DNA of 64,000 nucleotides from NCBI GenBank assembly GCA_936450465.1, contig OW388292.1:29958368-30022367 (forward strand). Direction: 5' to 3'. The number at the start of each line of letters is the position of its first letter. Position 1 is the stretch's first letter. The notes under the pieces were generated by a model, which did no database searches, was not told the origin of the DNA, and saw nothing but the letters and a program-made list of their open reading frames with translations. Below are positions 1-64,000 of the stretch, piece after piece. This DNA comes from Gibbula magus. Its lineage: Eukaryota > Mollusca > Gastropoda > Trochida > Trochidae. A program made the position numbers and the translations under genes.

Positions 1-3000
1 ATTGCATTTCTCTTGACCATAATGTATGGCGGGCAATGCTGATATTTTGTGTAGACTTCTTGTTTCATCATGTATCAATGATAAATATGACTTTGAGGCA
101 TTCTTGTCTCACTTCTTCGTTTTTAATGAACATGTAAAATCTATACAGAACACCAGATCATGATTCCGTCTTATCCAACTCTATTTAACTACACTTAGAC
201 TGATGGTATACATAAAATACAAATCATTTTTTTTATTGAAAGGAGACCTATGGAAAGTGTAAAGTGTAATGTGTTTCAACAAAAATCAACAAAAAATAAG
301 TACACATGCCATTGCGTATTCATTTCTGTCTATAGTGTCGATACATTTCGACATGAAACGAATCTTTTTCGTGACATTGTATATGTGTGTATAAGTATAT
401 GTATATCTTTTTTGTGTGACATGTATTATATGCCGAACCTCTTCAATTCAATGTGGAGATCTAAGCTACTATGTATATTCATTTGAAGGGAAAGGTGGAT
501 GAGGGTGGGACCGTATTTGTTGAAAACGTTATAATGCAAACGTATATTGAATAATCAGATTAAGTTATTATAAGCATATGTGTTGTTATCTAATGTAACA
601 GCTAAATTAGTTTATAACTTGCAGCTGTGACTCAGATTATTACATTACAATTCTCTGATTAAGGTTTCTAATTAACTTCGTCATGTAAGGCGCTTCCTTA
701 TTCTCCTTAATTCACTTATTATAATCGTAAAGTGGTATTTTCAGAATACTAGTCTGAACTAACCCTCAATCTCATTGATTATGTCGGGCAATCACATGTA
801 GAATTATTTTTCTTAGCACCTAGTTTTTATTGTAAAACATACATGGTGTGCAAAGTAACTAAAGAGACAACGAGAAATCCTTTTTCTGTAGTGTGATGTT
901 ATGGAATATTAACATTATTCACTATTTAAATTTCGGCACAGTTGCTCATATATTGTTGACGTTTGAGATATAATGTTTTGTAAATCAAACGTTTAATAAT
1001 GATAAGACAACAATAGCACCTCCTATTTAGATTTTCGGTTCAACATATACGCTACTTGTTGTACGATTTGTGTGTTTAATTTACCGGATGTTGGGTTAGT
1101 AATTTTAATTTTGGAAAATACAAAAGATAACACAAAAATATTCATAAACAAGTACAATGAATGAAGATTTAGCAGGGTAGGCATTAGCGGAAAATCTGCA
1201 TACTATTATATATTTGGATGTTTTCTAGTGTTGAAAGGAGAAGGCTCCAGTATCTAGTATATAGTCTCCAGTTAGCATGTGTAATTACTTGACTCGCACA
1301 CATGTTTGGGAGTTTAATTTTTTATGACCGATTTAAGCAAATTGAAGAAGCGAATGATGCAACAATCTATTCTTTCAGAATGACTCTTTTCTTCATTTTA
1401 AAGACCATTCATCTTAGTTATCAATATGAGTTAATGAGGAATGATTTAATCACCATATAGAATATTTGTAAAAAAATAAAAACTATTAACTGCCTGCATT
1501 AACTGGCATTTGATCAATCACTTTAACCTGAGGGTTATTCTGTGCCATGCATAACCTGGGTGTGTCACAATACATTTACTATCAGTGGGTTTGTGTCTTA
1601 TAATTAGAATGGATAGTTGATAATTCTCAATCACTACATGTATGTACTTGTTATGTAACTTTCCAGATACAAGGGCAAAATTAAGATATTCTTTCTCTAA
1701 TGACTCCGCTGATGAGGTTATATAGAAGTGCATCATGCAATTTTAAAACCAATCACATCAGAGAGACATTGACTACTTTACTAAATCTGATAAAGTGTAC
1801 ATGTGTTGCAGATGAAGTGAGCAATGGAGTCCCAAATTAAATACTTAGCTCTTATTTACAAATTAATTCCTCAGTTTGTAAATAAACTAGGCTAAATGGA
1901 CACATTACTGCTGTACTATGGTGTTGTAACGAGATAAGCATGTCTAGGTTTACAATGATATCTCAAGAGGTTTGATAGTAATCTGCTTTAAAGCCTTATG
2001 ATGAAGAGTAAGTGAGGAATCCAATCTCTCAAGTACGAGTGTTTGTTAATCACATTTGAGATGGCGAGTCGATATCCATTTCGTCAACAGTGTATACATT
2101 CACGAGGATATATCCACCCTTAGTTCATGTTTAATGGATTGCTGTTATAATAAGAATTTAATATTGCAACTAAGAGGCAGCCTATGCTGGAACATTTCCA
2201 TTTAGAGAAAATGTGATGTGATCAAGTGGAAGAGACGTGAAAGGATGTGGAGTTAACAAATTTTCTTGAAATAGAATGCTTTCAAGATGACCATATAACA
2301 TGAACAATAGTTTCAACAGTAGTATATTCACAATAAACTATTGGTAGAAGTTACCTACTTAAATTATCTAAACGAACATTATGTGTTACTTAGCCCCGAT
2401 TGTATAATTAGCAATAATCGATGATAGATTAAACATGACAACACGATTTCTGCCAAATACACAAACTTCGTAGGCAAAACACATAACACTTAATTGGGAA
2501 TGTTTACTAAAGTTTTTCAAACTTATTTTTTACTAATTAAAATTCTTAAAAAATAAATTGACTTTACAAAGTTTAATTTTAAATTTAGAAATTAGCTCAA
2601 CTCAAATTTGCATAATGATGTAACGAAAAAGGATAGATTTGATCCTTTGTATGTAAACCAATTAGGGATAATTAAAACCTAAAACATTTGATAGACTGAA
2701 ACTGAATATCGCTTTGAAATCAATTACCAACAGCAACAGAAGACTCAAGTTTATACTTGGATTCCCTTGGCCCACTCTTGTCTGGGATTCTAATTTGATA
2801 CCATAGATTTACTACGGAACATGTATCTAAAATGATGGTGAGAAAATGACCAATTTGAGTTAGTTACATTAAAATCCTCATAGACACAAAGACATCAGTA
2901 TATCCTTGTTCTCCAAATATCTCGACAGTACATTTTCAATTCACCTAGAGTTTATTTTGATTTAGTTAAGTTGTAAATGTAACCATCAATGAAAAAAACA

Positions 3001-3540
3001 ATGAATCATTATAGAGAAAACGTTCATATCGTAGTCGCGGACTGATCATGACATGAAGTTCTTGAACAAGATTTTTTTCACAATTATCAATGAAATAGTG
3101 AAACATTCCAAACCCAATTTAATGATGAATGTAATAGAAACTCTGAAAAGAAGATTAAGCATTCTTTTAGATTGGATTTCCCCATAAGTGCCAGCGGTTT
3201 TTCTTAGCTATGCATGCATATATGTTTATTCCGGTCTTCATTACAACCCAATTAATGAAGGAGTAAGTATATAGTCCGAAACCTCATCTTTGTTCACAAC
3301 AAAATAGTTATTATCTAGACAATCTTGCTTGTATCAAGACCAGTATGACGTTGTTGTACATAAAACTGCCGTTTCTCTGTGCTTCTGGTACCTTCAGATG
3401 GCAGATTCACTTTTAATAGATTAAAATATGCTTCAATACTGATATCACTTAAATATCGAAATGTTTTTCAGTGAAAGTTGTTTTCGGATTCTGCATGTTC
3501 AAAGAAAATAAGTTAAATTCCTTTGTGCAATTTTAATAAG
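1..3540. repeat. Duplicated block Y0 (partial, runs off the window start)
   Basis: No gene is seen. Read side by side, most of this stretch matches Y1 (14.74-19.3 kb) and Y3 (35.1-38.6 kb) in the same order and orientation. Position 59 onward pairs with 14748 onward, 1130-1340 with 15815-16020, 1500-2260 with 16590-17280, 2500-3010 with 18720-19270, and 3010-3540 with 38160-38600. The copies are gapped and clearly diverged. All open frames are short, are broken in the sister copies, and show no codon-like substitution pattern. I take it as decayed duplicated non-coding DNA. Confidence 0.7.
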
Positions 3541-6500
3541 TACATATACATCTCCTTTGGTACTTAATGTAAATCAAATCTGAAAATATTTTCAATAGCA
3601 ATCTTACCTTACAAATATTACTTACTATGAGAGGGAAACAAGTATCTTCCTCGATACTGTGGGCGTCCAATTTGTTATCATTCTACTTCAGGAGCACACA
3701 TCCTTCGTCATCATCAATCCCCGTCATCATAGGCTCTGTCATATCAAACTAAATGTTATAGTATAATTTTACACAAATATGCATCGAATTCAACATTTAG
3801 AGGTTATAACATGTCATAATTATACCATACCCCATATTACCATATCAGCCCGTGGGCCATGTTGAAACCTGTTTATCATATATCACATTTTTTTCTAAAA
3901 CAAGGCAACAATTAACATAAATTTCCCGAATATGATGTTTCCATGTGAAAAATTACTATTAGGGGTCTGCAAGAGGAATGAACCCTCGATCAATTATATA
4001 AGTATCTTAAACAATATGTGAGCCGTGTCTCTTACTCAACTTTCCAAGTAATTGTCTGTTCAATGATGTTGATAAAAAATAAGTTAAAAGCGCCTACAAC
4101 ATCCTTATTTGGAGACTACTCAGAAAGGAGCTTCTCTGTCATTGCTTAGCTTGTGTCGTTACTCTGTGTTAGCATGTCTGTAAGTGAAGTGAGATCACTC
4201 TAACTTATTGTTACTTAGGCTGATATTGATTTTTATTAATTAACTATCAATGTTATGGCATTGTGATCCATATGATAAGAAAGAAATATTGTATCCAGCT
4301 TTTCACTCTCTTCAGTCATTAATACCAGTTACTTACTGTGCTGGAAAAGTGGACCAAAATCTCCATAGGGCGGATACCTAGTATTATCATTGTTTCATTC
4401 ATAAATTATGTCCGATTTGACCACTTTACGTCAAGCGGCATTTTCTATTCGAGTCCTCGATCGGCAACCTTGACATTGTCTTGAAGCATGTTCCCGACTT
4501 GTAGATACAACTATAAGTATTCAATTTAAGTTGGATTGTGTTTACATCCTACTCGTATCAACTCTTTTACATACCAACCATGTATATACTACAGGCTATA
4601 AACATACTTAAGTTATAATTAAAATGTTAACGAGCTTTTAGAAAACTAAATAGCAAACAGACTTACTGAAAGCTGTTGTTAATGTATCGATAATTGGTTG
4701 TTAAATACGTCATGATTTTCAAAATATACATGATAAATGTTTAGTTCAATTGTGAAATGTACAATTTTATTTTAATTAGTATTGTAAACATTATATTCAA
4801 TACTAATTACTTGCATTAGGTATTGAGCAGTAGGTCGCCAATTAATCTAAAATACTTTAATTTATCTTATTCATTTGGCTCAATCATTATTTCATAATAT
4901 GTCCGAAGAAAAAATCTACAAGAATTGATGCAACCAATGCTGTCCATCGGGCGTCGACCTTAAAAGTCGCCATATCTTCGCCATAAATATGTTTACGTAA
5001 ATACCACTCACTATGAAAGCTAAGATAAACGTCGAGACGTGACTGCAAGAGATTGGTGTTTTATTTCTGTAAGGAAACAAAGCAAAAGATGACAGTATAC
5101 AATAAATAATATCATTCAAGCACACACAGGGGAAATTAACTAACCGATATAAAAGATGAGACATGTGTGTCAGAGATTTATGATTTGTTGACCTGACCTC
5201 TCTGGGATTTATCAGCAAGAAAATATATGAAAAACATTTTCATTAAAACTTTTATGATTGACCTATTAGTCAATAAAAATTTGGGTTAAAGCTATGACAT
5301 TTAGTTATCATGTTTTTGACATCATGATTTGACTAATAGAGTAACATTAATGTAAATAAACATCTTTAAACAAGTTTTATGGAATCTGATTTAAAATGCA
5401 AACGTTTGGATAAATTAACCCGATATGTGGAGTGTTAGCTACTTAAAAAGAGTTCAATGCATTTTGAAGCATTTTATCAATCATCAGATTTGAAAATATA
5501 CTTCAACCGTGCTAAATTTTTTAACGAATCGTAAATGATGGCCTTACTATTAAAACTTATTCTAACAGGTCCTTTGGATTGAAATTGAATTGGATTGATG
5601 CACCTTAACGTTTCATCATACACAGCATAGCATTCAACATAGTTCGGTAAAGTCATATAAGACATAATAAAGAAACGGAAGTTCATTTGATATTCATATG
5701 AAAATCTATATAAATCTTTCTAATTTTCTGAGAACTCCATTTACATTTTGTCGGGGCTATCGTTTCTCCAAGTAGAGTAGTGTCCAACCTCTTCTCCAAG
5801 GAAATCATGTACCCTCAACCGCAAAAGAAACGTCACCACACTTTCAACAGTGTAAACAACAAAATACTGCTGCCTGAAAAAGTAGATGTTGAATGTATTC
5901 GATAGACACATGTTTCATGAAGAAATACTCACAATTTCATGCATTAGAGTATGATACTTTAATTTTATGTAGCTTCAAATACGCTTGGGGTGCTGAAATC
6001 GCTTTTTCAAAATGTTTTTTTGCAAGAGTGTTTGGCATTTAGGTAAAAAATGTGTAAAATGCAGAAATGTTATTAATAAAACATGTTGTCTACATAAAAA
6101 ACTTTCTTGAACTTATATTTGTTGACGCGTCTTTACTGTAGGACAACATAAAACAAGCCAAAAAAAAGCCCTTTTTGACTCTCCAATCTCCTTTTAAGGA
6201 GATTCGAAAATGACAATTCTTAAAACGCGTGTTCCTCAGAGTTATGAACAGATAATGTTTTGAAAATTCAAGATTAGTTAAATTGGCTTCTGAAGACATT
6301 ATGTATCTCTGTTTCAGTCGTGTTCATCACTCATGGATAGACTTTTTTATGGTGAAGTTTCTTTTGCGGCTGAGTGTAATAATCATTTACTTTTACTTTT
6401 ACACAAGCATTCAATAAATATGATGATGAAGACAATGCTTCCTTGGCATACATACTACTAAACATCCACAACGCCAATTGCTCTCCTCGTCAGGATTTTC

Positions 6501-7080
6501 TTTCCCTATAAATGTGAATATAATAAAGTGAAATATTAGTAATTTCCATTTCCCCTTTTGAAATTTATGCTTGCCTAGCCGAGGACACTCACTCATGAAT
6601 GAATGGCCATGATAAACATTCGACAATGCTTATTGCGGTTCTTATCAGAGTTTTCTGCACACATAGGGGGAGAATTAACCTTCAACAAAAGGTGAGAATC
6701 CTCCACTTCAGGATGTGAACTGACAGACATGATGAGCAATTGTTTTTGACCTATAGCTGAGCTTTCCATACTCTTCAGGATCAGCAGAATGATCATCATG
6801 AAGACAAGTTCAGGAAGAGCCAGGATATCTGAAAATAAGCCTTTCCTGACCCCTGAGATCTTTAGAAAAATACTTCAATTCCCTCTGGTTTTCATGATGA
6901 CAAATAGTCAATTCAAAAGATGATAACAAATACAGGTACTCTTTACATTAAATATTCTCGACATTAAACACCATTTTATAAATAAACAAGCAGACAGAGT
7001 CTAAATATATCCTCCGCCAAGTGTAACATATACTGAAAAGTTATGCTACATAAGAATATATACTTCCTAAGGTGTATTAA
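3541..7080. other. AT-rich stretch with nothing recognised
   Basis: No gene, RNA or mobile element could be supported here. Open frames are at most about 100 codons, lack recognisable motifs, and are interrupted by AT-rich sequence. It may be the older remainder of the duplicated array, but I could not pair it with other blocks by eye. Confidence 0.5.
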
Positions 7081-7089
7081 CCACTCACT

Positions 7090-7565
7090 GCCGAACAGTT
7101 TTCAAGATCTGATACAAAAGTGAAATTTAAAAAATCATTTTGAGATTTGCTCCGGAATCGAGATGTTTTCCCATGTAAATGGCTAAAAATAAATGTCCCA
7201 AAAAGGTGGGGAAAATGAAATACTGCTACACATGATGACTGTTTCACATACCAGTTTCATTGAGCTAGGCCATACAGTTTTGGAGTTCTGGTCCGAAAAC
7301 GAAATGTGTAAGTATGTTTCCATGGATACGGGTAAAAAATAATTCTATAAAGTTGATAACCCCCAAAGGCACATGTACACATGATTACTGTTTCACATAC
7401 CAGTTTAATTGAGCTAGGCCTTGGAGTTTTTGAGTTTTTGTCTGGAAATGAAATGTTAAAGTACCTTTCTATGGCTACTGCTAAAAATAAAATTTAAAAG
7501 AAGTCGAAAACCCCAAAAGGCACATCTACACATGATTACTGTTTAACATAACAAGTTTCATGTAC
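7090..7565 (-). repeat. Three degenerate ~150-bp tandem repeat units
   Basis: The segment cacatgattactgtttcacata recurs at about 7228, 7378 and 7533, each followed by a similar GAGCTAGGCC / GGAAATGAAATG context. Read on the minus strand it is the same family as the repeats at 25.29-25.74 kb and the host repeats flanking the element at 43.8 kb (shared phrases: catgtgtagatgtgcc, tttccatgg, ccggagcagaactc). No coding potential. Confidence 0.75.
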
Positions 7566-9299
7566 AGTTACAGTTTGTAGTAATTATCAATGAAATCATT
7601 AAATTGAAAATAGTATCTCATCAATTTGTTGATACTTATTTTCACATTGTATAGAATAACTAAACAGTTTTCTTTCATAAGATAATTGGATGTTTCCTGT
7701 ATTATCATATTAATGGCTTTATGCTTGTATTCGTGTAAATAAGATAATAATAATATAAAGCAAAATATTGGCAATTTGTGCACACTTTCAAAATTTGAAA
7801 TAATAACTTTTCAAATGCTCAGGCTTGATTGAATCTAATGTGGAAGAAATGTTGAATATTGAAATTAAAATATTTTCGATTCAAACATCACATTTTCTTA
7901 ATGTAAAGATACTAGAATGAAATGAAAAGATAGTTTCGATAACAACTCACTTTTACTTTACTGTAATTTTCTGTTGAAGTTTTAATATAATGAATTATAG
8001 GTAAGGAAGACTCTAATCAAATTGTTTGTCCGTGAAATAAGTATATGGAAAACGCTCGAAACAAAAAGGACAACACATTTAAGGAGTAAGATTATGAGTA
8101 ATTATTTCATTAAATAAAGATATCCTTGTTCGGGGCTACACACTTTCCATTTGCAATTATTCTGAAACTACACTGATATTTGAACTGCATGATTTAACCA
8201 ATATATTTATCCATTCTCATATTTTTCATGTCATTTTAACTTGAGGCGCCATTATCTTATCATGGTTTTGTGCCTGTAGGACGTTTGTAATTCAGTCAAA
8301 TTTCTCCATCTAAAATACTACGCCCAAGGCTATGATATATATTTACAACAGGCTAGGATATATCAAGTGTCTATTGATATTGAAGCTGATATAAAATATA
8401 ACATGCCTCAGGCAAACGAAGTATGAAACGACCATTAACTAACTCAGGTAACACTGGAGGACATAATTACCATTATAGAGAACAGATGGTGTCGGCCATT
8501 CATTCACAACTGTTACATTGATTTTTGCACTTCATGTCCATTGGAATTTTCATTAGCATACATTCGATTTCAAGATCTAAAGATGATTTATTAATTTCTA
8601 TATGGAATGAAACGACCACACAACTACAAGCTACAATTTGATGTTTGGATTCATGTGATGTGAATGATCTGAATTTGAATACATGTAACTGCACAAATCA
8701 GATTCATGACATCGCATTTACAAAAAGAAGAGAACGTCTATGAATCAATGAAAGTACCTGTTGACAACGGGTAAATAACAAAGGAGATGTTTTATCAGAT
8801 AAAGTAAAGAAACCACTCACTCACATGATAGTAATTATATCTTACCCCAGGGCTTGATTTATACAGTTGTGGGAATAGATATCAACTCAACTGACCTACA
8901 CCTTGACACAATAAGTATACATCATACACATATGCTGAGTCCCATTGGTAATAAATAATGATGACTATGTACCACAGTGTATTAAAACTACACGTATATG
9001 CATTGATATTCATCGACAATGGAATAGACATGTCAACCAGAAGTGAGTTAATCAAGTTCATACATGTACATGCATGATGACTACACTTCTCCAGTTATAC
9101 AGCTGCATCCCGAAAGTTTGTTCACTTACTTTTGTATCTTAGTGCAAATATCATGTAATTTGGGATCAAAGGGATGAACGATGCATAATTTATTTTCTCT
9201 TATACTCATTCAATGTATTTCATGATGAATTCTGAAGATGCCTTGATCGTTCGAAATTCTTTTATTTAACTATAAGCAACTCTGTTTATATATTTGATG

Positions 9300-9362
9300 T
9301 GTTGATTTTGTACGTGGGCCGTAGGCCTTTCTACTGAAATAAAAGATTGATTGATGATTGAT
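9300..9362 (+). mobile_element. 3' tail of a LINE/SINE-type retroelement
   Basis: The sequence runs gtgggccgtaggcctttc, then actgaaataaaagattgatt and a short GATTGATT repeat. A polyadenylation-like AATAAA followed by a short tetranucleotide-like tail is typical of 3' ends of molluscan non-LTR elements or their SINEs. A second example is at 18297-18355. Upstream, 9225-9260 holds CTGAAGA...CGAAA, similar in layout to motifs at 3255 and 38480. Only the tail is recognisable. Confidence 0.45.
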
Positions 9363-11585
9363 TTGTTCTCATTGTATCCATATGAAAACCTTTATTCGAA
9401 AATTAATTAAATTTAAATGTTCAGTATGTGACCCCCTTTGTCTACTTCATTTGTCAAAGTTCGACGTCACACTCACAGATACTTTTGAGGGTGGTTATTT
9501 GACACAGGGATATTGGATGATTCATTGTCATTGTATGTGATGTATCATATTGGCAGTACAATGGAACTTAAACTACATGATATGTTGATAAGATACACAA
9601 ATAAGTGACTTTTAGAATACAGATGTAATTCGTCGTTTTTTTATGTCTATATTTCGCACTTTATGATGTCTACATTTCTCTATTTGTGATGTCTTCATTT
9701 CTCACTCTATGATGCATCCATTTTTCGCTCTATTATGACTATTTTCTTGGTTGATCAGAAACAGTGTATCTCAGAAGTGTAGCACATGTTCAAATATCAA
9801 ATAACTCCATAGAAGCATTTTGATTATAGGTTATATTGCAATAGACCGGGTCAAGTATTTCTAGCCATTATGAGGTTGAGGCCCTCAGTGTCAAACAACT
9901 ATTGGCATCAGTGATTAAAGAGATTTATTCACTGTTTGAAGATTGATTTTGCCATTTTCGTCTCTTTGATTTTGCTTAAATATTGATCAGAAGCATTGTA
10001 TCTCAAAATTGTTGTCCGATTTCAGATAGCTTAGTACAAGCATTTTGATTACAGGCTATACTGCAATAGACCGAGTCAACTCTTTCTAACCGTTATAAGG
10101 TTAAGGCCCTCAGAGTCAAACAACTGGTGGCATCTGTTCTTGCTAATCCATCGGGAGCGCGGCCCTTGCAACATGCATAAAGCATACTGTAATTCTTCAG
10201 TGCTTTTTAAATAGTTTGTATGTTCTTCAAATAAATTTATAGGTCATACAAAAGGAAACAGAATGTATGTTTATTCATTCCATTTTCCAAAGTGAGTCAT
10301 CAAACAAGAGAAAGTAATTGTAAACAAGCCTTAATTGCAATTGATGGTACTGAAATTGGTCATCTTCACTGTTGTTAACATACTATAGTTTAACAATACT
10401 TGTCGCCTTAAATAGGAACACATTGTACAGATCCAAAGGAAGCTTATTTCATTGAAAATCCCATGCTACTAAATATACCGTAAAACGGACTTCATTAACA
10501 AATTAGCTAAGTGAGAAACTGAAAGAAATGTTTGAATTTAAATCTGATGCTAAATACTCATGCTACACATTCTACCCGACCGTTACAAAAAAACCCTGTC
10601 GGTGAAAAGAATATGAAAATGGTTTGCTTATCTCATTAGTGGACTTAAGTGTATCTGATATCTGGCTATTGTCTAACTAACTAAAATGCTGTAGAAATTT
10701 TACATCAATTTAATACCACAAAAAGGACATAACGATGAAATCCAATGTGTTTAACAATCAATGTTAGTCAAAACTAACACACGTAGGCAAAGAACAAGAT
10801 TCAGACTTCATTTTCTTAGTAACATTACCAAGTATACTACATGGAGTAATCGATTGATGAGTAACAGATTTGTAATACATCAGAAAACAAAAAAGGAGAA
10901 TATATAAAGATATAAGTAAATACTAGTACTTAGATAACAAGAGAATTGCGTCAAATAAACTGTTGAATACTAAAATTCATGACACAAAATCTTGATTTGG
11001 CATTAAAAGAGATCTGCGTATATCCAATATCGAATCATTCATAACTCTGTCTGAATGATCAATGCGTACTACATTAATGACTTTCAAGTCTCAGTAAATC
11101 CATATGCAACGCATACTCATATTTCCATATCCACAATACATGAACTTCAAATTGATCACTTACGGTATCAAGAGAGAATCCAATTGAATGTTTTTCAAGC
11201 TTAATTAAAGTAACCCGATATTCCAACTGTAGTTTCCGTCTTCCGATATAGCTCGGGGCATTCTATCCATCATCAGATTTTCAAATAATCTGTTGCATTG
11301 AAGCAAGTTCTATGTGATATAGATTGGCGAATGGCGGCCTTCTTTCAACTGTTTGGCATATATTTCCTTAATGCAGTTTTTCATCTGATGTTACCCCGCA
11401 CCATATTTTAACAATAAGAAGTTTATATCCACCTTGCGTTCCCTAGGCCTGTTCATTCTATTGACTCAAGCGTTTCAGTGTGATTGATTGATATTGTCAA
11501 GAAATTTGAAAAGAGCAAAAGGCTCGTGTCAGATAAACATTTTTCTGAAAAACCGTCATTATTTATTTTATTGGTTGTTGATACC

Positions 11586-11790
11586 GGGGATGAAGCTCAA
11601 TTGGTAGAGTGACTGCTCATCACCAGGTAGGTGGATATCCGGCTGCGACATTCCAAAAGACGTTAAAAGATGGGAGATGTTGCTTCCTTGCTTGTCACTC
11701 AGCATTATAAGGATAGAGCAATGCTTGAACTGGCGCTGCACAGTGGCTGCCGGGTGCTACAGGCACAAACCGAAGTTCCGAATTGTAATG
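11586..11790 (+). mobile_element. tRNA-derived SINE, degenerate copy
   Basis: It starts with a tRNA-like head (GGGGATGAAGCTCAATTGG, an A-box match). The B-box region (gtggatatccggctgcgac) has decayed. It is followed by a body also present in the SINE at 50315: aaagatgggagatgttgctt, ccttgcttg, cattataaggatagag and gcttgaactg. The shared body shows these are two copies of one SINE family. From memory the body resembles the conserved domain of MetaSINEs, but I cannot align it here. Not a functional tRNA gene. Confidence 0.7.
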
Positions 11791-14735
11791 AGGACACTAT
11801 ATGAAGACAATATGAACAGTTATTATTGTAAAAATATCAAGATATCTTCAGTTTTCACATGCTATTGAATGACTTAATTATCTTCAGTGAAACTGGCCAA
11901 AAAAAACCGGGTGAATTATAAGAACAAGTAAAAGAACATTGTTCTTAGATCCTTATTCCTTTGACAACATTCAACGAATGTAACAACTTCAGTGGGAACA
12001 GGAGATAGATCCAATATTGATGTTCCCTTACTATGCAACACATACTTTTTTGTTTTATATCCACTTTCAATGAGCTGCAAATTGATCATATGAAGACATT
12101 TTCCAATTGGATGTTTTTCAAGCTTGATTAAGTTAACCCAATATGCAAACTGTCAGTTTCCGTCGTCGGATATAGCTCGGGGCATTTTATCAATGATCAG
12201 ATTTGCTATCCAATATTCACAGTTAGCCTGTATCATTCGGTGATATAGATCTGTGAATGTTTAAATGTCATTCAAATGAATGATAAGATCTGAGAAAACC
12301 ATATCATTGCTGTTATAGTTATTTCTTATTGAAGAACTTGTGAGTGTTCCGTGTGTAGTGTAGTGCATTATTCGGCAAATTGTCAATAGAATGCTGGTGC
12401 TTGGGAACACATCTTTGTTAGAAATAAAACATAGTTAATGTTTTTTAAAGACAAGAATATATTTTGCGCTTGAGAGTTACTTTTCGGTTTGTTTATTTAT
12501 TTATAATGTTTTGTCTTCACATATTTTAGAGACACACTTTTAGCAGTTTTCATTTCTTTACGCGTACTGCTAATATAATGTACAATGGGCAGTAAACTTT
12601 GTGAATGCACGCTCTGTAGACTGTGCTCTGGTATTCTGATGTCACTTAAATTTGAGGATGTGTTTTTAAATCATTGCTGAGGGATATATTCAATATTTTC
12701 CTCATTTCCAGCAGCATTAATGATCACCGAAAATATATTTTTTACTTTCAGTCGTCATCAATTATGTTTAAGATATAGTTCTTAAGATTTAAGATTTAAG
12801 ATTTTCATTTTGTTGATTCACTGTTTTTACATTTCAGAAATTGCACAATAAATGACAATCTAGTTCACAGGACATGTAACCTGTATTTTCATAATATTTT
12901 GAATAAGAACATTTTAATCACCTGTTGAGTAAATCTGGGAGTGACCTGTAATAACACGATGCCATTAGTTTAGGAGAGCCTGTATTCTATTCAATGTATT
13001 ACAACTAACAATTGTTGCACAGAAATATCTAATGATAATAAAATTCTAAATACTCAACTAATTTCATCATGTTTCATAGACATACCTTGGCCGCACTGAC
13101 TCCCTTTTGTTATTTGTGTTAGTTCATAAGCATCTTATTTTATAATCAGCTATCAACTAACTAATGCAAAGTGAAGTTCAAATACCAAGGTACGCGAGGT
13201 CACCTACATTCATGAGTGTATAACTGAAGCACAGTGACGTTGATACATATATAAAAACATTTCCAGTTGTGTGTACTATCTCCCCAATGGATCAACAAGC
13301 ATCAACAGTGACATTTGCACTTGCAGAATAATATACTGCACCATTTTAGGTCAGCTTGTTTTTACATCTAACCTAATGCTATTATCAATGCACTTCCTCT
13401 CAACAGTTTCACCTATTAGTATAACCGTACAACAGTATAGTTGTATCCATATATTTGTTGTGTTGACAGTAATAATGGGTGAACTACGTTTTAGGTAAAT
13501 TCAAATATATTATCATTGTTTGGCACAACATTAGGTGGTTACTTATTGAATATCAGACCTAAGCTGAGACCAACATAAAATAAATTCGTTCATGCACGTG
13601 AGACGAAGATCTTCCATTCAAGCGATGCGTTTGGCAGCCAATACACTGTATTGCACGTACTCTGTTCCCCATGTGCGCTTCACAATATAACCAAGTGGAG
13701 ATCACAAGATTCTTACCAACATTCGTTTTGTTTCTATCCGCCTATCGGATAAAAGGGCTGGCTTAACAGAATACTAATTGCGGTTCAAATATTGTGACAC
13801 ATATCATATATGAGAAGTTTCATTGTCCTATTCAGATAAACAGAGACATCATTGTTGAAACATTTGCTCAAGTAGGCCCTCTATCATAACCAAACACCCT
13901 CCTCTGTGGGACAGTCAAAGAGCAGTGACAAGACACAAGACACAAGAGAGTGAGGTTTTCAAGGTCCCGATAAGGCTATTTGGACAGACATCAGCCAAAC
14001 GTCGGAGTCCTTATAGTTGTATTTCCTTTCAACGTTTTAACAAGAGTTTCTGTGCTGAAAGAGATTCCTTGTTGCATGTTCTCAAAGCCCACTTACACAT
14101 GACACGTACTCACCTGCCGGCCTTGTAGTATATCTTACTGTATTTCTAATTAAATACGACACAAAGTTGATATATGACGACTGATATAGAATCCAGCCTA
14201 CAACTGATTAAAGATGGAAGGAACTACTTTGCTCTTGATCACATGTCACTTGACATGCATTGGAGACGGCAATTAGAGACTATCGAGGCATTCATCAACC
14301 TTAGAACCCAGGGCTGAAATGGAGAATCTCAACGAAATCGTATATGCTTGATATTGGTACACGTGAGAAACAACTAAATGCTCCAAATTAATTATTTTAC
14401 AACTAATTATGAACATGCACTCTTGTGTTGACACTTGCTTTGTAAGATAAAGATTTCACGTGGACAGCGTTTTGGTTAAGGTGCATTTCGAAATTTGATT
14501 CTAACCAACGGATTTCCAAATAAATCACTTTTAGGTTGGCACAACAATGCAACATATTCGTGGTTTTGTTAAATAGTCTCTAACTATTAATTTCTGATCA
14601 AAAGTTACTTGGCCACACATCTATTATTTTTAAACAGCTAAAGATTGACACAATTTGGTGATATATATATACGCTGATTATCAACCACATGTTACTCAGA
14701 GACTCTGCTCCCTTGTGAGTGACATTCTAACTTTT

Positions 14736-17700
14736 TCTAAAGTCTTATTGTTTCATCATGTATCAATGACAGATATGGCTTTGAATCACCCCTGTCTTAC
14801 TTGCTCATTGTTTTATGCACATGTGAATGGTATACATATAACAATATCACCATTCTGCCATGTGTCATTCTATTTGTCATGCATAAAGCGAATGGAATAA
14901 ATCCAAAGCAAATAATTGTCATTGAAAAGAGACCCATGGAAAGTGTAAGGTGTAAACAAATCAACAGAGCAATAAGTACACAAGCCATTTCTGTCTGCAG
15001 TGATATTCATTTCGGCTTGAAACAATTATTTTTTTCGTGACATTGTTAATGTTTTACATATGCAAAACCTTTGCAATTCAATGTTAGAGCCAAGCTACTA
15101 TATATATTCAGTCAAGCAGAAACATCTATGGGGTGGGCCATATTGGTTGTTAACTTAAAAATGCAAAATTATATTGAATAATCAAATGAAGTGATTATAA
15201 ACATCTGTGTTGTTATTTAATGCAACGGCTAAATGAGAATGTCTGTTTATAACTTGCAGCTGTCAATCAGATTATCACATTACCATGCCCTGATTAAGGT
15301 TTTAGTTAACATCGCGTCCTTCCTTGTTCTTTATTCACTTATTATAATCGAGAATTGGTATATTTAGGATACTGGTGAGACCTGAACCTTAATCTCATTG
15401 ATAAAGTCCAGGCTCTCCCATGTAGAACTAATTTACTTAGCGCCTAGTTTGTATTATAAAAGATACATGGTGTGCAAAGTGACTAACGAATGTCAATTTG
15501 TTTTGTTTTCTGTTATCTGCTGTGTGATGTTAAGGTATATTCAATTATTCACTATCTAAATTTGGGTACATAAACTAAGACAGTTGCCCATATACTGTTG
15601 ACGTTTGCGATTAAATTGATAACACAATATTAGCAACTCCTTTTTAGATATTTGGTTCAACATCCAAGAAAATTGTCGTATGATTGAAGTTGCGTGCGGC
15701 TGGATATATATATATAAATATATAATATTAATGAGATGTATTGTTTTATCAAATTTTGATTTGATTTAATAAATGAGCCTAACACCTTCTTCCAACCTGG
15801 AGTTATTAAACATTCTAATTTTGGAAAATACACAAGTTAACAGAACAATATTTTGAAAAGAATACCTTTATTAGCGGGAAATCTGCATACTCTAAGATAT
15901 AATGTGAAGTCTTCCAGTGTTAACAGGAGAAGGCTCCAGTGACTAGTAAAAAGTCTCCAGTTAGCATGTGTAATAACTTAACTCACACACTAGTCTGGGA
16001 GTCTAATTTGCTATCATTGATTTACCCAGGAAGCGGATGATGCAACGACCATCCCAATGCAAATGCGCCCACAAACGGGGGTATATGTGCGTTAAAACAA
16101 TGCAAATTCACTGAAATGCAAGTGTTAAAAACGTATTTTGCTTCAAACAACCTCATTTTGCAAATTATTACAAACCCTTCTGATGAATCCAATACTTGGA
16201 GGAAACTGGTCAAGGAATATCAACTAAAAACCTGGTTACGTCCTTTCCACTTTTAGGACAAATACGTTTTGTCAAACTTCCCTGATAGTCCCCCTACCTT
16301 TTTACTCATCTAATGCATATTACTGGAAATCTGGAAATGGATGTTTGTGCCTTGTGCTGATGTTTTGCTTATAAAGATTAATTGCTCTATATTAGTATTT
16401 ATGAATGTTTCGGCAATGCAATTCATCAATAACTTTCCTTTGATCTCACTAGAATACAAGCTGTCTGGTGTTATCCTAGACAGAACTTACCTGCGGTGAA
16501 CTTGAACGACCCATATAGTTTATTACCTGACTTAATCTCACGACTCATATAGATTAAGTTTCGGTAAATTGTTACATGGTATAGACATTTAGCCAATCAC
16601 TTTATTCTGAGGGTAAATCTGTGTTATGCATAACCTTCGTGTGTGCCACAATACCTTTATTATCAGCAGGTTTGTGTCTAATAATTAGAATGGATAGTTA
16701 ATAATTCTCAATAACTTTGTACTTGTTATGTAACTTTCCAGACACATGGGCAAAATTAACATATTTATTCTCCGAAGACTCAGAAGAAAATGTTTTGCTG
16801 CATAATTGCATCATGCAATGTTAAAACCAATCACATCAGAGAGACATTGACTACTTTACTTAATCTGATAAAGCATACGTGTATTGAAGATGGAGTGAGC
16901 AATGGAATCCCAAATTAAATACCTTCTTATAAATTAATTCCTTAGCATGTGAATAAACTACCCTAAAGGGACACATTACTGTTGTTCGATGTTGTTATAA
17001 CGGGATAAGCATGTCTAGGGTTACAATAGTATCTCATGAGCTTTCATATTAATCTGGTTTATGTCATAATGATGTAGAGTAAGTGAGGAATTCAATCTCT
17101 CAAGTACGATTGTTTATTAATCACATTTGAGATAGTGAGTCGATATCCATTTCATCAATATTATATACATTCACGAGAATAAATTCACCCTTATTTCTCG
17201 TTTAATGGTTTGCTGTTAACGTGATAATGTGATATTACAATTAACAGACAGCCCAAGGTTGAAGCATTCTATTTGGACTTTTTTCTTTCCACAATACATA
17301 GTTTTTGTTGAAATCCTAATTTAAAAAAATAAATGACGCAAATTATGACTACAAGCTTCGAACTTTGTCCTATTTGTATTTAAAAATAGGATGGTACAGG
17401 TTAAGTACTTTGATTAAAACTAAGTAGATAGTAAATATGTATATAGTTACTCGTCAGTCATTTCCAATGAAATTGAAAGACTTTAAATTTGTTATTGTAA
17501 ACATTACAGTGGCAATGTTTACGATTTCATAATTTATACTTATATTGTTCTCATCTTGTTTGAAGCAATGCTAACAACACTTATAGAAAACACCTGTGCT
17601 CTATATTTGCACGTGCAATCACATTACCCTTCTTTGTTGACTGTCTAATTTATTTCACTAGCAAATTAGCTGTATTATATGACCACAATTTAATTTCATT

Positions 17701-19820
17701 TTTGGCATAAGCATTGAAAAGCAATTTGAAATAATGTTTATATTTGATATAAATATTTAAAATTTATATATTTATGCCTGAAACACTAGTTTTAGAATGA
17801 GAAGCACAATTTAATAATATAAAAAATGTTGACAAATGAATTCTCTCCCCATGATAAAAGGAATTCCAGTTGACATCAGTATTAGGCAGAGTTTTATTCA
17901 TTATACTGATACAAAGTAAAAATGTAGTCAGGTCATTAAACACTCCAGACACTTTATGTATTATGTAGGAACATAAAGTTTACTTGTGCTATAACACTAA
18001 AGATTAGTATCTAATGATTGATCGTAAAGAGATAATTCATTATTTACTGCCTAAACATATGTTTAATTATTTTTGAACAATTAAAACTTTCAGAAAAAAA
18101 CACTTCCTATGAGAAGATGAATATCATTTTGTGTTAGTCTGCTCAGCATACTTATCGTGAAGAACTGTATACAGTTTATAGTTTATATAATTGATGAACA
18201 CGTCTAGTAAAGTTCAATTAGAAAATGTATCCATCTGTATTCATATTTTATGCTTAGACAAAGTCTGTTAATACAAACAAATATATAAATGTAATATGTC
18301 CTACGGGCCTGTTACCTTTCAGTATAAACAAATAAAGATCGATTGATTGATTGACAACATTGAGTTCCTACAGTTCACAATCACCAGATTGCTTGTATAC
18401 TAACACAGGGAGGTGTTATTGTAATTATCTCATCAACATCCATGAAACTGTATGTACAATTTACGGACTATTTTAAAATGTACTTGAAAAGAATAAAGAT
18501 TTTTTTTATCAAATATCAATTACAATAAACAATATTTATCACCTGTTTTAGAAATGATCACTTTTATACAAAAGATGAACATTTTATCACACATTTCAAA
18601 TGTGTAATGATAGGAGATATAATGTAATGATAGGAGATATAAACGACCAATAAACATTAAATGCACAGTCGAACACACATATTGCGTGGGAAAAACACCT
18701 GATGTGGAACAGAATAGTAGCCTTAAAATTAAGATCAATCAAGTTTTTCAAACAATTTTGTCATCAAAATAAATTTATATTTTGTTATGATCAGTTGCAT
18801 AATGATGTAAGCAAAAAGGACAGATTTGTTCTTTCGTATCTTCACCAATCAGAGATTATTTAAACCTAAAACATTTAATAGACTGAGACTGAAGTTTGCT
18901 TGGAAACCAATTACCAACAGCAGCAGCAGATTCAAGTTTATACTTGGATACTCTTGGCGCAATCTTGTCTGGGATTCCAATTTGATACCATGGATTAACT
19001 GAAGAACATGTATCTTAGAGGATAATTTGATGTCCCCTTTAGGAACATTCACTGAAACATGTGTCTGTTACTGCCGTATTTTGGGAGTATTTAGTTTATA
19101 AATCCTTCTAGCCACAATCCCATCAGTGAATCAATTAGTCACTGTCTGTCTTACTTTCCTAAATCTCTCACCGATACACTGTCATTTATTCTGGAGTCTA
19201 TTGTGATTTAACTAATTTGTATGTAATCGCCAATGAAAATAAAACTAAGGAATCATTCCAGAGAATTAAAGAAGAAGAAATAGAGGATATCTGCATTTTC
19301 TTGAGAAATGGCACGTTTATCTCATTGAGAAAAGTAGATATATCACGAGTGGACAATTGACAACATCAGCGAAAAATTAGCACTGGAGAGCAGGGAAAAC
19401 AATTATTCAAAGAAAAACGATTTTAAATGAGATACTTAAACTAACTTCCTATATCATGGCGATGTTATACATCATTTGAAAGGTCTTAATTATTTATATT
19501 AATTGATCGAAAACATATATCCTTTACGATCAATAACGGATTAGTAAGGGGTCGACAGGAGCAGACTCTCCAGTTTGTCTTCAGTAAGAAGAAGGATCAG
19601 TTGTCTCCCTCAATACTCTGAGTCCAATTTGTTATTATTGATTTACTTGAGTAGCAGACTTCTTTGATGATGCAATGAGCCATTCCTTTGAGAATTATTG
19701 TCTGATTAATTAAAAGGACGACTTCAACTTTGATTCATCAACATCACTGATAGGAAGAATCTTTGAATCTAAATTCATGCATCTCATTGGCAATACTATT
19801 GCAATGTCAAGACCTAAAAA
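14736..19820. repeat. Duplicated block Y1
   Basis: Most complete Y copy; collinear with Y0, Y2 and Y3. 16590-17280 matches four other places (1500-2260, 22985-23655, 36030-36500, 40560-40980). 18840-19270 is matched at 37730-38150 with markedly higher similarity than the surrounding sequence. No gene is supported. A retroelement 3' tail (aataaagatcgattgattga) lies at about 18297-18355, and a hammerhead-like fold is described separately at 16176-16215. Confidence 0.75.
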
Positions 19821-19829
19821 TCAAACGTC

Positions 19830-22140
19830 TATTTAACCGAACGATACCGAAATTGGTCATATTCTCTGTTGTTAACATAGTATAGTTATGTATTTAACAA
19901 TTATTGTCGCCTTAAATTGGAACACATTTTACAGATCCAAAGGAAGCTTATTTCATTGAAAATCTTATGATACTGAATGTATTGAAAACATGGATTTGAT
20001 TAGCAAAGGGTTTGCTATTCGCATGTAGTAATTTTGCATCAATTTAATACCACAAGGACGATGAACTACAATGTGTTTAACAATTAATGTTAGTCGAAAC
20101 TAACACACGTAGGCAAGGGACACGATTCAGACTTACTAATAGTATACTAATGGGAATAATCGATTGATTAGTAACAGATTTTCAATTATATCAGTAAACA
20201 AGAAAGGAGAATATATGAATAGGTAAACAGATAGAAATAAATACATAAATAAAGCAATGATTGCGTCAATTAAACTATTAAGTGCTAAAAGTAATGACAC
20301 AAACACTAGAATGGGTATTAAAAGAGCTTTGCGAGTCCAATATTAAATCAATCACACTTTTAATAACTCTGTCTGAATGACCAATACGTACTACATTAAT
20401 AACATTCAGGTCACAGTAAATCCATATGCAACACATTCTCTTATTTCTGTATCCACGATCCATGGACTTCAAATTGATCTTACAGTATCAAGAGAGAATC
20501 CAATTGAATGTTTTTCAAGCTCGATTAAAGTAACTCGATATGCCAACTGTACGTAGTTTCCATCTTCAGAACCTGCTCGGGGCAAATAACCAGTTAGAGT
20601 GAGGGAAGTTCTATGTGATATAGATTTGGGAATAACATACTATATAGGGGAATGACGGCCTTCTTTCAATTGCTTGGCATACATTCCCTCAATGCAGTTT
20701 TTCATCTGATGTTTGGTGTTAACGCATAACCAGCACCATTTTTACACAATAAGAAATTAATATCCATCTTGCATTTCCCTGTTCATTCTATTGACTCAAG
20801 CGTTTCAGTGTGATTGATATTGTCAAGAATTTTTTATATTTTTTATTTATTATATCGGTGTTTGATATCATGATATCTTCCGTTTTCACATGCTATTGCA
20901 TAACTAAATAAACTTCAGTAAAACTGGCAAAAGAACGGGTGAAGTTAAAGATCCTTATTCCTTTGACAGTACTCAACGAATGTAACAACCTCAGTGGAAA
21001 CAGGAGAAAGATTCAATATTAATGTTCCCTCACTATGCAACACATACTCTTTGTTTTATATCCACCATCCAGGATCTGCAAATTGATCAGTAAAAATACG
21101 AAGACATTTTCAAATTGGGATGTTTTTCAAGCTTGATTAAATTAACCCGATAAAAACTGTCAGTTTCTGTCGTCGGATATAGCTCGGGGAGTTTTATCAA
21201 TGATCAGATTTACTATCCAACATTCACAGTTAGATAGATATAGATCTGATAATGTTTAAATGTCAATAAAAAGATCTGAGAAAACCCTATCAATGCTATT
21301 ATAGTAGTTTCTTATTGAAGAACTTGTGAGTGTAGTGTAGTGTAGTGGATTATTCGCCAAATTGTCAATAGAATGTCGGTGCTTGGGAACAGATCTTTGT
21401 CAGGTTTGTTTATTGGTTTATAATGTTTGTCTTCACATATTTTAGAGGCGCACTGTTCTCATTTCTTTACGCATACTACTAAGATACATGTACAATGGCC
21501 TGTAAACTTGTGAATACACGCTGTGTAGACTGTTTTCTGATATTCTGATGTCACTTTTAATTTCAGGATGTGTTTGTAAAGGCAGGGCTGAGGGATATAT
21601 TCAATATTATCCTCATTTAAGCAGCATTAATGATCACCGAAAATAGATTTTTTACTTTCAGTCGTCATCAATTGTGTTTAAAATATAGTTCTTAAGATTT
21701 AAGATTTTCATTTTGTTGATTCACTGTTTCTACATTTCAGAAATTGCACAATAAATGACAATCTAGTTCACAGGACATGTTACCTGTATTTTCATAATAT
21801 TTTGAATAAGAACATTTTAATCACCTGAGTAAATCTGGGAGTGACCTATATTAACACAATGCCATTAGTTTCGGAGAGCCTGTATTCTATTCAATGTATT
21901 GCAACTAACAATAGTTGCACAGAAATATCTAATGATAATAAAATTCTAAATACTCCACTCATTTCATCATGTTCCTTAGACATACCTTGACTGCATTGAC
22001 GCTCTTTTGTTTTATTGTGTTAGTTTATAAGCATCTTATTTTAAAATCAGCAACCAACTAACTAATGCAAAGTGAAGTTCAAATACGAAGGTACGTGAGG
22101 TCACATACATTCATGAGTGTATAACTGAAGTGAAGTGACT
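19830..22140. repeat. Duplicated block X2 (shortened)
   Basis: Matches X1 from 10330 to 13240 with several internal deletions; it lacks the SINE at 11.6 kb. From 21440 to 22140 it differs from X1 by only scattered bases, while both are more distant from X3. X1 and X2 therefore share a later ancestor, or were homogenised. No gene. Confidence 0.75.
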
Positions 22141-22690
22141 GACAGTACCTGTGTTCTGAAATTAACTCCTCCCGCAAGATGACTCAAGGGCCATAACTCT
22201 GAAAATATTAATCCGATTGGTCCCAAAAAAGTACATGCGTATCACCGATGTAAATAAAAACATGCGTAAAGTTTCAGAAAGATTGGTCAAAATCTGTGGG
22301 AGGAGTTGATTTAAGAACACAGGCATTGTCAGTCTGAAATCAGAAAAACAAGTGCTCTTAGTCAAGGGCCATAACTCTCTAAAAATTAATCCGATCTGTC
22401 ACAAAAAAAGCATTTACGTATCACCGATGTATATCCAAAGCATGTGCAACGTTTCAGAAAGATTGATAAAAAAAACTGTGGGAGGAGTAAATTTCAGAAC
22501 ACAGGTACTGTCAGTCTGAAATCAGAAAGCCAAGTGCTCTTAGTCAAGGGCCATAACTCTTAAATATTAATCTGATCTGTCCCAAAAAGCACATGCGTAT
22601 CACCGATGTATATCCAAAGCATGCGTAAAGTTTCAGGAAGATTTGTCAAAAACTGTGGGTGGAGTTGATTTGAGAACACAAGTACCGTTT
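22141..22690 (+). repeat. ~180-bp tandem repeat, three units
   Basis: The phrase caagggccataactct begins at about 22184, 22363 and 22545, giving unit lengths of 179 and 182 bp. Each unit also contains catgcgtatcaccgatgta-like and tgtgggaggagtt-like segments. The array sits exactly at the junction between X2 and Y2. The 'agggccataactc' phrase is a familiar theme in bivalve repeats (recollection, not checked). Confidence 0.9.
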
Positions 22691-22699
22691 TCGGTACCG

Positions 22700-25290
22700 T
22701 TTTCGGCAAATGCTTAGTAATGTTTGTCACACTGCTGATATTTTGGTTAGAAATGTTAACACTATTGAGTTAAAACTTATGAATGTTTTTAACATTGCTG
22801 AACTGGTTTCAATTTTGAGCAATGTAATTTACCAATAAGTTTCCTTTGATCTCACTAGAAGATATCGTCAAACTGTCTGGTGGTATGATAGACAGAACAC
22901 AACTGAAGTGAACATTAACGATCCATATAGTGTACAACCTAACTTAATCTCATGAGTCATGCAGATTAAGTTTCGGGAAATTGTTACATGATTTTGGCAT
23001 TTGACCGAACTCTTTATTCGGAGGGCAATCCGTTGTCGTAGATACCACAAAACGTATACAGTGGGGTTTGTCTGATACGTATCATTGATGGTTGATAATT
23101 GTCCACGACCATGTAATGTCCTTTCCAGACACAAAAGCAAAATTAACATATTTATTCTCAGAAGAAGATGTTTTGTTGAAAAACTGCTTCATTCAATGTT
23201 AAAAACAACCACACCAGAGAGACATTAACTATTTTACCTGATCTGATAGAACACACGTTTTTTGCAGATACAATGAGCAATGGATTACCAAATCAAACAC
23301 TTTCTTATAAATTGATTCCTTAACACATGAATAAACTATCCTAAAGGGACACATTGCTGCTGTTCGATGATGTTATAACGGGATAAGCATGTCTAAGGTA
23401 ACTATGATACTTCACGAGATTCAATATTAAACAGGTTTATAGTGTAATAATGAAGGGAAAATGAAGAATCCAATCTAGTACGAGTGTTTGTTAATCACAT
23501 TTGAGATAGTGAGTCGATATCCATTGCATTAATAGTGTATACATTAACGAGAATAAATCCAACCCTAGTTCATGTTTAATGGATTGCTGTTATCATAAGA
23601 ATTTAAAAATACTTCTAACAGGCAGCCCAAGCTGGAACATTCCCATTTAGATCTTATGTTTAACTAAATTTAACAATATGTTGTTTTCGGATTAATGGTA
23701 AAATCACAATTTCACAAGTAATGACTAGAAGCTTTGACCTTTGTATAATTTGTATTTAATTATTAGGCTTGGTACATATGTTTCTGTCAGGAGATTTCCG
23801 ATGCATTATGCTATATTTAAAATAAATAGATAGTAAATTTTGTCGTTTCTCTCGCCAGTAAGTTTCAATAAAATTGAAAGACTCTTTAATTGTTTTTTTT
23901 TGTAAACAGTACAGCAGCAATTTTCACGATTTAATAGTGTAATTCAATTTGTTTACATCTTGTTTGAATTAATGATAACCATCATTTGCGCAAAACATCC
24001 GTTATCTAAATTTACACATTTATTTTTGCCTGAAATACTAGTTCATGAGACATAACAATTACAAACGACAAATATTGAACATGAATTCTTTCCCCATGAT
24101 TTCATGAGCTCCAGTTGACTTGTGTTTAAACAGAGTTGTTTTTACTCTGATAACCATTGTGGAAGTGTAATTAGGTCTCCAACACCTCATACACTTTATG
24201 CATCAAGTGTGGACATAAACCTCTACCAAATGTGCTGGTGCAATAAAAATAAAGATTATCATTTAACAATCAATCGTAATGAGCTAATTAATTCAGTATT
24301 AACTACATAACGTATAGGATGATTGATTCTTGAACAATTACAACTTAAAGGTACATCCATTGTGTTGTTTGGGGTCAAATATGCCAAACGTTATAAATGG
24401 TCTTACTTTATCGAGAAGTACCGACTGTTACCGAAAACTACCATTTTGATGATATTCGACTTAGTAAATTTACGATATGAAGGTAAAAGTGTCGATTTCT
24501 GATCGAAAACCGGACAGTGCACCGCGTGTGGCGCGCGCCAATGAGTCAAACGTAATTTTGGAATCTTATTTAAACCAGATAAAATAAAACATTTGGGTTG
24601 ATCATGTTTAATAGGTCATATAACTACTGTGCGTGTAAATAGGACATACACTTTCGGTTTCTGCACATGCATAATGATGTTACTCGATTTTAATTGGAAA
24701 CTAGTAATTATGATATATTTGGTGATTGGGGATGAATATGCAAGCTTAGTGAATTTGTTTGTATTGTAAACAGCACATATGGTGTGTTCGAACGTATTAA
24801 AGTCAAATCAAATTTTATGAAACACAATGGATGCACCTTTAACCAAAACACTTCCTCAGAAAGAGAGTTTCTTGCTACAGTTTACAATCACAAGTTGCTG
24901 GTATAATAACAAATCACACAGATAACAGTGACAGGGAAGTGTTAGTGTAACTATTTTATCAACATCGAATACACTCTAAGTATGATTTACATACTATTTC
25001 AAAATTTACTTGTAAAAAAGTAAATATCAATTACAATAAACAATATTTATCACCTGTTCAAATTTGAAAACAAGAATAATCATGTCTGCAAAGTTGCAAA
25101 TTTGATCAAACGTTTTCCATCTGTATTAGACAGGATATTTAAATGCCCAATCACAGAGAACATATGATGTAATGTAGTGTTGACTGGGAAAGACGTGAAA
25201 AGATGCGAACTTTTCGGAAATAGAATACTTTCAAGATGACCATATAACATGAACAATAGTTTCAACAGTAGCATATTCACAATACAACCT
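22700..25290. repeat. Duplicated block Y2 (truncated), carrying a MITE
   Basis: Collinear with Y1 from about 16330 to 18480, apart from the insertion at 24349-24838, which is absent from Y1. Its right end (25190-25288) instead pairs with 2232-2340 of Y0. No gene is supported. Confidence 0.7.
24349..24838. mobile_element. 490-bp MITE flanked by TTAA
   Basis: Inverted ends AGGTACATCCATTGTGTT and AACACAATGGATGCACCT (one mismatch over 18 bp) are flanked on both sides by TTAA (24345-24348 and 24839-24842). The paralogous position in Y1 (about 18080-18110) runs from ttgaacaattaaaacttt straight into the cacttcc sequence, giving an unoccupied site. TTAA duplication is characteristic of piggyBac-type transposition, so this is probably a piggyBac-mobilised non-autonomous element, though the ends do not begin with the usual CCC. 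It has no coding capacity and is locally GC-richer around 24510-24540. Confidence 0.85.
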
Positions 25291-25740
25291 GGCGTGTGGA
25301 ACAATCATCATGTGTAGATGTGCCTTTTTGGGTTTTCAACTTCTTCGAGTTATTTGTTTTGACCGTTTCCATGGACACATAATTTAGAATTTCGTTTCCG
25401 GAGCAGAACTCGAAAACTATAAGACATATCTCAACGAAACCTGATGTGTGGAACAATCATCATGTGTAGATGTGCCTTTTGGGGTTTTCAACTTCCTCGA
25501 GTTATATTTTTGACCGTTTCCATGGAAACGTAACTTAGAATTTCATTTCCGGAGCAGAACTCGAAAACTATAAAACATATCTCAACGAAACTTGGTGTGT
25601 GGAACAATCATCATGTGTAGATGTGCCTTTTGGGGTTTTCAACTTCTTCACAATTTTTAATTTGTTTAATTTTAACCATTTCCATGGATACATAACTTAA
25701 TAATTCATATCCGGAGCAGAACTCAAAAACTGCCATGGAT
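25290..25740 (+). repeat. ~152-bp tandem repeat, three units
   Basis: catgtgtagatgtgcctttt recurs at about 25309, 25461 and 25612. Each unit contains tttccatgg, ttccggagcagaactc and gaaaacta. The same family, in other orientations or states of decay, is at 7.1-7.56, 35.28-35.64, 43.55-43.82 and 50.27-50.61 kb. It is a dispersed host repeat. Confidence 0.85.
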
Positions 25741-25764
25741 GTATTGTAAGCTCATCTGGCCTTA

Positions 25765-25960
25765 AAGGCCTGATGGGTTTATGGCATGGCACGGTGTTCG
25801 GCGTCCGTCCGTCCGGCGTCCGTCCGTCCGTCCGTCCGTCTGTAAACTTTTCGCATTTTGTCTTCTTTTCTAGAACCACTTGGTCTAAGGAGCTTAAATT
25901 GTGTGTGCAAACTCCTTGTCTTTGCTCACAACCCCCCAAAAAACGATTTAAATCTTGATC
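25765..25960. repeat. GTCC-rich simple repeat and flank
   Basis: A run of GTCC/GGCGTCC units (about 25800-25843) follows tatggcatggcacggtgttc. A similar (GTCC)n or (GTCT)n run heads the repeats at 35.3 and 43.58 kb. The open frames through it on both strands are only the simple repeat read as amino acids. Confidence 0.7.
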
Positions 25961-27308
25961 ATCAGCAAACGATAACTATCAGTTGCAATAAACCTTATAT
26001 TGGGTAGGCTAAGGTTGTTTTTATGTGTTACAAAACCTTACAGGGAGTGGCATCCTTGCCCTGCTGAGCCAACAAATGAAACATATCATCATCCATCCTA
26101 CTACATCAGGCTATAAGGAGAAGGTTCATAGTCACTGTTATTCAACAACTATTCTTCAATAAATTTTCCCAAAGGCGGGGGATATGGCCGACTCTGTCTG
26201 CTTGTTATACTTGGATGTGTATCAATCAACATCCTCGTCACCAAGCAACAATGGCCAGCACCACTGATTGTCTCAACAGCTAACCCAAAAAGCCACCGAG
26301 ATCTTAAGTGTGATCCTAAATATAACAATGTTACATTTCTTCACTATCTAAATGTCATGTATTTGCAAATGACATTTATAGCTTTTGTTACTAATTAGAA
26401 TATTGGTCAACAATGAATGTCTATTTTAGAACAGTCTGCTTCTCAGAAATGTTAGTCATTAAGTGCACATTCACTCAATCTGCAAACATAATGTGATTCT
26501 GTACTGATCAGGGTAAATCTGTAACGAAGGTTATTAATAATGTAATTGACCAACATATTAGAGGAATGGTTAAAAGTTATCCATTTTAGAGTGCAGGCAT
26601 TGGTTTCAGTGTCATCATGACCTTCATCTCGCAGGAGGGATTTCTTTACCTACAAATTAAAATATACATCTTAAATATATTATTCTTATATAGTTGATAC
26701 AACTACTGGGCCTGTTCCAACACTACGTTGATACAACTACTGAGCCTGTTCCAACACTACGTTGATACAAGTATTGGGCCTGTTCCAACACTACGTTGAT
26801 ACAACTAGTAGTATTCAACGTAAATTGGACTGTGTGAAAAGTTGTTCAAGAATCTGATGATTGAAAACATTCACAAAGCAATACATGTATTTGAAATAAC
26901 GAAATCGGATTACCCTGACAAAAAGCCAAATTGATTCTGACTTGGTGGGATCTGATTGATGTAGAACTCGGAACTCGGAATTGCTGGATAATGCAGAGTC
27001 ACATATAGTCAATGGGTCGATTTTAAACCATGAAGATTGCTGACATATGGCTCAATTATAATGATAATATATGAAACATTTGAGGCGTTCAATGCATCCA
27101 TAAATACCAAGTGTACCACATTGTACCCTACTATATCAATATAAGAAGCCATCTTGAAAAATAACCATAAATGATACCAAGTGATACCAAGTCCATTTTC
27201 AGTTGAACATAAATACCTGAAGACGCCAAATCTTCAAATCAAGAACACACGAGCGACACGTCAATGGATAGAGTGAACTTCATGGTTAAATTACTATAAA
27301 CTGTCCAT

Positions 27309-27309
<1 letters not shown>
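25961..27309. other. Intervening DNA with a displaced Y-end fragment
   Basis: About 26290-26540 matches 39370-39560 at the end of Y3 (shared ctaaatataacaatgttaca and tttgcaaatgacattta-like phrases), so it is probably the end of Y2 separated by insertions. A 34-bp tandem repeat is listed separately. No gene is seen. Confidence 0.5.
26693..26808 (+). repeat. 34-bp tandem repeat, 3.4 units
   Basis: Units beginning gttgatacaactactgggcc lie at 26693, 26727 and 26761, with a partial unit at 26795. Units differ by one or two bases. Confidence 0.95.

Positions 27310-27362
<53 letters not shown>
27310..27362. repeat. (AT)n microsatellite
   Basis: About 27 uninterrupted AT dinucleotides lie just before the start of block X3. 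Confidence 0.98.
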
Positions 27363-27368
<6 letters not shown>

Positions 27369-30300
27369 CCTAATTACAACAACGAATAATTTAATTTGTT
27401 TTACTCGTATGACGTATAGTGTATGCAAGGATAAGGCTTTTCGATTTGGAAAAAGATGGCATAAATTTATATCTTTCTTTAAATATTAGCATTGTTAATT
27501 AAACTATTATATTGAAAACAATTCTCTCCCGCTTTCAAAATGTTTTGGATAAGTATCTTCAAATTAGATTGAAATATACGGTGTCACTGTTTGATAATTG
27601 GCTACCCTCTGTGTTGATGTCTTCATGTCTTTATGCTTTCACTCTGTAAATGAAATAGATAAAGGAAATATCTACGATATTTAAGTAATCAACTATGCAA
27701 AAACTTTTCAGAATTTGAGATGAAAACTGTTGAGATCCATGGCTCGTGATTAATGGAAGGTAATATTCAATGTTAAATGATAAATGATTAATAAGAGTGA
27801 AGAAATGGGGAAAAGATGCAAAGATTTAAACCTCAAGTGGAGGAAAGTGTTAAAATAATGTATTTAAATGAAATTCCTGTATTTTTCAAATAAAACATTT
27901 TTGAGTCACACATTTTCGATTCAAACATAATGTTTTAAGATATTGAAACACAACCATGAAATCACATGTTTTTCCCATAACAACATATCTGTGCTTTACT
28001 GTAATTTTCAGTTGAAATTTTCATATAATGAATTACTGAAAGATTGCAATTAAATTGTTTGTCTCGTAAATAAGACTATCAAGATAAATATCATACATGG
28101 TAACAATAAGAGAGGACAACACATTTACTTATAAGGAGTAATTATAAGATTATGAGTAATTATTTCTTTTAACAAAAATGCCTTTTTGATCACTGATTTT
28201 GAACATTTTACATTGCAACAATTCTCAAACTGTACTATGATATCTGAACAGAATAATTTAACTTATATATTTATTCATTCTCTTATTCCTCATGTCACTT
28301 TATCTTGAGGCCCTATTATCTTTTCATGGTTCTAGATGTGCCTGAAAGACGTCTGTAATTCGGTCAAATTTCTCCTTCTAAAATGCTATGCCCACAGCTT
28401 GGTATAATTTGTTAAGGCTAGCAGATATCAAGTGTTTATTGACGTGGAAGCTGATAAATAAAATATAACATGCCTCAGGGTAAGTAAACGAAGTATGAAA
28501 TGACCATTAACTAAAGGTAATATACCATAATTCTCTCTTAACAACTCCAGTTGTTTCTGCAATTACACCCATTCTACTCATGAAATGAAATGGTAAGGAA
28601 TATAAAAGGAAGTCCATTCTTATACACATGAATATCAATTCAAGTTTCCTTGGTTGGTATAATCGTACATGTGAGAAATTGCTTTGATTTTTATTGACAT
28701 AAGTCATCACCAGTCACAAATAGCACAGTTCTAACAATATTGCTTCTTGTGTGTGTGTGAATCAATGGAATATGGGTTCTACTTGCAGTAAGGTAGTTTA
28801 TAGCATTTGCCAATTTGTCTGCTGCTTGAAGGTGAAACATAAGCTCAGAAGACGTTTTTGACAGGGATTGAATATTGCACTGACGAATCTACTAAGTTAT
28901 TGCCAATTACTGCTTTTCAAAGATGATGGATTCAGAAGATTGTCTGTTTAAATCCAAGCAGATAACTTTATTATTGCAAAATGCGCCATTTAGACTCAAC
29001 ATGCGAGATTAAGAGTGGTTTCTGAGTACTTCAGTTTGTATGTCACCAACCACTTGATGTGTAAATTCAATTTATCAGTCACAGAGATGGTGGTGACGTT
29101 GAGAGTGGTGCTAACGGTCGGGGAGGACATACCTGCCTTTATAGAGAACAGCTGGTGTCTTCCATTCATTCAAAATTTATACATTGTTTTTTTTGCACTT
29201 CATGTACCTTGACATTACTTTCAGAAAATATACAATGTTCAGCCCTTACATGTATCTAGAGATGAATTTATTCATTTGTGTATGAACTCAAACAATCACA
29301 CACCAATAAGCTACAATTTGATTTTTTGGTTTATGTGATGCGATGATCTGAAGTTGAATACATTTTAAACCAAAAATCAGATTCATGACGTCGCTTTAAC
29401 AAAGAGAAAAGTACGTGAATGAATCAGTGAATGGACGCATGACCACGAATAAATAATAAAGAAGATGTTTTATCAGATAAAGAAAAAACATCCATCACTC
29501 ACATGATAGTAATTACATCTTACCCCAGGGCTTGATTTATACAACTGTGGGAATAGATATCAACTAACATACCCCTTGACACACTAAGTATACATCATAC
29601 ACATATGTTGAGTCTCAGTGGTAATAAATAGTGATGACTATGTACGTTCTTTCTAAGTGTATTAAAACTACAAGTATATGCATTGATATTCATTGGAAAT
29701 GTAATAGGCATGTCAAAAAGAAACTGGTTAATCAATTTCACACACACATGAATGATAGCTACATTTCTCAATTAATGATGTTTGCGTTTCTCGCTTTATG
29801 ACGTATACAGCTGCATCCCGAAGGTTTGTTCACTTACCTTTGTATCTTAGTCCAACTTTAATGAAATTTGGGATGTCTTTGAAAGCATCGTATCAACGTT
29901 AAAACTAGACAGGTAATTTAGCTTTACATTTTATCAAGACAGTTAAATGTTCCAAAGCATAATCTAATGCTATACCTCATAGTACACAGTTACAGATTTG
30001 ACAGCTGACAGTGACCATTGGTCAATCGTTTCAAAACTGGAGTTTGTATTTTCTTCTGTGAAATATTCAGTAAATGATCCACTGGCTCAAACATACATAA
30101 TATATTCCCTCTTATACACATTCAATGTATTTGTGATGAAATTCTTCTCATTTAGTCAAGAGGAAAACTTTAAATAGAAAATATAAATTTTAATTTTTAA
30201 ACTTTGATCCCTTCTGTCTTTTTGATAATGCCAAATTTCTAAACCTTGCACAACTGACGTAAATAACACAGAATGCGTTTGAGAATGATTACTTTACTCA

Positions 30301-30424
30301 TGGATATATGCTGATTCATTGTCATTGTATGTGATGCAATTTTATTGACGTTACAATGTATGTCAGTTTTCATGATATTTGCATTAACATACCAACTGGA
30401 TGAACAGACTTTCTGAATGTAGAT

Positions 30425-30880
30425 GTATATTTCTAGCTTCATGATGTCTACAATTCTCACTTTATGATGTCTACAATTCTCGTTTTATGATGTCTATATT
30501 TCTCGCTTTATTATGTATACATTAATCGCTTTATGTATCTACATTTATCACTTCATAATGTCTACATGTTTCGCTTCATAATGTAGCCTTTTATCACTTT
30601 ATGGTGTCTACATTTCTCACTTTATGAGTTATCCTTTTATCACTTTGTGATGTCTACATTTCACACCTCATGATTATTATATTTCTCAGTTAATGATTTC
30701 TACATTTCTCACTTTATGAGTTATCCTTTTATTACTTTTTGATGTCTACATTTCTCACCTCATGATTATTATATTTTTCAGTTAATGATTTCTACATTTC
30801 TCGCTTTATGATGTCTACATTTCTCACTTTATGGTGTCTACATTTCTCATTTTATGATGACTGCATTTATAGCTTGAAAA
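30425..30880 (+). repeat. ~24-bp minisatellite, about 19 units
   Basis: Units of the type tgatgtctacatttctcact (plus ttta) follow one another with drift from about 30425 to 30880. X1 has only about four such units at 9640-9730, so the array expanded in X3 or shrank in X1. Confidence 0.9.
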
Positions 30881-33680
30881 ATCGTATTTTAGAGGTGTAT
30901 CACCAATTCAAATTCAGGCAGCTCCATGCAAGCAATTTGATAAGGGTTGTAGTATGATAGATTGGGTCAGGTCTTTCTAACCATTATAAGTTTCAGGCCT
31001 TCACAGTCACTTGACATCAAGATCTGACACTATGATGTTCACTTACGCTACACATTTTGAACAGCATGTTTATCTGTCTACCCTTAAATTACATAAAAAA
31101 ATATCCAAACAGCAGTGACAAGAATGTGAAAAGGGTTTGATTATCCCATTAGTGAAAATTGAAATCTAACTGTTTCCATACTAACTGTAATGCTGTGGTA
31201 ATTTGTGTGCGTAGCTAATGTGATCCAGGAACATAGAATTTAACATCATAAGGAGGACAGAACGAAGAAATACAATGGTTTAATCAATTGTAATCAATAT
31301 ATCAGGACTCAACAAGTAGAATTGATGAACAGGCAAATGAAAATAATTAAATACCTAAATAAACGGATAATTACGTCAATTAAACTGTGGAATGCTAAAA
31401 ACATGAAACGAATACTTGATTTGGCAATAAAAGAGAAATGTGAGTCCTATGTCGAATCATTCACACATTTAGTAACTCTATCAGAATTATTAATACGTAC
31501 TTCATTATATATTATGACATTCAAGTCTCAGCAGATCAATATGCAACGCACACTCTTATTTTTATTTCAACGATCCATGGACTTCAAATTGATCAGTTAC
31601 AGTATCAAGAGAGAATCCAATTGAATGTTTTTCAAGCTTGATTAAAGTAACCCGATATGCCAACTGGTGTTTCCGTCTTTGGATATAGCTCCGGGCATTT
31701 TATCCATCATCAGATTTTCAAATAACCTGTGAGAGTGAAGGAAGTGCTATGCGATATAGATTAGGGAATGGCGGGTTTTCTGTTTTGCATACATTTCCTC
31801 AATGCAATTTGATTCTGATGTTTGATATTAACGCATTGTCGAACCATATTCAACAAAATAAGAAGTTGACATCCATAAATGTTGGCTTTCATTCATTAAC
31901 TGACTGACTAACTCAAGATTAAGTGTGAAACTTAAAAACAGCAACAGACCCATGTCAGATAAACAGTTATTATGAAAAATCGTCAGGGTATCTTCCGGTT
32001 TCGCATGCTATTGTTTAACTTCTGTAAAACTTGCAAAAGAACGTGTGAAGTATATATAAAACAAATAACAGGACTTTGTTCTTATATCCTTATTACTTTA
32101 ATAGAATCAAACGAATATAACTTCAGTGGATACATGAGTAAGACTCACTATTGATATTCCCTAAATATGCAACACAACTGCAAATTTATCAGTAACAGTA
32201 TAAAGACATTTTCCAAAGAAAGTTTTTCAAGCTTGATTAAACTCGATATGCAAACTATCAGTTTCCTTAATCGGATATAACTCGGGGCATTAAATCAATG
32301 ATTAGATTCAGTTAGCACTTATCATGCGGTGATATAAATCTGAGAAGTTTTAAATGTCAATCAAATGAATGATAAGATCTGATAAAACCCTATCATTGTT
32401 GTTACAGTTATTTCTTCTTGAAGAAGTTGTGAGTGTGTTGTGTGTAGTGTAGTGGATTATTCGCCAAACAGTCAATAGAATGCTGGTGCTTGGGAAAACA
32501 TCTTTGTTAGAAATAAAACATAGCGAATGCAGACATTAATGATCAATGGAATTTTCCCTTTCAGAGATAATTGACTTTTCCCTCAGAATATAAAAGGAGC
32601 AGAGTCTTTATCAATTATACTTATAATAAAGTCCTCAAGTTTTAACATTGTGATTTTGTTGATTTCCACCTGATGAAATGCTCTGGGAAATTTTCAGTAG
32701 TGGTTTCAGATTAATGGAGCTATACAAAAATCGAGTATGAATCCAAATTATACAAAGACAGTCGTCTGAGATAGTTTTAAGATTTTTAATGTAATCGATT
32801 CAAATCTCAAATGAAACTCAATAATTGAGTAATTTTCAACGTATTCACATTCATATTACTAATTGACAATACTTTCTTAATATGTGATATGCTATGCTAT
32901 GATGATTCTTAATACAAGTAAAAAGCCGATTTTGAAGAACTACTTTGTTGATTTACCGTTTACATTTCAGAAATCATTGCAAAATAAATGGCAATGTGGT
33001 TCATAAGGTCATGTTACTTGTACTTGCATTTTATTTTGAATCAGAACAATTTAATCACTTGTTTATTACATCTCGGAGTGACATGTAAGTACATGATGCC
33101 ATTAGTTTTGAAGAGTCTGCATTCTATTAACTGTATTAAAACAAACAATAGTTGCACCGAAATATCTAGTGATAATTACATTCTTAAACGCCACTTATCC
33201 CATCATGCTCCGTAAACATGCCTTGGCTGCACTGACTCCATTTTGTTATTTGTGTTACTTGATAAGCATCTTATTTTATCATCAACTATCAACTAACTAA
33301 CTAAGATTAATACTGCGGTCACATAAATACATGAGTTTATACCTGGAAAGTGAAATGTAATATTTTAACTATATTAAAACAATGACGTTGGATAAAATAA
33401 TTTAAAATATTTCCAATTGCTTGTGTTATTTTCCCAATGGATAAGACTCAACTTTGCATAGGCAGTGTAATGTATTAAACCATTTAGATCAGCTTGTTGT
33501 ACATCTAAGGCAAAGCTATTATCAATACACAATATCTATTAGTATAACGTTATCTGGGAATACCTGTTTCCTAATGGTCCACTGCCTACTCATCCTAAAA
33601 TTTCTGGTTTTGACAGTTTTTATAGGTGAACTACGTTTAAGTTAATTTAGTTTTGATTATTTGTAGAAAAACCTGTTTAC

Positions 33681-33800
33681 GCATTGCCGTTATGTAATGG
33701 AGAAAGCATCAGAAGCAGTGGCATTGCCCTTATGTAATGGAGAAAGCATCAGAAGCAGTGGCATTGCCCTTATGTAATGGAGAAAGCATCAGAAACAGTG
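33681..33800 (+). repeat. 40-bp tandem repeat, three units
   Basis: Units start at 33681, 33721 and 33761 with gcattgcc(g/c)ttatgtaatgg and differ at one or two bases. They are absent from the matching part of X1 (about 13500). Confidence 0.97.
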
Positions 33801-35282
33801 GATTCGTTAAACAGATTCTAGAGCTGTAAGTTGATTCTTTTACAAGAATTCTCTGCCTGGAATGCTTTCTCTACCCAGAACTCGTAATTGAGATTATTTT
33901 GCATATAAAATATGTTTCAATTTTTGGCACAACCTTCGGTGATCACTCATCGAATATCAGACTAAGTTTAGACACACATTAAATAGATTCGTTCAAGAAG
34001 GTGCGATGAAGATCGTCCATGCAAGCAAAACGTTTGGCAGCCAATACACGGTAATGCCCGTACTCTGTTCCCCATGGGCGCTTCACAATATAACCAAGTG
34101 GAGATCACAGGGTTCTTACCAACAAACATTTGTTTTGTTTCTATCCGTCTATTGGCTAAAAGTGCTATCTTATATTTAACAAAAGAATGGTTGCCAGTTC
34201 GAATCTTGTAACACAATAACCAAAATAAATTATTTATGAGAAGTTTCATTGCCCTATTCAGATATACAGAGACAAATACATCATTGTTGAAACCTTTGCT
34301 CAGGTAGGCCCTCTATAAATGAAGTTTCATAACCAAGCACCCTCCTCTGTGGGACAGTCAATGAGCAGTGTTAAAACAAAAGATTGTGACGTCTTCAACG
34401 TCCAAATACAGCTATTTCGACAGACATCAGTCAAAAGTTTTTTTTATAGTTATGTATTTCCTTTCAAAATTTTAATAAGATTTTCTGTGCTGAAAGAGAT
34501 ACCTTGGTGTATGTTCTCCAAGCCCACACGTCTGACACATACTCGCCTACCGGCCTTATAGCATATCTTATTGTATTTCTAATTAAATACGACACCAAGC
34601 TAATATGTATATATATGAAGCCTGACATAGAATCCACACTAGAACTGATTAAAGCTGGAAGGAATAACTTTGCTCTTGATTCTTGCCACCGACATGTCAC
34701 TTGACATGCTATGGGGACGACAATTCGGCATTCATCAACCTTGGAACCCAGAGGTGAATTGGAGGATATAAATGAAATCGGATCTGCTTGATGTTAGTAT
34801 AATTTTCACTTGCGAAACAGAGAAATGCTCCAAATTAATTATTTTAAAACAAATTATGAACATGCACAGTGGTGTTGAGACTTGCTTTATAAGATAACAT
34901 TTTCATGTGGATTGCGTTTTGGGTAAGTTGCATTTCGGAATAAGATTCTAATAAACAGATTTCCAACATAGTATTTTAGTATTGGTTTAGTATGACACAA
35001 CGCAAGATATTCACGATTTTGTGTAATAGTTTTTTTTAATAAAGCTATTAATTCCTGATAAAATTGGTTTTTGTGTTAACCTACAATGCAAAATTATATT
35101 GAATAATGAAATAAAGTGATTATAAACATCTGTGTTGTTACTAAATGGAAAGGTTAAATGAGAATGTCTGTTTATAATTTGCAGCTGTCAATCAGATTAT
35201 CACATTACCATGCCCTGATTAAGGTTTTAGTTAACCTCGTCATGTTAGGCGCTTCCTTCCTTCTTCTTAATTCATTTATTAT

Positions 35283-35635
35283 CCCACCGGTATGTAAAGG
35301 TCGTCGCCCTTTCCGTCTGTCTGTCTGTCTGTAATCATTCATGATAGCTTTCTGAAACTATCCATGTGTATTACCCACTAACTGAAGTGGTGCCTTTTGA
35401 TATTTTCAGAAACAAATTAGTTTTCCGTTTCCACAGAAACATGTTGAATTTTGACTTTATTCAGAGATAGGTCTGCTTTCAGAGCAGAACTCTAAAGCGC
35501 TTCATCAAACCTTAAAGTCAGCATGTGTATTACACACACTAAACGAAGTAGTAGATATACAATTATCTGTCAAAGATGTGTTTTACAAATTATGTCGGAC
35601 CGGTGGAATATATCATCTTCTGATGACTCTTGTTA
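35283..35635 (+). repeat. Repeat insertion headed by a (GTCT)n run
   Basis: Y1 reads ...cttattataatcgag continuously at about 15340. In Y3 the same site is split by about 350 bp that begins cccaccggtatgtaaagg, holds a GTCTGTCTGTCTGT run, and then shows the usual ~150-bp repeat phrases (ttcagagcagaactc-like). Short inverted ends around ccaccggt / accggtgg are visible. It belongs to the same family as 43551-43824, where the 6.4-kb element landed. Confidence 0.6.
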
Positions 35636-38469
35636 TAATCGAGCATTGGTATATTTAGAATACTGGGGAGATCCCAACCTAAATCTAGGTTCAGGTTTAG
35701 GAGGGTAGGTATTAGCGGGAAATCGGCATACTATAAGAGGTAATATGATGTTATCTAGTGTTGACAAGAAGAGGCTCAAGCGTCTAATATATATAGTCTC
35801 CAGTTAGCATGTGCATGCACTTAACTCACACAATAGTCTGGGAGTTCAATTTGCTATCATTGATGTACCCAAAAAGCAGATAATGCAACGAGCACTCAAG
35901 AGCAAATGCGCCCACAAACATGGGTAAATGTGCGTTAAAAAAGTGCATATACACTGATATTCCAGTATTAAAAACGTATTTTGCTTCCAAACGTATTCAA
36001 AGAGGCCTTAGTAGAAAATGTTTTGCTACAGAATTGCTTCATGCAATGTTAAAACCAATCACATCAGAGCGACATTGACTACTTTACTTAATCTGATAAA
36101 TTGTAGATGTACTGCAGATGGAGTAAGCCATGAAATCCCAAATTAAATACTTTCTTACAAATTAATTCCTTAGCATGTAAATAAACTACCCTAAAGGGAC
36201 ACATTACTGTTGTTCGATGTTGTTATAACGGGATAAGCATGTCTAGGGTTACAAAAATTCTGCACGAGGTTGCATATTAATCTGGTTTATCGCTTATTAA
36301 TAAGAGTGAGTGAGGAATTCTTTCTCTCTAGGACGAGTGTTTGTTAATCACATTTGAGATAGCGAGTCGATATCCATTTCATTAATATTATATGCATTCA
36401 CGACAATATATTCAACCTTATTTCACATTTAATGGACTGCAGTTACCATGACAATTTTATATTACAACTAGCAGATAGCCAAATATTGAAGCATTTCTAT
36501 TTAGATTTCTATCAACAATATTTTTGTTGTTGATATTATTGGTAAAATCACAAATAAATGCAGCACATTATAAAGCTTTGACCTCTGTATGATTCAGGTG
36601 GCTCTGTTAGGGAATATTCGTTAAGATGCAATTACTTTGATTAAATATAGGTAGATAGTAAGTGTTTCCCGCCAATTAAAGACTCTTTAATTTTGTTATT
36701 GTAAATATAACAACAGCAGTGTTCACGATTTCATAATATAATGTAATTAGTTCCAATCATGTTTGAATTAATGCGAACACTTACATAAAACACCTGTGTT
36801 CTAAATTTGCATATGACATCACATTACCCTTCTTTTTAAACTATTTGGGTAACTTCATCAGCAAGCTAGACTCTTTTATTGAATTATATGATCACAATTT
36901 AATTTCATTCTTGCCATAGATGTTAGTGATGGCAATAAACATTATGTGCATATTTGATATATACATTTCAAAGATTTATTTATTTATGCCTGAAAGACAA
37001 GTTCATTTGACATAACATTTTCAAAATAGAATGTTGACTAATGGATTCTCTTTTCATGAGTAAAGGAATTCTAGGAACACTGATAAACATAGTAGAAGTG
37101 TATTTCGGTCATCACAGACTCTCTAACCCTCTTAACACTTGTCATCATAATGAGTTAATTCAGTATTAACTGTCTGAAATTTATGATAACTATACGTTCT
37201 ACAATTACAAATTTAGAAGAAATCCGTTCCTATGACAACTTAATGAGTTTATTGCTGCATTTACAATCACCAGGTGATGGTATAATAATATATCATACAA
37301 ATACCAGCGGCAGGGATGTGCTATTGCTATTAGCTCATAAACTTTCTATACACTTTATGCATGATTTACAGACTATAATAAACAATATATATTACCTGTT
37401 CAAATTTGAAAACAAGAAGAATCACATTGATGCAAAAGATGAAATATTGATCAAACGTACCAAACCTGTAATTGTAGGAGATATAAATTGCTTATAAACA
37501 TCACATGCAAATCGAATACACATATTACGTGGGAAAAACACATATATACAAATTTTGAACAAAATAGTAGCCTTAAGATTAAAATCAAGTTTATCAAACA
37601 TTTTTTGTTGTCAAAATATTTTTTTCAACCAGTTGACTTTAATTTGATATTAGGTTTTTGCTCAACTCAAAATTGTATAATGATATAAACGGAAAAAATA
37701 ATTTGTTCCTTTGTATCTACACATATAAGAGATAATTAAAACTTCAAACTTTGAATGGACTGAGTCTTAGGTTCGCTTTGAAATCAATTACCAACAGCAG
37801 CAGCAGACTTAAGTTTATACTTGGATTCTCTTGGCGCAATCTTGTCTGGGATTCCAATTTAATACCATGGATTTACTAAGGAATATGTATCTTAGATGAT
37901 AACTTGACATCCCCTTTAGGAACATTCACTGAAACATGTGTCTGTTACTGCCGTATTTTGGGAGTATTTAGTTAATTTTAAATCCCTGCAGACACAATCC
38001 CATCAGTGAATCAATCAGTCACTGTCTGTCTCAGTTTCCTAAATCTCTCACCGAGACAGTGTCATTTATTCTGGAGTCTATTGTGAATTAACTAATGTGT
38101 ATGTAATCGCCAATGAAAATAAAACTGAGGAATCATTCCAGGGAATTAAGAAGAAGAAACACATTTACATCTTTGTTGGGACTGATCATGAAGCATGAGG
38201 TTCTTGATATAGACTGTGTATGGGAGTCAAAGATGCCCCGATGTCATATATTTGGCATTGATTGTAGCTTGCAGACCATGAACTGATGACACAAGAGGCA
38301 GTAAGGATATCAGGTCAGGAAGAGTAATATATTAAACACAATTTATTGATGAATGTTTCACAAAAGAAAATATGAAACTTAGATCAGCATTCTTTGTGAG
38401 TAAAATTTCTCAAAAGTGTTAGCAGTCTCCCTTAGCTTTGCATAAACGCATACATCAATTAGGATTTTA

Positions 38470-38530
38470 ATTATAATACACCTGATGAAGGAGTAAGCAT
38501 ATTCTCCGAAACGTCAACTACTTTAATAGC
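38470..38530 (+). other. Conserved CTGATGAAGGAG...CTCCGAAACGTC motif
   Basis: A short hairpin (ggag/ctcc) is enclosed by CTGATGA and GAAACGTC. A decayed paralogue lies in Y0 at about 3251-3285. The arrangement matches remnants seen near Penelope-like and other retroelements, and partly resembles a hammerhead ribozyme core, but helix I does not form here. Confidence 0.35.
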
Positions 38531-39918
38531 AACATATTTACTATACAGACACTTTTGCTTCTCTCAAGGTCAGTATAAGTGCAGCTCTGCTTTACATGAA
38601 AATGAAATTTTCTATTACTCTATACCTATTACTCACTCATTTTAGTCGTTGCATTATTTGTTAAAACCTAATGAAGTCATTGTGTCAGTCAAACGTTGTT
38701 CTGATTCTTCTTCTTCAAAGATGCTGAAATTATCATTTGCTGCATGAACTTTTAAAAAATACTTGTCTGATTTAACTTTGGTGTCAAATGAAAATTAAAC
38801 CTGAACAAACGTTCAAAAGCCTACAATCGACAACACCTACTTGAAACGTAAAAATAGTACTGGAAAGTAGGGAAAACAATTATTAACAGAAAAACTATTT
38901 CAAATGAGATACTTAAACTAACTTCCTATATCATGGGATGTTATACACTATTTTAAAGGTCTAAATTATTCATATTAATTGATCGAAAACATGTATCCTG
39001 TACGATCAATAATGGTTTAGTAAGGGGTCGACAGGGGCAGACTCTCCAGTTAGTCTTCATTTAGAACGAATGACCACTATCAAAACTCTGAAAGTCCAAT
39101 TTGTTATCATTGATTTACTTGAGTAGCAGACATGCTTCTTTGATGATGCAATAACTCATTCCTTTGAGAATTATTTTCTGATACATTAAAAGGACGACAT
39201 CAACTTGATTCATGAACATCTTTGAAACTCAATTTATGCATCTCACTGGCAATCATACAGCGTTGTAAAGACCTCAAAATCAAACGTCTATTTAAGAAAG
39301 AGAGATGTGTGTAACATTGGTTAATTTGGGATTTGAATGCCTCAATAGCTTACCAGCCAAAACCTTTAGGGTATTCCCAAATATAACAATGTTACACGAG
39401 TACACTTTCTAAATGTCATATATTTGTAAATGACATTCATAGATTTAGTTACCAATTAAAATATTTGTCAACAATTAATGTCCAAGAAGAAGTCAGAAAT
39501 TAATGACTCTCATTAACTGCACAGTCACTCAATCTGCATACATACTGTGATATATGTAGTATCAGCTACAGTTAACCATAAACTGTATAACCCTAAATGG
39601 GCCTCTATTCCTAAGAGGGCCCCCAGTGCAGCCAAGGCAGTCTAGGGGAGATAACTCTACTTGAACTATGTTAGTAAGCACATGGCATCTAACAGGCCCC
39701 TTCTCTGTACAAGTCCATCAATATAGAACGGGATTTGTGCCGAAAATGAAGACATGTTGACTTGTAACTTGTAAAGTGTAACATTTCGTTCTCAACCATA
39801 CAAGTCTCGAAAAGACAAGTCCAACCATGCAAAACCAACATTTTAATTCTGTCAATCGTAACTTCGCATTCTCAACTTTACAAAGTTGAAATGTAATTCT
39901 AAACATCGTCAAAGTCGA

Positions 39919-40138
39919 AAAGTCAACTTTTCCTTTTTTATTATTAAATCTAAATAATATATGATGTGATTTGAAACATTGCAATCGCAACTATGTAAGT
40001 CGTATCAGTCTCGAAATGCTAAAGTCCGTTTTTGCAACTCTTCATTTTCCATTTTTCATTTGTCAAACGTAAGTTGTAACATTACACAATGTGTATATTA
40101 TTTAGATTTAATAATTAAAAATGACAAGTTGACTTTTA
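39919..40138. mobile_element. Probable small inverted-repeat element
   Basis: Two arms of about 40 bp face each other. The left arm (39921-39962) runs agtcaactttt ... attattaaatctaaataata; the right arm (40096-40137) runs tattatttagatttaataat ... caagttgactttt. The core is about 130 bp with no gene. It looks like a MITE; flanking duplications were not resolved by eye. Confidence 0.5.
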
Positions 40139-40549
40139 TTCTATTTAAAATTGATATATCCAACGAATGAGTAACAATGCAGAAAATACATGCTTTGCAC
40201 CTTCAAGTTCCGCGTCGTAAGTGTGAAGCATTCAATAATGTAAAATGATGCATTTGATTTGTAACACGTAAATGCACGAAGGATTAGTAATATTTACTTC
40301 TTTGCTGAATGTCGATACTTGACAACTGATCTTGTGTATGATGTTGTAAAATTATAATGCTATCTAAGAACTATTTTCCATAGCATTGTAACATATGCAT
40401 GACACGATACCAAAGCCTCATTTAAACTCTCACAGGAGTTTGAATGTCGCTTTGACATCGTTAATTTTTCATTGTAAACACAGGCTGGCATTACATTCTA
40501 GTAACTTTCATGTAACGTTTCAGAAGCCATGGTAACAATGCCAGCGGTT

Positions 40550-42290
40550 ACACAACTATGTTGTAAAATTGCATCACTCGATGTTAAAACCAATCACAAT
40601 CGGAGAGAAATTGTCTACTTTACCTGATCTGATAAAGTACATACATTGCAGATGCAGTGAACAAAGGGATCCAAAATTAAATAATTCACTCACATTTATC
40701 TAATAAGCATGTGGATAAATTACCCTTCAGGGACACATTACTGTTGTCCTGCGTTGTTACCACTGGATACGCATGTCTACGGTTACAATGATAACTAACG
40801 AGGTTCCATGATAATCTGGTTTAAAGCCTTATGATGAGTAGGTGAGGAATTCAATCTCTCTAGTAGAAGTGTTTGTTGATCACATTTTAGATAGTGATTA
40901 CGTATCCATTGCATCTATATTATAATGATTTACCGAAAAATAAAATTAACTTGATTTTTAAGTTTAATGAATTGATGGTATCACCATCATCATCCGACAT
41001 AACAACAAACGATCTGAGATAGAGGCTATTTAAAAAGTTTTAGATTTACTTTTTAACCATTAAACATTTGATATTAATTGAAGATCTGAGTATTCTTCTG
41101 TAATACTACAACACTTAAGATGTTGTCAACATTCATTTTATCAAATCAGAAAATCAGCACACTGCTTGATCATGTTCACAATCAGGGCAATATATCACAG
41201 TGCTTAAGGATGTATTTGCACCATTTTGTTCCTCAAGAGGAGTTTATCTATTATGTAAGAGGAATAAAATATTATTCGGAAAGATAAAATACCTTCGAAT
41301 AAGTAAATGCATAACATAAAACACAAGTATCGCATTAAATTCCTAGATGTAATGTAAACTTTCAAATCTTATCTTCATGATATCACCAAATCAGGCATAA
41401 GAGGGTAACCTTTTTCTTAATCTATAATTATTGCCCTTTCATTATATAAGCTTGATCTAGTGGTCTTGTCATATTCCTAATCGATACACCGATTACTCTC
41501 GCAGTGTCCTCTCATACTGACACAGACAAACAAGTTGACCCATTAACCGTTCTTCAGAGATTGTTTTACCTTTAGATGTAAAGAGCGTTTAAAGGAAATC
41601 GCACCTTCTTGGAAAGTTGCGTTTTTGGATTTATTTTGCGAAATGACCAGGAAATGCTGCTTTTAAAAAAAATTGGGTGCAAAATTCGTAGTATTCCTGT
41701 TTAAACAAGAGTTTCAAAATACGAGTCAGTCCAATCAAATTAGGTATACTCAGCATATGGTTGAATAATCATTGCTATTTGATGATCATTATTGATGATT
41801 TCATTGATTCAACATAAGTCATTAGTATATAGCGAATTCTTTGACGTTTTTCGCTATTTAATTGCAATGAATTTAAAAGTATTTTTAATGCAAAAGTTAT
41901 AATGTTCATGATTTCATAATTAAAGCTAATTAGTTGTGTAACTCGCGTTGTGTGAATCTTTGCGAATAATTATTAGCATAAAACAGGTGCGTTCTAAATT
42001 TGCACATGTTATCTACATAATCACATTTTCCTCTCCAATGTCTACAATCTTATTAACCTCGGCGTCAAGATAGAGTCCTGTTGATTACGTTTGAATCACT
42101 TACATTATCAAAAGATATATGTCTGGGCTTTCTTGACAAGACGAAGCACAAATTATAACTGCAAATGTAGACACATGAATGATCGTTGCATGGGTGACGG
42201 ATATATAGTGAACATCTGTATTCTCGAGGTGTTAGTTTATTCATATCCAAAGTATAATTGTAAGTAGGTCACCTAAAACACGTTATGCAT
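40550..42290. repeat. Duplicated block Y4 (partial)
   Basis: 40560-40980 matches the Y segment at 16800-17230 (shared ttaaaaccaatcaca, gataagcatgtcta-like and gtgaggaattcaatctctc phrases). Part of 41880-42060 matches 17530-17660. The stretch between is unmatched. No gene. Confidence 0.6.
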
Positions 42291-43550
42291 AATCCACTGA
42301 CATTATTAAGTTCTTTATTTCAGTAGGAGGCTTTGACTTTGGCTTTGACTTTAGGTTCACACCCAAAATTAAAAAAACCATACATGGACATAAATATACC
42401 TGTGCAAATTGGTTGTCAATGTGGTTTTTTTGTATCTAACTTGGTCAATACAGGAAAATAGGGCCATCAAAAGGCAAAATAGGACAATGTGATTCTGAAC
42501 ATTCGTAGACAAAATTAATCAGGTTTCCTAATGTTCAACGGTTATAACATTTACCTCGGCTCGTTTCTAAGATTGTTTGCATTAGGAATAGGATCCTCAT
42601 TCCACTGTTCCACATGTGAATACAACTTATCTTCTAACTGTGTCTTGGACGAACTGGAAATGGTTATTTTACAATATTTTAAGACAACATATTGGGAGTC
42701 AAACCGGTTTTATATGTTCTTCCAATATATAAAATGTTAATTCTTTTTACAAATGATGAACATATGAATTAACCTATCCATTCTGTAAAGTATTTGTTTA
42801 GAAAAAAGGTTATCACCTGAGAGAACATGGTACATCAAACAGGGAATGTGATCTGATCTAAAACTAAAAGACAAAAAATAAACAAGAGTTTCTGTTTATC
42901 AACATGTGAAACATAGAAATACTTAAATTAAAAGTCACAGCAGAAGAAATTTAGAATGCACAATGTTTAATAGTTATACAAAAACCTTGCAATATATGGA
43001 TTTTAAATGACTTAACATGTTCTACTTATTTGGATACACCATGAAATGGACTGTATATAATCTGCCGTTCTAAAACTCAAATCAAAATAGATATATAAGG
43101 TAGGCAAAAACATGATTTAAACCAGTTAAATGAAGACAACATTAAGCAAGTTAAAAGACTTTTTAAGATTACCCCCATTTGCATCAGCATAAGTTTGTGC
43201 ACAATAGAGCAAGCATCTGTCCCAGATGTTATCTACTTACACCAATATAATAGATATAAATTTAGTTAATAAGATTAAACACGGGAATGGACAGAGGCTG
43301 AGATTAGTTTGAAATATATTACCAAGGAGAGCAGTTCTAGTTGAGATGTGGAATGTCATGCCTCCCAAAATTCCGTTTGTCTGGGATTCCCATTTGTTTT
43401 CATTGATATAATAAAAGAGCAGACATGATACTCAGATTGAACGATGTTCTCCCCTTGGAGACCGGTATATTTCTGTTTGGTGGCATTACTTAGTTAAGAA
43501 GTTACACTTACGAGAATTATATATTTTATTACATTATGTTTATAGTATAT
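42291..43550. other. AT-rich stretch, nothing firm
   Basis: No gene supported. About 43320-43420 is faintly like the conserved Y segment at 18900-18990 (shared gtctgggattcc), so it may be an old fragment of the array. Confidence 0.4.
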
Positions 43551-43824
43551 TATTATCCCCTCGGGCGATATAGTCGTTGGCTCCGTCTGTCCGTCCGTCC
43601 GTCTGTCCGTCCGTGATCACATCGTTTCCGGAGCAGTACTTGAAAACTAGTTGGCCAAACCTCACCAAATTTGGCATACAGCTTCCCCATATCATGTAGA
43701 TGTGCCTTTTGGGGGTTCAACTTTTTGGAAATTTTAATTTTTGTTGTTTCCATTGTAACAATTTGGACTTTGTCTATTTGAAAGGTAGGGTTTGTTTCCG
43801 GAGCAAATCTTTAAAACTACTAGG
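43551..43824 (+). repeat. Host repeat, left of the 6.4-kb element
   Basis: It begins ttatcccctcgggcgatata, has a GTCC/GTCT run at 43581-43614, then the ~150-bp repeat phrases (ttccggagcag, catgtagatgtgccttttgg). It continues across the insertion at 50266. The joined reading is supported by a neighbouring uninterrupted copy at about 50483-50600, where ctaagaatactaggccaatcc is continuous. Confidence 0.85.
43819..43824. other. Target-site duplication ACTAGG, left copy
   Basis: Identical to 50266-50271. Identity extends to 9 bp (ACTACTAGG) because the element's right end is ACT; symmetry of the inverted repeats favours 6 bp. The unoccupied sister repeat has a single ACTAGG. Confidence 0.85.
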
Positions 43825-43932
43825 AGTAGTATAGACGTTACTATAGCACAAAAAATGACGTAATCATTTCCGGTGTTCCCGCCATTTTGACTGACGTCAA
43901 TGAGGGGGCTCAGGTAACCTTTAGGTGACCTT
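43825..43932 (+). repeat. Left terminal inverted repeat
   Basis: Reverse complement of 50158-50265. It contains a TGACGTAA variant (43856-43863), a TGACGTCA palindrome (43892-43899), a CCGCCATTTTG box (43880-43890, YY1-like on the other strand), and a TAACCT-5 bp-TGACCT pair (43915-43931). The inner flank to about 44013 also resembles the inner flank of the right end. Confidence 0.95.
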
Positions 43933-43955
43933 TAATTAAGGTAGGAGGGTTAAGG

Positions 43956-43969
43956 TGACCTTTAGGTCA
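43956..43969. promoter_or_regulatory. Everted AGGTCA-type pair, left end
   Basis: TGACCT-tt-AGGTCA just inside the left TIR, about 100 bp upstream of the first gene. It matches nuclear-receptor half-sites by sequence only. Confidence 0.35.
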
Positions 43970-44001
43970 CCTTTTGTAGAAAACTAGGTCATGGGATCCA
44001 T

Positions 44002-44008
44002 TATAAAA
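44002..44008 (+). promoter_or_regulatory. TATA box of the PC4-like gene
   Basis: TATAAAA lies 49 bp upstream of the chosen ATG, leaving room for a short leader. It is the only TATA match close to this gene. Confidence 0.5.
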
Positions 44009-44056
44009 TGACCTAACTTTTAGGACATTACAACATTGTCAACTAGCGCTGACAGG

Positions 44057-44599
44057 ATGAATACTTCAGACAAGAATTCCCTAGATGAAACCTTGGCTAC
44101 CCTTCAAGACCATTATTGTCATATTGATCTTGGCGACAATGTGTTTGCGACAGCAAAGACATGGAACGATGTTGTATACATTGACATCAGGAAGTATAAT
44201 GTGTATGTGAATGGCAAGTCTTACCCTACTAAACGTGGTATTATGTTAACTCTAAAACACTGGGTTGAACTTCCTGGAGTGTTCCATCACTTGCAGGAGT
44301 ACAGCAAGACAGGTGATTATACACATGTTGGAGCAAATGTGTATGCAACATTAGAAGATCATGTTGTGGATCTTAGGCAATGGGAACAAGATGATACTGG
44401 TAAACTAGTTCCAACCTCAAAGGGTATTCTACTATCTCAAGACCAGTGGAAACGACTGAGAGATTGTTGTGATGTGATGCCAGATTTTGTAATAGAACTT
44501 AAAGACGTAGTTCCTTGTATGGCAAGTGAAGACCATCAGAATCAGATGGGAGCACTGACGTGTTCCTTCTGTAACCCCAATGACTACATGAATTGGTAA
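44057..44599 (+). CDS. Tandem PC4-like ssDNA-binding protein, 180 aa
   Basis: The start chosen is the first ATG after the TATA box; the frame is open seven codons further up without an ATG. Two copies of a PC4/p15 transcription-coactivator-like fold are seen. Copy 1 (about residues 20-75) has YIDIRKY, NGKSYPTKRGIML and a closing W69-x2-L72. Copy 2 (about 88-135) has VVDLRQW, TGKLVPTSKGILL and QDQW131-x2-L134. The D-I-R-x-Y and P-T-K-x-G-I-x-L pattern is the family signature. PC4 proteins bind single-stranded DNA as dimers and act in transcription or replication, so one chain with two copies could make the dimer internally. The tail has a C-x2-C (CSFC). A role in element transcription or genome binding is inferred. 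No AATAAA lies between this gene and the next. Confidence 0.75.
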   Translation: MNTSDKNSLDETLATLQDHYCHIDLGDNVFATAKTWNDVVYIDIRKYNVYVNGKSYPTKRGIMLTLKHWVELPGVFHHLQEYSKTGDYTHVGANVYATLEDHVVDLRQWEQDDTGKLVPTSKGILLSQDQWKRLRDCCDVMPDFVIELKDVVPCMASEDHQNQMGALTCSFCNPNDYMNW

Positions 44600-44625
44600 A
44601 GTTCAATATAGTTCTAGACCTTGCG

Positions 44626-44662
44626 CTGTACGGACGTGTTTTAAAGTCGCTCTGATACTATG
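44626..44662 (+). promoter_or_regulatory. Upstream box of BIR gene 1, shared with BIR gene 2
   Basis: CTGTACGGACGTGTTTT and CGCTCTGATACTATGG here are nearly the same as at 45143-45178 before the second BIR gene. The promoter or leader was duplicated with the gene and has been kept, while the rest of the intergenic DNA differs. Confidence 0.55.
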
Positions 44663-45019
44663 GATGTGTGTGGTTATCTCGACAACGCTGTTGTTGCTGA
44701 TTGTAGTGGATTTCCTTCAAAATCTGATTGGACTTCGTTCGAGAAGAGACTTGATTCTTTCAAGGACTGGCCTTTGCAGATGAAGCAAAACCCAAGAGAC
44801 TTGGCTCATGCAGGACTCTATTATCTGAGCCGTGGTGACTCGTGTATTTGTTTCAAATGTGGTATTCGTCTCAAAGACTGGATGTCTACTGATGACCCCT
44901 GGGTGGAACATAAGAGGTGGTCCCCAGATTGTGACTATTTGTATATGATAGGACAACCTAACCAAAAGAGTGATACTGATGGCAAGAAAAATCCATTGAC
45001 CCTTAAAACAATATTTTAA
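44660..45019 (+). CDS. Single-BIR-domain protein 1, 119 aa
   Basis: One BIR (inhibitor-of-apoptosis) repeat fills about residues 26-95. It has R30-x3-F34-x2-W37-P, then A49-H-A-G-L, and the zinc-binding spacing C64-x2-C67-x16-H84-x6-C91, which is exact for the family. There is no RING, CARD or second BIR, so it is far shorter than cellular IAPs. BIR domains bind caspases or IAP-binding-motif peptides; an anti-death role for the element in infected cells is a reasonable inference but untested. A short Cys-containing N-terminus (MDVCGYLD) is shared with the next gene. The C-terminus ends KTIF, as does the protein encoded at 46007. AATAAA follows at 45054. The ATG follows the conserved upstream box directly. 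Confidence 0.9.
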   Translation: MDVCGYLDNAVVADCSGFPSKSDWTSFEKRLDSFKDWPLQMKQNPRDLAHAGLYYLSRGDSCICFKCGIRLKDWMSTDDPWVEHKRWSPDCDYLYMIGQPNQKSDTDGKKNPLTLKTIF

Positions 45020-45053
45020 AAATACATTTGTGATAGGTATATCATGATATTGT

Positions 45054-45059
45054 AATAAA
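45054..45059 (+). terminator. Polyadenylation signal of BIR gene 1
   Basis: AATAAA 35 bp after the stop codon, followed by a GT-rich stretch (ttgtatg ... tcttgtgttggttttc). Confidence 0.7.
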
Positions 45060-45142
45060 CATATTGTATGTATTTTTCTTGTGTTGGTTTTCTTTTTGAG
45101 TAATCCTGACCATAGGAGGTTATTCTTCCATTAGACTCAGAA

Positions 45143-45178
45143 CTGTACAGACGTGTTTTTATTCGCTCTGATACTATG
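45143..45178 (+). promoter_or_regulatory. Upstream box of BIR gene 2
   Basis: CTGTACAGACGTGTTTTT and CGCTCTGATACTATGG repeat the sequence before BIR gene 1. No TATA box is evident at either copy, so this box is the best candidate for the shared control element. Confidence 0.55.
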
Positions 45179-45526
45179 GATGTGTGTGGTTGTCCTGATG
45201 AGACTTTTTTTGCTGATTGCTGTGTATTACAACCTAAATGTGACTGGAGTTTGTTCGAGGAAAGACTAGATTCATTTAAGAACTGGCCAATTCAAATGAA
45301 GCAGAGTGCTGAAGATATGGCTCATGCAGGACTTGTGTACCAGAACAGAGGAGACTTGTGTGTATGTTTCGAATGTAATGTTCGTCTTAAGGGATGGATG
45401 TCTACGGATGATCCCTGGGTAGAACACGGGAAAAGGTCCCCAGATTGTCACTATCTTAGAATGGTAGGAAGACCAAAGTGGTATAATAAGATGAACTCTG
45501 ATGGACAAAAAAATAACAAGGACTGA
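45176..45526 (+). CDS. Single-BIR-domain protein 2, 116 aa
   Basis: Tandem paralogue of the preceding gene. It has the same MDVCG start, the same BIR layout (F-x2-W-P near residue 35, then A-H-A-G-L) and the same zinc spacing C-x2-C-x16-H-x6-C. The phrase GWMSTDDPWVEH is almost unchanged, whereas the N-terminal 30 residues and the tail have diverged strongly. Both copies keep all zinc ligands, so neither looks like a decaying duplicate; two different partners (host death effectors) would explain this but is inference. The tail lacks the KTIF end. AATAAA lies at 45601. Single-BIR proteins without RING also occur in other animal DNA viruses. Confidence 0.9.
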   Translation: MDVCGCPDETFFADCCVLQPKCDWSLFEERLDSFKNWPIQMKQSAEDMAHAGLVYQNRGDLCVCFECNVRLKGWMSTDDPWVEHGKRSPDCHYLRMVGRPKWYNKMNSDGQKNNKD

Positions 45527-45600
45527 TGTTACTCTAATCAACTGAATGTAAAGGATTCATTCAAAACCAATATTAGAACTCACTTTTTGTTAATGTCTGG

Positions 45601-45606
45601 AATAAA
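45601..45606 (+). terminator. Polyadenylation signal of BIR gene 2
   Basis: AATAAA 75 bp after the stop codon, followed by a GT-rich run (tgtctgtttgttgttgtg). Confidence 0.7.
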
Positions 45607-45940
45607 AAGATTTAAGATATAATGTCTGTTTGTTGTTGTGTATATAAACAATATCATGAGAGTAATATTATCACTTGGTCAATATGGCTCCTTACATTAC
45701 ATGATATTTATTATGATCCTTAACATCAGTTATGCTGGACCCAAGAAGTTATACAAAGCTGTGAAAGCTGAAGGTCAATTTAAGATTCGATTTAATTTCA
45801 CGTTATCTTTGGGTCTATCCACTGCAGTCTACCAAAGGTCAAGAAGTGTTTAAAGCCTTGACAAACAAGACACAAGATCGCATATTTGGTATTTTATCAA
45901 ATTGATATGAGAACTGAATTCAATATAGGTTGACAGAACT
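45607..45940. other. Intergenic gap inside the element
   Basis: About 330 bp without a convincing gene. A short open stretch (45638-45853) lies here but has no recognisable motif. A leftover of a lost gene is possible. Confidence 0.35.
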
Positions 45941-45948
45941 TATATAAT
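45941..45948 (+). promoter_or_regulatory. TATA box of the small basic-tailed gene
   Basis: TATATAAT 59 bp before the ATG, followed by TAACGTCA (a CRE-like variant) at about 45964. Confidence 0.5.
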
Positions 45949-46006
45949 AGGTCGAGATAATGACTAACGTCATTTGCTTCAGAACATTCAAACTGAACGC
46001 ATCACC

Positions 46007-46381
46007 ATGAGTCAACAATATATACCATTTGTCCCGGACACAGAGAAATGGACTCGCTATTATATGTTACAAGTCCAGGGTAAATTGAAACTATATAGTT
46101 TTGTGATGAGAAATGGGGAACGACAGGGTATCATGTCTGTTGACAGAACATTGGAGCTGTACGATCCAGAATGGCCTAAAATTTTGGAAGAAAGGAAACG
46201 AAAAGAACAGGCACTGACCATGCCTTATTCTGAGCAACCCAAAATTAACTTTGTCTCCCCTACACAACAAGTCGTGGAGCAAGCTCAATCTCAGGAAAAA
46301 AGGCAACAGGCAAATTTTAAACGGTCAAAGGAAATCAAAGTAAGAGGAGGTCCAAGAAAACGAATGAAAACAATCTTTTAA
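46007..46381 (+). CDS. Small basic-tailed protein of unknown function, 124 aa
   Basis: I do not recognise the family. The start is the first ATG after the TATA box. The N-terminal half (MSQQYIPFVPDTEKWTRYY...) is compact with aromatic residues. The middle is a charged, probably helical segment around 55-67 (EERKRKEQ). A Gln-rich stretch spans about 83-102, and the last 20 residues are strongly basic (KRSKEIKVRGG, then RKRMKTIF), fitting a nuclear-localisation or DNA-binding tail. The position just before the ATPase, and the size, would suit a core or accessory virion protein of a small dsDNA virus, but that is a guess from context. Its stop lies only 56 bp from the next ATG. The end KTIF is shared with BIR protein 1. 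Confidence 0.7.
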   Translation: MSQQYIPFVPDTEKWTRYYMLQVQGKLKLYSFVMRNGERQGIMSVDRTLELYDPEWPKILEERKRKEQALTMPYSEQPKINFVSPTQQVVEQAQSQEKRQQANFKRSKEIKVRGGPRKRMKTIF

Positions 46382-46399
46382 CTACCAACAACACCAAAT

Positions 46400-46406
46400 T
46401 ATAAAG
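46400..46406 (+). promoter_or_regulatory. TATA box of the ATPase gene, next to the upstream terminator
   Basis: TATAAAG lies 32 bp before the ATPase ATG and only 10 bp before the AATAAA (46416-46421) that serves the preceding gene. Stop, TATA, AATAAA and the next start fit in about 60 bp, a virus-like economy. Confidence 0.45.
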
Positions 46407-46415
46407 TTAGTTTGA

Positions 46416-46421
46416 AATAAA
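46416..46421 (+). terminator. Polyadenylation signal of the small basic-tailed gene
   Basis: AATAAA 35 bp after the stop codon. If used, the cleavage point falls near or inside the start of the next gene. Confidence 0.6.
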
Positions 46422-46437
46422 CCATTGAACTGTCAAC

Positions 46438-48126
46438 ATGGTGATGTGTCCAGTGTGTGGGGAAGTTTTTTCCAGAACTGACAATATGTTGAGACACAGG
46501 AGATCTAAACACAAACCTGCTTTTGAAAATTCACAGTCACAGACAAATACACAGCCAACGACAGACAACCACAGGCAGCAACCATTACCGACGCCGTCCC
46601 CTCATGGCCCTCCTCATGGCCCTCCTCCTCCTCCTCATGGCCCTCCTCCTACTCCTCATGGCCCTCCTCCTACTCCTCATGGCCCTCCTCATGGCCCTCC
46701 TCCTCATCATGATGCTACTCATCATTCGACTGAAGAATTCAGGCTATTACATCCCTTTACAATGGTAGTTTCTGGGCCCACTTCGAGTGGTAAAAGTTTA
46801 TTAGTGAAGCAGTTTCTAGAGAGGATGAAGATTAAACCATATCCAGAACGAATTATCTGGTTATACAAGAGATGGCAGCCTTTGTACAACACAATTCTTA
46901 CAGACGTTTATCCAAATGTTGAGTTCTTCCAAGGTATTCCTTCTGGCCTTGAAAAGGATGATTTTCTTGATCCTACTATGGTGAATGTCCTCGTTCTTGA
47001 TGATCTAATGAGTTCAGCGAGTAAGGACCCACGCATAACAGATCTATTTACAGAAGGTTCCCATCATCGCAACCTCTCTGTCATCGCCATCAATCAAAAC
47101 CTTTTCTATAATAGGGACCCAACACAACGGAGAAATTGTCTCTATTTGATCCTTTTTAACAATCCAGTGGATCAACAACCTATCATGACTTTAGCAAGGC
47201 AAATGTATCCAACCCGATCTCAACATTTTATGCAAACATTTCAGTTGGCTACTCAAAAACCGTATGGGTATTTACTTGTCGACCTTAAACCATTTACTCC
47301 CAACTCTGATCGGCTCTGTCCTAATGTATTTAGTATTAAAAGAGAACACACACCACAGAAGATTCATTTTGAGCGAAATCTCCATAGAGTGCTGACTTGT
47401 GAAAATTACCTCTCAAACATGCCTTCCTGTGATGATTGTGGAATAGTATTTCAGGACCATTCTGATCTGCAAAAACATAGAAAAAATTGGTGTCCAGAGA
47501 GTGGAGACTCTAGACAGAGTCCTCCTGGATTACCTGATGGGAGAATGAAAAGAAAATTGGAAGAGGATTTCATTACTGTGAAAAAAACACGTCAAATGGA
47601 AGATTGTGTTTATTGTGGGCAAATGTTCAATAATAGTCATAACTTACAGAGACATCTCCATGATAAACAATGTCCCGAAATGGAAAATGCTACTGATGAC
47701 GACGATGATAACGTTACAAACCATGCTGATAAACCACAGAAAGCAGATGATCTTGAGGAGCAAGGAATAAGACAAATGTATAAAAGTGTACGTGAGGTGA
47801 ATAAAGACTTTTTGGAAGAGAAAAGACAACTTTATTTGAAAAGAGGTCTCACTGAAGAAATGATTGATGATAAACTGAAGAAGTTAACATGGAGAGCTTT
47901 TAAAGAAATGTATGCACACTTTATTATGTATCTGCACTATTTGCAATGGGGACCAAAGACACAAGGACTTTTGAATCAAGTAGAAGACACCAATGGTATA
48001 TATCACACTGTGTTTTCTAAATTGTACAAATATAAATCTTGGATAGAAGATTTAATTGATGATGACGACGAAACGCTATCTGATGACGAGAGTGAGGTAT
48101 CGGAGGATGAAGATGAAAGCCAATAG
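46438..48126 (+). CDS. Zinc-finger / A32-type packaging ATPase fusion, 562 aa
   Basis: Parts in order. A C2H2 finger (C4, C7, H20, H25). A linker with seven HGPP-type repeats (about 55-91). A P-loop ATPase (about 100-300) with Walker A GPTSSGKS (113-120), a Walker B ending VLDD (about 182-189), the conserved segment GSHHRNLSVIAINQNLF (207-223) holding the polar Q220, and Q255-MYP. Then two C2HC fingers (C331, C334, H347, C352 and C390, C393, H406, C412), a charged helical region and a very acidic tail. The ATPase motifs fit the A32-like FtsK-HerA branch, which pumps viral DNA into capsids. I do not recall A32 ATPases with fingers at both sides; they could bind element DNA. All catalytic residues are present. 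The alternative frame across the HGPP repeat is a shadow. Confidence 0.85.
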   Translation: MVMCPVCGEVFSRTDNMLRHRRSKHKPAFENSQSQTNTQPTTDNHRQQPLPTPSPHGPPHGPPPPPHGPPPTPHGPPPTPHGPPHGPPPHHDATHHSTEEFRLLHPFTMVVSGPTSSGKSLLVKQFLERMKIKPYPERIIWLYKRWQPLYNTILTDVYPNVEFFQGIPSGLEKDDFLDPTMVNVLVLDDLMSSASKDPRITDLFTEGSHHRNLSVIAINQNLFYNRDPTQRRNCLYLILFNNPVDQQPIMTLARQMYPTRSQHFMQTFQLATQKPYGYLLVDLKPFTPNSDRLCPNVFSIKREHTPQKIHFERNLHRVLTCENYLSNMPSCDDCGIVFQDHSDLQKHRKNWCPESGDSRQSPPGLPDGRMKRKLEEDFITVKKTRQMEDCVYCGQMFNNSHNLQRHLHDKQCPEMENATDDDDDNVTNHADKPQKADDLEEQGIRQMYKSVREVNKDFLEEKRQLYLKRGLTEEMIDDKLKKLTWRAFKEMYAHFIMYLHYLQWGPKTQGLLNQVEDTNGIYHTVFSKLYKYKSWIEDLIDDDDETLSDDESEVSEDEDESQ

Positions 48127-48189
48127 ACATTGTAAAGCAGATTTATAGGAGTGCTCCTTATCCTAAAATCGGCTCATTGAAACGGGGCT

Positions 48190-48195
48190 AATAAA
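48190..48195 (+). terminator. Polyadenylation signal of the ATPase gene
   Basis: AATAAA 64 bp after the stop codon, followed by ttgttgtattc. Confidence 0.7.
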
Positions 48196-48331
48196 AAAAT
48201 TTGTTGTATTCTAGTTTATTATTTGTTATTTTCTTATGATACTCATGACATAAACGTTTTGAAATGGCCTTGGTTTAAACAACTGGTCTACACACTACAA
48301 GGTTTGCATGAAATACTACACTGAATTTCAG

Positions 48332-48550
48332 TCCAGCTGCCTGTCAGAGTTGTACCACAAACAGGATGTGCCCAGTTTTAGGTAATTCTATTTCTGTAAT
48401 ATTTATGACAGGTCAAAAGTCCAGCTGCCTGTCATATGTTTACCAAAGACAGGATGTTTCTACTTAAGTACGTTAGTTGGTAAAGTTTGTGATGGGCAAA
48501 AGGTCACCTATCTAAAATAATTCCCATATAAAGTATGTGCCTACTTTTAG
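48332..48550 (+). repeat. Degenerate ~87-bp direct repeats in the right arm
   Basis: gtccagctgcctgtca occurs at about 48332 and 48419, each followed by acaggatgt... and a run ending in a short gtcaaaag/gcaaaag segment. A third, weaker unit begins near 48504. No gene is encoded. Confidence 0.7.
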
Positions 48551-48737
48551 GTTTACTTGTTGATCACATCTTGTTTCTAATCTTAATGAAAACATGATAG
48601 ATGTAAAATGATTGTATTGTCAGAAATATTTAGACCTTAGTCTCATAACAAATCCATAACAATATCTCATTTTATCATTATCATCTATTTCATATCAATT
48701 GCGTAACCACCCCCATAAAGTGACATTTTTTCTAGAA

Positions 48738-49013
48738 ATGCTAGCGCAAATCTTGAGCAAGATATATTATAACATACTAAAATGTATGAAACATATTGCT
48801 AATCACTTGGAAATGACATTTTCAGAAAATGGTATTCAGACTTTAAGCAAACTTGTGCAAAGTCTAGGGTATTATAAGTATGCTCATTTATATGAATCTA
48901 AGGCCACATTCTTCTTATCTGGCCGCATAAGAACGCATTATGTAATTAAGGAAATGACTACTGAGTATTCAGTGTGTCAGTGTTGTCCTCCCTATGGGTT
49001 TGTAAGCAGCTAA
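48738..49013 (+). CDS. Doubtful small open frame, 91 aa
   Basis: This is the longest frame in the 2.1-kb right arm of the element, counted from the first ATG. It has a Lys/Ile/Leu-rich first half and a CQCCPPYG segment near the end. No family is recognised, no TATA or AATAAA is well placed, and composition is like the AT-rich surroundings. It could be a degenerate remnant or chance. Confidence 0.2.
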   Translation: MLAQILSKIYYNILKCMKHIANHLEMTFSENGIQTLSKLVQSLGYYKYAHLYESKATFFLSGRIRTHYVIKEMTTEYSVCQCCPPYGFVSS

Positions 49014-50028
49014 ATGGTAAATAATAGACTTGATTATTGTCCTTCACTTTGATATTATCATATCAAGCTTTGTGTCCTTTTCTCCCCAAAAACTCGTTTT
49101 GAATGAATACATCTACAAATGGCACATGGATTTGTCATAGGGTATAGTTTATCCTTCATTCATGACACTAACATTGGAGTAAAACATTACATTATTCCAC
49201 ACTTTTAAAACATATTCTGGGTCACTCTCAGTTTTTAAGACAAATGTTACCTTTATTGTTTTATTAGCATATTGTGATCAGTATGTTTTCCCCCAATATG
49301 TATCCATATAGAATAGCGCAGACTGAGTGCAATTCTTTTATTTCAGATTGAATATTGAAGCAATGAAGGATCTCTCTCTCACGTGTTGATGTGTATTCAT
49401 GTAAAGAAAACTCATGCTAATATGGCTTATTCCATCAGAATAAGACAATCGACAGATTAACAGAATATTAACAAGTTTTAAAGTTACTCCACTGAAATTA
49501 CACTAACCACGCATAGGTTGTTTCATTCAGTAACTTAAACACACAACAATTAAGGATATCACTGTATGTCCAGTTGAAAACTTCCTGCTTATTGGTCAAA
49601 CTGAAGGAGTACTTGAGATGTTATATCCTGTTCACATCCGTCGGCATTTCTACAGTTACTGACCACTGGTCAATGAAAGTTAGTTTATCATCAGACAATT
49701 TTATACAATTCTGTAAAATCTTGTAGTATGAAAATAAGTATGGATATGATTTCAAAAACCTTAATCCAACTCATGTCATTAAATTTGGTCAGCTCTTAAT
49801 CAAAAATAGATAAACACTTGTATTAATGACAACTGTCAAATCCATTGTCCCGTAAGTTCAATCTATGTTGACATCAGTCAAAATATGACAGATAGAAAAT
49901 TGCTGATGACAACAAAAAATGGAAAGATTTGATTGAAGATATAATTGAATGACTGACGTCATTCAAACATGTCGGGAAGATCTCCATGAAATGACTATTG
50001 TCATTCAAAATGGATGAAAGATAAGAAT
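49014..50028. other. Gene-poor right arm of the element
   Basis: About 1 kb of AT-rich sequence with no supported gene on either strand. A TGACGTCA palindrome (49954-49961) and short tgacgtcattcaaa / tgtcattcaaaatgg echoes of the terminal repeat lie near its right end. This is where capsid or replication genes might once have been, but no trace can be read. Confidence 0.5.
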
Positions 50029-50157
50029 TAAAAATGTGTCATAATAGATCCCATGACAACACATTCAAAGGTCACCTAAAGGTCACCTTAATCCCATGAT
50101 GTCATTCAAAATGACATAATCACAATTTGTCATAATAGATCCCATTACCATACATTC
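50029..50157. repeat. Subterminal repeat, partial copy of the right TIR
   Basis: The unit tgtcataatagatccca...aggtcacctaaaggtcacct occurs here and again about 91 bp further right, running into the TIR. It contains a perfect AGGTCA direct repeat with 5-bp spacer (50069-50085). On the left, 43953-44013 is its inverted counterpart. Confidence 0.85.
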
Positions 50158-50265
50158 CAAGGTCACCTAAAGGTCACCTGAGCCCCTCCTTGACGTCATT
50201 CAAAATGGCGGATACACCGGAAATGATTACGTCATTTTTTGTGCTATAGTAACGTCTATACTACT
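50158..50265 (-). repeat. Right terminal inverted repeat
   Basis: Reverse complement of 43825-43932, with 50214-50265 identical to the outermost 52 bp. It holds AGGTCA-CCTAA-AGGTCA (50160-50176), TGACGTCA (50191-50198) and CAAAATGGCGG (50201-50211). Confidence 0.95.
50160..50176 (+). promoter_or_regulatory. AGGTCA direct repeat, 5-bp spacer (DR5)
   Basis: Perfect AGGTCA half-sites five bases apart, the classic layout bound by RAR/RXR-type nuclear receptors. A second perfect copy is at 50069-50085, and a one-mismatch copy is in the left TIR. Binding is not shown. Confidence 0.4.
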
Positions 50266-50271
50266 ACTAGG
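50266..50271. other. Target-site duplication ACTAGG, right copy
   Basis: Pairs with 43819-43824; host repeat sequence (ccaatcctcaccaatttgg) resumes immediately after. Confidence 0.85.
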
Positions 50272-50610
50272 CCAATCCTCACCAATTTGGTATACTGTCT
50301 CCCCATATCATGTAGGGGATGTAGCTCAGTTGGTAGAGCGTCCACTCGTCACCCGGTAAGTCGGTGTTCGAATCCCGGTCGCGTCATACCAAAATACGTT
50401 AAAAGATGGGAGTTGTTGCTTCCTTGCTTGACGTTAAGCATTATAAGGATAGAACAACGCTTGAACTGAAGCTGCACTGTAGGGTTTGCTTCCGGATCAA
50501 ATCTCTAAGAATACTAGGCCAATCCTCACCAAATTTGGTATACTGCCTCCCAATATCATGTAGATGTGCCTTTTGGGGGTTTATTTTTCTGCTTCCATGG
50601 ATAAGCATTC
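50272..50610 (+). repeat. Host repeat, right of the element, with a nested SINE
   Basis: The repeat interrupted at 43824 continues here (ccaatcctcaccaatttggt, atatcatgtag), is broken by a SINE, and then has an uninterrupted further unit at about 50483-50600 that serves as the empty-site reference for the element. Confidence 0.85.
50315..50478 (+). mobile_element. tRNA-derived SINE
   Basis: The tRNA-like head (50315-50390) has an A box in TAGCTCAGTTGG and a B box in GTTCGAATCC. The body aaaagatgggagttgttgct, ccttgcttg, cattataaggatagaac and gcttgaactg is shared with the copy at 11586. The head is better preserved here than there. The fused body and the repeat setting argue against a working tRNA gene. 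Confidence 0.8.
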
Positions 50611-51900
50611 TCCCCTGATGGCTTTTGTTATATTAGTTATCAAGAATGCAATGAATCTAACATTGAGTGCTGCTGTTAAAGTCAGGATAAAGTCGCAATA
50701 TAACTAAACAAAAGGCTCGGGAGTAAACACTTTTTCTACTGCTACGTGATTGAAACTAATATATCGCCAATTAGAATATGCTGCAATATAACCATTAACA
50801 CAAATTATTTAAGGTAACATCGAAATGTGCATGTTTGAAAAAATAGCAAATAATTGATTTTGCACGTTTGAAAATAAAATAGTAAATAATAACGTTCCAT
50901 GTTCGTGAATCGTTACAGTGTTTAACATTTTAACTATATATGTACCACAACTCACTTGATTGAATTGTGGATGACTTGTTTAGTGAAGGGGCTGTGTTTC
51001 TCTCGACTTTCTTTTATTGTTGGTGATAGACAAACCTTCACTTGCGAAATATCCGTACACTTTTCGCCAATAGCTTTTTTTTTACTATACTGTGTTTTTC
51101 CATATATGTCATGATATACTGTTTCATGCTTTACTTTAGAGTTGAGTTCTTCGTGTACAATAGATCAACGCACATACTCCACAGTCAGTCGTAATATTCA
51201 CATTCATTCTCACTCTGAGAGATTGGATTGTGCCAACATGACATATTTATATAGAGAAATGGTTCATTCGAGATAAGAGCATCTAGATTCGACATATAAC
51301 AAGGGTAATGTGTCCCTCAAGCATAGTTTACCCATGAGTGATGGAAATATAGAGTAAATTGAAGTAGAGAATATGAGTTTATATTTCATCTCAATCTGGT
51401 ATACATTTCAGTTTGTAAGTTGACAGTGAAATATGGCCTTCAAACTGAATATTGCTTTCCCAATGAAAGCACAGTTTGCAAATCTTTTTATATTTAATCA
51501 TTTCTATTATTTTGTTTATCTTATAGCATCTGTGAGTTTGTGTTGTAACGGTGACACTGATATAGATAGATGGATAGATAGATAGATAGATAGATAGATA
51601 GCTAGGTTGTTAATACGCCTGCATTCATGTAATCATTAATGTATAAATTCTAATTTCTGCGGAGGCCATATCGGAGAAGCTACTGTATATTAATGATATA
51701 GGGATTCAATGTCAGGCTTCATATCGATTCTGTTTAAATATGAATACGAAATGCAATAAGATACGCGTACACGATCAGACATGGAATTAAAACTGTAAAA
51801 CAAAGGCTAGAAATACATACTATAAGATGAAGTTTATCTAGATAAATGAAGACGTATTCCAATAATTATCAATGCCCGCTGTCAGGTCTTTTGAGGAGCC
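50611..51900. other. AT-rich stretch with a GATA microsatellite
   Basis: No gene supported. A (GATA)n run lies at about 51565-51602. Confidence 0.6.
51565..51602. repeat. (GATA)n microsatellite
   Basis: About nine GATA units with one TGGATA interruption. Confidence 0.95.
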
Positions 51901-53420
51901 AGTCAGTAAAGTCTTTCTCGTGTCTACGATAAGAACTACTTCATCCAAATATCCAAACTGAGATTTATCAACAGGACTGATATTTCGAGATAACATCATC
52001 AAACAGTGAAACATTTTATTAAAGTTAAAAATGATTCTACATCCTAGTTTGAGACTGTCTAGAGACTGGAGTCTGAAGTCGATTGTCGGTTACATTTCCT
52101 GCTAGTTATTACCATACAAGAACTATGTTATGCTGACTGCATTAGGGTATTTTCCCTATTTATTTTGTAGAACACAATATGTTAATATGTTTGAAACAGG
52201 ACTCTGAATTGTTAAATATGTAGCAACCTGTAATGTTTCCATCTACATTTCTTATATGAGATCATACGAGTACATGTTTTGTAAAAATACCAGTGTCTGT
52301 GTTTACGTAATATTAACATTTCATAAGTTTAACCCACCGTCTGTATAAAGTGTTGGCAAATCCAGGTGAATCTGAATCTGGCTTGAGGTTGATAAATTAT
52401 ACATAAAGTGTCTGGCATATTGAGGAGATTACACGTTATACCAACATCTGGAGAATGGTAATTTGACCATGGAACTCGTAAAGTTGGTTAAGGAGGGGGA
52501 TATATAAGTGAGCGACTATGCTATGAAAAATTGCAACTGTAATAAAACGTAATTTTAATGTTTACATAGGTTATATCCTGAACGATTGTTCGTTGCTTTC
52601 ACGTCTATTGTAATGTTTTTCTTATTTCATAAAAGTTTGAAATGTGATTTGAATTTGGATTGTGAAACGATGACCTTCAGCAATAAAGCATATCTAGTAG
52701 CCTGCAGAGATGGTTTTGACTGTTAAAATGATTAGATTATTGTCTTATTAAGAAGTGATACGAATGTATTAACACAGAAAATTCCTGGAGGAATGGGTCA
52801 GGAAGAGTTGACAAGGAAGATGCAGATCTCTTGTATTAAAAAGATAAGAAAAGAAGATTATACCAAAGGGAGTTACGATAGTTACAATGTTTCTATGAGC
52901 AGTGGAAGCAACACTGTCGCCACAATAATCTCTGGTGACTTATCCGCTGATGTTTATGCTTCAGGTTATGGATTCTTGTTCTATACAGCAGGCTGTATAC
53001 TGTTCAGGAAATAAAGAAAAGTCGTCACAACTTCAAAACAAGTAACATGCTTGAGAAAACAGTCCTCATTACTGCATTATTAAGTATTATAAAAAAAGTT
53101 TGTTGAGTCAGTGCACTTTAATAATCTGTTAAAGTGCAGGGACATTTGTCAAAACATATTCTGATGAAAAAAATATGTTCATTTCTTGGATTACTGCTAA
53201 TTTAGGATTTTCTTTTAATGTTGACATTTAGGTCATTCTTCATATCTGAAAATGTATGCACTTTCTTTATGTTTTGACTGCAACCTCATGTATAGCTCAT
53301 GTACAAGTTGTACCTTGATATAGAGTATGATTTGTGTTTGAAGAAGGTTTAGCAAAGGTTTAACGTACAGTCCTTAAATCAAAGGTCGAACTTGTGGAGG
53401 CGACGTTTCTTCTTCCTTTG
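51900..53420. repeat. Duplicated block Z1
   Basis: Collinear with Z3 (60.3-62.1 kb). 52054-52110 pairs with about 60355-60440, 52330-52490 with 60670-60840, 52560-53020 with 60960-61390, and 53215-53350 with 61930-62100. 57180-57340 is another copy of the 52355-52490 segment. The blocks are gapped and diverged. A short open frame inside is listed separately. Confidence 0.75.
52793..53014 (+). pseudogene. Exon-like frame, three diverged copies, 73 codons here
   Basis: The frame starts MGQEELTRKM and follows a possible splice acceptor (ttaacacag, about 52780). Related copies at about 61178 and 61500 start similarly but have frameshifts or stops at different places. Reading through those breaks, the copies still agree in short peptide stretches (SGSN, VAT, GDLSAD), and all end close to an AATAAAG (53011 here, 61381 and 61739 in the others). 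This looks like a terminal exon of a duplicated, now mostly dead host gene. I cannot name the family. Confidence 0.35.
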
Positions 53421-56020
53421 GAGAGATTGTCTTAAACATGGTGAATTGGTTTAACCTGACGAGACCAATACATAAAATCCTAAAGTGGAAAGCCGTTACC
53501 GAAAACGGGAAACGGTAATAGATTAGGTTGACTATCAATATATGTATGTACATGTGTGTGTAATAAATGTGTACATATATATGCTGTAAACTCGAGAGTT
53601 GTTTTATATACTTCACAATGTAAGCTCAATCGATTCGATATGATAAATGCAATATCGATAACCACCATAATGTAAAGGATAAGGTTGAAACATACATACA
53701 TAGATACATAGATACATACATACATACATAAGTTAACAGCAGCAAGAACAAAGACATGCTCAATCATAATTTAGTATTAGAGCTGCACAAACAGCCCCAA
53801 TTACAAATTAAATGTATTTATCTTGATGACAATGTAAATAACATGTTGTGTATCAATAATATGAAGCTTTATCCAAAATCATGTTAATGAAACAGACACA
53901 TAAAAATTCATCTTAATTAAAGAGAAGAGCACTCGGACTAAACGTCCTTATGATCATGTGTACCTGATCCTGACAAGGATATATATATATTAAGATACTC
54001 AAAATAAATGTAGCTAACAACAAATTTAACTTTATCTGTTGAATTCGGTAGCTAGTTTTAGCAGAGACCGTTCTGTCAGGGCCATTTTCTTTGATACAAC
54101 GGTAAAACGTTCACAATTATTTTAAATACTTCTTTGAGAGTCATTTTAGAAGCTGGTATGATTGAATAGAAGACATTCTATGGATAGTCAACTTCTTTCC
54201 AAATTCATTCATTCCAATAACTCTCCATATCCAATGCCAGCATTATTAGCAATAAAGATATTGGCTATCAATAGAACATATAACTAAGCGAATTTATTTG
54301 AGATATTAAGAAAAACAGCTGATTTTTATTGCACACACTCATGTTGCTGTAATACCAGAAATCAATAAAGTGACATTAAAGTATTTTTGAATGAGTGATC
54401 ATGAATGAGTGAGTTATTGTTTAAGTTGCTTGGACAGTATCGCTGCCATTAGCAGTAGTTTTAAAAGCAAAAAATTAGAAAGTAGTTTTGATGATAATGT
54501 ATTATTCATAGGTGCCGAAATACCACACATGCTCAAATAATTTCACTCGACGTGCATCTCAAAACCGAATCGTAAATTATATGATGATTACTTTTTCGCA
54601 ATTAAAATAAGCAAACAGACATATCAAACATTATCAATGGAAATCTATCATTTTGTTTGTTATAGATAAGATTACAAAATTACGTTTGCCATATTCATGC
54701 GGTACCCTGTTTTCGATAATAATAAAACGCGACTCTCAGCTTTATAATGTCACTATACTGGATGAACTACCTTCAAAATGGTAATTTTAAGCAACAGTCA
54801 GTACATCTGACTGAAACAACACTATTTATAACGTTTGATGTTTGTGAATCCAACAACATACATGTACTTCCTGTCGCTTTAATCAGTGTTCATTAGTTAG
54901 CACAGGTATTTGATGTCTGGAACACATTCCTCATCACCAGAAACCAATGTGATATGCAGCATACAAGGACTCGACTGAGCTCAGACATCCCTATCTTGAT
55001 CAGACAGCATACGACCACAACAATCTGTCTCCCTCGTGTTGTTTATTCATGAGCCATGGAATTAATGGATACACTAGCTCGGAGTATTTGAGTTGTGGAC
55101 TAGCATCCCTAGCCAGCTCTGCATTACTTATAATTCATTGAGCTGAGGCAATCCATTAATTCTGAAATGTATCAATAATGTATCATGTAATTTTCCTAAA
55201 ATGGGAAATAAAATCAGTGACATTCATTTATTTCTAATTGGACGTAACGCTTGCTTTACATTAAATATTACCAGACAAATATGAATTTGAAAACGAGAGT
55301 TCAAACGTTTCTCCTCTAACTGAAATCTGTTATTAACTACATATACCTAGATAATACAAAAACGTATTTTGATATCGGTTGGAATCTATTTTGGATTATG
55401 TGTAAAAACGTTTAGCTGAAAAAAATCAAAAAAAAAAAAAAAAGCTAGGCATTTTAGAATACCAAACATTTATTGGGTCTGACAACCTTTACTTTCTATC
55501 CCATTGTGTAGGAGAAGCTTAAACTTCCCAACTTCCATTACTTCTACAGACATTAAACGCCAGTTTTCATATATCTTGGTGTCCTATTTTATGCGAAATG
55601 CAATTAGATACATGTATCAAATACTGACTGTCGGAGAAATAGAATGGCATGAGTCTTGACTGAAAAGCTTTATTAGATGACACCCGTAGCTCGCACAAAA
55701 CGAATTATATCATGACGGGTCATAATTTTGTTGTGATATTCTACCATAAAATACTACCATTCGCAAATGAAGATGGCATTGTGTCAAATTTGCAATGGAA
55801 ATAGATTTCGACTTGCTAAAATATTGATTTTCAACTGTCTAATGATATTGGATGTTTCATTTTACGTAATCCCAAGGTAGACTGCATATTGCACCAAATC
55901 AAGTTTCAGTCAATTAGGATTGCACCAAGAAGCTTGTGTGCACCAAAGTACAAATCAATACAAACACATTGGGCTGTAATAAAAAAAAGTAGGATGCTAG
56001 ACAGGTACTCAGTACAATGG
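53421..56020. other. AT-rich stretch with simple repeats
   Basis: No gene supported. It holds a CATA/GATA-type microsatellite (53691-53730) and a 16-bp A run (55428-55443), which could be the tail of an old retroposed copy but has no recognisable body. Confidence 0.5.
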
Positions 56021-57420
56021 AGCCACTTTACTCTTAAGGCTACTTATGTACCGTTGAAATAATTATATTTTGTTGCATTGTTCATTCATGTTTATAACAC
56101 TTATATACCGCAACAATAAAACAAATCATTCGAATCAATTCAGATGGCTCTTCTGTAGCTTTGTTCTGTTTCATTATCTAATTACTAGATACACTAGATA
56201 CATTATCGGGATATAAATGTACGGTTTTGAGAGGATTGGGCGAGGCGCCAGCAACATAGTTCCATGCATGCAACCATTTCACTTAATTTCATGATGTAAA
56301 TGAAATACAGTTTAACAAATCTCAGTTGACTTCACATCACTTGCTTTAGTTAAATGCTAATATTCTTGGAACATCAAGGTCCTGAACATTGAAGACCCTC
56401 ATCGACGGAAGCGACTATGTCCTTCGGAAAGAAAACACCGCAATTAAATTTTTAAACTGATAAGTGTTTTATTGTGTATTTTCAACACAAATAAAACAAT
56501 TAGTTGGCATTGTTTGTTGTTTTTAATAAAAGTCTGTGAACAAGTTTTATCAGGATGATGCCCGAACGCAACCAGACAAGTGTACATCTATCGGGATATA
56601 CTTGTGCTCCACGTGACCAAAATACAATCATATGATTGGACGAAAGCATTTGACTGTGCTCTAAGAAACATATCTGCATCTTCAGTAAATCAATGATAAG
56701 AAATTGGACTGCCGACTGAAGACTATCGCATGGGTCAGCTTACTCTTCATCCTAACTAGGATCTGCTCCTGTCAATACTAGGTAACATCAAGTTATTTCA
56801 AAGTTCCCGTTGATGAATCTAATTCAAGAACTACATTTATGTTAAGTACATAAGGCTGGATCTTCTTTTGCATTGTTTTTCTCATTATTCTCACATTTAT
56901 CTTCTACAAAGGTCTGTAAGAATACCATTGTTTTGCGTTTTCACTTAACGAAGGTCACAGTGGCCGAACGGGTAAGCTGCTGTCACAGTCAGAGCTGGAG
57001 GATGGTGCTATATTCTGAGGGTGTTGGATCGATTCCAGCAGGCGACCATTCCCATAAAAATACAAGATTTGTACGATTGCAAATAATGCTATCCAAAATA
57101 AACAAATTATTACATTTGTTCGCTATATAGATGGTATGTATATCTAATTAACGTAGTGTGCTCTTTTCTTGTTTCAACAACACCAGGTGAATCTATCTAG
57201 CCAGAGTTCTAGGCTGATAAATCATGCACAAAGTGTCTGAGATGTTGATAAGACAATTATAATAAAACTGTCACTGTTATCAATGTGATGTGTTATTATA
57301 CCAGCATCTGGTGATTGTAAACTGTAGCCAGGAACTCATTAAGTTGTCATAAGAATATGCTATTTCAGTACGTTTTAGTCGTAGGACAAAACAGACGCAT
57401 GATCTTAAAAGAAAACTCTA
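56021..57420. repeat. Duplicated block Z2 (partial)
   Basis: About 56130-56160 pairs with 60200-60225, 56640-56740 with 60250-60340, and 57180-57340 with 52355-52490 and 60695-60840. The tRNA-like segment listed below is only in this copy. Confidence 0.55.
56952..57047 (+). mobile_element. tRNA-like (Leu/Ser type) head, probable SINE fragment
   Basis: GGTCACAGTGGCCGAACGGG (A box) and GGATCGATTCC (B box) frame a long variable region, and GGCGACC partly pairs back to the 5' end. Acceptor-stem mismatches, and an AT-rich region at once after it, suggest a SINE or tRNA pseudogene rather than a working tRNA. Confidence 0.5.
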
Positions 57421-57664
57421 TTCATAAAAATGCTTTTAAATTGGTAAGCAGAACATGCTCATAATCAAATTTGCTTTTTATAACTTGCCAAAGAAAATTA
57501 GTAAGATACCTTCAGGAAGTCCTTCTTCGGGCAATAAACCAATAACGTTTTTTTTCAAAGGCAGTTTGGAAAAGGTATGTATGGCCAGGGCTATCGGGAC
57601 AAGATTATCGTTGAGCTTAACTCTTCATTATACTGATCTACAGTATGAAAGTTCTCATTTATAA
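57421..57664. other. Nothing recognised
   Basis: A 69-codon open frame is present (57455-57664) but has no motif and ends in the hairpin element. Confidence 0.4.
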
Positions 57665-57825
57665 GATAAATAGTTGCGTTTGTAAAATTTCCGGGATTCA
57701 TTGCTATTCAACACTCGCAAATTTAGTTTAAAACCGACGGCGTCAGCCGGAGGTTTTAAACGCTGAAAATTGCGGATGTTGAATAGCAATGAATCCCGGA
57801 AATTTTACAAACGCAACTATTTATC
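57665..57825. mobile_element. 161-bp hairpin (foldback) element
   Basis: Arms of about 57 bp are near-perfect inverted copies: gataaatagttgcgtttgta ... versus ... tacaaacgcaactatttatc. The loop is itself a smaller palindrome (gtttaaaac ... gttttaaac). The sequence is GC-richer than its surroundings. It has the form of a foldback MITE. A related single arm lies at 60069-60098. Confidence 0.85.
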
Positions 57826-58170
57826 GATATTGTAACATGACCGTAAGTTATCAGGCGTTTTGAAACGAACTCTCTTTTTGCGTAGTTATCTCTGAGTTGA
57901 AAGGACTTTGCGACTGTTCCATTCTTCTAAGAGGTGTGGTCAGGTCCAAACAAATGTAAATACTCGGCGTCATATGTATACATTAGCAACAATTTACACA
58001 TAAGCTCAAACAGCGTCACTCAAATATGTTCACTTCACAATATCCACGTATCCTTTTAGATGGCGATAAACATTTATCTACGACATCAAAACAGTAAAAG
58101 ACCTAGGAACAAAAATCTTAAACTTGCCCTTGTCACAAAGTGACTTTGGTACTCAGAGACCACAAAGAAG
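57826..58170. other. Nothing recognised
   Basis: Unmatched sequence between the hairpin and the possible minus-strand transcript. Confidence 0.4.
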
Positions 58171-58179
58171 TAGTTTACC

Positions 58180-59606
58180 AATAAAAGTTTATTACATAAC
58201 AATATAGATAAAAAAAACTATTTTACAAGGTAATACAAAAACGCGTGGGGTGTAGATACGGTGTCATAGGCCGGATGAAGTACCTGAAATGATAAAGATG
58301 ATATTTCTTGCTAGCTTGGTGCACATGTGCCATGCAAACTTCCAGGTGCAGAGGTGATGTTAATTCCGGTTAGCTCCGATTAGCGTATGGATAGCTGCAA
58401 CATAAATATCTTCCTGAATTATGGATGACAATGCACCTCCTATGACATCGTATCAAACAAAATAAATAAGTAACCTACATCTAACCTTTATACACAAGGA
58501 AAGAACCTTTTACTTATTACAAATTATTTACAACAATATTTCAAATGGTGACAATGAACTGAAAACACTGATGAAGATTTACTTTAATTCTATCACAGGT
58601 AGTAATTAGTTAATTCATACCTCGCAACTGTGATAACAAGTAATCACTATTCACAACATCAGATCAGTAACAAATTCACTAATGAAAAATACTTATTTAA
58701 ACAAATCAGTTAATAGCACATAGCATTGAGACAAGATTACATCAATTCATTACATTATTGCATAAAGTTGAATACAAACAAAACAATGGTTATTTCAGTG
58801 AGCACATCTCACACAAACCCGTACATGGACCAGTCTGTCCAGTATACAGAAAACAACTGAGTGGACCGTGATATATGCGGGCCTGACTGCCCTGGCATTA
58901 ACACCTTCACTCTGCTCTAGCACTGTCCCGTGCCCACACAAAATCCCTCAAGGGTGGACCGTGAAAGTGCGGGCCTGACTGCCCTGACACAAACACCTTC
59001 ATCCCTAATTACACATCCGCTCACCCAGAACGGCAGACTACCTCAAGCAGTCACCCCTGCGGTCTTGATAGCACACAGCATTCTACCGCACCTTGCTCAA
59101 AACTCCGCCACCATCTGCTGATTCAAAAGCATGCCTCGGCCGGAGTTACCCTGGTTGAAGAGCACGGATTCGATACTGGACCCCGGACCCCGGACGTGGA
59201 TGAACTACAACACACAACATAAATTTGTTTCAAATCATCCATGTAAGCAATAAAATCCATCACCAAACAATTTAACAAAATACCATGATAAAACCCTTAT
59301 GTTATCGTTTACAATAGCTACCAATTAATCGCCGTTAATTAATCAATGAAATAACAATTAATTACATGATTACACAATTCCCAGTTCTTAACTTATGTAC
59401 GGAAAAGTTTACTCACCTGTACCTTGGGAAATACCACCTATGTACCTAATACACGAAGTGTAGCCCTACAGATCATCCACCTGTACAATAAAGTAAGACT
59501 GGTTAATTATCATCTTTAGAAGCAATATAGTACAAGTTTCAAACATAATTCACATAGTCCAAAACTCACGATCAGAAAAATCATCAATCCGCTCCAACCA
59601 GTCCAT
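58180..59606 (-). other. Candidate minus-strand spliced transcript, unnamed
   Basis: Read on the minus strand, an ATG at 59606-59604 opens 12 codons (MDWLERIDDFSD) and runs into a GTGAGT donor (59569-59564). Acceptor-like ends follow at about 59480 (tttattgtacag) and 59206 (ttgtgttgtag), and AATAAA lies near 58190. Upstream (59772-59812) are two TGACGTCA-type boxes. The joined frame closes soon after each acceptor I tried, so a coding product is not established; a non-coding RNA or dead gene fits equally. Two direct repeats (gcgggcctgactgccctg at about 58879 and 58971) lie inside. Confidence 0.25.
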
Positions 59607-60068
59607 GTAGCAAGTGAGAGCTCTCGTCTCGCGCTTGCTTATCAAAGCTCACTGCAGCTCGTGCAAAGCCTGCAGGGTGGCTCAAATGAGTTTTGGTTCG
59701 CCAGGTCTCGCCTGTCGAGTTCTACAATCACTGAGTTCGTGACAGCCCTAACCCATTGTGACAATGACGCTAGCATTGTGACGTCAAAACGGTTGATCAC
59801 TATGACGTCATGTCATGGCAACGGCATTCGGTAAACACAGCCGCATGGAAGAAGGCGTCAAATCTTACTAGTTGAAAACATTTTAGTTACTTGAAACTAA
59901 TTGAGAGTTATTTGTGACCTATACTGCTATACACAATTTAGAAAATGACAATGCCACCTGTTCAATTTGAGTAAGGAGCACATATTAAGAGAAATAGAAA
60001 AATTAAGTTTTGAGTCGGGCCGAATCTTGTGAACATGATGTATATGTTCGCGGCGATTCGCCCCAAGT

Positions 60069-60098
60069 AATTTGCGGGTATTCATTGTCATTCAACAT
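60069..60098. repeat. Single arm related to the hairpin element
   Basis: tttgcgggtattcattgtca followed by ttcaacat resembles the arms at 57690-57712 and 57775-57804. It may be a solo relic, or the far end of a ~2.3-kb element spanning 57.7-60.1 kb. Confidence 0.4.
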
Positions 60099-60179
60099 AG
60101 GCAAATCAACCAATCAGAATCAAGGATACACCGAAATTATGTTACAATCTTGCGTCAACTTATGTGAATAGTATAAATC

Positions 60180-62130
60180 TTCAGAAGCAGTAAAATAGTC
60201 ATTCGAATCAAATCAGAGGGCTATTTTGAAAGTACATTATGTTGTGTAACCGTAAGAAACCTGTCTGCTTTTCCATTAAATCAATAATAACAAATTGGAG
60301 CTCTAGACTAAAGAGTACAGTATAATTCGAGTGATTCCACACTCTAGTTCGAGACTAACTAGAGACTAGAGACGAGAGTCTGCTCCCGTCGATTACATTA
60401 TTCCTCAGAGGAGACATATTTCCCGCTAGTAATTATTACCACAGGATTACGTATGCGCCGATTATATACGCTTATAGTTCTATTTTATTTTCTAAAACTC
60501 AGATACTCATGTACTTGAAAAACAATTCATAATCACATTAATAGCCCATATTCTGTTAAAATGGGTAGCAGCGTATATTATTTCCATCTACACATCTTAT
60601 ACTTGAATCGACGAGTTCAAGTAATGTTCGTGTCTTATGTTTCCATATTATTCAATATTAGAAGTTTACCATATGTCTGTATATAGTTTTGGCAACATCA
60701 GATACACTTGAATCTGGCTTGATATCTTGACACATACATTATACATAAAGTGTCTGACAAGTTGATGAGATAACAAGTTAGGCGTCTTGTTATTATACAA
60801 TCATATTGCAACTGTAACCTGGAGCTGATAAAGTTGACTATGGAAATGTATATTTCTCTGTCAGTTGAAGTCTTAGGGCTGATAAATCGTTTTGCTGTAC
60901 ACACTACTGTTATGAGATGTAATTAAAAGTGTTTGATTTTTACCAAAAAAAAATCCTTTTTCAAACGATTTTACCTTGACTTCATGTTCATTGTAATGTT
61001 TTCATTTGATAAAAAATTAAATGTGATTTGAATTTGGATTGTGAAACGATGACTGTTATCAATATTCAATAGCATATTCAATAGCCTGCAGAGATAGTTA
61101 GACTATTAGAATAATTAGATTATATTGTCTTATAAAGTAGTGATACGAATGTATTAACACAGAACATTGCTGGAGGAATGAGTCAGGAAGAGTTGATAAG
61201 GAAGATCAAGATCTCATGCATTAAAAAGATAAGGAAATACGATTATACCAAAGAGAGTTACAATAAATGTTTCTATGGGCAGTGGCAGCAACAATGTCGC
61301 CATAACAATCCCTGGTGATTTATCCCCTGATATATTTAAGCTTCATGCAGAATCTGTTTAGCAGGCATTATACTGTTCAGGAAATAAAGAAAAGTCAACA
61401 TACCTTTAAAAAATAGTAACGTTCTTGAGAAAAAAAGTCGTCATTATTGCAGGATTATAATATTAAGTATTATAAAAAAGTTTGTTGAGTCAAATTGCAC
61501 TGAGGAATGAATCGGGAAGAGTTGACAAGGAAGATGTAGATCTCATATCTTGAAAAATTAATAGGTTCAGCCTGAACATAAGAAAATAATACCAAAGGGA
61601 GTTACAATAAATGTTTACATCGATAGTGGAAGCAAAGCTGTCGCCACAGCAATCCATGGGGACTTAACCGCTGATATATTTAAGCTTCAGGTTGAAGATT
61701 CATCTTGTTCTGTATACCAGGCTGTATACTGTTCAGAAAATAAAGAAAAGTTGCCACAACTTAATAAAATAATCTTTTGTATGCTTGAAAAAAATCCTCA
61801 TTTCTGCATTAGTGTATCAGTTTGTCAATACAGAAAACTAATCTATGGAAACGAATTCTCATGAAGACACATTTACCTCCAACTATCATGTAAGTAAGAA
61901 ACGTTAATTACTTGAATCATTCGCTTATTTAGAATTTTCCTTTAATGTTGCCCATTTAGGGGTTTCAGAAATTTGACACCATGTAGAATCTTGATTTATT
62001 CTTCAGATTAGAAACGTTTATGATTTTAATGCAACCTCGTATACATGTTCAGTTTCAAGTTGTATCTTTATATAGAGTATGATTTGTTTATGCGTTTGAA
62101 GGTTTTGCAACGATGTTACCTCATGAACAG
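60180..62130. repeat. Duplicated block Z3, with an internal second copy
   Basis: Collinear with Z1. The exon-like segment occurs twice (about 61175-61400 and 61500-61760), so part of the block was duplicated again. Both carry AATAAAG (61381, 61739). Neither frame is intact. Confidence 0.65.
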
Positions 62131-62617
62131 ATAAAGGATTTATCTAATTGTGACATCCCAGCTCCATTTTATAAATAGCTTAATTTGCTTTGAGGGAAAC
62201 TTCGGTATCTTTTTTTAAACATAAAATGTTTCTACGGTCTCACAATATCAACAGTGGGCGAGGTGAGTCAGCCCGAAAGGGATGTTACGCTCAGTTCAGT
62301 CTGAGGGACGAACTTCAGGCCTGATCATAGATGGGGAATTACAGAACTAACCAACGGTCACGCAAATAATAGGACAGGCCTACCTCAGTGTCCTAGATGT
62401 GGACAACACCTTAAAATTAGGCTTTGGTACAAGTTCAAATATTTTATAATATGCTTAAAAGGTATGATGTAAACATGATGTATATGAACTATGTAAGTCC
62501 ATTGATTGCTTTACTGTTTATTTTGAAATTGCCATTCTTACTCAACAATGTATTTACTAAACAATAAGTCTCTCAGTGTTGTAATAGAATGCAAACATGC
62601 AAACACAGTAGGTATAG
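62131..62617. other. Short GC-richer island, unassigned
   Basis: 62240-62400 (gtgggcgaggtgagtcagcc ... gacaggcctacctcagtgtc) is richer in GC than its surroundings, but no open frame or family is recognised. Confidence 0.35.
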
Positions 62618-62619
62618 TA

Positions 62620-63918
62620 CGAGGGGTGTCCCAAAAGTTTCCGGCCTGAATATGAACTCATGCCTAAAACGCAACCATACTGTGCGTCCATGAAGTTCAT
62701 TCATTTGCGTGTAAATGACATGAAAATCATGAGATGCATACTCTTCAATTGCGTATAAAAGCCTGTCCTTCACAGGTACCCTCACTTTGTGTATCGAAAT
62801 GGAGAAAAGTGAATGTAGAGCTGTCATCAAATATCTGAGTTTAAAAAAATACACTCCAAAGGAAATTCATGGGGATATACATGTCACAAACATTAGGTGA
62901 CTCTGCTCCTTCATATAGCACAATTAAACATTGGTGTGCTGAATTCAAACGGGGTAGAGTAAGCACTGAAGACGAGCCCCGTCCCGGTCGTCCATCTGAT
63001 GTCACCACAGGGGAAAACATTGAGGCTGTTCTTGACACAATATTGCAAGACAGACGTGTGACCATCAGATACATAGCTGCTACTCACCACATCAGTAAAA
63101 CATCAGTTGAAAGAATTATACACGAACATTTAAATATGAATAAGGTATCCGCACGCTGGGTCCCCAGAATGTTATCTGAGGACCAAAAGCGAAAACGTGT
63201 CATTGTGAGTCAGCAACTTCTTGGCGAGTACCGCGCAGACCCAGAATCATTTCTTGCCCATGTGGTTACTCAAAATGAAACCTGGGTTCACCATTTTGAT
63301 CCTGAGACAAAAAGCCAAAGTATGCAATGGAAACACAGCACTGCAGACATCCCTAAAAAGTTCAAAGCTTCTTCCTCCTGTGGTAAGGTCATGGCCTCCG
63401 TTTTCTGGGACTCGCAGGTTGTAATAATGATAGATTACTTAAAGAAAGGTTCTACAATCAATGGCACTTATTACGCAAATGAACTGCGACAATTGCGAGA
63501 GAAAATCAAAGAGAAACGAAGGGGTAAACTTCGCAAAGGTGTGTGGCTGTTGCAGGACAATGCTCCTGTTCACACCGCCCAAGTTGCAGTCAGTGCAGCA
63601 CAGGATTGTGGGTTTAGGAATCTCCCCCACCCTGCCTATTCTCCAGACCTAGCCCCCTCACACTTCTACCTCTTCCCTCGACTGAAAACAGAGCTCCGGG
63701 GGTCATAGGTTTGAGACTGACGATGACGTCATTGCTGCAGTAGAGGAATTGTTAGGGTCTCGTGATAAAAAGTGGTTTTCAGAGGGGTTACAGATGTTAG
63801 AAAAACGCTGGAGCAAATGCATTGAAGTCAAGGGTGATTATGTGGGAAAATAAGCCATAAAGATCTCAATGTTTCGTCGGTTCTGATGGTCAGGCCGGAA
63901 ACTTTTGGGACACTCTCG
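62620..63918 (+). mobile_element. Mariner (Tc1/mariner superfamily) element, 1.3 kb
   Basis: Inverted ends of 29-30 bp: the left begins CGAGGGGTGTCCCAAAAGTT and the right mirrors it with one or two differences. Each is flanked by TA (62618-62619 and 63919-63920), the obligatory mariner target. Length and the single transposase gene are typical. The coding region is inactive (next entry), so it is a fossil or could move only with a transposase supplied elsewhere. Confidence 0.95.
62799..63853 (+). pseudogene. Mariner transposase, frameshifted and catalytically broken
   Basis: The ATG at 62799 opens a typical mariner N-terminus (MEKSECRAVIKYL), which shifts frame near 62860-62870. The main frame (to 63708) carries the helix-turn-helix DNA-binding region (GRPSDVTT linker), WVPRMLSEDQK (usual WVPH-L site) and the catalytic core. 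A second frameshift near 63700 leads into the expected C-terminus, ending at TAA 63851-63853. Of the D,D34D triad, the first Asp is Asn (TQNETW instead of TGDETW), the second is intact (QDNAPVHTA) and the third is His (DLAPSH instead of DLAPSD), with exact 34-residue spacing. The cut-and-paste reaction should be impossible. Confidence 0.95.
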
Positions 63919-64000
63919 TAAGACTGCTGAGAAAAATAAAATAGGAGCAGCTTTAAGAATATATTTGTTACCCAATTTTATTTATGTTATATCTTTCTTG

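Follow-up and report, generated by a model that had tools for sequence, protein, structure and literature searches.

Polintons (Mavericks) are described as elements of 15-20 kb (PMC4028283), and vertebrate Mavericks as having terminal inverted repeats (TIRs) that start with AGT repeated twice, together with 6-bp target duplications (PMC8097293). Polintons carry virion genes, and, in the account given by the vertebrate survey, Maverick particles were unobserved at the time (PMC8097293). Virophages such as Mavirus and Sputnik are presented as small dsDNA parasites of another virus, evolutionarily linked to Polintons (PMC4028283). Among phage satellites, some SaPIs are reported to encode a small terminase directing the packaging of their own DNA (PMC6092414).

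The element considered here lies in the window, the whole 64,000-nucleotide stretch of Gibbula magus DNA that was analysed, and measures 6.4 kb between the outer limits of its TIRs (Table 1). Like Polintons, it has 6-bp duplications and TIRs that begin AGTAGT. The borders proposed in the earlier note were borne out: the inverted ends are identical over their first 52 bp, the hexamer ACTAGG is duplicated on either side, and a neighbouring empty repeat holds a single ACTAGG. A 20-nt end pattern matches the window twice, both times at the element's own ends, with 0.01 matches expected. When the flanks of the element are joined and aligned with the empty repeat, 77 of 85 columns match with exactly one ACTAGG, and the alignment score is highest with one copy (68.0; two copies, 63.5; no copy, 58.5). 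A host gene island was rejected, since TIRs and duplications bound the element and many loci carry copies.

Table 1. Features of the element and its insertion site, in window positions
Feature	Position	Strand	Evidence or remark
Left target-site duplication ACTAGG	43819..43824	.	Sequence and empty-site alignment
Left-hand terminal inverted repeat	43825..43932	+	Identity to other end 100% over first 52 nt, 94% over 108 nt
180-aa protein, two PC4 (p15) domains	44057..44599	+	79% identical to PC4 protein of full-length L022
BIR-domain protein 1, 119 aa	44660..45019	+	78% identical to L022 BIR
BIR-domain protein 2, 116 aa	45176..45526	+	
Integrase relic, rve type	about 45616..45923	+	Internally deleted, frame-broken, 3' part missing
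Basic-tailed protein, 124 aa	46007..46381	+	Residues 4-90 93% identical to L022 protein
C2H2 zinc-finger ATPase, 562 aa, A32/IVa2-like, predicted packaging ATPase	46438..48126	+	Walker A GPTSSGKS
Arm without recognised gene	48127..50158	.	Parts match L023 left arm, 83-86% DNA identity
Right-hand terminal inverted repeat	50159..50265	-	
Right target-site duplication ACTAGG	50266..50271	.	Sequence and empty-site alignment
Neighbouring empty host repeat, single ACTAGG	50479..50563	+	Alignment with joined flanks

The five intact, co-oriented genes reported earlier are confirmed as five open genes on the same strand, with both PC4 domains in one protein and the BIR domains in two separate proteins. 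The PC4, BIR and basic-protein genes and the arms are common to full-length Polintons of the same genome; residues 4-90 of the basic-tailed protein are found in full-length L022, and its C-terminus is specific to short elements. Sequence comparison indicates that the PC4, BIR and basic proteins are shared by short and full-length elements and that the ATPase comes from another lineage. Unlike Polintons, the window element is only 6.4 kb long, has no PolB, capsid or protease match, retains the integrase only as a relic, and encodes a zinc-finger ATPase that is missing from the two examined same-ended full-length elements. Among the features by which Polintons are recognised, the window copy has the A32/FtsK-type packaging ATPase, and no rve integrase gene, jelly-roll capsid proteins or adenain protease were found in it. 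Searches with the genes of one full-length same-ended element, its putative capsid gene included, gave no relic of PolB, capsid or protease at E<0.1, either in the window copy or in 20 other short-element stretches. Pfam returned nothing useful for ten small window ORFs, including both relic frames, and a protein-database search with the basic protein brought up one candidate and no relatives, despite its copies in its own genome.

In our assessment, the window element probably belongs to a family of protein-coding Polinton satellites that are moved in trans and likely use their own ATPase for entry into helper virions. The earlier note had read it as a satellite or reduced Polinton relative, a view supported by the same-ended helpers, the shared ends and the lack of any capsid or polymerase match. 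Such elements cannot make all their own proteins yet insert at new sites, and candidate helpers with the same ends, L021/L022 and L023/L024, occur in the same genome. We infer that the short elements likely use both the polymerase and the virions of these full-length Polintons.

The host genome search covered 1.47 Gb, and 40 of 111 end candidates, 77 of 6533 ATPase, 42 of 142 PolB and 98 of 358 capsid candidates were scored. Among the 40 scored end candidates, at least 16 short same-ended elements of 6.0-11.6 kb were bounded, alongside at least two full-length same-ended Polintons. Target duplications are perfect and 6 bp long in 16 of 20 bounded elements, all of them different, and three more agree at 5/6 positions. 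The second end was absent within 10 kb in seven of 14 further end stretches, three of these seven being without a gene match. The earlier note had proposed checking other copies for the same borders and gene order, the genome for full-length Polintons with the same TIR, and the short elements for a capsid or polymerase. The ends proved common, the gene arrangement recurs with variants in many short-element insertions, full-length Polintons with the same TIR are present, and no capsid or polymerase match was found inside the short elements.

The full-length same-TIR elements carry PolB (PF03175; split over two frames in L021), an rve-plus-chromo integrase, an adenain-like protease (PF00770), an ATPase of their own and a 429-aa putative capsid gene. 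The capsid assignment is based on the size and position of the gene and on how often it accompanies PolB, 35 of 40 PolB loci lying near a capsid locus (98 capsid loci scored). The gene has no Pfam/NCBIfam match and no convincing PDB match, structure prediction gave no usable model of its protein (mean pLDDT 35.5), and no relatives were found in the viral contigs scanned. TIR pairs are more alike within elements (mean identity 0.973, n=19) than between elements (0.858, 171 pairs). Short and full-length elements have, to judge from their sequences, exchanged DNA; 2088 bp in the left arm of the short element L018 are 98.4% identical to full-length L023, where the window copy reaches 83-86%.

The earlier statement that no integrase, polymerase or capsid is visible stands for polymerase and capsid, but a frame-broken rve relic is present, and complete absence of integrase was accordingly rejected. 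The relic pieces correspond to residues 6-64 of the helper integrase and to its sequence from residue 128; compared with the integrase that a full-length element of the same genome encodes, they show identities of 35%, 90% and 67%. The tblastn score of the relic was reached by none of 2000 shuffles, and the relic came to light only in comparisons with a Mya integrase and, after that, with integrases of the own genome. The 3' breakpoint, at integrase nt 517-521, is common to 14 of 15 tested integrase-less regions. Bounds were established for 12 of these 14 copies; their 6-bp duplications, which differ, are perfect in 11 and agree at 5/6 positions in one. Since one deletion is common to integrase-less copies at many sites with their own duplications, these copies were presumably integrated by an integrase acting in trans. 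Relic-to-relic distances (K 0-0.17) lie below relic-to-integrase-gene distances (K 0.21-0.40), and the integrase reads without stops in the short relatives L028, L029 and L040. An attempt to date copies by the relic, taken as a neutral clock, was given up, since its K of 0.03 between the window copy and L010, vs a basic-protein dS of 0.20, points to recombination.

The zinc-finger ATPase is predicted to be an A32/IVa2-like packaging ATPase. Its profile matches, Pox_A32 (2.8e-4) and Adeno_IVa2 (4.5e-4), both narrowly miss the cut-off set by Pfam; precomputed annotations of PF04665 or PF02456 are present in many relatives, and Walker A is conserved. The predicted fold matches predicted adenovirus IVa2 weakly (E 1.2e-3, TM 0.25-0.31), and a PDB comparison gave no match at E<=0.001. 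In the genome, the family comprises at least 93 matches at no fewer than 77 loci (77 of 6533 candidates scored), and each of the 16 bounded short elements has the ATPase, whole or in part. None of the 77 ATPase loci lies within 20 kb of PolB or capsid (40 PolB and 98 capsid loci scored), the PolB-capsid proximity of 35/40 serving as the control. This ATPase type is not satellite-specific in general, because bivalve gene models show it fused to integrase in 9 of 126 proteins (five of the nine fetched by an integrase query) and to protease in four of the 126, and at L001 it adjoins PolB. L001, the one relative from the bacterial-genome scan, is probably DNA of a bivalve host that was binned with its symbiont, and the viral contigs scanned held no relatives. 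In a quick tree, one ATPase clade has a support of 88-93, below the tool's mark of 95. Simple deletion of a same-ended Polinton was rejected, since the retained ATPase differs from that Polinton's own.

An ordinary non-autonomous deletion derivative, that is, a defective Polinton moved in trans whose genes are not-yet-decayed passengers, is an unlikely explanation. It agrees with the reduction of the integrase to a relic, with very short same-ended versions of 1.0 and 1.3 kb, with stops or frame breaks in several copies, and with dN/dS near or above 1 in some close pairs. Pairs that show no constraint are, for the ATPase, L014-L030 (1.18), L027-L030 (0.87) and L014-L027 (0.68), and for PC4, L015-L017 (2.3). 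In the comparisons made among L010, L011, L013 and L033, all ATPase differences are replacements. However, the ATPase, 34-46% identical to the own ATPase of the full-length elements, is not a leftover of the examined same-ended Polintons, stops are absent from 32 of 41 near-full-length ATPase matches, and one gene arrangement is common to many insertions. Furthermore, the ATPase, basic, PC4 and BIR genes are constrained in most of the diverged pairs. Within ATPase clade alpha, dN/dS is 0.22-0.42 in 10 pairs (P<0.01 in eight), and for the basic protein it is 0.09-0.40 in pairs with dS >0.1. Codon changes mostly point to purifying selection, in most comparisons. Like non-autonomous DNA transposons and MITEs, the short elements are internally reduced, carry an autonomous partner's ends and are apparently moved in trans; unlike them, the window element has five open genes, mostly constrained, one of which is absent from the two same-ended full-length partners examined.

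A multipartite provirus, in which short and long elements cooperate and the short one supplies a second ATPase needed by the long one, would account for the common TIRs, the recent arm exchange and the abundance of both kinds, but the two examined full-length elements possess their own ATPase and the other standard Polinton genes, leaving this explanation highly improbable. Little credence is likewise given to host defence, with the ATPase and basic protein as decoys poisoning Polinton assembly and BIR and PC4 serving the cell: the genes are constrained and the genome is very rich in genes of Polinton capsid type (98 loci scored), yet the elements are mobile, spreading in copies that have ends and duplications of their own, and do not form one fixed locus. 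That the ATPase itself mobilises an autonomous element by a route unrelated to the Polinton integrase, as its presence in every bounded short element might suggest, is the least credible, given ends and 6-bp duplications of the rve-integrase kind, integrase-bearing short relatives (L028, L029, L040) and the protein's resemblance to packaging ATPases.

For the satellite explanation, the closer parallel is bacterial. The virophage analogy of the earlier note is loose, because virophages encode capsid genes. Virophages have giant viruses as helpers, whereas the likely helpers here are Polintons, and nothing in the window element matches the putative Polinton capsid gene. PICI-type satellites, SaPIs included, are closer, as an analogy in working only: a short element exploits the virion proteins of a phage and sometimes encodes a packaging determinant of its own. 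Unlike the animal element, PICIs have bacterial hosts, and the window copy lacks a working integrase.

The satellite may have originated when a Polinton lost its middle, comprising capsid, protease, own ATPase and polymerase, and a zinc-finger ATPase from another Polinton lineage joined behind the basic-protein gene; a later branch, that of the window copy, would have lost the integrase as well. Any linear DNA bearing these TIRs would be a template for the protein-primed helper polymerase, and the helper integrase would insert the satellite DNA. The short genome would be steered into helper capsids by the satellite ATPase, possibly together with the basic protein, in a role that may be likened to that of the PICI small terminase in phage. 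PC4 may act on transcription or replication, and BIR may delay host-cell death. As a tentative proposal, held with somewhat less than even confidence, these elements would be an animal counterpart of phage satellites: a large, recently active family of capsid- and polymerase-less satellite proviruses that hijack Polinton virions with their own zinc-finger packaging motor, built once from two Polinton lineages and including a still leaner branch that, lacking integrase, relies on the helper for integration too.

The literature search, with most subscription journals outside its scope, found no paper on non-autonomous, defective or satellite Polintons, and a search on PC4, BIR and Polinton found none describing such an element. 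A retained, conserved packaging-type ATPase in a satellite without polymerase or capsid, one branch of which has lost integrase as well, makes most sense if virions exist to enter. If this is true, satellite-helper biology, known in bacteria and protists, would extend to elements of animal genomes, and the spread of the satellites would be genomic evidence that animal Polintons form particles today. The satellite family thereby gives a concrete test of DNA packaging by Polintons.

The window element is bounded by inverted ends that are identical over 52 of 52 bp and agree at 94% across 108 nt. The duplication and the empty site described in the earlier note are likewise borne out, with the 6-bp ACTAGG on both sides of the element and its script-joined flanks agreeing in 77 of 85 columns with the adjacent host repeat, around a single ACTAGG. 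Pfam identifies PC4 twice (2.7e-23) and BIR twice (6.3e-23 and 9.9e-22), while the 562-aa predicted packaging ATPase exhibits C2H2 fingers along with Pox_A32 (2.8e-4) and Adeno_IVa2 (4.5e-4) matches, both slightly below the Pfam cut-offs. The 91-aa open frame in the arm is probably no gene, since its counterparts carry stops in most other copies.

Coordinates of the window element and of other features observed in the window
Feature	Position	Strand	Observation
Window element	43825-50265		Bounded by inverted ends
Open frame in arm of window element	48738-49013	+	91 aa
tRNA-like SINE-type repeat, copy 1	50315-50480		Directly adjoins right flank of window element; 80% identity to copy 2; repeat type by eye
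tRNA-like SINE-type repeat, copy 2	11586-11744		80% identity to copy 1; repeat type by eye
Open frame	62845-63708	+	287 aa; mariner-type transposase look, by eye

Of 111 candidates for the 95-nt end in the 1.47-Gb host genome, 40 were scored as matches, and stretches were fetched from these. Collecting copies in this way, as the earlier note had proposed, recovered other bounded same-ended elements as well as two full-length Polintons with the same TIR (L021/L022 and L023/L024, each a pair of stretches forming one element). Both ends are present in 20 elements including the window element, comprising two full-length elements (17.1 and 16.0 kb), 16 of 6.0-11.6 kb, and two of 1.0-1.3 kb. The fetched 10 kb contained no second end for L028, L030, L031, L032, L034, L035, and L036, and no gene match in L032, L034, and L036. 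Perfect 6-bp duplications, all different, flank 16 of the 20; L023/L024, L033, and L038 have 5 of 6 positions, read from the printed letters, and L020 has no 6-bp duplication. Left and right ends agree within an element at a mean of 0.973 (19 elements, L020 left out), compared with 0.858 for left ends between elements (171 pairs), as would be expected if copying proceeded through linear molecules whose ends become homogenised.

On one strand, both full-length elements encode PolB together with an ATPase. The opposite strand holds the genes for integrase, an adenain-like protease, a 429-aa protein, and three small proteins, a layout resembling the two modules on different strands in the excerpted description of vertebrate Mavericks (PMC8097293). 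PolB of L021 (PF03175) is split across two frames, and the integrase of L022 combines rve with a chromodomain; L022 has matches to both PC4 and BIR, and L024 retains no more of them than a BIR remnant of 21 residues. The 429-aa protein, probably the major capsid protein, gave no Pfam or NCBIfam match and no convincing PDB match, and fold prediction was unsuccessful. Its gene occurs at no fewer than 98 loci among scored matches, and 35 of 40 scored PolB loci have one no more than 20 kb away. Open-looking Polinton genes are numerous in this genome, with 98 capsid-type and 40 PolB loci in the scored set. Where a capsid gene matches the query at 92-93% identity, the accompanying PolB is often only about 62% identical, and the two modules appear to be shuffled.

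The earlier note reported no visible integrase in the window element, which holds for an intact gene; a frame-broken relic is nevertheless present after BIR2 and before the basic-protein gene. It consists of two collinear fragments, each in its own frame, that resemble an integrase of Mya arenaria with a score, single or paired, reached by none of 2000 dinucleotide shuffles. Compared with the integrase of a same-genome full-length element, the pieces share 35%, 90%, and 67% identity at residues 6-42, 45-64, and 128-160. The window element therefore formerly had an integrase gene. Among 15 BIR-to-basic (or corresponding) regions, 14 contain a relic ending at nt 517-521 of the gene of the helper, that is, the full-length Polinton, and L012 contains none. 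An internal deletion of nt 192-380 is common to the window element, L018, and L037, and the left piece stops at 180 in L039. Distances are 0-0.17 among the 14 relics versus 0.21-0.40 to integrase genes. Twelve of these 14 copies are bounded, 11 by perfect duplications that all differ and L033 by 5 of 6 positions. Most simply read, the deletion arose once and the copies inserted afterwards via trans-supplied integrase; for this integrase-less branch, integration in trans has good support.

From one end, the short elements are ordered as PC4, BIR, usually BIR2, integrase or its relic, basic protein, zinc-finger ATPase, and an arm with no recognised gene, which matches the opposite end of L023. 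The ATPase gives a long match in 15 of the 16 mid-size elements and a fragment only in L025. DNA identity to full-length elements is about 75-97% from PC4 to the basic protein, and the zinc-finger ATPase is only 34-46% identical to theirs. In an alignment of 14 basic proteins, the 12 that come from short elements all end in the C-terminus KVRGGPRKR.KT, whether integrase is present or not, and the two from full-length elements differ there, which points to a single founding junction. Integrase is free of stops in L028, L029, and L040 (residues 25/26-398 or 1-398) and has a frame break in L038; in the fetched stretches of these four, of which L029 and L038 are bounded, neither PolB nor capsid nor protease is matched. 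A variant (L010-L013, L033, L025) has no PC4 or BIR match, and parts of its gene-free arm recur as inverted copies at either side, so that the inverted ends are very long. The 11.6-kb same-ended element L016+L017 (host contig C4:14693497-14705702) has the zinc-finger ATPase plus a second, divergent ATPase (29% identity) on the other strand, and is perhaps a nested element.

Among scored matches, all 77 zinc-finger ATPase loci are more than 20 kb away from the 40 PolB loci (nearest 198 kb) and from the 98 capsid loci (nearest 50 kb). Short and full-length elements nevertheless exchange DNA. The PC4 and BIR1 proteins of the short copy L018 are identical to those of the window element, and its 2088-bp left arm is 98.4% identical to full-length L023, where the window element reaches 83-86%. 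L029 and L024 have 2.6 kb in common at 95.7%. The repeated arm segments of L018 and L023 share a 481-bp spacing, in line with recent exchange. Such exchange would require both DNAs to meet, as when copied together.

The zinc-finger ATPase has 365 relatives, of which 120 were listed; among those listed, the species-named ones are bivalves, with a single exception that was placed in a bacterial bin (Sedimenticola) and is probably host DNA. A quick tree groups the 19 short-element ATPases (support 93), with two inner clades (98 and 99), apart from 104 sufficiently long proteins and the ATPase of the full-length element. With a reduced set (14 and 52) the support is 88, and both 93 and 88 fall below the tool's mark of 95. 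In bivalve gene models, this ATPase type is joined to integrase in 9 of 126 proteins (5 fetched with an integrase query) and to protease in 4, and in L001 its neighbours are PolB and a protein linked to PolB. L001, a contig from a Bathymodiolus symbiont bin (JACCHT010000018.1) with matches to PolB and ATPase of Polinton type, probably derives from the host mussel. Judged from these gene associations, the ATPase more probably descends from a different Polinton lineage than from the satellites themselves. The AlphaFold model of the window ATPase has a mean pLDDT of 66, mostly about 80 in the ATPase core. Among named viral proteins, its best match is adenovirus IVa2 (E 1.2e-3, with low TM-scores); a protein without a name ranks above it, and no PDB match reaches E<=0.001.

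In Nei-Gojobori pairwise comparisons, the basic protein shows dN/dS of 0.09-0.40 where dS of the pair is >0.1, closer pairs reaching 0.76 on few changes. Values are 0.16-0.33 for PC4 (except L015-L017 at 2.3 and the identical window-L018 pair), 0.12-0.23 for BIR1 in pairs having replacements, and 0.22-0.56 for BIR2 (except window-L018, with two replacements only). For the ATPase, five integrase-less copies of clade alpha yield 0.22-0.42 in 10 pairs, P<0.01 in 8, although pairs share branches and are non-independent; clade alpha versus beta gives 0.10-0.18 with dS saturated. Counter to constraint, L014-L030 (1.18), L027-L030 (0.87), and L014-L027 (0.68) are higher, and the ATPase cores of L010, L011, L013, and L033 differ, where compared, by replacements only. 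Genome-wide, at least 93 ATPase matches occur at 77 loci (77 scored of 6533 candidates), and 32 of 41 near-full-length matches, window included, are stop-free.

No paper on Polintons described as non-autonomous, defective, or satellite emerged from the literature search. Non-autonomous Polintons are catalogued in repeat databases. The short elements are likely satellites of full-length Polintons. Because PolB is missing and the ends are shared with full-length elements, the satellite would be copied in trans by helper polymerase, and it would be integrated by the helper or a related integrase. The nearest working analogy for the predicted packaging is the SaPI small terminase, which steers satellite DNA into phage particles in the excerpted account of PMC6092414. 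From the kind of gene retained by selection, it is predicted that the satellite's own ATPase motor would pack it into Polinton particles.
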